Below, piece after piece: positions 1 to 64,000 of a DNA stretch of 64,000 bases. Position 1 is the first letter of the stretch, and the number at the start of each line of letters is the position of its first letter. Made by a program: the position numbers and the translations under genes. The stretch covers positions 248,001 through 312,000 of the forward strand of contig JAOWCC010000936.1 in the NCBI GenBank assembly GCA_030867875.1. The letters run 5' to 3'. Below the pieces are notes generated by a model. The model was not told where the DNA came from and made no database searches. It saw nothing but the letters and a program-made list of their open reading frames with translations. This DNA comes from Actinernus sp. WN-2022. Lineage: Eukaryota; Cnidaria; Anthozoa; Actiniaria; Actinernidae.

Positions 1-222
1 CGTATATATTTGTAATATTGCCTACGTCATATGTCGGCTCTCCCTGACAACTTGTTTTGAAATAGGTGTAAACATTTCATCGCTAAAGTAAAAAACGTGA
101 TCGTATTAAGACGCGCACAGCCTGATGGATTATCAAAATGAAAGGAAAACTATATTGAAAGAATGCATCAAGTTTGATTGTATTCGTTGATTATTTTTAT
201 TACAATAACTAAAATATTTTAC

Positions 223-293
223 CCTCCAGGTGACACGGATGCTTGTTGAAGATGGGAAAGTAATGGTTACACTGGTTGGAATACCATCAGGTA
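223..293 (-). CDS. FN3 domain, first-half exon (host gene)
   Basis: A 71-nt exon on the minus strand of the large FN3 gene, bounded by an acceptor (ttacag) and a donor (gtaaaa). It encodes the first half of an FN3 domain, with Pro near the start, an S-S-T-S-I-R-V turn and strand, and the conserved Trp (VTW). Entry is phase 1, matching the G left by the preceding second-half exon at 1711-1933 (…RTQED then V-P). The second-half exon that should follow lies beyond the left edge. Same length and layout as the first-half exons at 2262, 46040 and 56506, which supports it although it is too short for ORF finders. Confidence 0.75.
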
Positions 294-385
294 CTGTAAC
301 ATTACGAAAACATACAGAAAGTTTTTTAGAAAAGGCCTACACGGAAATTAATATGATAACTTAAGGACATAACATATATGTTACA

Positions 386-530
386 GGTCAAATTTAGTTT
401 CAGGTCAAATTTATTTGAACCTAGGTAATTGTTGTTAACCTAGGTCATTTTTTTTCAATCTAGGTCATTTTTTTTCAACCTAGGTCATTTTTTCAACCTA
501 GGTCAAATTGAATCAACTTATGTCAAACTG
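386..530. repeat. Short tandem repeat, AACCTAGGTCA-type unit
   Basis: About six imperfect copies of a ~20-bp unit built on CCTAGGTCATTTTTTTTCAA lie head to tail, with the AGGTCA core also seen in flanking AGGTCAAATTT copies. Intronic; no gene. AGGTCA is a nuclear-receptor half-site sequence, but the array looks like ordinary replication-slippage expansion. Confidence 0.7.
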
Positions 531-747
531 ATCAAACTCAACCTTTCAAAATTCCTAAATAAGTATGACTTTTTCATAGTTCCTTGTGTTTAAGGTTGAG
601 GATGGCATTGCAGCAATTAAAGAAGATATCAAGTTCTACTGTCATAAATATTTTGCAATAAAAATACCTGTATCTTACCTAATTGTCTGTGTTTTTCATC
701 TCTTTAGTGGTTTGGTTTGGCCGGCTTACATGGGAACTTATGTTTAC

Positions 748-930
748 TGACGGTTAGGGTATTTTTAAAATGTAGGGTTAGGATTTGGATTAGTTCTCAT
801 GCATGACTATTGAAGAAGGATTACAATCTCTGTTATTTAGTAACACCCTAAATTAGGAAGCACCCGTTGTTGACGGTTAGGGTATTTTTAAATGTAGGGT
901 TAGAATTTGGATTAGTTCTCATGTGTGGCC
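748..930. repeat. Direct repeat, ~55-bp unit, two copies
   Basis: A block reading TGACGGTTAGGGTATTTTTA followed by TGTAGGGTTAG and TTTGGATTAGTTCTCATG occurs at about 748 and again at about 869, nearly identical. Intronic; no coding potential seen. Confidence 0.75.
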
Positions 931-1540
931 TGATGTTAATTTTGACCGGTAACATATATGCTAGAACATGTACACCAATACAATAAAACGTATATTCATA
1001 ATATAACCGTTCTTTTATTTGAAAAATATCAGCTGAAAACTATCAGCTTTTTATAATGCATACATAACGTACATATTTAGCCTACTAGTTAAAGTGCAAG
1101 TAAAGCCATACAACAACATCTTATTCAACTCTATTTCTAATATTCTTCAGTTGTCTAAATTAGTTTTCTTTGAGAGGCAGGAGCGGAAATTAAACGAGAA
1201 TAAGCGCTAGCCGAATTGCGGGATTGATTCATCTTGTGATGTCACAATGAAAACCTGCGGGATTTTATTGTAGTAGTTTTTTCTAGGGAGGGAGTTGATT
1301 CATCTTATGACGTCACAGGATCCATGAAAATTAACCAAAATTAGGGATTAAATGCCAGAAATGTTACAAAATTTGCAAGATTAATACCTTTTTGTGAGAA
1401 ACAAACACTTCAGTTCCTTTACAGGTTTCCATGACTTTTGTGAATGTTACAGCGGCACAAAAATCGGGAAAAGGAAAAGGCTGTGGGTTTGTTTTGATTT
1501 TTCCAGCCGTGCACCATAAAAAAAGGCAATTTGATTTGGT

Positions 1541-1577
1541 AGCTAGGCGTGCACCATAAAAAATGGTGCACGCCTAG
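1541..1577. repeat. Perfect hairpin
   Basis: GCTAGGCGTGCACCAT is followed after a few A residues by its exact reverse complement. A partial copy of the arm (CGTGCACCAT) also lies just upstream near 1509. Likely the core of a small foldback element. Confidence 0.75.
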
Positions 1578-1710
1578 CATCCAATGAAATCGCGCGTTCT
1601 TAGGATGTTCCCAGTGTTTATATTATAACATTAATTATTAAAAATAATGTACCGAATAATAGGGAACAGCAGGATCATATGATGGAGAAAATATTTGAAT
1701 ATTTATTTAC

Positions 1711-1933
1711 CATCTTCCTGTGTTCTAATGGTCTTTGCAGTACTCGGGGATCCAGCATTCCATTGATTCCGTACAGCTACAGTTATAGAGTATGTCGTAT
1801 ATTTCGCTAAATTATCCAACTGCCATGAAGTCTCTTGAAGTCCGTTCACAATAACGGCATTTGATGAATCTCTAGTAGAGTAAACAATCTTGTATCCAAC
1901 TACAGTTCCATTCGGCAAGTCTTTTTGCGAAAA
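1711..1933 (-). CDS. FN3 domain, second-half exon (host gene)
   Basis: A 223-nt minus-strand exon ending in GAAGATG then GTAAAT. It encodes the second half of an FN3 domain: N-G-T-V-V-G-Y-K-I-V-Y strand, the L-x-K-Y-T-T-Y-S-I-T-V core (tyrosine corner) and R-T-Q-E-D linker. With the 71-nt exon at 2262-2332 it makes 294 nt, or 98 codons, the normal FN3 length. The linker ending RT-x-ED is typical of tandem-FN3 cell-surface receptors such as receptor tyrosine phosphatases, Sidekick and DCC types. The parent protein cannot be named from these exons. The acceptor choice (cttaag at 1934) is inferred. Confidence 0.85.
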
Positions 1934-2261
1934 CTTAAACGATGAAAAAGGAAAATAAAGTAGTTAGTTCGCAAAACTCATTAGCTGTATAACAGATGTC
2001 TGTTGATAGATGTCTGTTGTGAAGAAAAGGCACATAAATATGTACATATACCATCAATAAATAGGTCTTCAAAATAGATGAAGATTATTTTCAATCGTAC
2101 GAGTGTTTTTATCATATTCATGTGTTACTTCAAACCAGTTATATAGAAATATACACCATTGATTTATTGTGGCTAATAATAATCAGATTGAAATCTAATG
2201 TTAGTGTGTTTATATATGTGAAGACAAAGTTGTTGTATAAAGGAAAAATGGTTTTATTTAC

Positions 2262-2332
2262 TTTCCATTTGACAATGATACTAGTTGAGGACGGTGATGA
2301 AACGTTGACAATGACTGGAATGCCTTTGAGTT
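2262..2332 (-). CDS. FN3 domain, first-half exon (host gene)
   Basis: A 71-nt minus-strand exon between tttatag and gtaaat. It encodes G-I-P-V-I-V-N-V, an S-S-P-S-S-T-S-I turn and I-V-K-W-K, the first beta strands of FN3 with the invariant Trp. It pairs with 1711-1933. The next exon upstream in the gene that I can identify is at 35258, so the intron between them is about 33 kb and holds most of the transposons in the window. Confidence 0.8.
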
Positions 2333-2496
2333 CTATAAATATAAGAAAATAAAATAAATTCTAAGTGAAATGATTAATATATGCATATGTGTTTATGCTA
2401 CATGTAACTCCAAATAAAAAAAACGTGCGCGTCATTAATAATTAAAAGGTTACAATAACAATAACCTCTATATATTTCCAATTTAATAATTGAGTA

Positions 2497-2705
2497 ATAG
2501 TCCAATTCGTAGTTCTTGGACGGCTTTGGTGATATCGAGACTGGTGTCGAGACTGCATATTTAGAGGTTTGTACCTAGTGATAATCAAAACAATCCATAT
2601 TAATAGAAGACTGTTTGTACGAGTGCAGGGTCAACTCCAGCCTCCATGCGAGGCTTTGGCTTCGATGAGGCTTGGTTACCTATCAAGAACTACGAATTGG
2701 ACTAT
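2497..2705. mobile_element. Miniature inverted-repeat element
   Basis: Ends are TAGTCCAATTCGTAGTTCTTG and its exact inverse (CAAGAACTACGAATTGGACTA), ~210 bp apart, in a TA-rich target. No coding sequence. The element class is not certain; TA flanks suggest Tc1/mariner. Confidence 0.75.
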
Positions 2706-2708
2706 ATC

Positions 2709-3938
2709 ACGAAGGTCCTAACGAATCACGAACACGAAAAGCTGCTGCGAAACTGGAAAACGTTTTAATTCCTTTTGTAGGAATGCATACACGTGGTTGT
2801 ACTGGATGGCAACAAAATCTGACTTCATTTTATTTAAAGGCATTTGTATCAATTGATCACGTGACAATTTTCCCATAGCAACGCCTGTATGGAGGGCAAG
2901 CCATTCTAACATTCCTTGACAACAGAGAGAGCGTGAGAGACGCGAGCGTGAAATCTTGATACTAGAAGTTCTGCCGGTTCCTTTGTTATTCGTTTTCAGC
3001 CCAAATTTATCATAACTATTCCGTGTTAGAGGATTTAAGAGCCGCAAGACGATCAGAAATAGCTTTCTGAAGCCAAAACCGAACCGGACTCATATATTTT
3101 ATAGCGTTACGGAATGAACACAGTACCGTAATCAGCGTAGTGTTGGTATGTATTCCCAGGAGTGTGTAAGCACTACTTAAGAAACTGAATTCTAATTAGG
3201 CGTCATTCAAAGGCTTATCTACTCTGCCTAGATTACTTGTAAAGTTAATTTCTATTCAGCACATGTATATATTTATATACCTTTGTAATTATTACTAAGA
3301 ATATATAATGATGATAATGTAACGGCTTCACTAGCCTTATATGTACACAGACACCGATTATATGTAATCGCTTATATGATTTATTTATGTATCTCCGACC
3401 AGGCATTAATAAATGAGATGCCCGCCCCTTATCTGTTGTTGTCGTGGTAATGCAGTTTAGCTATTAAATGTTTTATACTCGTTCACAGTGAATAGAGTAT
3501 AATGCGAGTTACTCGCAACATGATGGCGGCCTCAACAGACAACAGGTAAGAAGCTGACTTCGGGAATGTACTTTTCTTCCACGCTTTAAATCGTTTTTAT
3601 GTTCTAGAAAAATTATGTGATGACAGGAGATGTATCTATTACTCTACCAGAGCGAGGAGACGCTGGTGTTGTATAAACTGGAACGCGCTACCACTGTTGT
3701 ATGCCACGAATGCAGTGGTGATTCACGCTACAACGATGGACTGTCTTTCCTTTCATCGCAAAAATTCCCCAGTAAAGACATGGGATTAAGGTCTCAGTGG
3801 ATCACCAAAATTCGAAGTAACGAGGGGCTTTATTGAAAGATTACAGACTCTAGTGTTGCTGGTGATCTGAAAAAAAAGAGACACACGGCGTTGCTATGGG
3901 GAAATCACGTATTTGCGCCTTAATACGCGGTAAGACGA
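2709..3938. other. Intronic DNA without recognisable gene
   Basis: I see no exon, RNA gene or repeat with confidence. Short open frames here have no recognisable composition. Confidence 0.5.
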
Positions 3939-3939
3939 A

Positions 3940-4065
3940 AGGGTCTTTATACGACTTTTCACTGTAGTGAGATCTTTTTTCTTTGTTGAACAAAGGAAAA
4001 AAGGCCTCAACAACGACGTTTTATATAGAGCCACACTCGTACAGTGAAACGCTTATAAAGACCCT
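3940..4065. mobile_element. Miniature inverted-repeat element
   Basis: AGGGTCTTTATACGACTTTTCACTGTA at the left is mirrored at the right by the inverse (ACAGTGAAACGCTTATAAAGACCCT), 126 bp overall. Further partial copies of the right arm (CAGTGAAA … AAAGACCC) lie at about 4100-4140, so the neighbourhood holds several degenerate copies. Confidence 0.65.
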
Positions 4066-4417
4066 CCTAGTCAATCCTTATGAGGCTTCACCATGAAACT
4101 TTACAAAGACCCTCGTACAGTGAAAATCCTTTAAAAGACCCTAGCGGAGAGTTTCAGTTCATAAGATTTGACTCAGGGTTGCTCAACCAACAGCCTAAGT
4201 GCACCCGAGAATAAACGCTCCTTGGCTCACAGCTCACAGGTATTAATACGCAACCGGCCTAACATTATGGGACTCAAATTTTCGCTCCGTATCGCAAGTG
4301 CGCATGTCAGTTACACACAACGTAGCTATAAAACCTTGTGTTACAGCAAATGTACGTTGAATAACTTGCAAATAATATCATTTTGAACAACAGTACCTTA
4401 ACTTTAGCGGGTTTTGT

Positions 4418-4575
4418 AACGGTTTACCACGGATAACCACGGATTACCAATTGAATTAATAGTATGATATTAACAGTCTGTTTATTGTAAAGTTGTTGGT
4501 AAACCGTGGTTAAACGTGGTAACGCATCCATTTAACGGGTAATCCGATGATAAACCGATGGTAATCCAAAGTAAA
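4418..4575. repeat. Interspersed GGTTTACCACGG repeats in inverted orientation
   Basis: Copies of a GGTTTACCACGGATAACC-like motif in the left half and the inverse (GGTAAACCGTGGTTAAAC) in the right half surround an AT-rich centre. No coding content. Confidence 0.6.
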
Positions 4576-4579
4576 GTCG

Positions 4580-7500
4580 TCGAACATTTCAGTAACAACT
4601 TTAAATCAGCACGTTTGACATTTCCAAGTAATTATTTATTGAAATACAACGAAGCCGTTAAGTAAGTACTTAACAAGAAAGCTACTTACAGTAAATTTAG
4701 TCCGCTGATATGTAGTGTTATCAACATGAGCGAGTGTTGTATCGACCTATGCTAACTCGAGCTCTACTCTACGAGTGTCTACTTTTAAAAAGAAACTATA
4801 TAATATTTAAAAATATATGAAATTTTGATGGAAAACGTAACATATAGAGTTCAGCTCTATAGTTTACTTAACGGTCATGCGCCATGTGCCCAAAAACAGG
4901 TCCCACACCACAATATGCAATAGAAAAGTCTTCGTTTGACAATTCATCCAACTAGGATAAGGGAAGTCCTTGATCGGTTGTGAGACCTCCCCCAACAGAT
5001 ACTAGCGTAGTGTTTGTTGGTACAAAATTGCTCATTAAAACATCAGTGTGTGTATCAGTGACACGACATAAGAGTATCAGTGATACAGACGTTGATGTTT
5101 TATTAATCAGAATCTGTATATCTGATACAGCACTGATATTTTATTAATCACGGTTGTATCAATCAAGCACTAAGTACGGACTGAATATCAAATCAGTTAT
5201 GTATGTGAGTTTACAGTGATATATATATTCATGTGACTAGAATGCTGCGTTTGGATTGGTTAGCAACCTTATGAATTATTAATGAATTTTACAATGCAGT
5301 TTATTTTATAATTGTTCTTTCTCGGACATTATTAGGCATTCGCGATGACAACAAATGATAAATGCTTCTCAGAATGGTAGATGGATAGACTTCGCACTCT
5401 TTTGCTACTTGACGTAGGGACAGGTTTTAACTTCTCGTAAATATAGAATGTATGAGCGCTTTCCCACAGGAATTTTGCCTCGAAATACCATTCTAATTAA
5501 TCAAAATGTAATCCAAAGTATACTTTGTGTGTAGAGTAGCTGAACTCAATATAAATACTGTTTTAAAGCTAAGCGAACGTGCGAGAATTTAGTACTTCCA
5601 TCATAACACTCCCAATAATCTTGTCACAAACGCGTACGTTACATTAATTTTTGATATGAGAAAAGAAATATGATATTCAGACAGCTTTGGACATGAATAG
5701 TTGGAACACGTCCCCCGCACCCCCTCATTTGGGGGGTGGAAGGGGGAGAGAAGAACTTCAGGGTTGCGCGCTGCTTCTGGTCCATAACAATTAAAGGATT
5801 AGTGTTGCAAGAGTCATGTCCAAAGCTGCAGATCCTCTCTTATCGACGGGCAGAGACCTGATGTTTGGACGGCTTGGAAAACCTCATTCCAACAGCATAT
5901 TTAATAGTGAGAATGGCAGACAATTGCTGGAAAGGTAACAGCAGGATTGAATTATGTCTGTCCTCTCTGACAGAATATATATTTTGAGACGGACATTTGC
6001 ATAATCGCTCGTTGGAAATGGCTGATTTCCAAGCGCTGCAAATACAACATGTATACAAGTTATTGAACAAATATGGGCTTTGGAAAGCTTCTAAGACACT
6101 CTAGTAGTCTTATTGAAGAAGTGGCGTTTACTTCCGAGACCTTACTCTGTCAACAAAAAGAAGAAATGCGGGAAGTCAGTGTATATAAAATAATCCAGGA
6201 TGTGTTCAATTTAAAAAAAAATTGAGCACATGGAGCCCGGATTCAAGATTTTAATTCTTATGCAAACTACTTGAACCAGATAAGCCATTTTCGAATGAAA
6301 CTATCAAAAAAGTAGACCGTCTATGAGTTAAGCCGGCGGAAGACTTTATATTTGAATACGTGGATACAAGAGAAACGATTTTCGGGTTATGTACAATCAT
6401 ACAATCACTTTGTATATTTGTTTCTTTGCGTCAACTTCACTGACCGAACGCCGAAAGTACATTATTGTTTGCAAAGTTATCTACTTAGTTATATATTAAA
6501 ATTGTCTATTGAAATGACATTTCTTTGTGGATTTATTGACAAAAAATGATTTTGTTCAGCCGGAATCTTTGATTTATTTTTGAATTGGTTATTGACGACT
6601 GATTTCAGTTGAAACGCACTCATTACCAGAAATCACTGACAAAATGGCGGATAGCTATTATATGCATAGCTTTTGCAGAACATTTAAAAATGGCCTACAC
6701 TTACAAAGAAATGTATGGGACCAAACATGTTTTATAGCTTTCACTTTGCCGGTCTTCTCGTTTCAAATCCAGGGCTCATAGAAACCATTAGTTTAGAATT
6801 TGATGAATCCAGTCGCGTTTCCTTCGGTCAAAACAAATGCGTCTTTTTAGCCAAAAATCACCACAGGCTGCCGTACATTCCTTGTAAATTTCCGAGGAGT
6901 GCATCTTAAACTTCCATGTAGTACTCGCTAACCAATAACGAAAGCCAAATCCCGGTCTTCTAATTTGCTTCCACAGATAATCAGGCCTTGATATCGCCAT
7001 TTTTGAAGGATGTTTATCGTATTTTGGTGCGATCAAAACTGTTCCTAAAAGTGCTAACGTTTGGCTACAAGCTTAAGAAGCCGCCATTACAGTTCCGACG
7101 CCTGCCAGAGAACCCACGTTTTCAGATCAAAACATAGAGGAGAAGACGTTTTGTCCGTCATTCTCCACTCCACCGACGGCTTACTATTCAAAGGTGTTAC
7201 TGCTGTTCAGACCAAATGCAGGCTCTAATAAAATAAAACAAGGGATTGAGCTGCATTTGGGTTCCCTGTGGTAGAGTGCCACACGACGCTATCTTTGTTA
7301 TTTTTGGTATAATGCGCATGCTCTGTGCCTTGTGTTAACTCCCGCACTGTTCGGCTTAATCGCGAACGCAAAATGTCCGTGATTTCTGGTAATGTGCTGT
7401 TGCGCTGTACGGCAAAAGTGATTTATGTTTAAAATTTTGAGCTTAAATTCGTATGAAGTAGAATATATGATTTATATTTATTTAACTGATGAGAACTAGT

Positions 7501-7700
7501 TTAATAAAAGAGCAGCAGTGTTTTATCAGGTTTAAGAACACGAGGGCGTAGCTCGAGTGTTTTTAGTAGTGTTTACAATATGAGCGATTGTTTTTGTACT
7601 TATAATCTATAAAAAGATAAATAGTAATAATGATTATATCCAGATTAAGTACAAAGAGGCTCAGAATAACTGAAAAGCTAAACTAAGCTGAGCCACCAAA
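4580..7700. other. Intronic DNA without recognisable gene
   Basis: About 3 kb of AT-rich sequence. A small C/G-rich hairpin occurs near 5705-5745 (CCCCCTCATTTGGGGGG). Open frames up to 82 codons are present but show no domain or exon-like boundaries that I recognise. Confidence 0.5.
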
Positions 7701-7710
7701 AAGTAGATTA

Positions 7711-7822
7711 CTAACTTCTTATTAACCGAGAGCGAGGTCTTTACGGTAAAATATCAGACCGAGGTCTTGACAGTACGGACCGAGCGATAGCGAGACCTCG
7801 CTTTCGGTTAATAAGAAGTTAG
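7711..7822. repeat. Hairpin / foldback repeat
   Basis: CTAACTTCTTATTAACCGA at the left end is mirrored by TCGGTTAATAAGAAGTTAG at the right, with inner GAGCGAGGTCTTTACGG-type segments also inverted. Probably the core of a small foldback element. Confidence 0.75.
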
Positions 7823-7829
7823 TAAGGTC

Positions 7830-9290
7830 TGATATTTTCCCGTAAAGACCGAGCGGACGAGGTTAATAAGTAGTTTATTATATGGCACTTGTGATAAACA
7901 AAGAATGAGAAAATAAGTGACTCGCGTGACTCGCGCCCCGTAACACAACGTGAGATACCTAATTTGCATAAATGTACATCCAAAGTAGTGGAAGCCGTTC
8001 AGAATTTATTCCGGGATCTATTTGACAGCTCTCCGTAAATCAATACAAAAGATGAATGGAAATACAATGTCAGATGTCAGAATCAATTCAGAATTAGAAA
8101 ACTTTGCTAATTCAAAGTGCATGAAAGGTGGAATTTGTAGAAAAAGCTATCAGAAAAGAACATATTTCCACTAAATCAACTCGAAAAACAGTTATATGCT
8201 GTTTGTTTGCATCCTGGACAACTTTGACTGGGACATGGAAAATCTGGAACTGATATTTGCTACTGATCGGCAAAAATGGTTGGCTGTGGAATCAGAACTT
8301 CTCTGGTTTATAGTGAGGGATTGTAATTTGTAAACTGGACCGATGCTGACTGACATTCAAGACAAATTTCTTAAAGCCGATGATTGTAGAAAGAAAGCCG
8401 GCTGCAGAGGAGTAAACTTGTTGAAATATGGACTATGACTTCTGGCTCTGGTGATAGTCGCTGGCAGACTTGTTGCCTTGTAGTTTTACTACTTTCGAGG
8501 CTCCCGCACAATTCTCTTGTGAACACTCAATAGAGCCACGAAGCTTTCAGGATCAGCATTATTAGCAGGTTTATCTTTATTGAGTCGGATTGTTCAGTTA
8601 TTTCGCTACTGGGGTGTTTGTCTGTGTCCTGCATTACCTGATACATTTCTAAGCTATGTTCTAATTTCCGGCGTTTCTTCCAAGTTGAGACTTCATGTGA
8701 TGTCGCTGTTTGGAACTCGCTTGTAGTTGACGGCCTGAGGGAAAATGGTTCTTCCGTACATTGAACTCTGCTATACAGTGACTTCTGAAACTTCTGTAGA
8801 ACCTAACAGGATATCTATCAGCTTGTCTCTGTAGCATAGACCTTTGGATGGCATTGTATCAGTTTCAACTAGTTCTTTCCTGTCCTTTTCTGGTTGACTT
8901 TGCGTATATCAATAATAATTTTTGACAACAAATGGTCAAGTTCGTTTTGGAGGTAAGCTTTGTAATTATACATTTACAGATCACATTTCTGATGGACCGG
9001 CTTTCTCTCTTTTAAAAACTGTATTATTACGATGTGTGTGCTCTTAAACTACATCACTAAGTGTCTAGTTATCTCTGTTTTACCCGGCTCGATTTGAGTT
9101 TTCAATTTCCTGATACCAAAATATGCGAATTGTGACCGTTATCATGGTAACGGTCGATCCGTACGGCAAAATCCTGACCGAGCACCAGCCAATCAAAACA
9201 CTCGATTTGACATTGAGAGTGGCTTGGCATATAATAAATGCATAGTAAAGGTCATGACTACGGAACTACAGAATTACTACGGACTAATAC
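7830..9290. other. Intronic DNA without recognisable gene
   Basis: No exon, RNA gene or clear repeat recognised in about 1.4 kb. Confidence 0.45.
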
Positions 9291-9329
9291 AAGGTTACTA
9301 TACTGTACGAGACTGCTACAGAACTAACA

Positions 9330-10025
9330 TATAGTACTACTGTACAGAACTAACAAACTACTAATCAATAATTTGATCGAGTAATTGTAATATGATAAGA
9401 GCCTGAAGCTAGTCGTGTATTATAACATTGAACATTTACTAGAGGGATTGCAAAAATATTCGAAGACAGGTTGGAGAGAATTTGTGTGGAACTGGAACAT
9501 AAATAACAAAGGGGTAGAATGTACTTCATATTTAGAAGGTAATGATACGAACAGCCTTTTCTTGAAGAATGAATAAAGGACGAATAATAGTATGGTAGGT
9601 GTTTCCCCAGTTCCCCAGATAAGGATAACATAGGTGTGGTAAGGATATAAAAGTGAATAATACAAGTTAGTGATAGGTAATTTTAGAAGTCCATAACCAG
9701 AAGTCTCGATAAGCTATGAACGCGGCCCATCAGTTTACGGTATAATCCGGCTAATTTTAGAACGGCGCTCAAACTACTTTCGTGGATGAAAAACAATGGC
9801 CGCCATGTTTCTTTTATAAACACAAAATTAGGTATGTTATTAGAACAAAGGCTTTCATGTTTTGGACCAATCAGAGTTGCTGGAGCAATTAGGTGCAATA
9901 CGTTTGGATATCGATTTAGCGAGAATCGTTTCCTAAAAATAGATTTAATAGGCCAGTTAATTTTGTTCTGCTGAGGATGAAAAAGTACAAAGTTTGTTTT
10001 AGTAATATTTAAAGAAAGCATATTT
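9330..10025 (-). pseudogene. LINE reverse-transcriptase remnant (C-terminal part)
   Basis: Read on the minus strand through several frame changes, this gives the tail of a CR1/L2/Jockey-type LINE ORF2. K-T-N-F-V-L-F-H-P lies near 10000. L-Y-Y-S-L-L-Y-P then I-L-I-W-G, the block that follows the reverse-transcriptase core in these LINEs, lies near 9630-9660. The end gives Y-N-T-R-L-A-S-x-S-Y and a T-R-S-N-Y block near 9370-9430. No single frame is intact, so it is a decayed copy. It is unrelated in orientation to the LINE at 23.4 kb but has the same domain order. Confidence 0.7.
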
Positions 10026-10190
10026 GAAGATAACCAAATGTTTATCAGTTTTAACTGTTCATTAATAATCCTTTCGTTTTACCGGGTTTATAGACTTGCC
10101 GCGCCATTTTCATTTGTTTCCAAGCGGTCTTGGTGCCTTGGCAAAAACCACATTTTTAAAGCAGGGGGCGGCTTTGAATAGCAGCAGGGG

Positions 10191-10247
10191 AAATCGGGGC
10201 TGACTAGGAGGTTTTTATTTCAAATAAAAATCTCCAAATCAGCCCCG
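10191..10247. repeat. Hairpin
   Basis: GGGGCTGACTAGGAGGTTTTTATTT faces AAATAAAAATCTCCAAATCAGCCCC with almost no loop. Likely a fragment of a miniature element. Confidence 0.7.
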
Positions 10248-10930
10248 GTCTCCCTGCTTCTTTCAGAAGGAGGAATACCGTAGTCCTTTTCCTGTTACAG
10301 CGTCAGCCATATTTCAGGTCTAGACTAGGCCGGAAACTACGTGCATTGTTTTCAAGCAAGACTCAATGTCTCGGTCGCGCCTTTTCCTGTTAAAGTAAAG
10401 TCAAGTTTACCGCTAACATGTAGCTCAGTAATGGCCCTCTGTTGACTTAGTCCTACGCTTTTGCGTCCTTGTCCGAGAAGACGTGAAGGTCTAACCGTTT
10501 ACTGTTGGATTATACCTTCACAGGCATCAACATTTTCAAAATTTTCAAAAGGTCTTAATTAGCAAGAGGCCAAAATCCAAGAGTGTCTGAGTTACCAGAA
10601 AGAGCTAGTGGTGATGGTTTATAACTGTTTACAAACTTCGAATCTCACGTGATAACGTAAAACAATGCCGAACTGGAGCCTGGCAATTTGATTGCATGAA
10701 GTCAACAAGTAAACATGCAAATGCATCGGTGAATCGGAAAGTATAAATTATACGCAAAGCACAACTGACATACCGATAGACTGTGCAAAATCCCTGGCCA
10801 TCGCCTCGGTAATATTGTGTTAATTGCGTTCGACGAAGGAGAACGCATACTAATCTTGCAGTGGATTCCCTGTGGTTCTGTGTGGGCTACCTGTGCTTCC
10901 CCAGGCGAAAGAAATCGAGATTCGTGTATG

Positions 10931-10954
10931 TCCGTCCGTCCGTCCGTCCGTCCG
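10931..10954. repeat. (TCCG)n microsatellite
   Basis: Six perfect TCCG units follow a block GGTTCTGTGTGGGCTACCTG that looks like part of a dispersed repeat. Confidence 0.9.
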
Positions 10955-11109
10955 TTTCGCGATCGGTTAGTTACTTGCCATATTTTCCGACAATCCAATG
11001 CAATGATGTTTCAAAGGTTCGCAAGTACAATTGAGCAAAGCCTGAGGAAAGTGTGTAGTACATCTGGAGGACCTTGGACATTCAACTCGGCCATAATTAT
11101 TTATTTATG

Positions 11110-11520
11110 CTGAACCCGAGACCGAGTGAATGTGCGATCGAAAAATATGCTGTTGGCTTGCTCGCTGTATTGAATTGTGCTGTTCGGTTTGCCGATACCA
11201 AAACTGCAAATGGTCAAGATGCTATAAATCATACCTGAAGGCTGAATACATGGATATTAACATTTCAGTGTGAGTTGTGAAGAAGTTTTTTAAATACTAC
11301 ACGTGTGCATGGTTTAAGTCAAACATGGCCGTCTGTTTTGTCGGCGCGGTGACTACATCAGCGAAGTTGATTAACAGAGAACCGAGTCAAATCAACTCAC
11401 CATAATTTGTAAACAACCGAGTGAATTCTGTTTGCTTGCTCACTGTACTGGATTCTGCTTTTCGCTGTACATACAGATACCGAAACTACAAGCAGTAAGA
11501 TGATCTGGCTGAAGAGAAAC
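11110..11520. repeat. Diverged direct repeat
   Basis: A segment with ACCGAGTGAAT, then GCTTGCTCGCTGTATTG, then GCCGATACCAAAACTGCAA at 11121-11215 recurs in diverged form at 11416-11495 (ACCGAGTGAAT, GCTTGCTCACTGTACTG, AGATACCGAAACTACAA). No coding sequence recognised. The following DNA to about 12570 shows no gene. Confidence 0.5.
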
Positions 11521-12576
11521 AAGGTCCGAGTTTTCTAGATACCCGTAATCGCCGTATCTTGTGTGAGTTACGACACCGTGTACATCTTGGTTATACAAAT
11601 TAACGGATTCAAATTAACAGTAACACTACATTCAGACAGAGAGTTAATCTATACCGACACTTTGATATGCCAAGGAACTGGAATACCAACACAGTACAAG
11701 GTGAGGGAAATTTAAAGTACTGACTTCATTGCTGTGTTCAATTAATCTACACTGAATTTCTAACGGACCTGAAACAAGGCTGATCAAAGCGATCAAAGCC
11801 AACATTGACCATACATTATTCTGGAACTAACAATGGCGCTCAATATTTTGCAGCCAACCTTGTTCTCACTTGAAAAATACCCGGGAAACATAATGTGAAT
11901 GATCTGAATCGAAGGAACTGCATGGGCTGTACTTTATACACATGCATATATTAATAGTTTATGTTCTAGGAACTGGAAATCAGTTTATACACATCTGAAT
12001 AGTAATATTTATTTATGCGTACTTTATATGAATCCCTTTATATATCATGTAATATGCTGTATTTTATATATCCTGTAATATAGTGTCCCCAATTAGCTTT
12101 ACAGCTAAATACTATTGACACTCAAATAAAGTTCATGTATGCATGTAAATGTATGTAGCTATAGCCTGGGTTGATTTGTGTTTTACACTAACTTCAAGTA
12201 TTGCTTTACACTGTATACCACACAGCAAAATGTGCTACTAATTCTCAAATCAATGCCATGACCATATAAAACACACATGTATACATATAGCCCCATAAGC
12301 ATCGCATCCAATGATTTAATGTTACACAAATATAATTACAGTTTTATACCCAGATGCATCCCCTTGTATATTAACATATAAGTCAAGACATCAAATTTTA
12401 AAAAACAAGCACTTTTGATCAGGATTACGTACACTGTCCACATCATTGCAGAAATTTTTCAGCTTTTCAGACTGTTACCACAGTCCTTTCTCTTTCCAAA
12501 AAATATGTCGAACGCACTTTGATAATCTATGATTACTTCTAGTTTAATAATACTCTAACTCTATATTAAATGCTAA

Positions 12577-13110
12577 TTACTCGGGCCAGGCCTTTGGCCG
12601 GCACGAGTCAGAAAATGCAAGCCGTTTATTATTATTATTATTATTATTATTTTTTGTGTCGCTGAAATGCGCCAGCAACCAATCAGATTACACAGGAGCC
12701 CATTGTTCGATCCCAACACGTGACAGGATCAACCAATCAGATTCGACACCCGCCCGACTGTCTTGGGTTTATACTTATAGTGTGCCAAGTCAGCAACGGA
12801 GCGAAGATTCGTGGCCATTCTTAACCATTATTTTGCTGAAACCAAAGGTTTCTTCGAATGAAATACCAAGATGTTCAGTTATTCTAGGGCTGACAGGACT
12901 TTTAGGGGCTTTCAATGGAAAATTCTTACATTTACTAAAGGGATGTGGCGATCCAATCGTACACGGTACAGTCAGCTACATGCAGTCTGGCCGGCCGGAG
13001 GAGGAGTGATGGTTTGGTTTCGATGGTTTTGGTCCAATAATCCACGGACACGGAAAGAAAATGACTTCAATTCAAGAGTCGCAAAAGCTGGAAGTGAACA
13101 GTGATTGACC
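12577..13110 (+). repeat. Dispersed repeat family F, copy 1 (promoter-like head plus exon relic)
   Basis: Begins TTACTCGGGCCAGGCCTTTG, continues GGCCGGCACGAGTCAGAAA, a (TTA)n tract at 12625-12651 and two CCAACCAATCAGATT-type blocks with inverted CCAAT boxes, as in a TATA-less animal promoter. Further on lie GAAACCAAAGGTTTCTTCGA and a short open stretch starting M-F-S-Y-S-R. Copies 2 (29603) and 3 (43680, inverted) share this order. The family may be a repeated gene start or the 5' part of a transposon. Confidence 0.65.
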
Positions 13111-13515
13111 CTGCTTTGAACGCGAACGGAAATCAGAACTGGTGAGGTTGTAATTATGTGTTTACATGTGATATATCATATGCGCACACAAATCTTGCTT
13201 GTTCCCTACTTTAAAAATGTTAGTAAGTGTAATGGTGACTGTAATTCGAACTGGAAATGAAATCGTCCGTAAGTTGACTTGTATGTGACTTTATAGAGAC
13301 CAAGAAGAAAAAGTTAAAATCGATCGTCAAAACAATAACAGAACTCGGAAGATTAAGAGAGGCATTCGAATTTACTACGAATTATACCCATAAACAGAAC
13401 TGGATATGACTTACAAACCGAGAATACCGAATTTAAATTGAATTGGATGTGAAACTGTCAAAAGAAGAGCAGGATTTGTTGTGTAAAGCCATACTGGAGA
13501 GTACAATTATATAAG

Positions 13516-13791
13516 TTATGGCTCTATCAATTCCAAACCTGTCTCCCCCCCCCTGGATATTTGTAGGGCATCAACACTGTGGGGTCAAGTGCTCCACAGT
13601 GGGGCTTTGGTACGGGTGCAAATCTCTTATCAAATTCGCTATTTTGACTCTTTCTACAAATGAATTCCTCACCCTGCCAACTTTTGTTTGCTCCAAAATG
13701 TCTCACCCCCTGGGACAAAAACTCAGTCAAATGCCCCACTTATGCCCCCCACCCTTGGGGGATGGGCAGGTTTGGAATTGTTAGAGCTATA
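13516..13791. mobile_element. Miniature inverted-repeat element, C-rich interior
   Basis: Left TATGGCTCTATCAATTCCAA and right inverse GGAATTGTTAGAGCTATA, followed inward on both sides by ACCTGTC/GGCAGGT and C- or G-runs. No coding sequence; TA-like flanks. Confidence 0.75.
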
Positions 13792-14118
13792 CACAGATAC
13801 TGGAACTGATTAAAACAATCATAAATAGAATTGGGTGTGGAGATTTATTTACCAAGCGAACACTGTTGCCCTGAAAAATATGTCGAAAAAGTCAACTTGA
13901 CTGAAGAAAGAAGACAAAGAAGTATTTATGTTTTTGTTTTCAGATAACGAATTGAAGTGATATATAATTTATATGCATTAACTTGTATACTGATATTATT
14001 ATTACAGTCATGAACAGACAATATTTAGCTTAATTAGTGACATATTTTAATTGATATTAATCTAAATCATGTTCTACATTTGTTTTGAATTTTTAATTAC
14101 AAGGAGGGCCACGCATTT

Positions 14119-14192
14119 CTTAGCCTCCCCCGCAGTCGTTTTTACGGGCTCATACCTAGCCCCTAAAAACGACTGTGGTGGAGGCTACGCAT
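14119..14192. repeat. Hairpin AGCCTCC…CAGTCGTTTTT
   Basis: TAGCCTCCCCCGCAGTCGTTTTTA faces its inverse (TAAAAACGACTGTGGTGGAGGCTA) across a short loop. The outer sequence ACGCATTTCT occurs on both sides as a direct repeat (14111 and 14193), which looks like a ~10-bp target duplication or a remnant of one. Confidence 0.7.
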
Positions 14193-14559
14193 TTCTATGT
14201 GTGTACTAGTTGGTGTTACCCTCTTTAAATAAAGTTAATTTAATTTTCCAAGTGGTCTACATGCATGAAATCAATGCACATAATATTTTATTAAACATTA
14301 GGGACTTGTCAAAAAATTAGCAGGGTAGGTGCAAAGGGGGTGGGGTGGAGATAAAAAAGTCTAAACATGTATAACCCTCCCTGGACAATTAGTATGAAAT
14401 ATTTTGACTCTTTCTTCCTATAACCAATCCTTTTTCAGTTGCCCAATATTTATGACCATCCAGTTTTGGGGATTCAAAACAATATGATCCTCCCCCTTTC
14501 ACAACCCCTTCCCCTGCTAATTTCTGACCAGTCCCTTCAGCGACCACCCTTATGCAACC

Positions 14560-14915
14560 TGGTTTTAATTATCAGTAAAACTTTGTAATTAGAAGCTCCT
14601 GTAAGTGACCGTGACCACCTTTGGAGGTTGAGAATTGTAAGAAGGTGGAAAATAGCATTTACAAACAGGTTTTACTAACACTACCAATCTCATACAAGTG
14701 CCTTTAAATATTTGTTTGCCATCTAGTACAGCCACATTATTGCATTCCTGCAAAAGGTCCATTCCATTATATATAAATTATCACAAGCATCAGAAGTGAA
14801 TCAATTATCCGGTCCCCTAGCACAAACCATGTATGACACAAAAATATGCTAGAACTCCATGTATTAACCTATTTATAGGTGGCCCGAGTTTAGGCCAATC
14901 AGGGCCTCTTGTTAA
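14560..14915 (+). repeat. Dispersed repeat family G, copy 1
   Basis: The order CATTTACAAACAGGTTT, AACACTACC, ACAAGTGCCTTTAAATAT, TTTGCCATCTAGTACA, GCATTCCTGCAAAA, GTGAATCAAT, CCCCTAG-ACAAACCATG, GGTGGCCCGAGTTTAGGCC and AGGGCCTCTTGTT is shared with 31200-31840 and, in part, 40060-40280. No coding sequence recognised. It is probably a TE fragment. Confidence 0.65.
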
Positions 14916-14919
14916 TTAT

Positions 14920-16415
14920 AAAGTAAGAGTATTTACCCTCTATCACAAGTCCTTGCTTCCAAATCCTATGTTCTTCGAGTTTTTCTTGATTAGCAATGTT
15001 CGTATCTATTCATTCTTCTTTACAATTCATAAACGAACACGTGACATGGCCGCCATAATTGTTTTGGTGTCGTGTTTCATGGTCAGCGGATGTCCTTCTC
15101 AGCTGTCACGTAACTAGTATAATACGTGCTTTGATTGGTGCATATTTGCAGAGCTAGAGGCGGGAAAACAAACCTGTGCAGAGCGCGCGCGAGCGTGGAG
15201 TTACTTCAGTCCTACTTCCAGTTGTGAGAGAAAGTGCAGCGGAAAAGATAGACGTTCGCAAGGAGTTTTTTTCTGTTGAATCCCGACAAACAGCGAGCTA
15301 TTCTCCAGTGCTTCAGGGTTCCGAAGAATCACTCCAAGTCACTGTAAGTGTTGTACAAGTCCCATTTTGCCAGTCACTTTATTATTTCAGCCGTTTAATA
15401 CAGAACTGCTTGCTCTTTTATAGCCCGCTAGTGATTTGGCGACCCCAAGCCAAGGCCCCAGGTCCAGGATGAAGATTTTGTTAGCTTTCATAAAGGAACT
15501 CTTATTTTAGCCAAACTGAATGGAAAGATCTAGTTATTTGAGTCCAAGGTAAGAGAGAAAAGCTCGCTTTTGTCTTTTTGACATTTTGTTTTGGTTTCTG
15601 TTTTTGTGAAAAAATTGTGATTTGGCGCATTTGCTTGCCAAATTCGGATAATATTTTATATGTAATGATGACTGATGTAGTTGTTCGTAAAATGAAATGA
15701 GAAAGCTGAATTGAATGCTAACAACTGGCTTAATTATTTCATTACTTCATTTTTCGGAACACAAAACTGTCGATCTTGCAAGGATTGTTTGTTCATTTTG
15801 TTCGTAAAAATCTATAAAATAAAGCAAGTAGAATAGGGTTTGCAGTTGAGTGTTGTACTCTGCATGACAAAAACACTCCTGAGCTGAAGCTGTAGAACAT
15901 TAAAAAAGTTACACAACTACAGAGCACTGCAACAAACCCTGTTCTATGTGTTAAATACTTTCTGTCAGTCGGTCGCTGCATGCATGTGCAGCTAGTTATT
16001 TTTTTTCGGGGATCGAGGCCGGTTTGTTTTACATTCGATAACAAACGTATATAAACTTATAAATACATACTGTAAATTACAAATGTATCATTGTCATCTC
16101 TAAAAGATTTAGTGAAACCTTGTTAATGAAACTCTGTTGTTATTTACAGTTTACCGACATTTAACAAACAAAAATGACCGGTGAAATGGCATATGTCAGC
16201 TAGCTTCAAGACCTCCACCATCCCAAGATCCAAGCTACATGGTTGAGTTGGTTATTAAGCCTGTTAAAGTATTGTAAGTTTAGGATTCAGAAGGGAAAAA
16301 ATGTCATATAGGGCCGATCGAGGTATCAGGACTTTACTTTTGTTGTTGATATTGGCAGACAGATCAAGAGGCATAATGACATTGCATGACTTACTGCCTA
16401 CTGGGTATAAATATT
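14920..16415. other. Intronic DNA, no gene recognised
   Basis: Contains an ATGGCCGCCAT block near 15047 behind a CACGTGAC motif, which resembles the starts of dispersed promoter-like repeats, and an inverted pair around GGGTTTGCAG / CAACAAACCC near 15838-15945. Nothing else is identifiable. Confidence 0.45.
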
Positions 16416-16429
16416 GACTGTACTCTCAA

Positions 16430-17440
16430 GTTTGACAAGTGATCAATGTCAACAATCTGTAAAAAGGTTAACATGCAGCTCTAAGTTATCAAGCGTTTCA
16501 GAAATCTCATACCGGGTAATATCAAAGTGCGCTTGTACAAGGCTTTTGTACTGCCAAGTTTACAATATTGCAGCAGGGGGTGGCACTTTTGTGGTGCCAG
16601 AAATGCCAATAAGTTGGAGTTGCTAAATAAGCAAGTACTATATATGCCTTGTCCTAAATGACAGGTCTAGTATGTACAGTGCCCTATTGAAGAAGATAAA
16701 TAGTTCATCCTTATGCAGTAGAGAAGTTCAGGAAATGCTTATCTTATTGTATAAGATGTCTCCATAATGTACCGATCAAATCAAAACATCTCCCCCCCCC
16801 CCCCCCACCAAAAAAAAATGTTATTGAAATGCCCCACCCCATTGTCGTATTAGGCAATCAAATACCCCTATCCCCGGGACATAGTATTAGTTGTGACACC
16901 GCATTTTGTTTTTAACAGACAGTTTAAATATCCATAAGCAATTTACATTTATATTATAATACCTTCAAATACAGCACAAAGCTTTTGGAGTCCCTTTGTT
17001 TTTAAGCCAGTTGCTTACAAAAGCAGAATTTTGTCCTTTGAAGTCGTCTAAAGTGACCTCCCCACTCCAATTCCGCCATGATTTCGATCGAGGAAACCAC
17101 ACAGCACATAACATTAAATTGAGACAACTTGTTCAAATCCCTCTACCCTCCCATCCAGTGTCAAATTCCCCACCACAAGGATAGACGGCTACCAATGTCA
17201 AATTCCCTACTCCCCAGGCACGAAAACGAGTCAAATGCCAGGGGGGATTTTGATGTTTCGATTTGATCAGTACATAACATAGGCCCTGCATACCTTATAT
17301 CCTTTTTTACATTACGCTCAAGTAACTACAACCTGCGGGGGTTATGAAGCTAAAAATACTGCCAGTTAAAACCACTACGTTTGGTCTACGTTCTTTTAAA
17401 TACGTGGCTGTGAAACAGTGCAATGAACAGGATGATGACC
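16430..17440 (+). pseudogene. LINE reverse-transcriptase remnant, split by a miniature element
   Basis: Read through frame changes on the plus strand, 16525-16625 gives the LINE block L-Y-K-A-F-V-L-P-S-L-Q-Y-C-S followed by W-H-F-C-G-A and N-K-L-E-L-L-N-K. After the insertion at 16770-17273, 17285-17430 gives the C-terminal block F-F-T-L-R-S-S-N-Y-N-L-R-G and T-T-T-F-G-L-R-S-F. That is the usual end of a CR1/L2/Jockey-type ORF2. The two pieces are collinear, so the miniature element landed in an existing LINE copy. Several frame changes and stops make it non-functional. Confidence 0.75.
16770..17273. mobile_element. Miniature inverted-repeat element with C-rich interior
   Basis: Termini GTACCGATCAAATCAAAACATC and the inverse GATGTTTCGATTTGATCAGTAC, followed inward by C-runs on one side and G-runs on the other. 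Internal segments such as AAATTCCC…CCACC resemble the element at 13516. It interrupts the LINE remnant. Confidence 0.75.
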
Positions 17441-17925
17441 TGAGGGCATATGTATGTATGTATATGCATATGTATGCATATCAAAAACCTCTCCTGCCTC
17501 ATACAGTTTTTATATCAATCTGAAACTGAAAGAATGGAACTGTCTGTGACAGTGAACGACTTCATACAGACTACAATTTACAACAAGTATAATGTGTTTG
17601 ACAGACCAAGAGCCCTACATGTACATATCACATATTTTCAGAAAACATGACATGCATTTGAGAACAAGAAAGAAATGTTGAAAGACGAGGCGAAAAGAAA
17701 GTGTTTTCAATGTTTGTCATGTGTTCTTGTGAACATTTTTTTTAGCTATTTTAGCATATACCTTATATCATACGTAGCCAGGAGCTCAACCCGGAGCGTC
17801 CATATGTCCTATGCAGGTGTCACAGCGGTTTTACAAGTTGGGCTATTTTTAGATTATTTTTCCTGTCAATTGCTGGGTTGCACCGTGGCAGAACAAAAGA
17901 TGCCTGACATTAGCTACTCTTGTTA

Positions 17926-17931
17926 TACCAG
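17926..17931. other. Target-site duplication TACCAG, left
   Basis: TACCAG immediately before the TIR start TATGGTGGCC. An identical TACCAG follows the inverse terminus at 29431-29436. A perfect 6-bp duplication indicates integrase-type cut-and-paste insertion. Confidence 0.85.
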
Positions 17932-18270
17932 TATGGTGGCCCAGGACTGCCATAGCAAAAATGAACAAAAAAAATAAAAAAAATAAATAATAAATAAAAA
18001 TGAATAAAAATTGAAAGGAAAATGAAACGAAATTAAATTAAAATCAAATCGAAATTAAAAGCAAAATCAAATTAAAAGTAAATCAAAAATAAAAACAAAA
18101 TCAATTGAAAAGCAAACGCATTTCAAAATGAAAATAAATTGAAATAAAATACCTCTTGGCCCATTGCTGCCATTGAAAATAAAATTCAAATTGAAATTAA
18201 AATGCTCGTGGCCCATCGCTGCCATAGACCATGATGCATTGCTTGTGTATGTGTTCACGAGTAAACACAA
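17932..18270 (+). repeat. Left terminal inverted repeat
   Basis: 339 bp, nearly identical to the inverse of 29140-29430 apart from the 61-bp A-rich insert at about 17967-18027. It contains three copies of a 19-bp motif, TGGCCCA-n-n-n-CTGCCAT-n-G, at 17937, 18157 and 18209. The outermost copy is at the very end, as expected for transposase-binding sites. Confidence 0.9.
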
Positions 18271-19274
18271 ACTTGATTCATCCAAGATGGCGGGGGCAAG
18301 AATCAGAAATACGGGCTGGATTGAAGACGAACGCTTAAAGTGCCCCTACGATCAAATTTTGACATATCAATTTTTTCTCATATTCGTAAAGTATAGTGGC
18401 TATATTATTACCAGTTCAAACCGTTTTTCGATACGACGACGGGAAGTCTTATTTTTTGGACTCCGAATCTTGAATTTTACGTCCGCCATTACGCGAACCC
18501 GTGCCTGTGGGCGAGGAACGCCTGGCCACTTTTTTAGCGTACGTGACGTCATACACTTAAGGTTATCGTATACCTTCAGGGTACTGTTCCGGATAAAATT
18601 AAGTAGCGTCTCGAATATTCGTCGTATTTAGATAAATTATACCTCATTTTAAAGCTTATAAAATTGGCTACAACAATATACCTAAGGTTTGTAATTTTGA
18701 TAAAAGTGCGATTTTAAATAAACCTCTTTTCCGAACAAGCGAGTTGGTTTCCAAGAGCTCCAACTCCACGGCAATTTAATGAATTTAAGATCTGTTTGCT
18801 TTTCTGGACTCCCACAGACCTTGTTTACGAAACTGTGACGGCGATTGTGGAAATTCGAAGCCGTTATGAAGATATTTCGGTCTTCGTGAAACTGCTAACG
18901 CGCAATCCAAGTATAGATGCGGGAATCGCTCTCAGCGCCTCTCTTTTAAAAAATTAAAAAATCGCCGACACCTTTTTTAGCTGATATAATTGCGAACAAT
19001 CTGTGAAAATTTGAAGTAATTCGCACAAATTCGCGTCGAGTTGGAGCTTTTTTCAAACTATGTTTAGAACAAAAATAGAAAGTCAAGAAAACGCTCTGAA
19101 AAGTTTTAGACGTTCTGGCGCCCGCCTCTTTCACAGCAATCAAACACCAGTGACTGGGAAATCTTCCCACAACAACACGTGTGGCTACTTTTCCCATACA
19201 AACCTTCACGCGAACTAACATATGTAGCAAGAAAGTGTACCATTTTCCCGCTTTGAAAAGCAAACAAAACGTTT

Positions 19275-19396
19275 TGAATAGAAATAATCCTTCAAGTTTG
19301 TGCATTGTACAAGACTGTAGCAATTTAGCGAACCACAAAGCTGGCATTTCGCTACATTCAAGCCTTCTAGTTGAGTACCAAGAATACGGTTTGTAA
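19275..19396 (+). pseudogene. THAP-like C2CH zinc-finger exon relic
   Basis: One plus frame reads C-I-V-Q-D-C-S-N then G-I-S-L-H. The spacing Cys-x4-Cys followed by G-I-S-x-H is that of the N-terminal half of THAP-type zinc fingers, which bind DNA in P-element- and Kolobok-type transposases. No downstream W or second half is seen in frame; it stops at 19396. Interpreted as the first exon relic of the nested element's transposase. Confidence 0.5.
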
Positions 19397-20398
19397 TTAT
19401 CTTCAAGCCTCATGCAAGGATGGTTTGTGTACGTTTTGACAACAACAACAACAACATAATTTATTTGTGTCAATGAATTACAAAGTGATACTTAATGGCG
19501 AAAGAGAATAACAGGGTTGACACAAGTTGTCTGAAATAGCTAAAGAGCTAGTCGAGTCAGACAGCTTACATTGTTAAGATAATAATTTGTAGGTCGTTTG
19601 AAACAAATATTTATAAACACACATACATACACACATATATATAGAAATCAGGACAGAAGCTTCTCCATAATTGTTTGTATCACATGGAATAGCCGGTAAG
19701 ACCGTACCAGAGGCCAGTATAACAGTTCAGAAGAAGGCCAAAACAGCCGAACCAACTGACAGAATGTACTACTCAGACTACTACTAGTATAGATTGACCG
19801 AAAAATAAGCGGCTACGTTTGCTGAGAACATAGTTTGTCATAAATAACTCATATTGCTGTTTCCTATAAACAGATAAACCTATCGATGTAGTATGCCTTT
19901 TAATTTACTGCTAATTTTATTTTGAAGACAATAAACCACAGAAGAAACCACCAATAATATTTCACGAAGTACCTTGTTTCAGTTGTTTGTGTCAAACAGA
20001 AACGGGCGCATGCGAAGTTTGGTTTTGTGATAGCCACGATCAGTCAGCTTCAATATATTTTTTTAGTCTCTAGTAAATTCTTATCATTCACGATTTCATG
20101 TTAGACAAGAGAGCGATTTAATTTTATAGCAATTACATTGTAATTCGCCGGAAAATCTATTGCCGGGACACAGATAATTCTCCATCTCTCATTTACGAAC
20201 TAGCAATCCGGGTTTCACTATAAACAATGAACAAACTTAGGACTTATAAACTGATCATTACCTTAGTGATTTCTCCGCTGAATTCTCCCTGTAGCCCGGA
20301 TCCAGTAACAGCACAAACCTGAAAGCCGAATCAGGGAAAATACCCTGGGGAAAAATTTGCCGAAAAAGATAAGAAACCTCTGCTAGCTAGCACTACTT

Positions 20399-20623
20399 AC
20401 TAGCAGGCCACTTTCCAAGCGATTTCCAGCTTTCAACTCGGTCGCCAGCGGCTCTATTTCCCCCTAAATCATCAACATCCGGCAATAAATTTAAACAGAA
20501 AGACACATTACTATGTTCTGAAGAATCTGAGGCAGATTTTAGGTCGTTATTTACTAAACCACAGCAAAATTCGCAGTGTGAGTTTGTCGACAACATAAGA
20601 AGAAATGTATGGGTTCGAAGCAA
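20399..20623 (-). CDS. Unrecognised first exon inside the Kolobok-like element
   Basis: An ATG-initiated frame on minus ending at a canonical donor (GCTAGTAAGT). About 75 residues: a hydrophobic start, two C-x2-C-like cysteines (H-C-E-F-C-C), a Ser/Asp-rich stretch S-D-S-S-E-H-S-N-V and L-L-P-D-V-D-D-L-G-G. I do not recognise the family. The clean donor and starting Met suggest a real first exon of an element-encoded gene whose remainder has been lost. Confidence 0.4.
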
Positions 20624-20813
20624 CTTGAGAACGATGCGTTAAGTGTATGACGTCACATACGCTAAAAAATGACTAGGCATTCCTCGCCCACGGGAACGGA
20701 TTCGAGTAATGGCGGACGTGATTTTGACGGTACACTCTCTTTAAAATGTGGTCTAATTGGCCCCATTCAAAAAAAATTCACTGATTTGGATATTTCTGCC
20801 ACTGTTTGTTCTT

Positions 20814-22059
20814 ATGGAATACAAAAAAGTGGCAAAAGAAATGGTCAAATTTCGTCGTAATGGCACTTTAAAGGAACAGCTAACAAACTATGTTAGAAGT
20901 GGACTGCGTAGAAATGAAATCTTAAGTTTTATGGAGAGGGACTTTGGAGAATACGCTTGGAGTATACGAACTCTTGATCGTCGCATGCAACATTTTGACA
21001 TTCGTTATACCGATACTGAAGTACCTTTGGACGATGTTCAAACGGCGGTAAAGATGGAACTTGAAGGTCCTGGACGACTTCTGGGTTACAGAGCCATGCA
21101 TGCAAAATTAAGACAAGAGTATCACCTCAATGTCCCAAGAAACTTAGTACATGATGTCATGTTTGATATTGACCCAAATCTACTGGAAAATCGCCGTCCA
21201 AATACCAAGGAAAAGAAAGCCAAAGGAAATTTCATGACCAAAGGCACAAACTGGGTACATTCATTGGACGGCCATGACAAACTAATGGGCTACCAAAATA
21301 GCACGTTTCCATTGGCAATTTATGGAGCTGTCGATACAGCGAGTAGAAAAATTATATGGTTAAAGGTGTGGGTCAGCAATTCAGATCCCAAAAGAATCGC
21401 GCTCTGGTATTTAGAGTATTTACATTCGACCAGACGCATGGCTTCAATCCTTAGAATGGACAAAGGCACAGAAACGGGTGTAATGGCCACAATGCATGCA
21501 TTTCTACGAGAAAAACATGGTGATATGGATGATCCATCCGACACAGTAGTGTATGGACCATCAACATCAAATCAGGTAATTTATTATTGAGGTAGATTAT
21601 TGATCAAGCCACTATTAAAGTGATATTTATACATTGTATATATATTAATATATTAAAACCTTTAATAATAGGTGATTGGCTTAACATTGGAAAATATGTG
21701 AGGATGTGGTAGTGCCATAAAACTAATATATCCTTGCACACACACACATTTTATATGTGTGTGTATATATATATATATATATACAGTCGATGCCAAAAAG
21801 GTTGTCCAGCAGAACATAATATAATACTTTAATATCCATTGTTTTGGCCTATTGTCTTGGTCTAGATATTGTCTTGGTCTATATATATACAGCCGTTTGC
21901 AAAAATTCTGACCCCCCTCACCATATATAAATATATATAAAAAATGTATCAAACATTATGGGATACCTCTTCCTATATTTTTTTCTGAAGCCCTTGATAG
22001 GCAACTTGAAAAAAATATCAGCAATGACATCCCATAATGTTAGATATATGTTTGATATA

Positions 22060-22112
<53 letters not shown>

Positions 22113-22451
22113 TGAAACAAAAAAACTCTGCCAAAGACTTATATAGCAATAGCAAATTAAAATACTAAAACCGGTAATTGTGTTGGGTCGATTTACAGCG
22201 TCCAGCGACCGGTTTGTATTTTAATTTGCTATTGCTCTTGCTACTGACGTGTGATCAAAACCTTGCTGGCCAAAATGCCAGAATTTCACGGTTAAACATA
22301 TTAGTTCATTACCGTCAAAGACAAAGAAAAACAAAGCCTATTATATTTCTTTGTGTCTACCAAAGCAACAACTGTCAAAAAAGTTTGACGGAAATATAAA
22401 GGATATATATATATGATATATATAAGTCTTTGGCAGAGTTTTTTTGTTTCA

Positions 22452-22485
<34 letters not shown>

Positions 22486-25400
22486 AATTAAAATTCCACG
22501 TGAGGAAATTGAATACATAATGAATCATGTGACTTTATTGTAGTATTGTAGTCTTTTCATCTGGACAACCTTTTTGAGAATGACTGTATATAACAATTAT
22601 TATTAGACTACAAGTTCAAGTGTTCTATGAGGCAATAGTCAACAAGGCACGTAGCGGCGAGTTGACTATCCTCAGAAAACGAGAACGAGTAGTCTAATTG
22701 TTTTAGCATAAACCAACCAGTAGGTCAGTAGAAAATGACAGAAACAATAATTCATCGAGAAAATATGAGGATAGTCAACTCGCCGCTACGTGCCTTGTTG
22801 ACTATTGCCTCATAGAAAACTTGAACTTGTAGTCTAATAATAATTGTTATATACAGTCATTCTCAAAAAGGTTGTCCAGATGAAAAGACTACAATACTAC
22901 AATAAAGTCACATGATTCATTATGTATTCAATTTCCTCACGTGGAATTTTAATTTGAGATGCAAAAGTACACGACATTGTGAGAACTGAATGTAATGGCG
23001 CTGGTATCAACTCGCAGTTCCTCGTGCTTGTAACCCCTGTTTGCTCAAAGACCCCTTTAAAACGGCTCACCGCCTGCTCATATTTTATCTATTACTTATT
23101 GTTCATAATTGACACCAATTTGTTTAAATAGATTGAAAGATGGTGGAGAGAACTTCATGAGCGTCTTGAAAAATACTTCAAGCCCCACCTCATCATGCTG
23201 AAGGATGAAGGACATTATAACCCCCAGGATGATATTGACAGGTACCACTTGAATGCTATTTATACAGCATCTGTGAAAATTGAATTTATTGATAGCCATC
23301 CAATCACCTTCACCTATCCACTGTTAGCCATCCAATCACCTTCACCTATCCACTGTTAGCCATCCAATCACCTTCACCTATCCACCTATCCACCTATGAC
23401 CTTGAAATCAACTCTATTGAAAATTTGTGGATTGAGCAAAACAATGTAATTATAGGCATTGTTAATAAGCCCCCAAATTTTTCCAACCGAGAATTTTTAG
23501 ACAACTTTGAAAAAACATTACATAATATTTATCTTACTAAGAAACAATGCATAATTATGGGCGATTTTAATATCAATACGTTAAGTAAGCACAGTAAAAT
23601 TTCTAAAGAATATCTTTCTCAATTACATTCTTCAGGTTTTATTCCTGTCATACATGAAGCTACACGAATTACAGCGAATACCCAGTCATGCATAGACCAT
23701 ATTCATCAAAACCTTGTATCACCCTGTACTAGCGGGTGCATTACAAATGAAATTTCCGATCATCTTCCTGTATTTTGTTTATTATATAACCCTACAAAAA
23801 GTCCTTTTCCTGATAAGGTAGAGGTTCGTGATTTTAAACATTTTGACACAAACAAATTTAAACATGACATAGAAAACATTGATTGGACAGATGTTTACAA
23901 TTGCAAAAAAACAAATGAGTCACTAAACCGCTTAACACATAAATTTAATTATGTTTGTAATCTGCATGCCCCCATGAAATCTGTTCGTTTAAAAACAAGT
24001 AAACATAAACCCTGGGTAACTACAGGTTTAAGAAAATCAATAGGAATTCGCGATAAAATTCACAAAATATGGCTAAAAACTAAAAAAGTTAAATATTTAA
24101 ATAAATACAAACTATATAGGAACAAAATTGTTGAATTAAATAAGATATTACGGACTACATATTATAATTCTTTAATGACTAACTCTAACAATTCTAAGAA
24201 ATTATGGGACAATATAAATTTTATTATTAATAAAAAACGACGCTCTTCAACAATTAATGGAATTACTAAGAATGAAAAAACTTATCACAATCCAAATTCC
24301 ATTGCAAACGCTTTAAATTCTTACTTTGCAGACATTCCAGTATTATTATCTTCCAAGCTACCTCGTGGTTTTCAAAATAGAAATACTCGTAAACGAAAGA
24401 CCAAACATAAATTTATAATTGATCAAACTAAAGAGGTAGAAATTTATTTAATTTTAGATAACTTAAATCCAAATAAATCCTTTGGGATTGATGGTGTACA
24501 TCCCCGTATGCTTAAACTCGCAGCACTTGAACTATGTAAACCATTAGCATATGTGATTAATCTATCTATAAATAATGGTGTTTTCCCTGACTCCTTAAAA
24601 CTTGCTAAAGTTCTTCCAATTTTTAAAAAAGGAGAGCGTACAAACTGTAACAACTACAGGCCAATTTCAATTCTTCCTATTTTTAGTAAATTTTTTGAAA
24701 GAGTAATATATAATCAATTATCTACTTACTTATGTCTTCATAACTTGTTATCTCCACTGCAATATGGTTTTCGCTCAGGATTAAATACAACAGATTGTGT
24801 GGTAGATCTTATTGACGAAATAACTCGATATTTAGATCAAGGACTATATGTGATTACAATATTTTTAGACCTTGCAAAAGCTTTTGATACGGTAGACCAT
24901 GCCACATTACTATCTAAGCTAAATAATTACGGTATCAAAGGTACATCCCATAACTGGTTTAGATCATATCTGCAATCTAGACAACAAAGAGTTTTTGTAA
25001 ATGGAGTATTTTCTGATCAATTAACCTTATCCTATGGTGTACCACAAGGTTCAGTTCTAGGCCCTTTACTTTTTCTGTTATATGTAAATGACTTTCCAGC
25101 GTCGACAACTTATTTTTCTGTCCGTATGTTTGCTGATGATACGTCGGTTACTGTTGCTGGACCTGATTTAGATTTAATTATACCCAATATAAATAGCAAT
25201 GTAAGTGATTTGTATAACTGGTTATGTGCCAACAAACTCACTTTGAACCTTGAAAAAACTAATTATTTAATATTTCAACCTCGACAAAAACAAACATATA
25301 ATATATATCCTCCTTTAAAAATAGCCAATAAACCTATAAAAAACTGTCACAGTATCAAATATTTAGGTTTTTACATTGACGCCCACCTTACTTGGTCAGA

Positions 25401-27091
25401 ACATATTGAATATTTAAATGATAAACTTAGTAAAAATATTAATGTTCTCATTAAGTGTAAAAAATATTTACCCTTCAATAGCCTTCTAAATTTATATTAT
25501 TCTCTAATTTACCCATTTATAAGCTATGGCTGTATAATTTGGGGAAATAACTATGACAGTCCGTTATCTATCCTAGCTAAACTTCAAAATAAGGTTATTC
25601 GTGTTATATGTGATGTTCCTATAAGAGAGCATATCACTCCATACTATATTAAACTTAATGTACTTAAAATTCCTGATATAGTTAAAATGAATACATGTCT
25701 TTTCATTTATGAATGTATGACCGAAAGCAAAAGCTGTTCAATCAATATGAAATATGTCTCAGAACAACATTCTTACCAAACAAGAAGCTCTACAAATCAA
25801 ATTTTTTACATTGAACGATATCGGTTAAATTTGAGAAAATTTTCCCCCACAGTAATAGGTCTTTATTATTGGAATAACTTACCTCTTCGAATTAAAAGCA
25901 TTCATTCCAGAAAACAACTAAAAAAAGCTATTTTTTCTCACTACCTTTCCCAATATTGATATTTATTATGCATTATTTTGGCAGAAATGTTCCTTTTAAT
26001 TTGTTCTAGCTAGTAATAATTATCACAGATTTAAGGGTATCGTATTTAGGTAACTATTTGATGCCCTTACACCAATGATTAATGTTGAGTGTGAGGTATC
26101 GTTTTTCCTAGTGTAGTATGTGTGTATTTTATTGTCTGTTATTTAATGTTATATTGTATAAATTTGTAAATCATGGTGTAAAATAAACTCAAATCAAATT
26201 AAACTCAAAAACCTATCCACTGTTAGCCATCCAATCACCTTCACCTATCCACTGTTAGCCATCCAATCACCTTCACTTATCCACTGTTAGCCATCCAATC
26301 ACCTTCACCTATCCACTGTTAGCCATCCAATCACCTTCACCTATCCACTGTTCACTGCCATCCAATGTAAAGAATAAATTTCAACCATGGCTTTGTTGTG
26401 CTAGCTTTTTGAGTACAAGCACTATATGTGTGCAAAACATATCAACATTTAGCAGTGAATAGTGCTTATTCAACAAAAAGACAATATAATTATTAATTGG
26501 ACTGAATTTGTTTGCTTTGTTAGAACCCCAAGAGGGGGTGGGGGTGGTTAGAATTCTGCCCGCTAAGCCAGACCAGTACAGCTCATATTATTCTAACACT
26601 TGCTTTGTAAATTTACTTTAGAAACTTGTTGGCATTTCTTTACATCCCTATTATTGGAAAAGAACTAGAGATATTTAAGAATACCATCTGGAATAACCAT
26701 AGGATTCGTCACCAAAAAAACACTCTTTTACCAGATGGAGTCCCAGAACATATTTATAATTTCCCAGAGGAGTATGGTCTAGAAGAATGTGGTAAGCATT
26801 GTTAGAGTTTACAGTATGATTGCAAGATTGTAAAATTCTATCAATAGTCATGTGTGGAATTATGTATTAAAATTCAAACTGATATACTTTGTAGGATTTT
26901 CAGTTACAGAGGAACAATTAGAAGAAGTTGCTCTTCTTTCTGGTGTGTTGGATATTGAAGATGACTTCTTAGAGCCAGAATTCAGAGCAAAGTGTGAACA
27001 AATTATCCCTTCTCCTTCTGATGTAGAGCCAGCTGATGGTGTCAAAGCATTTCAATATTTAAGAAGTGAATTTCTAAAAATTAATCAATGA
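20814..27091 (+). CDS. DDE integrase-core transposase, four exons
   Basis: Exons 20814-21575, 23132-23241, 26622-26791 and 26895-27091 join in frame (GT-AG throughout) to ~412 aa. The start at 20814 is chosen because it precedes the conserved helical N-terminus; an in-frame ATG at 20757 is possible. Residues 1-110 are basic and helix-turn-helix-like (S-I-R-T-L-D-R-R). The retroviral-type integrase core follows: D152 in S-L-D-G-H-D, D216 in R-M-D-K-G-T-E, and E256 in the N-Q-I-E-R-W-W motif created across the first splice. That gives a full DDE triad with 39 residues between the last two. The C-terminus carries P-D-G-V-P-E-H-I-Y and an acidic tail. Cut-and-paste transposition is its expected role, using the TIRs at 17932 and 29430. 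No stop or frameshift is seen. Introns have been enlarged by later insertions. A possible polyA signal is at 27221. Confidence 0.88.
21945..22060. repeat. Small inverted repeat in (TA)-rich DNA
   Basis: TATCAAACATTATGGGAT near 21948 is mirrored by ATCCCATAATGTTAGATA and GTTTGATA near 22030-22057. Probably a decayed miniature element. Confidence 0.6.
22110..22456. mobile_element. Miniature inverted-repeat element in (TA)n
   Basis: CACTGAAACAAAAAAACTCT at 22111 and onward GCCAAAGACTTATATA is exactly inverted at 22421-22456. Inside, GCAATAGCAAATTAAAATAC is also inverted (22146 and 22217), giving a hairpin within the element. TA-rich flanks on both sides suggest Tc1/mariner. Confidence 0.8.
22486..22957. 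mobile_element. Long palindrome with Tc1/mariner-like ends
   Basis: Arms of ~190 bp, 22486-22675 and 22770-22957, are nearly perfect inverses around a ~95-bp centre. Each arm contains TATACAGTCATTCTCAAAAA then GGTTGTCCAG, the same terminal type as the lone copy at 21780. It looks like two copies of one terminus joined head to head. A perfect arm pair of this length is young or maintained by copying. Confidence 0.8.
23132..23241 (+). CDS. Transposase exon 2 (catalytic Glu)
   Basis: 110 nt, acceptor ATAG, donor GTACCA. Encodes I-E-R-W-W-R-E-L-H-E-R-L-E-K-Y-F-K and H-Y-N-P-Q-D-D-I-D-R. The Glu is the third DDE residue; the W-W after it is typical of this integrase family. Confidence 0.85.
23297..23397. 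repeat. 32-bp minisatellite, left part
   Basis: Three and a half units of TTAGCCATCCAATCACCTTC plus ACCTATCCACTG, with an extra CCACCTAT triplication at the end. It continues beyond the LINE at 26213, showing the array existed before the LINE arrived. Confidence 0.9.
23398..25959 (+). CDS. LINE ORF2: endonuclease (partial) and reverse transcriptase
   Basis: An open frame runs from the truncation point to TGA without a stop, ~853 codons. The first ~125 residues are the C-terminal half of an APE-type endonuclease: I-I-M-G-D-F-N-I-N and S-D-H-L-P-V. The reverse transcriptase follows: N-N-Y-R-P-I-S, F-L-D-L-A-K-A-F-D with the first catalytic Asp near residue 482 (numbering from the TTG at 23425), G-V-P-Q-G-S-V-L-G-P-L, and F-A-D-D at 569-572. 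The C-terminal Y-L-G-F-Y-I-D and Y-P-F-I-S-Y-G-C-I-I-W-G blocks are present. All catalytic RT residues are intact, so the insertion is recent. The missing N-terminal endonuclease half makes this copy incapable of autonomous movement. Codons are strongly A/T-ending compared with the kinase gene. Confidence 0.9.
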   Translation, partial: DLEINSIENLWIEQNNVIIGIVNKPPNFSNREFLDNFEKTLHNIYLTKKQCIIMGDFNINTLSKHSKISKEYLSQLHSSGFIPVIHEATRITANTQSCIDHIHQNLVSPCTSGCITNEISDHLPVFCLLYNPTKSPFPDKVEVRDFKHFDTNKFKHDIENIDWTDVYNCKKTNESLNRLTHKFNYVCNLHAPMKSVRLKTSKHKPWVTTGLRKSIGIRDKIHKIWLKTKKVKYLNKYKLYRNKIVELNKILRTTYYNSLMTNSNNSKKLWDNINFIINKKRRSSTINGITKNEKTYHNPNSIANALNSYFADIPVLLSSKLPRGFQNRNTRKRKTKHKFIIDQTKEVEIYLILDNLNPNKSFGIDGVHPRMLKLAALELCKPLAYVINLSINNGVFPDSLKLAKVLPIFKKGERTNCNNYRPISILPIFSKFFERVIYNQLSTYLCLHNLLSPLQYGFRSGLNTTDCVVDLIDEITRYLDQGLYVITIFLDLAKAFDTVDHATLLSKLNNYGIKGTSHNWFRSYLQSRQQRVFVNGVFSDQLTLSYGVPQGSVLGPLLFLLYVNDFPASTTYFSVRMFADDTSVTVAGPDLDLIIPNINSNVSDLYNWLCANKLTLNLEKTNYLIFQPRQKQTYNIYPPLKIANKPIKNCHSIKYLGFYIDAHLTWSEHIEYLNDKLSKNINVLIKCKKYLPFNSLLNLYYSLIYPFISYGCIIWGNNYDSPLSILAKLQNKVIRVICDVPIREHITPYYIKLNVLKIPDIVKMNTCLFIYECMTESKSCSINMKYVSEQHSYQTRSSTNQIFYIERYRLNLRKFSPTVIGLYYWNNLPLRIKSIHSRKQLKKAIFSHYLSQY
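23398..26210 (+). mobile_element. LINE (CR1/L2/Jockey type), 5'-truncated, inserted in minisatellite
   Basis: Begins abruptly inside the endonuclease domain after CCACCTAT and ends in an A-rich tail AAACTCAAATCAAATTAAAC-TCAAAAA that joins minisatellite DNA. An ACCTAT direct repeat at both junctions may be the target duplication, but the array makes it ambiguous. The 3' untranslated part runs 25960-26210. 5' truncation is normal for target-primed reverse transcription. Confidence 0.85.
26213..26352. repeat. 32-bp minisatellite, right part
   Basis: Four more units of the same GCCATCCAATCACCTTCACC array that precedes the LINE. One unit reads CACTTATCC rather than CACCTATCC. Confidence 0.9.
26622..26791 (+). 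CDS. Transposase exon 3
   Basis: 170 nt, acceptor TTTAG, donor GTAAGC. Encodes L-L-A-F-L-Y-I-P, W-N-N-H-R-I-R and P-D-G-V-P-E-H-I-Y-N-F-P, a block I associate with the same integrase family. Confidence 0.85.
26895..27091 (+). CDS. Transposase exon 4
   Basis: 197 nt from acceptor TTTGTAG to TGA. Completes G-F-S and gives the acidic tail with V-T-E-E-Q-L-E-E-V-A and F-Q-Y-L-R-S-E-F. Confidence 0.8.
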
Positions 27092-27829
27092 GAATATATA
27101 ACAATTTATTACAGCTCAAGGACTTGCATTTAACCTAGTAATTAGCCCATGTCACATACATGAAGTTCAGTGCAAATACAGTTCCCTCTAAACAAAGTAC
27201 TCCAAACTAATGGCAAATGCAATAAATTGTTGGACATCAGGTGTATTTCAAATAGTTTTTATTTTATTATATTCATGATCAAGCATTCTATTTTGATATA
27301 ATTTTGAACTTGTATAACCTCATAAACTTATGAATTGCATGTAAATAACACAAGGCTGTACATGCATTTATAATTTACTGGGAATGCACATGATATATAT
27401 TCCAGTTTGCTACTTTCTGTATATATGCATCCAAGCGTTGAGCACTATTTAAGGTTTTAATTTTATCAGTTAAAAACATTGTCACATAAGATTATAGTGC
27501 ATTAGAGTCATTTTCATATGACAGTTACTGGACAGTAGGGATATGGTTATAAAAACTGACATGGTCACTGTATGGACACTACCATTTACCCTCATGCAAA
27601 AACAACTCTATGGGTAGCAGATTGTTGAAATAAAACTAATAAGCACAGTGGCAAAAGTTATGACAAAAACTACCCATGATCGAAATGGCTGTTTATATTA
27701 TATATATATACAAACTTTAGATATGAATAAGTAATTGTGTGTCAATTTACAGACAATAAAAGAAACAGGAACATGAACAATAAAGTGACTATATGCACTA
27801 TTTAAAATCATGGGCAGATGACCAATGAA
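27092..27829. other. Spacer between converging transposase and kinase genes
   Basis: AT-rich with AATAAA on plus at 27221 (candidate transposase polyA signal) and reverse-orientation AATAAAA near 27258 (possible kinase polyA signal). No further gene seen. Confidence 0.55.
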
Positions 27830-29098
27830 TTACTTAAGCTCCTTTAAGTCAAGGTAATTGCAAAAAGAATTGCATTTATGTTCTTCAGTGAAATTATCAA
27901 TTGCCTGTGTGGATAAATTTCCTGCAGTGAACATTAATTCTGTATTGTTGTGCAGTAGCTGAGCAGAGGCAATTTCAGGATCAAACAAACTCAACCCAAC
28001 ACCTTGAACATCAACCACCATTACCTGCTGACTTGACTCTTCATACGAAAAGTGCACAAGACATTCTGCTTTTTGGAATAAAATAGACTCTGTATTGTTG
28101 ACTGCAGGACATGGTTTACCGTCGTTATTAACATATTTGACCATTTCCCCCTCTACAAACTCCTCTACAGACACCACTTCGCCGTTTTCAAACTTGCCAA
28201 AGAAAATGGTCTTATAGCGCATCACCTCACCGAATTCTCCCTTTAGACCCTGTTTGGTTACTCTGTTTTCCAATCTTGCAGCAAAGTTTCTTGGTAGATG
28301 GTGCATTTGGACCACTTTTTTGGTGTGCTGTTCTACGCTTTGATTTGTCTCTTTGATTTCTTTAAGAGCATTTTCATTATAACGTTTGATTACCCAAGCA
28401 CAATGTGTAAAATCTTTGGTAGTGGACTTTGCCTTGAACGCTTTCCTGAACGCTCCTTCCCCAAGTACGTCAGCTGAAATAACAAATTCTACGGGTATTG
28501 GAATGGTCGACCAAGTCATCGCTTCTAAGTTGAATGTGTAAAGATTCAAAAGAGTTACATCATCAGCCGGTACTAATCTCCCCAACCTTAATATGGTGGA
28601 AACTGACAAGCTTTTAGGTACATTTCTTTTCCTTTTTTCTTCTTTAACTGGGCTAGGCATAGATGATGTGCAAGGACGTGACAAACCAGTGCTGTGGCGC
28701 TTTCGTTTCAAGTCGGGTTGTTCTTGTTTGACCTCGAAGCATTCCGATTCATCTTCGATGAATCTGACGTGAATCAGATTCAAATTGGGTATTTGCTTCA
28801 TATTTGCACAGGATGGCCCCTGCTCCCCAGCGAGGACATCGCAAAGCATATTTTCGCCAATATTTGCACTAAAGTGCTTCAGGCAGGCGGCCTTGATGTT
28901 ATCCATGGTGAGATCTTCGTCACCGAATGCCACGAACTCTCTGGGCCCGACTCTTATGTATTTTTGAGCCTTTCCTGAAACACTTGCGCTCAATCTTTGC
29001 ACCAGTATTTCTTCTTTTGAATCTTTGTCGCCTTTCTTTGTCGTCGCCGTCCTTTTTTGCTCAATATTTTGCTTAAATTTCTTCCACTTCTCCGCCAT
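27830..29098 (-). CDS. Alpha-type (atypical) protein kinase, transposon cargo
   Basis: One intronless frame of 422 aa; the start ATGGCGGAG lies 42 bp inside the right TIR. Residues ~45-115 form an unrecognised domain (I-R-V-G-P-R-E-F, L-T-M-D-N-I-K-A-A-C, C-D-V-L-A-G-E-Q-G-P-S-C). Residues 125-165 are a basic Ser/Pro-rich linker with K-R-K-R, possibly nuclear. Residues 200-418 are an alpha-kinase domain, the eEF2K / myosin-heavy-chain-kinase / TRPM7 fold: G-E-G-A-F-R-K-A-F (213-221), W-V-I-K-R-Y with catalytic K238, E-E-F-V-E-G-E-M-V-K-Y (312-322), H349-F-S-Y-E, V-V-D363-V-Q-G-V, F-D373-P-E-I, and H407-K-C409-N-S-F-C413. The last three with H349 are the four zinc ligands. Odd points: the usual D-P-Q is D-P-E, and the Gly-rich loop before the zinc site is G-N-L-S-T-Q-A, lacking two glycines. 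Likely active and expressed from the TIR, but neither is shown. Substrate unknown. Confidence 0.88.
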   Translation of the reverse strand: MAEKWKKFKQNIEQKRTATTKKGDKDSKEEILVQRLSASVSGKAQKYIRVGPREFVAFGDEDLTMDNIKAACLKHFSANIGENMLCDVLAGEQGPSCANMKQIPNLNLIHVRFIEDESECFEVKQEQPDLKRKRHSTGLSRPCTSSMPSPVKEEKRKRNVPKSLSVSTILRLGRLVPADDVTLLNLYTFNLEAMTWSTIPIPVEFVISADVLGEGAFRKAFKAKSTTKDFTHCAWVIKRYNENALKEIKETNQSVEQHTKKVVQMHHLPRNFAARLENRVTKQGLKGEFGEVMRYKTIFFGKFENGEVVSVEEFVEGEMVKYVNNDGKPCPAVNNTESILFQKAECLVHFSYEESSQQVMVVDVQGVGLSLFDPEIASAQLLHNNTELMFTAGNLSTQAIDNFTEEHKCNSFCNYLDLKELK

Positions 29099-29139
29099 CG
29101 TGACAACTTCTAGTGAACACGGGTCGTGAACACGTGTGT

Positions 29140-29430
29140 TGTGTTTACTCGTTACCAGTTTTCTGAGAACACATACACAAGCAATGCATCATGGTCTATG
29201 GCAGCGATGGGCCACGAGCATTTTAATTTCAATTTGAATTTTATTTTCAATGGCAGCAATGGGCCAAGAGGTATTTTATTTCAATTTATTTTCATTTTGA
29301 AATGCGTTTGCTTTTCAATTGATTTTGTTTTTATTTTTGATTTACTTTTAATTTGATTTTGCTTTTAATTTCGATTTGATTTTAATTTAATTTCGTTTCA
29401 TTTTTGCTATGGCAGTCCTGGGCCACCATA
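29140..29430 (-). repeat. Right terminal inverted repeat, probable kinase promoter
   Basis: Inverse of the left TIR. The 19-bp motif occurs at 29407-29425, 29248-29266 and 29196-29214. The kinase ATG is at 29098, so transcription of the kinase must start in or next to this TIR. The left TIR likewise precedes an ATGGCGG at 18287. Confidence 0.85.
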
Positions 29431-29436
29431 TACCAG
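29431..29436. other. Target-site duplication TACCAG, right
   Basis: Identical to 17926-17931. Confidence 0.85.
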
Positions 29437-29602
29437 CCAACATGGCTGCTATGCTTTTGTTATTTTATTCCCTTAGGAATAATTTGCAACTCAACAATAG
29501 CGGGAAACCGTTCTAAAAATAACCTAACTTGTGAAAACGCTGTGTCATAGGTCTAGTTTGCGAGATGGACTCTCCTGGTTATGGGCTCCTGACATAGCTT
29601 TA

Positions 29603-30560
29603 ATTACTCGGGCCAGGCCTTTGGCCGGCTCGAGTCAGAAATCGCAAGTGTTTATTTTTTTTATTTTCCAAGTCGAGGTATTTCGCCCCCAACCAATCAG
29701 ATGCCTCTTATTGTTTTCTGTGTCGGGAGAAAAACTCAACACGTGATAGGCTCAACCAATCAGATTCGATATCGCTCGGGACACTTCGGGACATTGCGGG
29801 TCGGTTAACTTATTTACATAACTACACAGTGAAAACAAGATGGCCACGGTGACCAGGAGAGATATGACTAAAGGGGAGAGAAAGTCCACCGCGGAGGAAA
29901 TTTCTCTCAAATGTGGAGTGCCATCTCTCAAATATAAACAGTTTCATGTTTTATTTAACTTCATTCGTTGGAAAGCCTTCCCAACAGGCTCAGGATATTT
30001 TAACTGGTGCCGGCCTTGTCGGAGCCGGAGCCGAAGCCGAAGGACCTCCACTGCCGGGCACTGGCTCCAGTCTGCGATTCATTCGACACGATGAACACCA
30101 CACGAGTACACTGGCCAAAACGGAAGCGAAGTTTTGCTGAAACCCAACGTTTCTTCGATGGAAACATAGTTAATAGAGTGGAATGGTTATGAAACCCGGC
30201 AGACTTCAAAGGGGCTAACAAAGGCGCTGCGATTTATGTTGGAAGGGGGCAAGACAAAAGATTGTGCAGGGTCATAGTTCATTAGCGTCCCCTGAACGAC
30301 TGAACTCACACGTTTCTATTGGCTGATTGATTAACACATTGGAATTTCTATTGTGTTTTGTGCAGGGTAGTGGTTGAAAAAAGCTGACAAAGACATATAA
30401 CAAAGAAGGTCGCTGGGTTTCATAACCATTCCACTCTATTAACTATGATGGAAATGGCAAGATGTTGAGTTTTTCTAGGACTCTGGATGGGAATATCTCA
30501 CATTTTACGAAAAGGGGAACGCACGTCAATTGCCTGACGAGTGACATGTGAAATAATTTC
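29603..30560 (+). repeat. Dispersed repeat family F, copy 2
   Basis: Same order as 12577: TTACTCGGGCCAGGCCTTTG, CGAGTCAGAAATCGCAAGTG, two CCAACCAATCAGAT-type CCAAT blocks, TTTACATAACT, then AAGATGGCC starting a short frame with E-E-I-S-L-K-C-G-V-P-S-L-K and F-N-F-I-R, broken by a +1 C near 29975. The TTTCTTCGATGG…GGCAAGATGTTGAG part is split by the element at 30165. Reads like a CCAAT-box promoter and first exons of a repeated gene or TE. Confidence 0.7.
30165..30447. mobile_element. Miniature element with 7-bp target duplication
   Basis: Ends CATAGTTAATAGAGTGGAAT continuing GGTTATGAAACCC and exact inverse. ATGGAAA flanks it at 30158-30164 and 30448-30454. Removing element and one repeat restores TTTCTTCGATGGAAATGGCA, the uninterrupted form seen in family F copy 3 (TTTCTTCGATAGAAAGGGCA). 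No coding sequence. Confidence 0.85.
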
Positions 30561-31059
30561 AACCGACATTTTGTAAGTAAACCTACCAGATTGCATTCTG
30601 TTAAAAGTAATGTCATCAAATATAGCAGTAAATGGCTCGATTCCTGTTGTTCTAGGCCAGCATCGGCATTTTCACTCGGTCGCTTCATGACATGTAGAAT
30701 TAATGAACACTATATAGAGTGCTGCCTTTTCAAATATTAGTGCTACACGATTGAGAATAAAACTGCATGCAGATCTAGATAGATGACATTTTTTCACATT
30801 TTGAACGACATATCCTTAATATTCACAAGGGATATAGCTATTAGCTAAAGAAAAGTTACATGTATGCTACAATATAATAGCACCTGTGCTTGGACAGTGA
30901 AGTTAGAAATAATATTATCAGTCTCCATGAATCCTACTGGGTTGGTAAATCCTGCTAAAAAGAATCGTTTTCTAAAATATAAAAAAAAACTCAAATTAAG
31001 TAAATAAAAAATAAATCAAATAAAGCAAATTAAGTTCAGGGACAGTGTTATGTGAAGTT

Positions 31060-31840
31060 TATTTATTTTAATTACTGGGAGCAGTTGTAATAGGGCTTTT
31101 GCAGAAAACAGTCATGTGCTGGTATGAACGAATGAATTGAACTTGTGATCTCCATGGGAACAATGTTGCCATGGATGCTGGATGGCAAGGTATCTTTAAA
31201 AATGCTGTTTTAGAAAGATTGACTGGAGATGGAAAATAACATTTACAAACAGGTTTGGCTATAACACTACCGATTTCGTACAAGTGCTTTTAGATATATG
31301 AATTAATGTTTGCCATCTAGTACAACCATGTGATTGCATTCCTGCAAAAAGTCCATTGCATTAGAATGTAAATGATCATGAGCATGAATAGTGAATCAAT
31401 AGACCTAGTCAGCTTGCCTGTTTGTTATCCTATTTCAGACCATCTGACTTTTCTCTTGGCACTGATGCTTTTTTGTTTTTCTATATCCCAAGAGGAAATG
31501 TACCAATTTCTATAATTGGAAAACAGCACTTAATCCTCTGGAGAACTATCACGTGGTCTGAAATGGGGCAACAAACATGCAAGCTGACTAGGTCTATTAT
31601 CTGGCTCCCCTAGTACAAACCATGACTTTAGTATGAATGTAGTCTTTGTAATCTTGCGTTTTGTTTTCTTTTTCAGTGTCATATTTTCATTTTTTTCATT
31701 TTCGCTACTACTGCTACTAACTGCTGACATCGCTTTCACTTCCACTATCGTTGTCTTCTTCTTTCGACTTTTTCTTCGCCATGTATTCGCCTATTCCTAG
31801 GTGGCCCGAGTTAAGGCCACTCAGGGCCTCTTGTTGCATT
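31060..31840 (+). repeat. Dispersed repeat family G, copy 2
   Basis: Matches 14560-14915 block by block (ACATTTACAAACAGGTTT, GTTTGCCATCTAGTACAA, GCATTCCTGCAAAAAGTCC, GGTGGCCCGAG, AGGGCCTCTTGTT). It is interrupted by the element at 31401. Confidence 0.65.
31401..31595. mobile_element. Miniature inverted-repeat element inside family G copy 2
   Basis: AGACCTAGTCAGCTTGCCTG at the left, inverse GCAAGCTGACTAGGTCT at the right. Flanked by AT on both sides; the empty sequence is visible in family G copy 1 (GTGAATCAATTATC). Confidence 0.75.
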
Positions 31841-32149
31841 TGAGCCATGGCAATTTTATTATCTTTAAAATAGATTCTTCATCAAGTAAATAGTTGAACT
31901 GTAAAATATTTCTCAATTTGAGTGTTGATCGAGTCTTGAGTTATAGATGTTTCTATTTCCGATATGCAAATTATGTGACAACGTGCTAGCAGAAATATAT
32001 ATTTTTCTAAACATCCATGTAATATTGGGCCTTATATCGGTGATTTTACCAAATAGTTTGCATAAATCAGAAAGTTTCATTCACAACTAGGAAAAGAAAT
32101 GACCTTTTAATTAATTTGTTGGCCTCACATGTTGTCACATAATTTGTTT
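31841..32149. other. Intronic DNA, no gene recognised
   Basis: About 300 bp of AT-rich sequence between family G and the satellite. Nothing identifiable. Confidence 0.5.
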
Positions 32150-33330
32150 TTCACTATTAAAAAACTAGTTCATGTTTTTATTGCTATTTTTTCCTAGTTA
32201 TTTGCTGTTCATTTATTTGCTATTTTTAACATCCATATAGTTAATTACTTTTTCCTATTTTCCCCCCTTATTTTTCCCTATCTTTATGCTTGTTTTTCGC
32301 ATCTTTTTTCATATTTTGTCTTGTTTTTCACTATTTAAAAACAGTTTTATTGCTATTTCCCCTATTTATTTGCTATTTTTATCGACCATAAGAAATTTTT
32401 TGTTACATTTTCCCCTTATTTTTCCTACTTTTTCTCTATCTTTATGCTATTTTTTGTTTCTTCTTTCCTATTTTTCTTGTGTTTTTCACTATTTTAAAAC
32501 TAGTTTTCACAATTGTATTGCTATCTTTTTCCTATTTTTTTCTGTATTTTTGTGTAATTTTTGTGTATGTTTTAGCTATTTAAAAGCTATTTTATTGTAT
32601 GCTTTTAATTCAGTATAAAAACTACTTTTAAAATAGTGAAAAACAATCGAAAACATAGGAAAAAGGATACGAAAAAATAGCATAAAGATAGGAAAAAAGA
32701 GAAAAATCAAAGGGAAAAGATAGGAAAAACTAAGGGAACAAATTGCAAGGAAAAACAGGTTTAAAATAAAAAAAAAATGCTAAATAATTGCTTTAAAAAT
32801 AGTAAAAAATTGCCTTAAAAACAGTCAAAACATAGTGCCTATTTTCATTAATTCGGTATAAAAACTACTTTTAAAATAGTGAAAAACAATCGAAAAGGTA
32901 GGAAAAAGGATACGAAAAAATAGCATAAAGATAGGAAAAAAGATAAAAATCAGAGGGAAAAGATAGGAAAAACTAAGGGAAAAATTGCAAGGAAAATAGG
33001 TCTAAAATATATAAAAAAATGCTAAAAAATTGCTTTAAAAATAGTAAAAAATTGCCTTAAAAATAGTCAAAACATAGTGCCTATTTTCATTAATTCGGTA
33101 TAAAAACTACTTTTAAAATAGTGAAAAACAATCGAAAAGGTAGGAAAAAGGATACGAAAAAATAGCATAAAGATAGGAAAAAAGAGAAAAATCAGAGGGA
33201 AAAGATAGGAAAAACTAAGGGAAAAATTGCAAGGAAAATAGGTCTAAAATATATAAAAAAATGCTAAAAAATAGCCTTAAAAAAATAGCCTTAAAAAAAT
33301 AGCAAAACAATAGTGCCTATTTTCACAAGG
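32150..33330. repeat. Inverted purine/pyrimidine satellite, ~242-bp unit
   Basis: From ~32611 the plus strand is purine-rich and consists of about 2.9 tandem units with starts near 32611, 32854 and 33096 (TATAAAAACTACTTTTAAAA, then GGAAAAAGGATACGAAAAAA, AGCATAAAGATAGG). From 32150 to 32600 the plus strand is pyrimidine-rich with the same motifs inverted and more diverged (CCTATCTTTATGCT, TTTTTCACTATTT). Units 2 and 3 are almost identical. Non-coding. Confidence 0.85.
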
Positions 33331-33800
33331 GTAAGCTCTTCTCTCACCGCTCTCCGTGTATTTTCAAGCTTTGATCCTGTGATGGTTATAATCCACAAAA
33401 CTAGTTCGTAGTTGTCCTTTGAAGTGAACTCTTAAAAGCGGTTCCTTTCGATAAATTTTCATTCGCCGTGGCAGAATTTAAGTTTTGCCCATTTCCACAC
33501 TCATTTTTGCTGCATTTCTTCTCTTTGTAACACGGTACGAGGTCTCAAAAGTGAAGACTGCTGCTTCAACCTGAATTCTAGTGTGCATTTGGACTGTTTT
33601 TTCGGTATTTCTATGCTTTTAGAAAATCCATTCTTGTAGTCCCTGCATGTCTCGTGTTGAGTTGGTTTGTGCAATGAACCGATTATGTAAATGTTTGTCA
33701 AAAAACTATCCTGTCACGCGCGCTTGTAAAACATATAAAAGGGTCGAAAGTCAGATGATTTTTGTCTAGTTTTAATTTCTCTGATATTCACTGATGAAAT
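33331..33800. other. Intronic DNA, no gene recognised
   Basis: Nothing identifiable between the satellite and the hairpin at 33818. Confidence 0.45.
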
Positions 33801-33817
33801 TATACTAAAACGATTAT

Positions 33818-33904
33818 CCACTTCAGTCTCAGTAACTATTGGTGAATATTTACCTCGACTTCGTCTCGTTAAATATTCACCAATAGTCACTGAGACTGAA
33901 GTGA
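33818..33904. repeat. Hairpin CACTTCAGTCTCAGT
   Basis: CCACTTCAGTCTCAGTAACT…GGTGAATATTTA faces its inverse over a short loop (33818-33853 and 33869-33904). A core of a foldback element. Confidence 0.8.
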
Positions 33905-34382
33905 ATAATTGTTAAATAATAACTGAAATTACTAATATCAGGTAGGTGTTGATCATATGTAGGTTATTAAGGGAAGGAATCTTATTGATAGAACTGGGGT
34001 AGATTAGCTAATCTTGATTCTGAGATTGATTTAGAACAAAGGCAAGATGTATTCCAGTTAAAGGATAACTTATTTTAGTATAAACTAACTAGTGGACTAT
34101 AACGAATCTTGCAATCTGATAGCCCATGGTAAACGGAAAAACCGCACGCATTTTTACGAAACAATTCCTTTTTTTTTCAACTTCAATATGTTTCTTTCTA
34201 TTATTTTCTACTGTCCGACTAATTAGTTTATACTAAAACAATTAGACCTCTCGCCCTCATGGGCTACGAGTCGGAAGCCCATTCGGCTGCGCCTCATGGC
34301 TTATTAACTCTCGTAGCCCATTCGGGCTGCGGGTCAAATTGTTAATTAGTTCTACATCAGTAATATGATGAAATGGAAGATT

Positions 34383-34561
34383 TTCTATCTACAATTTCGA
34401 CATATGCTTCACTTGTCACGCACAAAGGTTTCAATGTGGCTCCGAGGTAAATCAAATTTATCATTATCTTCTTTCGCCTATCACTGAGCATTATTTCCCA
34501 GAGCCTCATATTGAAACCTTTATGCGTGACAAGTGAAGCATATATCGAAAGTGGGCTATAG
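34383..34561. mobile_element. Miniature element family H, copy 1
   Basis: Arms ACATATGCTTCACTTGTCAC, GCACAAAGGTTTCAAT and inverse, with outer CTATAGCCCACTTTCGAT at the right end. Related ends at 44094, 54574 and, more distantly, 63685-63843. Confidence 0.7.
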
Positions 34562-35257
34562 ATGGGTTGCACTCAATTCCTTCTTTCTCTCAATTTGCTA
34601 ATTTAGTGCTGAAAATGGCAAGGCTTTCGAGCCTGTTGTGAGGAAATTAATATTCAAAAACCAAAAACCAAACTGCCTTCTGGTTTTCGAGCCTACATTC
34701 GTTTATTTGTAATTACTGGTTACGCGTGACATTACATAGAGGTAAAAACAAATAACTGCATCATTCAATTTGTCATTCAATTTGCTTCCTCCCGGCTATT
34801 TATTACGGTTAGACTTCACTGTTATGTAGGTCGTATCCTATTGGAATTCACTGATAAAGAATCCCATTGTTTTAGGGTTAGGGTTTGTATTGTTGTAGGG
34901 GTAGGCTATTGTTTGGGTAACCAACAACATTTCAGGTTGCAAACGGTGAAGTCTGCCCCATTTATTAAATTGTACCATAACGATAATGTTATACTAAATT
35001 TGGGACCATTTTCATCTTCACCGACCAACAACAACATGTGAAAGAAATCAACTGGGAAACCCTGTTATGCGTAATACGACAGTACCTAGGGCAATTAAAT
35101 GGCAGCTTGGACAACTTTAGTCTGAACTAATGTTTTTCGTCAACAAAAAACTAAATGTATTAGATTATAATTACTTTGCATAGGGCTACTAGTGTTTGGT
35201 AAATCTTAAAGTTCTATACATCATGATTAATGAAACACTTTTTTGACATTTACTTAC

Positions 35258-35563
35258 GCGTTGCTGTAATGTTCAATGATGGATGACTGTACGGTCCTGG
35301 TCCAGCTTTCGTGTAGCCTCTAACTCTTATAATGCACGTAGTGTAAGGAGGAAGTTCTTGTGATATGACATACGAAGTTGTTGTTGTATTACTAAGTTGT
35401 ACTAAGTTGTGTTTAGTCCCTCCTTTCTTTACAATTAACCACTGAACTTCATATCTCCTAACGACACCATTACTTCTATTTCTTGGGATTGGCAGCCAGG
35501 ATACATTGAAGCTCGTTGCCGTTATCCTGTCAAATTCTACGTTTGACGGAGCTTCGCTTGGTG
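35258..35563 (-). CDS. FN3 domain, single complete exon (host gene)
   Basis: 306 nt between acceptor ATCTTAG and donor GTAAGT; phase 1 at both ends. 102 codons encode a whole FN3: A-P-S-E-A-P start, T-S-F-N-V-S-W with the core Trp, V-V-R-R-Y-E-V-Q-W, L-P-P-Y-T-T tyrosine corner, and G-P-G-P-Y-S-H-P-S then L-N-I-T-A-T. Located between 36627-36923 and the 2.3 kb exon pair, with the 33-kb intron downstream. Extracellular in all likelihood. The unbroken frame and consensus splice sites argue that the gene is functional here. Confidence 0.9.
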
Positions 35564-35836
35564 CTAAGATAAAATACAACAAAATGTAAATGTTATGCAG
35601 ATGCAACAAATTATCCCTATGTTGTACAAAATACTTGCAAGCAAATATTGAAAGTATGAAAGGAAGTATGAAAAATAGAATGCGTGGGCGCCGAAAGACT
35701 AAAACGTAAATTTGACATGGTATATCGAATATATATATACATGAATTCTTATTCACGATTCTTATTTATAGACTACTTTTTCTTTTTGATTTAAGAAATA
35801 ATCAAGGTAGGGTTGCCAAATACTTGTGCCTTGTGG

Positions 35837-36568
35837 CGGGTTTTCCCCCACCTTTGCTGAAGAAATTGTTCATTTACGTACATTACTATCGTTGAAATGA
35901 GGTTTAAATAAAATCGTCACAATAGTGGCCAAATTTACTCCAAATTGAGACTGGCTATCATTCTCTTATTACCTTCTTCAGCAAACCAGTGCGACGCCAT
36001 ACAGAGCTCTCGATCTTTTCATTATGAACAAATGACTCGATATAAAAACAAACATTATGTCAAAGCATAATGTGATTTTATGTCGAGGCAATTCGCAATA
36101 TTGTACGTGGTAATTGATAGTCCGCAGGACTAGGTATTATCTTACGGCCTTTGTCATTTCTAACCAGTTAGAATTTGGAGGCGTTCCCATAGATGGGATA
36201 TAGGAATATGTTCTTCCAACCACGCCGCCCTTCCAACTCTTGACAGCTTTGTGTACAGTTCCTTTAAGAGACCCTGAGGCGAGAATTTTCCCACCGCCTC
36301 TCCATGCACCAGCCTGCGGACTGTCTTAATACATTCATGTCTCGTTCTGATAGTGTGGGCGGGTTTTCCCCACCTTTGCTGAATAAATTGTTCATTTACG
36401 TAGATTACTATCGTTGGGGTGAGGTTTAAATAAAATCGTCACAATAGTGGCCAAAGTTACTCCAAACTGAGACTGGCTATCATTCTCTTATCACCCTTCT
36501 TCAGCAAATCAGTGCGACGACACACAGAGCTCTCGATCTTTTCATTATGAGCAAATGACTCGATATAA
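35837..36568. repeat. Two ~212-bp direct repeats
   Basis: 35837-36049 and 36358-36568 are about 95% alike (GGCGGGTTTTCC, CACCTTTGCTGAA, GTCACAATAGTGGCCAAA, CTCTCGATCTTTTCATTATG). They lie in the intron between two FN3 exons. Probably two copies of one small element or a local duplication; no coding content. Confidence 0.85.
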
Positions 36569-36626
36569 AAATCCTTTTTAATTGAGCATGAGTCACTTAT
36601 TTAAATCGCTAACTAAAATGACTTAC

Positions 36627-36923
36627 GATAAGCAGGGATGTTGATACTTTCTCCAGTACCGTATGGTCCCTCTTTTATTGTTGATGCGCTGATGTTGTAA
36701 CAGAACCTGGTCTCTCCAAGTACATCAAGGGTGATGGTCTGTTTAATTATTTCTATGTTACGTTTGGTCATGTGGTTATTTCTTTCATGGTATACAACTG
36801 TGTACTTCCTAATCACTCCATTCTGGTGCTGAGGCTTTCTCCATGTCAAACGAACACGAGGACCAAGTGTAGGGTTGGCAACTGGTATCAGTACACTTGT
36901 TATATTCCTAGGGGCACTTGGAG
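36627..36923 (-). CDS. FN3 domain, single complete exon (host gene)
   Basis: 297 nt, acceptor ATATTAG, donor GTAAGT, phase 1-1, 99 codons. A-P-S-A-P-R-N-I start, R-V-R-L-T-W-R-K-P core Trp, I-R-K-Y-T-V-V-Y-H, R-F-C-Y-N-I-S-A-S in place of the usual Y-x-x-x-V, and E-G-P-Y-G-T-G-E-S end. A cysteine replaces the residue before the conserved Tyr. Adjacent FN3 at 35258-35563 is spliced in the same phase. Confidence 0.88.
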
Positions 36924-37174
36924 CTAATATTAAGTAGAAAAATATATATCACGACAGAATGTTGAGGGTTTTACAGCAAACATGCCATCACAAATACTCC
37001 AGGCAGTATTTTAGTACTGTTTACGAACTCTGTGTGTAGCCCTTACTATGAAGTTTAACATTTGAGTTTGATTTGAATTTCGCGCGATAAGCAATCATTA
37101 GGGAGCACTCAAGCGAAGTATCACGCAGAAGTTCACACGACAAAGGGTGAGTGCTAACTGAAGGTGTCAGTGTC

Positions 37175-37338
37175 CAGGGGTGGATCCAGGGTAGTTTATG
37201 TGATTTCCGTAAACTACTCAACTTTTTTCAAACCTCTAATTATTAAAGAAAAGTCAAACAAAAATGAGTTATCTCGTCGATTCCTAACCGATTCCTGTCA
37301 GAGTAAACTACTCAGTCCAAACCCTGGATCCACCCCTG
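37175..37338. mobile_element. hAT-like miniature element
   Basis: Termini CAGGGGTGGATCCAGGGT and the exact inverse. CAGGGGTGGATCCAG ends are familiar from hAT-type miniature elements in animals. The GTGTC repeats at 37170-37174 and 37339-37343 are shorter than the usual 8-bp hAT duplication. Inner arms include GTAAACTACTC inverted. Confidence 0.75.
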
Positions 37339-38354
37339 GTGTCCTGGCCACGGCTCTTTTATACCGGAATGAAGATGAAAGATTAGTTTTCACTAATTGT
37401 TGATAATTGAAAAACGACGAACAACAATAATACAATGGAATGCAATACAGGGCAATAGACCAGTTTACCATTCATGTGCAGTTATTAAAGCATTTTGTTT
37501 CAACTGGCGGGCCACCACTGCGCATGAACGGTAAACAAGTCTATATACATTCTCGACCCAAGACCCTTCTCTTATTTCTTTCTGCGCGTGCTCGACGAAA
37601 TCGTAAGGTTCTGGGAAACTCCAGATATGCAAATGAGTTTGTATCCAAAATCGGGCTACAGTGTCCTCACAGCGCATGCTCAAAACTTCAGAAATAAAAT
37701 GGCGGACAACTCGATATTTGAACTGGCGACTTAGTTTGTTTATATTATAAAGGCAGAGAAAGACTGTTATTTTTCTTGAAACCACAGCAGAAAATGATTA
37801 TAGAAGCCATTGTTTGTCCAAGAAAGGATGTTTTCGGCGTGCTGCCCATGTAGGATTCGGCTGGGGTATGGGTTTACTACGGCTGGATAAAAATACCAAA
37901 CATTGAAACAAACTGTTCTATGCTACAAGGTATTGTTGTTGATGAGGCGCATGTATGACTGGTAAATACTGGTGACCGGGTAGTCAGTAGTGAATGCTTG
38001 TTTAAATTGGCTATTACAGTAAACATTTTCGTCCAGATGTAAATACAATATAAGCCTACTAAAATGATATGTACACGATTGCAATGTACTTTTGGTTGAT
38101 AATTCCACCCCTTGTCATCGTGGTTAGTTAACTTGATTTTTTTTAAAGTTTGTGTTTATGAAAACTGAAATAGGTCTCTGTTTAGTCTGCTCAAATAATA
38201 ACACAGCCTGATTTTTCACCCTAAAACTTGTTAACTCACATGATTACTGTTTTATGTGTTAATAAAGTGAATTCCATAGTGGTGGTCATTATACTTTTAA
38301 TCCATAATTTGTCTATGTCAATAAAACATGGTAGTAAAATATGACTCACTTAGT

Positions 38355-38705
38355 TTATAACCTTTGGAAAGCTGATCGATGCTCTGACACACCTATTTGC
38401 ATCAACTGAGGACAAAATTCCTCCCTGTAAGCATCCCTAACCATGTTTTTCACCTGTTCCCACAGCATTTTCCATCTTTCTAAGCTAGGCTCACAAATGG
38501 ATGCAAAGTGGGTTTTCCCAGCCCTGTGAAATCCCATCCCAATCCTCCAGACAACTGTTTTAACCCCCAACTCCTCCGCACAGAAATGGACATGAAAAAG
38601 CTTTCCTCTCCAGGAAGCCAGAATGAGATAAACACTAATCAAGCATACTGGAACATCATTTGTGATTTCTATTTTTACCACTTTAATGACAGTTGTCTGC
38701 TCTAA
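38355..38705 (-). CDS. Unrecognised open frame
   Basis: About 117 codons on minus with balanced composition, unlike neighbouring random frames: W-R-G-K-L-F-H-V-H-F-C, G-V-K-T-V-V-W-R-I-G-M-G-F, and E-R-W-K-M-L-W-E-Q-V-K. It runs into the miniature element at 38708 on its N-terminal side, so the true start is lost or the frame is an exon. I do not recognise the family. Its position inside the inverted repeats at 37537/41137 suggests a TE-encoded protein. Confidence 0.35.
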   Translation of the reverse strand, partial: LEQTTVIKVVKIEITNDVPVCLISVYLILASWRGKLFHVHFCAEELGVKTVVWRIGMGFHRAGKTHFASICEPSLERWKMLWEQVKNMVRDAYREEFCPQLMQIGVSEHRSAFQRL

Positions 38706-38707
38706 GT

Positions 38708-39215
38708 GAGTGTTCATTATTTATGGCTTGGGGGGGGGGGGGGGGGGGCAAGTTTTAAGTGCTTTTTTAGGGGGGTCATCAAAGATTTTACCTACTCCTT
38801 TTTCATTTATTTATTTGAGACAACGGAACAATGCAATATGCACTAGAACGCAATATAATGCACAAATTAATGGTACAATTTCAAGTACCCATCCGGGAAG
38901 GATGGTGAGGTAGAAATTTTCAGAAGAATACATGTATATATGTGTTTTCTACTAAAAAAAGGTAATGTATCATGGGAAATACCATAAATCTAGAACCATT
39001 AATAGTAAATTTAATATATTACATGTATATGCAATTTGCATTCTTTCTTGCACATCCATCTTTTTTGTTTGGGGGGGGGGTTAGGCAATAAAGTTTTGAG
39101 CAATTTTATAGGGGGGTCATCGAAGTCTTAATTCATTCATAGGGGGGTGATAAAAGTTTTAACAAGAGAAGCAGATGAAATGCCGACCCCCCCAAGCCAT
39201 AAATAATGAACACTC
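38708..39215. mobile_element. Miniature element with G-rich subterminal repeats
   Basis: GAGTGTTCATTATTTATGGC-TTGGGGGG at the left and the exact inverse at the right. Inside, TAGGGGGGTCATC-AAAG recurs in direct orientation at 38769, 39109 and 39140. A 17-bp G run lies at 38732. The left flank CTAAGT and right flank CTACGT may be a near-duplication. Confidence 0.8.
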
Positions 39216-39955
39216 CCTACGTCTCAATCAGATGAATGAGGAACATGACCCTTCCAGACAGAATTGAAAAGAGTGAAGCCAACATGAAACAAAAAAAATA
39301 AATTACAAGACTACATAACTGGAATCATAAGCCGGCAGATAGATATATTGCTTTAGCCATGCATGAGAAACCCATGCATGAGAAACCCATGCTCTTTATT
39401 AAAATGGGAGATGAATTTTACATCTTTTTAAAATCTGTAAAAAGTATAATTCACAAAAAAGGCTTTTGTACAAAACAAAGCATGAAGCTAATATAGAATA
39501 CCATGTTTAACCACCCTCCTCCTGAATGCATGTTTACTCCCCCAGTTATTATATACCCATCTGGATAATCCCTCCAATTAAATAAATGTATTTGTCAATA
39601 TCAATTTATTTTGTGCAATTTAGACTACTGAATTAGTATTCTGTAGATGAATATACAACAGAGTCCTGATGGTTTTGATTTAGTTAACTTCAAAATATTT
39701 GTTAATTTGTTAATTATCAAACTTCTGGAACATGGCAAAAAAAAAGTGAATGTTGCCTGTTTTCCATCTTTGTTGTTTCCTACCATATTTATAGAGTTGC
39801 ATAACGACAGTCCCTTTCAATATGATGGGAACCTGGAAACTTCTGTGGATGATATACATATACTTTGAGAATGACATGCAGTGTAAGCTTTTTTAGTATA
39901 CTGTACATGTATTGAAAATAGGGTGTTATGTTATTCTATTTGTCTAAATACAGAT
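39216..39955. other. Intronic DNA, no gene recognised
   Basis: A ~14-bp direct doublet CATGCATGAGAAACC occurs at 39358 and 39372. Otherwise nothing identifiable. Confidence 0.45.
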
Positions 39956-39959
39956 GGTT

Positions 39960-40285
39960 TTCATACAGCTAATAATTGGCCTTTTGCAGGAAATAGTCAC
40001 TTGCTGATACTGTATATACATTGTATATGTATATCCCTTTGATAACTGGCCTACTTCAAAAATTCAGTTTTAGAAAGATCAACAAATGATTGATTGGAGG
40101 TGGGACTTATTTACAAGCAGGTTTTCCCAATAACACGTAACTGATGTCATACATTGTGCCTTTAAAGAATTCAAATATTTTTTGCCCTCCAGTACAACCA
40201 CATGATTTTATCCTGCAAAAGGCCCACTAGATTAATATTTTTTAATAAGACAATTTGATTCACTGCTGTAGGGCAGCCTCTCAGG
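39960..40285 (+). repeat. Dispersed repeat family G, copy 3 (diverged)
   Basis: Shares TTTTGCAG-AAATAGTCA, CAAGCAGGTTTT, CCTTTAAA, CTCCAGTACAACCACATGAT and TCCTGCAAAAGGCCCA with copies 1 and 2, in the same order. Confidence 0.55.
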
Positions 40286-40289
40286 ATTA

Positions 40290-41720
40290 GCTTTTCCCAC
40301 AAGGATTATTTTAGATTAGAACTCTATATAAAACAGAGGTCAGAAAAAAAATCGAAATCTTCCAGTACCAAAAGCATACATGTGTAAAGCTTTTAATTAA
40401 TACATCAATTTTTACTTTTCAAAGATATATATTTTTTGTGAAGCCTTGCTAAAACTGCATAAAATGATAACCGCATAATACAAATGTTTTCTTAAGTGTC
40501 ATGCACCATGCACCAGTCATTTGAATCCCCTGCTCCTACTTTCTGTGGCCATGAGTGTTTGTTTTCCTTATATTCATATTCTTGAATCTTTCCCACAATT
40601 TCGGCTCTGTCTAGGTATATCAACGTCCTCAAATTCAAAATAATGAACTACAGCAAAACAATACCGTCAGAAATACAAAGAACCCTAACCCCAGAATACA
40701 ATAGTTCACGTTGATATACAACTAGAAAGGCCACGTCTTGGATTACGTCTCCATAAAAAAAACTAGTTAACATGTTTTCCATAACTCCTGGAAGCTCAAG
40801 ATCAATAGATATATCGAGGGAAAAGCTGTCCATTCCCAGCATATTACTTCAAAAATATCCAAGTACGAAGACTGACAGCGACAACTGAACAAGGGATCAC
40901 ACTCTACTTTGTTATTCTAAGCTCAAAATACAAGTTCAATCTCATTTAATGTAAGAGAAAGGAATACTTACTACATAGTTGTTGATTTTCAATGCTTAAT
41001 ATTGATTACTTGACGAAATATCAGACATAGACACGTGACTCATGTTCGAACTTCCTTTCAAGTTCAAATGCAAATTACGCGCGCACGTGATCTGTATTGT
41101 GTTATTAAACACCAACCAGAGCACTCTAAATTTTGTAGTTTCCCAGAGCCTTACGATTTCGTCGAGCATGCGCAGTAAGAAATAAGAGAAGGGTCTGGGG
41201 TCGAGAATGGTCTATATAGTACAATGCAATCAATCCCAAGAGATTCAGATAACAAAGACAAAGCCATGTTGGTTGACTCAAACAAAGAAATCTTTTGGTT
41301 TCATGGTTGATCGAACGAGAAAAACTTTGTTAACGTCAACCAAGATGGCGACGATGACGTCACCTGAAAACGAGCAATAAATATCATATTTCAATCAATC
41401 AGAGTTCAGCTGTGCTATTAAATACAGAGCGATATTTCATGGGTTTTCTACGAAATGCAGAGGGGTATTTCATGGATAGATTAGACCATGAAAGTAGGAA
41501 ATTTCGCGCCATTTCTTTATCAGCCAATAAGTAATTTAGGAATTGTTAATATAAAATTAATCTGCAGACGCGTCCGGCTCTCGCGACTTTATTTTTTATT
41601 TTTAGAAATTTTGCAGTCTATATCTTCCTGCAAATTTTTTATTTATACGATAATATGGTTATTGGTTTTCTAATGTAATGCTGGCGAAAATTTCACTCGA
41701 AATTCATATTATTTTGTTAC
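40290..41720. other. Intronic DNA with one ATG/CCAAT-rich repeat block
   Basis: 41215-41360 (GTCTATATAGTACAATGCAA, AGATTCAGATAACAAAG, CCAAGATGGCGACGATGACG) resembles 62630-62770, so a dispersed element is present. No gene recognised. Confidence 0.45.
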
Positions 41721-42045
41721 ACAACTCGCCTAGAGGCTCGTTGTATACAAAATAATACAAATTTCTCGTGAAATATTCGTCCGTATTTCATAGAAAACCA
41801 TGAAATAACCAGTAATTATTTTCTTTCAAGAATAAATATGCAGTCCAATGTTTACTTCTTTTCATATTCTTAACTACGATAGTTTTTAGATCACAAATTA
41901 GCTACATGTAGTTACATATGTCTTGCAAGAAAATATGATAGGACAAATAATAACGCTGTCCACATCCGCTTTCAGAGTGTAGGGAAAATCAGATAATTTG
42001 TTTTGTTTCCTTTTCCATAACTGAGATATTGTAGCTCATAGTTAC

Positions 42046-42275
42046 CATCCTCTTGAGTTCTGATACTCCTTTCAGCACCCTGTGCACCAACAAGCCATCT
42101 ATTTCTAGCTGTAATCGTTACATAATACGTGGTATATTTCTTCAGAGATGTCAACAGATATGAAGTTTCTTTGGCTCCATACACGTCGGCCGTCTTTGAA
42201 GAGCCTTCTTTAGGTCTATACACAATCTTGTATCCAATGAATATAAGGTGTACTTCCTAATTCGCTCGTGTTTAA
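42046..42275 (-). pseudogene. FN3 second-half exon, frameshifted copy
   Basis: Homologous to 51581-51806 but 4 bp longer: between CCAAT and AGGTG on plus it has GAATATA where the sister has ATC. Reading from the acceptor, the frame reaches a stop soon after the insertion. The rest of the exon (Y-R-P-K-E-G-S-S-K, Y-T-T-Y-Y-V-T-I-T-A-R, R-T-Q-E-D-G) is intact in the other frame. Either this exon is skipped together with its 46 kb partner, or this domain is dead. Because the two-exon unit is phase 1 at both ends, skipping both would keep the rest of the protein in frame. Confidence 0.8.
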
Positions 42276-42670
42276 CTCAAGGAAAACAAAACACGAAAAC
42301 AATGTTAAGGCAATGAGTACACATACAATATATTACATGGCCTAGCGAAGATACGAATTTTATTTTTGAGTGTTTCACGGACTAAGTGAGCGCAGCGAAT
42401 GAGTACTGTATTACATCAACACGAGAAGATAATATTTCTAGCTACAACTAAAGTGGCCATGGAATGTTCTGTTTAATATATGTGTCGCCTATATTTTTTT
42501 AAAAACGTTGATCCGGCAAATTGAACAATGAACAATGAACAATGAATAATGAACAATGAACTATAAACATTGATTTGGAATAATACACACGAGCCTTGAA
42601 GTATTTCGTTTTCATTTCTTTCTTTAAGATTTTGTTTACGGGATTGTCACAATTGGATTGCAACAACTCT

Positions 42671-42760
42671 AAGGGCCCGTTCAAACAGATGCAACATCGT
42701 GCACGTTGCATCCCTTTGAACTCCCTGTTGCACGATGTTGCATGAAGTTTGAAACTTTCC
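42671..42760. mobile_element. Truncated GGCCCGTTCAAAC miniature element
   Basis: Same left end as 52282 (CCCGTTCAAACAGATGCAAC, TCGTGCACGTTGCATCCC) but the right half is missing; after GAAACTTTCCA it jumps to ACAAACTCAATCAAAC, which in the sister copy lies ~0.6 kb further on. Confidence 0.8.
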
Positions 42761-43249
42761 ACAAACTCAATCAAACTAAAAATTATAATTGTAATTTGGT
42801 CGTTTTCTACGGCGAATCCTCAAACAAAAGCGTAATAGTGAAAGGAAGCACATGTGGTTTTTTGATCACTGGGGTCGCCAATCCCGAATTCTTAAGAATT
42901 CTACTCGTGTCATGAAGTGACCGAGTGAAAGTGCCGACGCTGGCCTGGAACTATTATTATTAAAAGAGAATCGGTCCCTTTACTACTATATTTGATGCCA
43001 TTACTTTTAACAGAAACGAATATTAAATAACAACAACGTAATCTGATGAATGTTATGTGTATTTTACTTACAAATGTCATTTCACCACGTCTGGCCACAT
43101 GCGTTTTCAATAGGAGCGCCAGTAATAAGCCTTTCGTAAAATGTGAGAAATTTCCATCCAACTACTCCTAGAAAATCTCAACATCTTGCCCTTTCTATCG
43201 AAGAAACCTTTGGTTTCAGCAAAACTTCGCAAACCAACACGCTAAGTTC

Positions 43250-43680
43250 TAATTCGATCTGTGATTTAGCCGGGTCCTGGCTTTGATCAGCCCCTGTGGT
43301 TGTTTCAGGTCCCGTTACAAAAACGTTCGCCGTGTCGTATGTAAAATCTCTGGCCATCTGGGTAAAAAACGCCCTTCGTCTCCGACAAGGGCGCCGGTTG
43401 AAATATCCTGAGCCTGTTGGAAAGCTTTCCCACGAATGAAGTTAAAAAAAACATTAAACTGCTTAAATTTGAGAGATGGGACTCCAAATTTGAGAGAAAT
43501 TTCCTCCCGCGCCATCTTGTTTTTACTGTGTTAAGTTATGTAAATGAATTAAACGCAATGTGTCACGTGACCAGTGCAATCTGATTGGTTGCCAGAGCCA
43601 CACAGCGACGCGAAGAATAATAAACGAACACTTGCGATTTCTGACTCGTGCCGGCCAAAGTCCTGGCCCGAGTAATTAAA
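43250..43680 (-). repeat. Dispersed repeat family F, copy 3
   Basis: Inverted relative to copies 1 and 2. From 43680 downward: TTACTCGGGCCAGGACTTTG, CGAGTCAGAAATCGCAAGTG, CAACCAATCAGATT, TTTACATAACTTAACACAG, AAGATGGCGCGG starting E-E-I-S-L-K-F-G-V-P-S-L-K and F-N-F-I-R-G-K-A-F-Q-Q-A-Q-D-I, then further to GAAACCAAAGGTTTCTTCGA. This copy has the cleanest short frame of the three. Confidence 0.7.
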
Positions 43681-44093
43681 CTACCATCAAATTCCAAGAG
43701 CAGTATACTCGTCCCCGTCATTCGAACTATTTTCCCTAATCCAAGTTGGGTAAAGCAAAATCTTTTCACGAGAACTATGAAACGTTAGCGAGAAAATAGT
43801 GACTGCTGACCGCAGAATCACCGTTCAACAGCGAGCTAACACTTTTGGAAAAATATAAATGATTGTACTTTATCGATATAATGAAAGCGTTATTAACAAA
43901 GTAGAATGCTGCAAAACATTTTGTTACACGTTAATTAGACAATTATTACATTTACTAAAACTTATAATGTGATATACTATATTATATTTGTTGTATTATA
44001 ATATTAATGTAAGACTAGGTATGTATTTTACCGGTTGAGAAATTAAGACATTATTATTAGTCTTCAAATTAAGGAAGGCATACAATCAATAGG

Positions 44094-45660
44094 CTAGCCC
44101 ACTTTCGATATATACCTCACTTGTCACACACAAAAGTTTCAATATGAGGCTCCGGAATAAATAAAATGTAATATATATTTTCGCTTGGCTCATTGTTGTC
44201 CATGCATTTCAAATATTATAGTTTCTTTCGCTACGATCAGCCTAGGAGGGAGCCGACAGTTGACAGCATCGTTTATTATAAGTTATTGCAATTGTATACG
44301 TACTCAGAGACGGTTATGTTACAGTTACTGTTACGTACTATTAACTCAGACTGTAAGAGAGCTACAATATGTCAAGAAAAACTAAGGCCGCTGCTGAAAT
44401 GCGACGTCAAGTGGTATGAATGTGTGAAGGAGTGGTATTTATAGCATTCCTAATTGATCGCAAAGGGATAATGCAAAAGAATGTAAGAAAGAGAAAAATA
44501 TTTTATGGAATAATATTCTTTGGTCGAAGTATTTCCATATCAATGTGTCTCCTCATGCGTTAACCAGAAATAAAAGAAACAATGCACAAAGGGATGGTCA
44601 CGTGATCTGAAATGGGACAACATTGAGCCAAGCGAAAAAGGTATATTTCTAATATTCTTCGCGCAAATAATAACATTTACCCCGGAAATATGAGGATATT
44701 GAAACCTTTGTGCGTGACCGAATTGAGGCATACATGTATAGCAAAGATGGCTATTGAACACTTCATATAACAAGGGTAATAATAATATTTTTTCGTTTCA
44801 TACAATATATCTCTTTACACGGTTGGGTACAAACGACCATAAAAACGGCATGAGTTCAATATTTTAAAATGTTTTCAACGGAGACGATTGAATTTTTGGG
44901 GAAATATACAACACAAAAGCATTTATGAACAACTATCGCTTCGCTCATCTTTTAGAGTTTTAACTACTGTTGCATGACATTTTGTCCAGTCAAAAAATAC
45001 GTTGGTGGCTAAAATCGATGTTTTTTAGATTTTTTTGTCCATAACCGGCTTAAAATTGAAGACATATTTTCGACAACGTCATTATGACGTCATAGTATTT
45101 TATACATGTCCTTTGTCCTTTATCCATATTGATGAAATGCACTAGTCTCGCACACAAAATGCAATTTTTTTTAAACGACACCTGACGTGCTAAATGTGAC
45201 GTCATAGCAACAGGCATTCCTCTATAACTTTGGCTGTAATCGTCGTAGAATGTTCAAATTTGCACCAAATGAATTTGTGTCATGAAGGCCTTTTGATGGG
45301 TTAGTCTGTTTGTACCGTTTATTAAAGGGGGAATTTCACCAAAAAAGGAGGCATCGCTTATGACGGTAACGACGACGTCATAATACTAACATAAAACACC
45401 TAAAACAGGTAGTTTCATTTTGTTACCAAGTCACCAACATTTCTTCAAATTCAGACTATAAGTAAAGAAATGGTGTTAATTTCAATTATGTGGTCACGTT
45501 TAATGATGCCGTTTTGACGTTCTTTGTGACCGCCGTGTTAGCTCTATTTCAGATCACGTTACCATCCCCTTGTGTATTAATTATTTAATTTCTCATCGAC
45601 GCATGAGGAGAGACATTGATTTGGACATACACTTCGAACAAATAATATTATTCCCGAAAG
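44094..45660. mobile_element. Family H / foldback element cluster
   Basis: AGCCCACTTTCGATATATAC at 44097 and the diverged inverse at 44700-44750 (GAAACCTTTGTGCGTGAC, ATGTATAGCAAAGATGGCTA). A second inverted pair is GGAATAATATTCTTTGG…CAATGTGTCTCCTCATGCG at 44508-44560 and its inverse at 45598-45660. The DNA between 44805 and 45590 differs completely from the corresponding stretch in the sister duplication. Confidence 0.55.
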
Positions 45661-46039
45661 ATTTGGAATGGGACAGCATTGAGCCAAGCTAAAGAGTTAT
45701 ATTGATTATATATCACATGCCGGTACAATCGCAATTACTGTACATTATCATATTTTACTTTTCATTGGCCTGATGAAATAGGCTAACAATCGTAAGGGTA
45801 AATATCAATGAAACGTTGTACAATATAGTTAAAGTACGGTTAAGTAAAATAATGCAAAATTGTTATTTCATTTAAGGGATGCTTTCCTTTTACAACAGAC
45901 CTGCTTAAAAAAAGTAATTGATATCCCATAATATTAAGTTTATTGTTTGAATAAACGTATTTAGAGTGTGTATTTCTTTGACCTAGAAATTTAGAGTCAA
46001 ATTTAATTGTTAATGATCCTAAACACATATTGTTTTATA

Positions 46040-46111
46040 CCTTCCATTTGATGTAAATAGTAGTTGAGTTTGGTGACGTTATGTTGACAATGGTGGGGAC
46101 GACTGTGGGTG
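46040..46111 (-). CDS. FN3 domain, first-half exon (host gene)
   Basis: About 71 nt between CTATAG and GTATAA. Encodes A-P-T-V-V-P-T-I-V-N-I-T, S-P-N-S-T-T-I-Y-I-K-W-K. Differs from its duplicate at 56506 at several codons, mostly conservative. Its second-half partner at 42046 is frameshifted. Lower boundary may be off by one base. Confidence 0.75.
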
Positions 46112-46563
46112 CTATAAATATCGTGCATAATTAATTAGTAATAAGATAACGATAACAAATTAAAATACCAATTCTTAAGCACATAGTACAAAACATCAAG
46201 TACAACCTGAGCCAACCTTTCGCAATTATCAATAAATAAAAGATATTTATCAATAACTAAAATATTTGTCATATCAATATCTTAAAAGGTATATGTAACG
46301 ATATGCGCCCGCTCCCAATGTATACGTTTCCATTCTCGTCAGCTCTAAATGTTATCTTTGATATACAAGCTGTAAATTACTGCAGAAACAGCCAATTAGA
46401 TTGATTAATTCCTATCAGTCACATGTTCTACTCAGTTCTATGATTATAATCAATAGAAAAGTAATACTATCTAATAGTTGTATTTTCCTCGGCATTCTAA
46501 ACAATACTTAAAATGTTGTTTAAAGTTTTAAGGTTTTCTGCCCTGAAAATGATAAATGTTAGT

Positions 46564-48795
46564 ATTAAGACCAATAAAGTATATAATAAACATAAAGGAA
46601 TTCCTACAATAATTCTATGACCTAAATGTGACTTGACGAATCTTTACCCTGGTCCCAGAGGTTTTCTAGAGAGGGAACAGCCGTGGAGAAAGAGACGCGA
46701 AGCGGCGATAAGCGAGCTGCGAAGCAGCGAGAAGCGAACTGCGAGAAAACCTCTGATATCGGTGGGTGCCAATCTCACTTTCATGAGGGTAAAGATCTGA
46801 CTGTCTTTTCTGATTGGAGGAATATTTAATGAGCTCAACAACTGTGATTGGTTAGATATATTGTTCTCAGGGACGGAAGGTTAAGTAATCATTGTGATAT
46901 CGTATGGTCAATTAGAGAGGGGACGGGAATTATTTACGTTTGCTGGCTTAGCTGCGATCAAAGTCCGCTCGATCTCGCACGTAGAAAATTATAGTATTCG
47001 TATGTCGATTCCTCAAATCATCTATGAAGACATCGTACATCTGTACTAAAAGATCGCCGGCTTTCTCAAGATAACATTACCTAACTTTAATACAAAGCGT
47101 TAGTTTGGCGTAATAAATCGGAAATCCTACCGACTGGTCATGGCAAGTCGATAATTTTTCAGTTGCCACCAGATATAAGCAAATAATTATCATTGAGAGG
47201 GTTTAGTTATCTACGGAACGCAATAGTCATTGTTATCTGCCTCTAAAATCATTGGTGGACTCTCACATTGATCTAAGGTATATATCTAAGGTTTAGAATA
47301 GTTGTGTTCTGTAGCATAATTTTCTTGACATTGGATCACTTGTGAAACTCCATGCATTTAGGTCGGTATTCGTTGTAGATCGGCTACGTGCTTTAATGTT
47401 TTTAACAACGATACGAAGAAATATATATCTACGGCTTAGAAACGAGGCTGAAATCACATTAACCGATCGGAGTGCAAAGACTGTACGAAAAGTTAGATAA
47501 ACTGCCTTTCTTTGCTGGCAAAACAACCTCATGAACAATCGACATACATATGAAGCTATAGAAGTTATTATCTACTACATGAGAGTCAAACATCGAACTG
47601 CTATGAAACCGCTTGTCAGTTTACGCACTTTCGTGACAAGCGAACGTTTCTACTTTCGACACACGGTCGCTAAACTGTACGAAATCTCCAATATTAAATC
47701 ACTAATGTCCAAACTAACAGGAAAAACTGAAAGAGGAAATCCTTGTGACTATTCGACATACATATGAAGCTAATATTGAATACATGAGAACCCATAGAGC
47801 AAACTGATAATAATGAACGCGCTATTATTTCATGGACATTTGTGACTACTGAACTAACACTACAGCATTGCTTGAAATACTGTACGAAAACGCCCGTATA
47901 AAAACTTCCTGATGCCGAAAGGGCCATAGCATCTTAAACAAGTTATCCTAACACTATCAGGACATTTCCTACTGTTAGGGCTTTCAGATCTGCTATCAGC
48001 GACCTTGAATTTGATACTGACTGCTGTTCTTTCTGTAGATAGTTAATGATAGATTCATATAATTAATGGTATTTTTATTATAGCATTCGATACAAATTGT
48101 AAATTATTTTACTCTATTCTATTTTATACATATATTTATTATTGTTATTATTTTCTCTCTCGAAGATATTAGCACCTTGTGCTACCTTAAATTCGAGTCG
48201 AAATAAAGGTTATTGTATTGTATTGTATTGTATCCTTTTGACTAATCAACATACATATTAAGCTGTGAAAGTAAGTTTCCAGTCCATAACAGCCGATAGT
48301 GCAAACTAATAAACAGCCAACTAATAATTATATACCTTGCGTACTTCCGCGAGTACTGAATTTTCTAGCGTCAAATGCATGTGTTACGTTTACAAACTTT
48401 AAGACAATAAATCTTTCATATAATGTTCTATTGTTTTTACAGCACAGAACTGTATTATTAAACATGTAGAAATAAAACAAATTGGTGCCATTTGGAGAAT
48501 TAGTTTATGTCAAAAGTGCATAACGAAGAAATGTATATCAAAGAACGCGAGCAGCTTGTTTCACTTTGGTCAAATTCGGACTGTTTACGACTGAAAACAG
48601 CAAAAAATACAAGCAAGTAATGAAATACAGATACCATTCTTTACTCAATGCTGTTTACCTTGGATATAGGAAGAATAATATCCTTGTAAATCTCGCCATA
48701 TATTGCGCAAAACTACAATCTGTGAATCACCCGAACAGTGTGGCATTTTGAATGATTCTCATTGGCGCGGATGTTACACAATACAGCTGTCAATT
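46564..48795. repeat. Tandem duplication, unit 1 (2232 bp)
   Basis: Starts ATTAAGACCAATAAAGTATA and ends CAGCTGTCAATT. It is essentially identical to 48796-50740, except for a 287-bp LINE tail at 47949-48235 present only here and scattered single-base differences. The unit begins 81 bp outside the CCCTGG element, so it duplicated flank and element together. All open frames in it occur twice and none has a recognisable domain. Confidence 0.95.
47949..48235 (+). mobile_element. LINE 3' tail insertion (287 bp)
   Basis: Present in tandem unit 1 and absent from unit 2 at the same point. Flanked by TATCC (47944-47948 and 48231-48235). It starts with a short coding tail readable as R-T-F-P-T-V-R-A-F-R-S-A-I-S-D-L and a stop, then a 3' untranslated part with AATAAAGGTTATTG and a (TTGTA)n end. 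Severely 5'-truncated LINE copy, plus orientation. Confidence 0.85.
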
Positions 48796-50740
48796 ATTAA
48801 GACCAATAAAGTATATAATAAACATAAAGGAATTCCTACAATAATTCTATGACCTAAATGTGACTTGACGAATCTTTACCCTGGTCCCAGAGGTTTTCTA
48901 GAGAGGGAACAGCCGTGGAGAAAGAGACGCGAAGCGGCGATAAGCGAGCTGCGAAGCAGCGAGAAGCGAACTGCGAGAAAACCTCTGATATCGGTGGGTG
49001 CCAATCTCACTTTCATGAGGGTAAAGATCTGACTGTCTTTTCTGATTGGAGGAATATTTAATGAGCTCAACAACTGTGATTGGTTAGATATATTGTTCTC
49101 AGGGACGGAAGGTTAAGTAATCATTGTGATATCGTATGGTCAATTAGAGAGGGGACGGGAATTATTTACGTTTGCTGGCTTAGCTGCGATCAAAGTCCGC
49201 TCGATCTCGCACGTAGAAAATTATAGTATTCGTATGTCGATTCCTCAAATCATCTATGAAGACATCGTACATCTGTACTAAAAGATCGCCGGCTTTCTCA
49301 AGATAACATTACCTAACTTTAATACAAAGCGTTAGTTTGGCGTAATAAATCGGAAATCCTACCGACTGGTCATGGCAAGTCGATAATTTTTCAGTTGCCA
49401 CCAGATATAAGCAAATAATTATCATTGAGAGGGTTTAGTTATCTACGGAACGCAATAGTCATTGTTATCTGCCTCTAAAATCATTGGTGGACTCTCACAT
49501 TGATCTAAGGTATATATCTAAGGTTTAGAATAGTTGTGTTCTGTAGCATAATTTTCTTGACATTGGATCACTTGTGAAACTCCATGCATTTAGGTCGGTA
49601 TTCGTTGTAGATCGGCTACGTGCTTTAATGTTTTTAACAACGATACGAAGAAATATATATCTACGGCTTAGAAACGAGGCTGAAATCACATTAACCGATC
49701 GGAGTGCAAAGACTGTACGAAAAGTTAGATAAACTGCCTTTCTTTGCTGGCAAAACAACCTCATGAACAATCGACATACATATGAAGCTATAGAAGTTAT
49801 TATCTACTACATGAGAGTCAAACATCGAACTGCTATGAAACCGCTTGTCAGTTTACGCACTTTCGTGACAAGCGAACGTTTCTACTTTCGACACACGGTC
49901 GCTAAACTGTACGAAATCTCCAATATTAAATCACTAATGTCCAAACTAACAGGAAAAACTGAAAGAGGAAATCCTTGTGACTATTCGACATACATATGAA
50001 GCTAATATTGAATACATGAGAACCCATAGAGCAAACTGATAATAATGAACGCGCTATTATTTCATGGACATTTGTGACTACTGAACTAACACTACAGCAT
50101 TGCTTGAAATACTGTACGAAAACGCCCGTATAAAAACTTCCTGATGCCGAAAGGGCCATAGCATCTTAAACAAGTTATCCTTTTGACTAATCAACATACA
50201 TATTAAGCTGTGAAAGTAAGTTTCCAGTCCATAACAGCCGATAGTGCAAACTAATAAACAGCCAACTAATAATTATAAACCTTGCGTACTTCCGCGAGTA
50301 CTGCATTTTCTAGCGTCAAATGCATGTGTTACGTTTACAAACTTTAAGACAATAAATCTTTCATATAATGTTCTATTGTTTTTACAGCACAGAACTGTAT
50401 TATTAAACATGTAGAAATAAAACAAATTGGTGCCATTTGGAGAATTAGTTTATGTCAAAAGTGCATAACGAAGAAATGTATATCAAAGAACGCGAGCAGC
50501 TTGTTTCACTTTGGTCAAATTCGGACTGTTTACGACTGAAAACAGCAAAAAATACAAGCAAGTAATGAAATACAGATACCATTCTTTACTCAATGCTGTT
50601 TACCTTGGATATAGGAAGAATAATATCCTTGTAAATCTCGCCATATATTGCGCAAAACTACAATCTGTGAATCACCCGAACAGTGTGGCATTTTGAATGA
50701 TTCTCATTGGCGCGGATGTTACACAATACAGCTGTCAATT
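48796..50740. repeat. Tandem duplication, unit 2 (1945 bp)
   Basis: Second copy of 46564-48795 without the LINE tail. It includes a second copy of the left element terminus (48877 onward), so the element has two left ends and one right end. Confidence 0.95.
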
Positions 50741-50964
50741 CAATGTCTGAAGACTGTGACATGCCGAGTACCGTGACACAGCGCCTTTAAACCCGAAAAC
50801 TTCTGGCACATCATTATTTTACTGTAACTAACCAACTAAAGTAAGTTCATAATGTGACTCCTGATTGGTCGATGTATCAATTACTCAGTTGATATAAAGA
50901 ATATGATGTAAAGTTGTAAGCTGCAGTGCTATGTGTGCACGCCCTACGAGGGAAAGAGAAAAAA

Positions 50965-51000
50965 TATCTGACCCAAGTGGGACTCGAACCCAACGACTCC
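50965..51000 (-). repeat. tRNA T-arm / box B remnant
   Basis: Minus strand reads GTTGGGTTCGAGTCCCACTT, whose GGTTCGAGTCC (50980-50990) is a perfect pol III box B and whose TGGG/CCCA stem folds as a T arm. No box A or acceptor stem was found upstream, so it is a tRNA pseudogene piece or SINE fragment, not a tRNA gene. Confidence 0.6.
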
Positions 51001-51580
51001 TAGGCGGCAAACATGATTTCATATAATAGCTACATATACTCAGTCGATATGTTTGACAGTTTGCAAAACATGAAAGTGAGATTGGCACCCACCGATGCCA
51101 GAGGTTTTTCTCTTCTCGCCGCTTCGGGGCTCTTTCGCCGCGGCTCTTCTCTCTAGAAAACCTCTGGAACCTGCAGGGTACTTTAAATCAGGTTTCAATG
51201 GAATCTTAGAAGACGCCCTTCCTTGAAACAATAGATAAGTAAGGGTTATTGACCTAAAGAGTTATTCGCCTAAAGGTTCGTTGTATACCAAATAATACAT
51301 TTATCGTGAAATATTCGTCCGTATTTCATAGAAAACCATGAAATAACCAGTAATTTTTTTCTTTTAAGAAGTCCAGTCCAATTTTTACTTATTTTCATAT
51401 TCTTAACTACCGTAGTTTTTAGATCATAAATTTGCTACATGTAGTTATATGTCTTGCAAGAAAATATGATAGGAAAAATAATAACGCTGTCCACATCCGC
51501 TTTCAGAGCCGGTCTAGGGAAAATCGGATAATTTGATTAGTTTCCTTTTCAATAACTGAGATATTGTAGCTCATAGTTAC

Positions 51581-51806
51581 CATCCTCTTGAGTTCTTATA
51601 CTCCTTTCAGCACCCGGTGGACCAACAAGCCATCTATTTCTAGCTGTAATCGTTACATAATACGTGGTATATTTCTTCAGAGATGTCAACAGATATGAAG
51701 TTTCTTTGGCTCCATACACGTCGGCCGTCTTTGAAGAGCCTCCTTTAGGTCTATACACAATCTTGTATCCAATATCAGGTGGAGTTCCTATTTCGCTCGT
51801 GTTTAA
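51581..51806 (-). CDS. FN3 domain, second-half exon (host gene)
   Basis: 226 nt, acceptor CCTTAAG, donor GTAACT, open throughout. L-N-T-S-E-I-G-T-P-P-D-I then G-Y-K-I-V-Y, the A-K-E-T-S-Y-L-L-T-S-L loop, K-K-Y-T-T-Y-Y-V-T-I-T-A-R, and R-S-I-R-T-Q-E-D-G. With 56506-56576 gives 297 nt, 99 codons. This is the intact sister of the frameshifted 42046 exon. Confidence 0.88.
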
Positions 51807-52157
51807 CTTAAGGAAAACAAAAAACGAAAACAATGTTAAGGCAATGGGTACACATACAAGATATTACATGGCCTAGCGAAGATACGAATTTTATTTTTCA
51901 GTCTTTCACGGACTAAGTGAGCGCAGCGAATGAGTACTGTATTACATCAACACGAGAAGATAATATTTCTAACTTCAACTAAAGTGGCCATTAATATACG
52001 TGTCGCCTATTTAAAAAAACGATCCGGCAAATTGAACAATGAACTACAAACATTGATTTGGAATAATACACACGAGCCTTGAAATATTTCGTTTTGATTT
52101 ATTTCTTTAAGATTTTGTTTCACGGGATTGTCAAATTGGCCATTGCAACAACTCTAA

Positions 52158-52278
52158 GGCCCGATTCAAACGTCGAACTTTTCATGCGCCGAACCCAATT
52201 GAAACAAAAGATAATTAGGCGGCTTCCTTTGAGCTAATTAGGTTCGGCGCATGAAAAGTTCGACGTTTGACACGGGCC
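52158..52278. mobile_element. 121-bp Harbinger-like miniature element
   Basis: Ends GGCCCGATTCAAACGTCGAA and inverse of GGCCCGTGTCAAACGTCGAA, flanked by TAA on both sides (52155-52157, 52279-52281). Absent at the matching position of copy 1, near 42671 (CTCTAAGGGCCCGTTC). A 3-bp TWA duplication is typical of PIF/Harbinger. Confidence 0.85.
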
Positions 52279-52281
52279 TAA

Positions 52282-52477
52282 GGTCCGTTCAAACAGATGC
52301 AACATCGTGCACGTTGCATCCCTTTGAACTCCCTGTTGCACGATGTTGCATGAAGTTTGAAACTTTCCAAACGTCATGCAACATCGTGCAACAGGATGTT
52401 CAAACGGATGCAGCATGTTGCATCCAACAATGTTGCATGGATCATGTTGCACGATGTTGCATCCGTTTGAACGGGCC
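52282..52477. mobile_element. GGCCCGTTCAAAC miniature element with TTGCACGATGTTGCA repeats
   Basis: Ends GGTCCGTTCAAACAGATGCA and inverse of GGCCCGTTCAAACGGATGCA. Its interior is almost entirely direct and inverted copies of GCAACATCGTGCA. Related at its termini to the element immediately upstream. Confidence 0.85.
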
Positions 52478-53559
52478 TTACAAAATCGAACAGCGGGCCT
52501 GGTGCAAACTAGTAAAATAAATGTAAGCACATGAAAATAAAACAATAGGTGCTAATGATTCTGCATACATGGAGCGCTGGCATGACCACAGCGTGCCGTA
52601 TTATAATATTATCAAGTCAAGTTTTAGATCGGAAAATGATATTAGCCTATTCTGTAGCTACTCTGTAAATCCGAGTATAAGTAAAGTCTACGTATTTATG
52701 TATGCTCAATGTTTTTAGTTCATTGTTTAATGAGATCAACGCGTTTTGAAATATATTGGTGTATGATGATTGATGAAATACTACTTTTTCTTAAAAGGCT
52801 AGATGCTTCGAAAGACAATGAGAGTTCCTTCATGTATATGCTTTCATTCGCAAGCTCAGCTGAATGATCAAAGAGTGCGCTTTTCGCATCGTTCATAACA
52901 GCGAAATCCCGAGAAATAATCGAGAAATAATTGTGAGAAGCAGAACATGTAATAAAATAAACAACTCTCAGTAGACGTTTATTTTATTTCCACAAACTCA
53001 ATCAAACTAAAAATTATAATTGTAATTTGGTAGTTTTCTACGGCGTATCCTTAAACAAAAGCGTAATAGTGATATAAACCTGAGAGAAGGTAGCGTTCTA
53101 TCGTTTTTGAGCATTAAACAATGTCGATCTCTCTTCGATCGATTTAAACAAGTTAGCGAAATTTCGTCGCTCGAAATCTTCTTAAGTTAAACTACCATCA
53201 AATTCCACGAGCAGAGGCATAAATGATCAGTGTACTCGTCCCCGTCATTCGAACTATTTTCCCTAATCCAAGTTGAGTAAAGCAAAATCTTTTCATGAGA
53301 ACTATGAAACGTTAGCGAGAAAATAGTGACTGCTGACCGCAGAATGACCGTTCAACTGCTAGCTAACACTTTTGAAAAAATATAAATGATTGTACTTTAT
53401 CGAAATAATGAAAGCGTCATTGACAAAGTAGAATGCTGCAAAACATTTTGTTATACGTTAGAGTAATCTTAAGATATAACTTGGCCCTTTAATTAGACAA
53501 TTATTACACTTACTATAACTTATGGTATGATATAGTATATTATATTTGGTGTATTATTA

Positions 53560-54070
53560 TATTAATTTCAAAAACTCATGAATAATTAATGAGCATTTTG
53601 TCCAATCAGATGAAGGAAATCAGTCACGTGCATGCTCCTTTATACCTGATAAAATCTCATCATTCTAAAATGCCCGCGGAGGGATTTGAATTCTGTCCCA
53701 GAGGAAAACGGGGTTAATGATTGAGACAATGGAATTTCTATTGATGTTTCAGCTTTCTCATTGAATTGCTAATTAGGATGAACGTTTTATATAAAGAATA
53801 CTAATGAACATGAAATTTTATATAAAGTTTCATCCTAATTAAGAATTCACTGATAAAGAGCCAAAGATAGCAAAAAGTACACGGAACATAAGGTACCTAG
53901 ATAATAAGTTTTGCACTAAATTTACTAATATCAGCAGACTACCGAGATACACAGATAATATTTTTAAAATGAAGTTATCCAACTACCATTACTTGTTTAC
54001 CGAGCCACTGTTTAGTTCCAATTATTACACCAAACTCAAAGCCGTAAAATAATAAAAACGTGCATTAAAC
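53560..54070. other. Intronic DNA with small hairpin
   Basis: AGCTTTCTCATTG…TTAGGATGAAC-TTTTATATAAAG near 53755-53790 is mirrored around 53810-53850 (CTTTATATAAAG, CATCCTAATTA). The block ATAATTAATGAGCATTTTGTCCAATCAGA resembles 61878-61905. No gene recognised. Confidence 0.5.
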
Positions 54071-54396
54071 TTACATATTTTGTGCCGGAGCCAAAAATTT
54101 AGAGTCTGCCGTCATGTCAGTCACATCGCTTTCCAAGTCTTGAACTTTATCGAGGTAAACCACGACACCAAATCCTTCATTGCGAAACGCCGCTTCAAAC
54201 AACATAGTATGGTAATTTTTTCATGTCATTCCCTTGAGAACTTCGTAATTGCAGGCGGTGATTATTACTCGAATATTTTGCATGGCGTTGTGAATACAAA
54301 GGTTCAATGGTTCATTAAGTAACCATTCCCTTGAGATGCGCGTCTTTCTTTCATTGCATTCTTAAAGCGTTTTTGAAGCCGTTTAAAACACTCACA

Positions 54397-54470
54397 GCAT
54401 GTGTTTTATCAAGTCTAAAAATTCTCGGGCTTCGCCCTCGAATTTTTAAACTTGATAAAACACTGCTGTT
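54397..54470. repeat. Hairpin GTGTTTTATCAAG
   Basis: GTGTTTTATCAAGTCTAAAAATTC and inverse over a CGGGCTTCGCCC loop. Confidence 0.75.
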
Positions 54471-55009
54471 CGTGTTTTAAACAGTACGTAAGACTCGGTA
54501 TGTATTTTACCGGTTGAGAAATAAAGACGTTATTATTAGTCTTCAAATTAAGGAAGGCATACAATCAATAGGCTAGCCCACTTTCGATATATACCTCACT
54601 AGTCACACACAAACGTTTCAATATGAAGCTGCAGAATAAATAAAATGTAATATATATTTTTCGCTTGGCTCAGTGTTGTCCCATGCATTTCAAATCTTTC
54701 GGGAATAATATTCTTTGTGCGAAGTATTTCCATATCAATGTATCTCCTCATGCGTTAACCAGAAATAAAAGAAACAATGCACAAGGGGATGGTCACGTGA
54801 TCTGAAATGGGACAACATTGAGCCAAGCGAAAAAGGTATATTTCTAATATTCTTTGCGCAAATAATATATTTCATTTACCCGGGAAATATGAGGATATGG
54901 AAACCTTTGTGCGTGACCGAATTGAGTCATTACATGTATAGCAAAGATGGCTATTGAACACTTCATATAACAAGGGTAATATTTTTGTTTTCATACTATA
55001 TGTAAGGGT

Positions 55010-56235
55010 TAGAGACTGCTTGTGAGTTCTTTATCGACAAATACAGGCACGCGCTGACTGTACGATGAACGAAAAATAATGAATACTGCATGGGGCCGAA
55101 GTTTTAGCTCAAGTTTTAGCTTTAGCAAGAAATGTTCGTATTCAGATGTAGTTGTGATGAGATTTTGGGATGGCATCGACAAGAAGTTCGAGCTTCAATG
55201 GCGGCTCAACTGGCAACTGGCCGTGATGGACGAAGAAAACAAATCTGGCCGCAGAAAGATTTTCAAGAGCCTGAAAGAACACTGGAGAACGTGTCAGGAT
55301 AGCCCACAAGAGTATAGTCCTTGTCTGGAAAATTTAGGGAGCCTGAAACGATTTCAAACACCGCTTTTGAGATGCGAGTTTCGTGTTTACAGTACCCGGG
55401 TTTCGGCGGCCAGTGAAATTACGCTTCGGTTGTTCATTCCTGCTTGCATTCGTCCCCTTTAATACGTTTCTGACTACAAGAACTCTTGAATTTGAAAGTA
55501 ATTTTATCTCACTGAAAGTTGGAGAGAGAATAGATGAGTACATTTTGTAGGTTCTCATCGAGAAAGCACAACTCGCATACCTAGAAATGTAGTTTACGGT
55601 AAAATACGGTAAATTCGACAACCGGTCACTGAAACTCGCCAGAATGTGTTTCTCTTCAGCCTGAATCTCCATTGCGGCAGTGATAACAATACAAAGATGT
55701 TTTTCTAACTGAATGCCTTCGACCAAGAGCCAGTTTGTATTATAATATAACTGTCGTTGTATCGCGATCGCAAGGAACTGAAAGTCATTACAGTTTCTCA
55801 AGTGTTATGCATATCATTAAATTGCTTGAAACCTGTTCATGCGCATCTCATGACAGAGCCCCTTTAAGTATATAGCAGCATGTTGCCTTTTCCAGTGTCG
55901 GTCATTAATTTTTTTCGTCAATTGCCTCAAGGCAGGCGTTTTCTTTCTTCCTGCCCCGACTCGTTTACCTCCCCTTCCTCCAGAGCCTTCATTCATCACA
56001 ATTTCGAACAAAAAAATGTAAAAATGAAATACTCTATATTTAGAATGAATGCTAAACAAAACGTTCCTGCAAAAATAATGTTTTTGAGGTTCGAAATTAG
56101 AGCGATGGAAATGGATTCCTGAAAGGTTCCTTCGGAGGGAGGTTTGATTTGGTACCGCTGGAGTCGGAAATCAAATTTTGCCTTTGGCCGTGCGATAGCC
56201 TGGTAACGAATGAGCGCTGACCAAGCCCCTTTCAT
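55010..56235. mobile_element. Copy-2-specific insert with two short frames
   Basis: This stretch replaces an unrelated 0.8-kb stretch of copy 1 (44805-45590). On plus, 55079-55462 is an unrecognised 127-codon frame (W-D-G-I-D-K-K-F-E-L-Q-W-R-L). On minus, 55817-55999 encodes G-G-R-G-G-K-R-V-G-A-G-R-K-K, a basic AT-hook-like start I associate with TE-encoded proteins in invertebrates. No transposase core seen. Confidence 0.4.
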
Positions 56236-56505
56236 TATTTTATTTATCGTCGACGCATGAGGAGAGACATTGATTTGGACATACACTTCGAACAAATAAT
56301 ATTATTCCCGAAAGATTTGGAATGTGACAACATTGAGCCAAGAGAAAGAGTTATATTGATTATATATCCTATGCCGGTACAATATTAAGTTTATTGTTTG
56401 AATAAACGTACTTAGAGTATTTCATTATAAACGTCTATTTCTTTGACCCAGAAATATAGAATCAAATTTAATTGTTAATGATCTTAAAAACATACTGTTT
56501 TATAC

Positions 56506-56576
56506 CTTCCATTTGATGCAGATAGTAGTTGAGTTTGGTGATGTTATGTTGACAATGGCGGGGATGGCTGTGGGTG
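56506..56576 (-). CDS. FN3 domain, first-half exon (host gene)
   Basis: 71 nt between GCTATAG-side acceptor and GTATAA donor. Encodes A-P-T-A-I-P-A-I-V-N-I-T, S-P-N-S-T-T-I-C-I-K-W-K. A Cys replaces the Tyr of its duplicate at 46040. The furthest-upstream exon of the gene that I can identify in the window. Confidence 0.78.
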
Positions 56577-57298
56577 CTATAAATTTCGTGCATAATTCAT
56601 TAGTAATAAGATAATGATGACAAATTAAAATACCAATTCTTAAGCACATAGTACAAACAAATCAAGTACAACCTGAGGCAACATTTTGCAGTTATCAATA
56701 AATAAAAGTTATTTATCAACAACTAAACTATTTGTTATATCAATATCTTAAAAGGTATAAATATCGGTCTGCGCCCGCTCCCAATGTATACGTTTCCATT
56801 CTCGTCGGCTCTAAATGTTATGTTTGATATACCAGCTGTACATTACTGCAGAAACAGCAAACTAGATTGGTTAAATATTATCAGTTCCATGTTCTGCCCA
56901 GTTCTATGATTATAATCAATAGAAAAGTAATACTATATAAAGCTGTATTTCGTCAACATTTTAAGCAATACTTTAAAAAATATTGTTTAAAGTTGTAAGC
57001 TTTTTCCCCCTGAAAATGATAAATGTTAGTATTAAGTCCAATAAAGTATATCATAATCATAAAGTAAATCCTACAATAATTATATGACCTAAATGTGACA
57101 TGACGTATCTTTAAATCAGGTTTCAATGGGATTTTAGAAAACGCCCTTCCTTGAAACAATAATCTTCAGTAATTTACTCTATATGAAGCCCCGTTTCGGT
57201 CCTCATCAACACTCAAAAAGTAACTTGAACTCACAATAACCTCTACACACGAACCTCACTTTGCGTAAGCATTTAACTGCTGAATATAATAGCAGCTG

Positions 57299-57710
57299 CT
57301 GCGGTTACACTATCCCAGATAAAGTTGTTTACCCAGTAAAACTGGCCCCATTAAAATCCATCTGGGGTTTGAATTTACCTGGGTACAGCGGTTACACGAA
57401 GACTGTTGAATATCACGCCCCAGTAACTTTGTGGCTTCGTTGATCTTCGCGTCGTTGATCAAAACAATCACGCCTCTTGAGAGCTGTCAGATCCCTTAAA
57501 TGCCATTGGCTAAACTGTCTGGAATCGGTAGCGAGACCTAAGACCTATCTGGGGTGCTATCAAGGGAAAGTTCCATTGTTCTTTCTTTCGTAACTATGGA
57601 AATATAACTAAGTACGTTTACTCCTGTGGAAATGGGATAGACACGAAAACACGAATTTACCCAGGTAAATTTCCAATATACCTAGTAAAACTGGTCTAGT
57701 GTAACCGCAG
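57299..57710. mobile_element. Miniature element with CTGCGGTTACACTA ends
   Basis: CTGCGGTTACACTA (57299-57312) and inverse (57697-57710). Inside, ACCCAGTAAAACTGG-like and TTACCTGGGTA blocks are also partly inverted. No coding sequence. Confidence 0.65.
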
Positions 57711-57719
57711 CTATTGTGT

Positions 57720-58410
57720 GAGATTTTTAAGAAATTCCAAATGAATTTGACAAATCCATGGGTACTATTTGAATACTCCCACCTTTGTATTCCTTTGTCT
57801 TCATACCTTTTATTTTTTCTCCATAGACCTCTACACGTACAGTTTTCCAGCTGTGATATGACAACGGAATAAAGCGAATGTATCTCAGTACGGTTTGGAA
57901 ATAAAGGTTGTTCTTTTTGATCGTGCGCGCATCCTCATTGCCGATGAATACCTAATAAGGCAATATGAAAGATCAGCTGTTTATACTCAAAGATATCAGG
58001 AGTATTAGACCCCCACATTTTCTCCCCATTATTCCTCATTTCGAAAGCATCTTAAAATTAGATCAACTTAATTTTCGTTTCATATCAGTGCACTTTTATA
58101 ATGATTTAGATGAGTTTACTGCGATATTAACAAGTTTTAAGACAACCTGTCTGGGACAATAGATATATCAATGGACTGATTGACAATAAGTACTATGCTA
58201 GCTTTTATCAAAGTTATTTCAAACAACAACAGATATATATGTGACAAACGCAAGCATGTACTTGCGAATCCGCTAAAGCAAAAGCCCTCGCCGAATAACG
58301 TTTTGCTTTGGTCACATTTAATTCATTCCATTCTATATCAATGGAAAAAAGATACTAAAACAAAGCAATATTGAGGACTTAGAAACTCCCAATGGAATAT
58401 ATATAGACCG
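57720..58410. other. Intergenic or intronic DNA, no gene recognised
   Basis: Two short plus-strand frames (57965-58162, 58180-58374) have LINE-like amino-acid composition but no motif I can name. Confidence 0.4.
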
Positions 58411-58625
58411 GTTACAGCGTCATTGGTTACCGTTGTCAAGGCCGAACTGGAGGTCAACCACAATGAAAACAACAGTCAAAGACAGTGAATACACTGAGCT
58501 AATGCAGCGAAAAAAGCACCGTATATTTCTCAGAAATGTCATCTAAACGTTTTTACCCGGCTATTTTAAAGGGTTATAACCTGAAGAGTCTCGAGAAATA
58601 TATCTAACGAAGGTGAATTACGTAG

Positions 58626-58860
58626 ATGGACAGGATCCATACGAGATTCCGAGGGAACTGGAAAGACGATCTGGAGACTTGGCCTAGCGTTACCTACATA
58701 CATGTCGGAACGTATCTGCTGTTTAAGGAAAGCCCGTATACATATGACCAGCTCATTAACTATAAAATAAAGCCTTCAGTGCTACCAGAACTTTGCAAAT
58801 GGCTTGGTCAGGGAAGGCTTGAACCACAAACGTCTGATGATAGTGAAGGTAAGTACGTGC
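58626..58860 (+). pseudogene. TE-type exon relic, left arm
   Basis: Reads D-G-Q-D-P-Y-E-I-P-R-E-L, K-D-D-L-E-T-W-P-S-V-T-Y and E-S-P-Y-T-Y-D-Q-L-I-N-Y-K, ending at a GTAAGT donor. It resembles a block (NPY-x-IP…W-x-x-D…WP…L-KAYKSLEAY) that I remember from TE-derived proteins in invertebrates and fish. Relative to the other arm it has a 2-bp deletion (CTGGAAAG vs CTGTGGAAAG) and a 4-bp insertion (AACTATAAAATAAAGCC), so it is dead. Confidence 0.6.
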
Positions 58861-59136
58861 GTGACGACCGTCGCGTCGTTGTTTACTCGATGGAGTGAAC
58901 GTGAAATCTGATCGACGTTCAAACGAAATACAAACATTTATCTCTTCAGCAGGTTTAAGCGGACATTCTTTGTGAACAGTTAATACTCCCTGGGTTGTCT
59001 GTGATCTCTCGGGAAATATATTGGCAGGTCACTGTGACTGTATGGCTGGCCTTGGGGAAAGCTGCAGTCTTCTATTAGCTGAACGACGTGACTCACTCAA
59101 AGGATTCTGGGATCACACTCGATCGAGTAAACAACG

Positions 59137-59390
59137 ACGCGACAATCGTCACGCACGTACTTACCTTCGCTATCATCAGACGCGTTTGTCGCCAAATGAC
59201 TTCCCTTATCCAGCCATTTGCAAAGTTCTGGTAGCACTGAAGGCTTTTATAGTTCATGAGCTGGTCCTGTGTATACGGGCTTTCCTTAAACAGCAGCTAC
59301 TTTCCGACATCTAGGCCAAGTCTCCAGATCGTCTTTCCACAGTGCCCTCGGACTCTCGTATGGATTCTGTCCATCTACGTACTTCAGCCC
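59137..59390 (-). pseudogene. TE-type exon relic, right arm
   Basis: On minus: D-G-Q-N-P-Y-E-S-P-R-A-L-W-K-D-D-L-E-T-W-P then, after a ~25-bp deletion, Y-T-Q-D-Q-L-M-N-Y-K-S-L-Q-C-Y-Q-N-F-A-N-G-W and a GTAAGT donor. The two arms carry complementary damage. Confidence 0.6.
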
Positions 59391-59625
59391 TGGACTTCAG
59401 CTTCGTTTGATATCTTTCTCGAGACTCTTCAAGTTGTAAACCTTCAAAATAGTCGGGTATTAAACTTTTAGATGGCAATTCTGAGAAATAAACGGTACTT
59501 TTTTCGCTGCATTAACTCGGTGTATTCACTGTGTTTGACTGTTGTTTTGATTGTGGTTGACCTCCAGTTCGGCCTTGACAACGGTAACCAATGACGCTGT
59601 AATCAGTCTATTAAGTATCGTATGA

Positions 59626-59750
59626 TATGATAATAACTATATCCAACTGCATGAATTAAAAGCGAAAGTATATATTGTGACAATTAATTAATTATGTCAC
59701 AATATATACTTTCGCTTTTAATTTATGCACTTGGATAGAGTTATCATCAT
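59626..59750. repeat. Long hairpin
   Basis: GATAATAACTATATCCAACT…AATTAAAAGCGAAAGTATAT-ATTGTGACA faces its inverse around TTAATTAATTA. Almost perfect over ~55 bp per arm. Confidence 0.85.
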
Positions 59751-59759
59751 ATTATAAAA

Positions 59760-60650
59760 TGAAATTCACATCGCCAACATCGCAATTTAACATCGAAGAA
59801 AGAGCAGGACAGTCTATAGATTTTCAGACGGTACGTGGTCGTCCGTTCACTTCCTCCCCCTTCCCGTTCATGTTCATAGATTTTCATGTTCCTGATATCA
59901 TTACAGAAGTGTAGAACAGTCGTGAAGTAGAGGCTTTTACTAGTTAGATCTATCAGCTTTCATGCACCGTAAAAACATTCTACAAATTCAAACTTCTGTC
60001 GATTTCTCAGAATGGTATCTTGTTTGAGCTGCTGTGGTTCTTTGGAAAACAGGATTTTTTTAAGCGGAAGTTTGTGTGCAGCATTTGCAGGACAGTGTAT
60101 GAGAATGCATACAAGAAAGATCGGCCTCGACTCCATGCCGTAAAGTTTATTGCTGTGACCTTAGCACTTTTACGCTTTTAGTTTTATTCTTAAAACGATT
60201 TGAAGCTTGATATTTATGCAAGACCGTACAGTTGTTCTAGTTGTTCTTTTGTATCAGAGATTGTTTTAATCGGACTTTTTGTGCAAAGTTTAGATGCCAT
60301 TTCCGAACATGAACTTACGGCGGAAAACCAAATTGCCAAAATCAAGTGTGTTAATAATTCTGAAAACATAAATATTCATCCAGATGCCATGAAACGTTTT
60401 CCATAGCATACTCAGTATGTGTGTTCACTCCTGTAAAAAAATCATAAAACTGATTCCATGAAAGATTTGGTCTTTTCCATGAGCCAAAACCATAGGAGAA
60501 TGTTTGATCTAAACCATGAGATTTATGAGCAGAGGAAGATTAGTGATTTTCCAAAGTCCGTACGTAGATTCACAAACACATCGTTTTGATGGATGAAAGA
60601 TTCCAATGCTTTCTTCTGCTCTGGATGTAGCTTCGAAATCCCAAAAACCT
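59760..60650. other. No gene recognised
   Basis: One 68-codon plus frame at 60200 has no recognisable motif. GATTTTCA occurs twice near 59819 and 59881. Otherwise featureless. Confidence 0.45.
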
Positions 60651-60669
60651 TTCAACTTCGGTCGACACA

Positions 60670-61590
60670 CTGCTCAAATTCTTCACCAACGCCATTTAGC
60701 AAAATATATGCGAGCAAACGAACAATTTATGCAACATGAATAAGGTTATAGTGCCACGCTTCAATAGCAATTACGTGAAGAATTCGATAGCATATAGAGC
60801 GTTAATTGTGTGGAACCTGCTCACCCCTGACTTACCGGAGACCTCTAATGTCAAGAACTTTACTAGTATGGCTATTAAATCACAGACCCTGTATAGTTTT
60901 GATTTTGGTGCTGAATCACCGCCACAGGAACCCATTACCAGGAGCGTTCCTCTGTTATGGGTTGAGTTCCCAGCACAGGAGTAGATGAGGCTATTTTTAG
61001 ATTCGAAATTCCCGCGAAAAGAGGTTGCCGCCATGTTGGTGCCCTTAAACAATAGATTCCTCGTTAGCTTCTTTCGTTGGGGCACCAACATTTGAATCTC
61101 TGGGGATTGAGTGAAAACAAGCAATTCGAATTCCCGCGTTGAAAGTGAGAAGAATGATAATGAGAAGTGACGTTAGCTATCTGATTGGCTAAGAATAGCC
61201 TACCTTTGTTCTTTTTCGCGCGAAACGCAATGCTAAAAATAGCCTCATCTACCTCTGTGCTGGGGTACAGACACAGTGGGGAAGATGGACGCTCCTGGTA
61301 ATGGGCTCCTGCCGCCAATAACGATAATTTTATATATTACTGAATTATTGTTTTTAAATATAGATGCTTAATAACAATGATATGGACAGAGCAGATTTTG
61401 ACTTTTACTTCTATACTAGCGTTAATTTTAAATAGTTAGTTTTAACAATATTATATATAGTTAGTATTTTAATGTGAAATTTGTATATAGTTAATTAGTT
61501 TCTTTTAGCATTATAGATGACCCCACAAGCGGTAACGCTTTAATCTTTTATCGTGTTTAAATAAAAGTTATTGTCTTTTATTTTATTGTA
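60670..61590 (+). pseudogene. LINE ORF2 C-terminal remnant and 3' tail, interrupted
   Basis: 60680-60900 gives, with one frame change, I-Y-A-S-K-R-T-I-Y then V-P-R-F-N-S-N-Y-V-K-N-S-I-A-Y-R-A-L and V-W-N-L-L-T, the terminal block of CR1/L2/Jockey-type ORF2. After the miniature element at 60925-61311 the 3' untranslated part continues to about 61590, ending AAATAAAAGTTATTGTC-TTTTATTTTATTG. Confidence 0.65.
60925..61311. mobile_element. Miniature element, CAGGAGCCCATTACCAGGAGCG family
   Basis: CAGGAACCCATTACCAGGAG at the left, exact-type inverse CTCCTGGTAATGGGCTCCTG at the right. Inner pair GTAGATGAGGCTATTTTTAG and inverse. Same family as 17779/29591, 62600 and 62784. Confidence 0.8.
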
Positions 61591-61599
61591 GCACATTCC

Positions 61600-62095
61600 T
61601 TAAATTCCAGACTTTGTCAAAAGTGTAAAGTTCGCTCTGATTGGTTGAAATATAGACAATTGGGAACATGAAAGTCTATGAAGTCCACCAGATGGGGATG
61701 GAGAGGAAGTGAGCGGACGACCTCGTACCGTCTGAAATTCAGGCTAGACAGTCTTTGATTTAGAGTAATGTCTATCGAAGATTAAAAAGTACGAAAATTG
61801 ACGTATCCTATCCGTTTAAATTCGAACTCGAAGTTAGTAATGTATTACGAAGTGAACTATATAAAATTCTCAACCAATAATTAATGAGCTTTTTAGTCAA
61901 TCAGAGGACCGCATTTGGTCAGGTGGATGAGTTTGGAAACCCAATGAAACACCAGTTTAAAATCACTAGTGTTTGGACCATATTTTCATCCCTAGTGATG
62001 AAACTGTTTCCTTAATCATCATATTCATGAACCACTAACTACTTACATACTGGTAAACTACAAGTAAGAAGTTAAGAAGTAAAGAAACGACATAG
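61600..62095. other. No gene recognised
   Basis: GAAACCCAATGAAACACC…CATCCCTAGTGATGAAACTG near 61940-62010 contains a short inverted CACTAGTG pair. Nothing else identifiable. Confidence 0.4.
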
Positions 62096-62107
62096 AAAGA
62101 AAAAATG

Positions 62108-62178
62108 TGCCTGGAGTTCGAACCTCGACCCTTCCAACCGGCATGTACTAACTTGTCACCACTACGCTATTGGTACGC
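62108..62178 (-). repeat. tRNA-derived SINE head or tRNA pseudogene
   Basis: On minus: TAGCGTAGTGG (62159-62169) fits pol III box A and GGTTCGAACTCC (62113-62124) fits box B, at tRNA-like spacing. The T arm pairs at 4 of 5 positions but the acceptor stem does not, so it is not a functional tRNA. A T-rich run follows on minus. Confidence 0.65.
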
Positions 62179-62289
62179 TTGATAGCAAAGAATAATAAGC
62201 CATATATTTCATAATTATATACAACAGTCCAAACGGTGAACAATACTTGCTAATGATGTTTGAAAAGAAGCGTAAGTTAAATTTCGGTT

Positions 62290-62460
62290 TAGTCATTCGC
62301 ATGAGAAGTAATTTCTAACACTTATTGTTCGTGTTTCATCAGTGGATCCAAATATCGAGAAAACAATAAAACCATCGAGGCTAGGCCTCTCGGGTTTCAA
62401 TTGTTTTCTCAATATTTGGATCCCTGATGAGTTTGAAATAGTACTTCTCAAACTTATTAA
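62290..62460. repeat. Foldback repeat with GGATCCAAATAT core
   Basis: ATCAGTGGATCCAAATAT-GAGAAAACAAT and inverse ATTGTTTTCTCAATATTTGG…CCTGATGA, with outer GAGAAGTA…TACTTCTC also inverted. Confidence 0.8.
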
Positions 62461-62599
62461 TAATTCATGAGGCGAATACAATAGAAGTCATGACCATGAC
62501 GGGTATTTAGAAATCGTTTCCAAATACAGCTCGCACTTCAAGACTTTTAGATCGCTAATTTTATCATTAAAGTGGAGTTTGAGAAGCCATGCAAAACAC

Positions 62600-62820
62600 C
62601 AGGAGCCCATAACTAGGAGCGTCCGATATCTCCTATAGATGGTTTGCACTCAATCCCCAGAGATTCAAATGACAAAGGGCATGGCGGCCATGTTGATGTG
62701 CAGAACAAAAGAAGATAACGAAGAATATATTGTTAACTGTACACCAACATGGCGGCTATGACGTAAAGTGCAAAGGGTCCATACAGGAGCCCATTAACAG
62801 GAGCGTCCATATATACTATA
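62600..62820. repeat. Two direct copies of the CAGGAGCCCATTA family terminus
   Basis: CAGGAGCCCATAACTAGGAG at 62600 and CAGGAGCCCATTAACAGGAG at 62784, each continuing GCGTCC-AT. Between them AACATGGCGGC-type sequences are inverted. Probably two overlapping miniature elements. Confidence 0.65.
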
Positions 62821-62929
62821 CCCGTGAGTCAGCGAATGACCGGTTTGAGCTATTTTTAGAACATGTTTCCCGGGTAACTGCCTTCTGCTGCGATCGTGCA
62901 TATGCTTGCCGTAATTATCGAGATTAAGA

Positions 62930-63660
62930 ATGATCTATTGTTCTTTGAGGTGATTTTACTAACGCTGCAAATAACGCCGCTGTTATAATTGTTATAAAAA
63001 AATCACACTCTATAGAACAAAAAACATCTTCATTAGTACCGCTGGTATTTATTACATAGTTCATTTAATTAGATACGAGAATGTAATTACTTAGTTCTAT
63101 ATTTTTCTATTATTATTTTGCATTTCTGATTGTGGTTGTATACTTATTGATATCTGCTTCAGTTATAATATTAAAATATAAAAGAGAAGTACACAATATG
63201 ATCAGCAAAGAAAAGACAAATACGTTTTTCAGAAACACAGTCGCTTAAGAAGAGTGGTCGCTAAGAATAATCACGTAATGCGATAATACTGACTATAGCA
63301 ATTTCTTTTAGTATAATAATAACACATATTTTAAATTAAATTGTGTTTATATCTATAAACGTTGTATATTTTCAACACGAGCCAGCAGTAATTGGCAACA
63401 GGTGATGTGGTGTTCCTGCCCTATTACGAATTCTTATTTTTTTTTATGGCAAAGCTAAATAGAGATATTTACATGTTAAGAGCTTGATATCGTTTTTAAT
63501 CACGAGTTTTTAATGCCATATTGCGAGTCTTCGCCATTACTTTCAGAAAACAGTAAAGCCAGCGCGGACGCGCCGTCAAGCCTATCTTGGCGGGAAACTG
63601 GCGTCAGCATTCAGCAAAATATAATACAAGCAATTTGATTGGTCTAGGTAATTTATTATG
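62930..63660. other. No gene recognised
   Basis: AT-rich, no motif, repeat or exon-like frame recognised. Confidence 0.45.
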
Positions 63661-63679
63661 GGAAATTTGATTGGGCAAT

Positions 63680-63900
63680 ATCCCACTTCCGAATATGCGC
63701 CAACTTCCGAGATATGCCTCACTACCTACATACAAAGGAATTCTGTAGTTTGTCACGATCGACTGAGCATTATGCACGGAGCTTCATAGTGATTCCTTTG
63801 TGTATATATAGGAAGTGAGACATATCTCGGAAGTGGGCTATACAACCCGTGAAGTGATATGATCGTATTACTTCACCGTGAAGTAATATCATATCACTTT
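63680..63900. mobile_element. Foldback elements at the right edge
   Basis: CCGAGATATGCCTCACTACC…ACAAAGGAAT at 63707 is mirrored by ATTCCTTTGTGTATATATAG and GTGAGACATATCTCGGAAGTGGGCTATA ending ~63842, distantly like family H. A second hairpin, GTGAAGTGATATGATCGTATT…, lies at 63849-63902. Confidence 0.7.
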
Positions 63901-64000
63901 ACTTTTGATACGGATTGTATTCACGACTTTATCACACTGATATCGACAGGACCCTAGGTATGTAATAAATAAATGTTATAGAGCGCTATACACCGTCACG

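Follow-up and report, generated by a model that had tools for sequence, protein, structure and literature searches.

Positions 17932-29430 of the window, by which we mean the whole 64,000-nucleotide stretch of DNA analysed, are occupied by an element with long terminal inverted repeats (TIRs) and a perfect 6-bp target-site duplication (TSD), TACCAG, and its TIRs enclose a four-exon DDE transposase gene and a convergent alpha-kinase gene (Table 1). The TIR arms match perfectly over their outermost 34 bp and are 100% complementary over another 238 bp (18019-18256 / 29167-29404), in agreement with the preliminary description of this DNA, which had reported TIRs and a perfect TACCAG around both genes. 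Given the termini, TATGG..CCATA, the 6-bp TSD, and the integrase core, which probably fits as well, this is very probably a copy of a two-gene IS3EU DNA transposon, carrying a DDE transposase and an alpha-kinase, in a host whose closest relatives at the protein level are animals.

Table 1. Features of the element, in window coordinates.
Feature	Position	Strand	Remarks
Left TSD, TACCAG	17926..17931	.	Matches right copy perfectly
Left TIR (TATGGTGGCCCAGGACTGCCATAG...)	17932..18256	+	61-bp indel relative to right arm
Transposase exon 1a	18287..18338	+	ATG at 18287; cut off by nested insertion after TTAA; joins exon 1b in L061
Nested 2529-bp element	18339..20867	.	Imperfect AGTGCC... terminal inverted repeats; TTAA duplication 18335-18338 / 20868-20871; interrupts transposase exon 1; site empty in L061
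Transposase exon 1b	20868..21575	+	Weak HTH-like match and start of integrase core
Foldback sequence in intron	22480..22960	.	Arms of 195 nt, 99% complementary; L061 has this region too
Transposase exon 2	23132..23241	+	IERWW, putative catalytic E
Nested retroelement	23386..26210 (approximate)	+	Open frame 23296-25959 with RVT_1; within intron; absent from L061
Transposase exon 3	26622..26791	+	
Transposase exon 4	26895..27091	+	Stop included
Alpha-kinase, 422 aa, single open frame	27833..29098	-	Conserved N-terminal domain, aa about 30-118; alpha-kinase domain, aa 213-413
Right TIR	29167..29430	-	
Right TSD, TACCAG	29431..29436	.	

The two genes and the insertions between them

The spliced transposase proposed at the outset was recovered when exons 1b to 4 were joined at GT-AG sites that we picked, giving a product of 394 aa with PF24764 at 74.5 bits (cut-off 26), a domain that we infer to be the IS3EU core. 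The domain search matched no zinc domain in the transposase; IS3EU transposases have no HHCC zinc domain. Exon 1 is broken by the nested 2529-bp element, and therefore the word "intact" is true of the kinase and not of the transposase, although a frame that has an ATG of its own stays open from the insert's end into exon 1b. The second assembled copy of this insertion (L061), which has the same TSD and near flanks in common, lacks both nested insertions, and its transposase is frameshifted. Because the transposase genes are damaged in both assembled copies, the window copy has probably lost the ability to move on its own. Both nested insertions, the TTAA element and the RT retroelement, had been missed in the preliminary description. 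The frames in the element were taken from a list of those of at least 100 aa, which contains, besides the transposase and the kinase, the RT frame, a frame within the nested insert (18946-19491), a repetitive one (21918-22220), one across exon 1a, and one across the left end; an Rfam search of the window gave no match.

The alpha-kinase is convergent, intact, and intronless, as first described, being one 422-aa frame on the minus strand with PF02816 at 116 bits (cut-off 21.3). Its ATG does lie close inside the TIR, but at 68 bp from the contiguous TIR edge at 29167 and not at the 42 bp originally given, a count that seems to have started at a shared 14-bp block lying apart, near 29140. The residues K238, D363, Q365, and D373, which we take to be the conserved catalytic residues of the alpha-kinase domain, are identical in all 42 aligned kinase homologues. 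At 22 of 22 inspected kinase-domain positions, at least 40 of the 42 homologues share the same residue, an agreement that is descriptive and not a test, since these positions were drawn from the conserved list. In the profile comparison, the kinase domain came closest to TRPM7 (E 3e-28), followed by eEF2K (2e-20), and a kinase search against viral contigs found none. The N-terminal domain precedes the kinase domain in 42/42 aligned homologues. Neither Pfam nor the PDB offered a convincing match for it (best PDB E 0.98), and nothing convincing came from an NCBIfam search with two whole kinases; judged by eye, the domain may be ubiquitin-like. The linkers of only 18 of the 42 kinases contain an NLS-like motif, compared with 7.8 expected, which weighs against the reading proposed below.

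Recurrence of the kinase-transposase pair

Of the 150 alpha-kinase matches listed for the genome, 47 have a related transposase match no more than 20 kb away, and all 47 are convergent with it; for the other 103, the list shows no transposase at that distance, in part because the scoring covered only 150 of the 1534 transposase candidates. A convergent kinase accompanies 29 of the 40 transposase matches at 60-69% identity and 16 of the 34 at 46-59%, the chance level at random places being 0.4% per match, and a transposase lineage at 33-38% identity is without the kinase (1/34 matches near one). Both genes are enclosed by TIR pairs of eight core types. The end search found TIRs with a perfect 6-bp TSD at 10 of 11 loci, the kinase-side terminus was found at 20 of the 30 kinase loci scanned with a profile, and the termini occur 280 times genome-wide versus 0 for the reversed pattern. 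At L068, both genes were present by homology and the end search gave no TIR/TSD pair; L070 likewise has both genes by homology, and no kinase-side terminus or TIR was found there; and no TIR was found at L071, of the distant transposase lineage. Many kinase matches are fragments or contain stops.

That the kinase is a mere bystander gene is rejected: it recurs convergent with the transposase (47/47 paired matches), it lies inside TIR-bounded elements, and it is constrained between families, all of which upholds its original reading as cargo of the element. A one-off capture, in which a single element picked up a host alpha-kinase gene, would agree with the window's own 95-100% family, where a kinase is near only 2 of 42 transposase matches (2 of 19 merged loci), and these two are the window and its second copy, that is, one insertion; L065, the only copy without a kinase whose whole sequence was read, consists of the transposase half in palindromic form. 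Nevertheless, homologous kinases occur at the same position and in the same orientation in elements with other TIR cores, a conserved N-terminal domain is peculiar to the kinase, and the TET+ fungal IS3EU families, as far as the accessible text of PMC12730594 describes them, are arranged likewise. This explanation is thus ruled out by recurrence across families, and we consider it extremely improbable. The search of other copies for the kinase, as first proposed, thus came out against capture through recurrence in many families, with one real exception, the window's own family, in which most transposase matches have no kinase near. By matches, 9 of the 34 facing TIR pairs contain neither gene and 9 the transposase only, and hence the kinase is not required in cis.

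Outside this genome, the Exaiptasia kinase LOC110237033 and transposase LOC110237035 are both given with a 374,143-bp contig, P0073 and P0291 both go with a 268,778-bp contig, and another pair has the EukProt names gene2290 and gene2289. These database names and contig sizes suggest that the kinase and transposase are linked in a sea anemone too.

Selection on the kinase and its descent

Between families, 196 of 231 pairs had no finite dS, and because pairwise dN/dS was thus saturated, omega from a codon model was used instead, being 0.035-0.08 for the kinase (with synonymous sites saturated) and 0.026-0.05 for transposase exon 1. The dN/dS comparison advised earlier gave strong purifying selection on the kinase sequence between families; among close copies inside families, omega values range from 0 to more than 2, with very few changes behind them. 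These between-family values, far below 1, and the full-length open kinase frames in many copies speak against a decaying passenger that no longer matters, which we consider very improbable, although kinase-less deletion and palindromic derivatives have multiplied and many kinase matches are in the broken state mentioned above.

For one family, B (L063), the trees of the two genes seem to conflict. The kinase tree places it with C/F and rejects a constrained grouping with A, D, and G (p-AU 7e-82), whereas A is the family closest to B in transposase identity. This would be expected if the kinase were a module swapped between transposon families and not strictly co-inherited, an explanation that we find somewhat unlikely, given that a grouping of B with C and H is compatible with the transposase data (p-AU 0.17) and that identity to the window in the kinase is correlated with that in the transposase (rho 0.59, over 27 pairs including near-duplicates).

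Proposed working of the element and its relatives

Both genes start just inside opposite TIRs and point at each other. With start codons that we picked, all 7 elements compared have the nearest in-frame ATG of the transposase about 0-83 bp from the inner edge of its TIR, and 6 of the 7 have that of the kinase at such a distance, with no kinase start found in L069. Each TIR may also provide one gene with its promoter and 5' leader, and with TIRs as promoters for both, the two proteins would be made together. Our best guess is that the kinase is a nuclear transposition cofactor. As a second transposition protein within the nucleus, it would select its partner through the conserved N-terminal domain, and its kinase domain would phosphorylate either the transposase of the element itself or a host factor at the ends; we give this nuclear step somewhat less than an even chance. 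The preliminary description had suggested transposase, chromatin, or translation factors as what the kinase could phosphorylate.

Among the substrates of known alpha-kinases are eEF2 and myosin heavy chain, and the element kinase might instead be a core gene directed at the host (eEF2-like translation, silencing, or repair) and not at the transposase. TET/JBP genes are also found in fungal IS3EU and in other transposons, and these the author of PMC12730594, in the text available, thinks to serve escape from silencing, which would fit a host-directed kinase as well; as a weak argument against it, the domain profile is closest to TRPM7, with eEF2K second. We find such a host-directed role rather unlikely, and to the same degree we doubt that the kinase does something other than these two actions. 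Only tentatively, and with our judgement inclined against it, do we extend the cofactor reading to the past: a large IS3EU clade common to animals and fungi could have had the alpha-kinase from its ancestor on as its second transposition protein, kept as a working part, with TIR promoters matching those of the transposase, and aimed by a new N-terminal domain. If this were true, much of the expansion annotated in corals and anemones as "TRPM6-like" or "eEF2 kinase" would be transposon protein. More generally, a transposon origin is possible for alpha-kinase genes that bear the names TRPM6-like, vwkA-like, or eEF2 kinase in the genomes of cnidarians and other invertebrates. A kinase under selection in a cut-and-paste transposon would, if true, be a new way to control its own movement or the host, and the two-gene element makes the question of its role testable.

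The element kinase shares its catalytic domain with TRPM7, eEF2K, and MHCK-A and differs from them in the N-terminal domain, which has no convincing Pfam or PDB match. With the IS3EU/GingerRoot elements, as given in the available text of PMC10045372, the window element has in common the TA..TA termini, a usually 6-bp TSD, and, probably, an integrase-like DDE transposase, whereas the word kinase occurs 0 times in that text. Styx of Zymoseptoria is derived, in the Figure 8 legend of PMC10853768, from a two-protein IS3EU element with a DDD/E transposase as one of the proteins, the second not being called a kinase in the text around that figure. The closest likeness by description is to the TET+ fungal IS3EU families in the accessible text of PMC12730594 (2025), so that the preliminary statement that no transposon group with such cargo had been described does not hold. 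There, the transposase and alpha-kinase genes are in opposite orientations and the TSD is 6 bp, just as in the window element, and the TATGG..CCATA termini of the latter fit the TAYGG..CCRTA of Pucciniales IS3EU. The differences are the host, apparently an animal here and fungi there, and a TET/JBP gene between the two others, not seen among the element's frames of at least 100 aa, a list that short exons could escape. We conclude that the alpha-kinase is a real, little-studied part of an already known kind of element.

Architecture of the element and its second assembled copy

It was stated in the preliminary description that TIRs with a perfect TACCAG duplication enclose both genes and that the alpha-kinase is intact and intronless, and the window sequence bears out both statements. 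The two TIR arms agree at every position over the outer 34 bp and over a further block of 238 bp, the left arm carrying a 61-bp indel, and the kinase is a single, uninterrupted minus-strand frame of 422 aa (PF02816, 116 bits). The spliced DDE transposase claimed there was found as four plus-strand coding exons, with exons 1b–4 giving 394 aa that match PF24764 (74.5 bits vs. a cut-off of 26), but exon 1 is broken by a nested insertion that had passed unnoticed, as had a retroelement in the transposase intron.

Features of the window and of related loci in the same genome
Feature	Sequence	Position	Strand	Remarks
Element	window	17932-29430		perfect TACCAG duplication on either side
Nested TTAA-flanked element	window	18339-20867		2529 bp; cuts transposase exon 1
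Foldback sequences	window	22051-22960		nested in transposase intron; arms 195 nt and 65 nt
Retroelement with RT	window	23386-26210		~2.8 kb; within transposase intron
Open frame	window	35250-35765	minus	fibronectin type III-like by eye; perhaps a host-gene exon
L065, palindrome	C888:17066400-17072000	1407-4272		TSD CACATC
L072, palindrome	C540:23369150-23373260			4014-bp element; TSD CTTGTG
L071	C1021:127500-131200			distant single-exon PF24764 transposase lineage, many genome copies

The exon 1 insert is piggyBac-like on its target site alone, and the retroelement sits beside or within a minisatellite with units like GTTAGCCATCCAATCACCTTCACCTATCCACT, as read by eye. Both inserts are absent from L061, the second assembled copy of the window insertion, which lies on a separate 453-kb contig with a TSD identical to the window's and with matching blocks that extend 344 bp past the left end (98.7% identity) and 426 bp past the right end (99.2%). 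Exon 1 of the L061 transposase contains a frameshift, and the L061 kinase has an open frame of 422 aa. This copy probably represents the other haplotype of the window locus; 896 of its bases further left gave no match to window positions 16501-17587 at the threshold used, and it may instead be a duplication.

Recurrence of the gene pair, termini, and palindromic derivatives

The host genome of 1.39 Gb contains at least 151 alpha-kinase matches, and the transposase search, with 150 of 1534 candidates scored, gave 161. Among the 150 matches listed per gene, on which all pairing counts are based, 47 kinases have a transposase within 20 kb and 103 have none listed at that distance; since the matches include fragments and probable allelic duplicates, these 47 pairs are not 47 independent insertions. 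The proposal that the kinase is cargo of the element is supported by the recurrence of the pair, the nearest transposase being convergent in 47/47, with an exception in the window's own family (transposases at 95–100% identity), where a kinase is near in only 2 of 42 listed matches, or 2 of 19 merged loci, namely the window and L061. Among listed transposases of 60–69% and 46–59% identity, 29/40 and 16/34, respectively, have a kinase nearby, all convergent, the expectation at random places being 0.4% per match. In the distant transposase lineage (33–38%), one of 34 listed matches has a kinase nearby, and that kinase has a 52% transposase as its nearer neighbour; at L071, one locus of the distant lineage, neither a kinase match nor a TIR was seen.

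In an end search on 11 loci (the window, L061–L069, and L072), TATGGTGGCC termini with perfect 6-bp duplications were found in 10, two of them palindromic (L065 and L072), and none were found at L068. The kinase-side terminus occurs in 20 of 30 kinase loci, with about five core types apart from the window's, and TATGGTGGCCNNNNNNYGCCAT was counted 138 + 142 times in the genome vs. 0 for the reversed control pattern. The first 100 listed termini gave 34 facing pairs, some having an end in common, which by matches contain both genes (8), the kinase only (8), the transposase only (9), or neither (9). Six cores occur among the eight two-gene pairs, making eight core types with the window and L064. 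The target site looks like S-W-S-S-W-S over 35 distinct flanks, sampled wherever a terminus was found, with its partner present or absent; counting both strands, position 1 is C/G in 62/70 and position 2 is A/T in 64/70.

L065 is a window-family palindrome of the transposase half, without the kinase, having two inverted copies of transposase exon 1 in arms of ~1.25 kb, and L072 is its kinase-side counterpart, both of whose arms look like they hold broken kinase N-termini, despite its place among the "neither" pairs. Several further window-family loci have both ends with matching duplications.

The kinase protein, selection, and proposed working

The kinase has 325 homologues at E up to 0.001, and the best 120 of these come from hosts such as Paramuricea, Dendronephthya, Exaiptasia, Actinia, Desmophyllum, and Saccoglossus, under labels including TRPM6-like, vwkA-like, and eEF2 kinase. 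Profile comparison with solved structures ranks TRPM7 first (E 3.3e-28), followed by eEF2K and MHCK-A, and the catalytic landmarks are invariant or almost so in 42 homologues. Residues ~30–118 form a domain conserved above the remainder of the protein, 101 of 103 matches spanning at least 93% of it at 54–78% identity. This domain retrieved 56 further proteins, eight of them, all short (235–285 aa), without a kinase-domain match; it gave no convincing match in Pfam or PDB, and by eye the order of its elements suggests a possible ubiquitin-like beta-grasp.

Codon models gave omega values of 0.035–0.063 for the kinase (eight sequences from different families, 378 codons), 0.045–0.080 with four sequences, and 0.026–0.049 for transposase exon 1 in four elements, each range covering two models and the two values per run (program's log and checkpoint), and all being rough because synonymous sites are saturated. 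Close copies within a family, which differ by very few changes, gave values between 0 and more than 2, and the five pairs with ~12 or more synonymous changes each (L010, L026/L027) gave 0.57–0.66.

Start codons were measured in seven elements: the transposase has its nearest in-frame ATG 0–31 bp from the inner edge of the TIR in all seven, and the kinase has an ATG within ~83 bp of that edge in six, two of which have one candidate slightly within the TIR. In the seventh, L069, the kinase showed no start. L064 has a 389-bp TIR with ATGs at 389 and 422. Each TIR would then serve as promoter and leader of one gene. All 42 homologues have a basic kinase tail (net +3 to +10), an NLS-like motif occurs in 18/42 linkers vs. 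7.8 expected, and we infer from sequence that the kinase may act in the nucleus.

Families, other genomes, and known IS3EU systems

In the kinase tree, family B groups with C and F, and its grouping with A, D, and G is rejected (p-AU 7e-82). The transposase tree, which has a very distant outgroup and in which H is present in 35% of columns, does not resolve A, B, D, and G and separates C+H (85/80); B with C and H is not rejected by these data (p-AU 0.17). The trees suggest that families may exchange kinases.

The transposase has 505 homologues, the 120 listed coming from hosts that overlap the kinase's, e.g., Dendronephthya, Exaiptasia, and Patella. According to database records, Exaiptasia kinase LOC110237033 and transposase LOC110237035 are each assigned a contig of 374,143 bp, and P0073 and P0291 are each assigned one of 268,778 bp. 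From their names alone, EukProt gene2289-2634_t (transposase) and gene2290-2635_t (kinase) are assumed to be neighbours in one set. A gene model, P0012, seems to span a transposase N-terminus, a TIR-like peptide, and the kinase, in that order.

In the freely available literature searched, we found no description of an animal IS3EU kinase, and PMC12730594 (2025) alone surfaced for transposons or IS3EU combined with alpha-kinase. Broader searches added no other case among the papers listed, and no transposon kinase is described in the further papers examined that mention both IS3EU and a kinase. In the available text of PMC10045372, IS3EU/GingerRoot elements have TA..TA termini and usually a 6-bp TSD, and in that of PMC10853768, Styx derives from a two-protein IS3EU; in the TET+ fungal IS3EU families of PMC12730594, transposase and alpha-kinase genes are stated to lie in opposite orientations.
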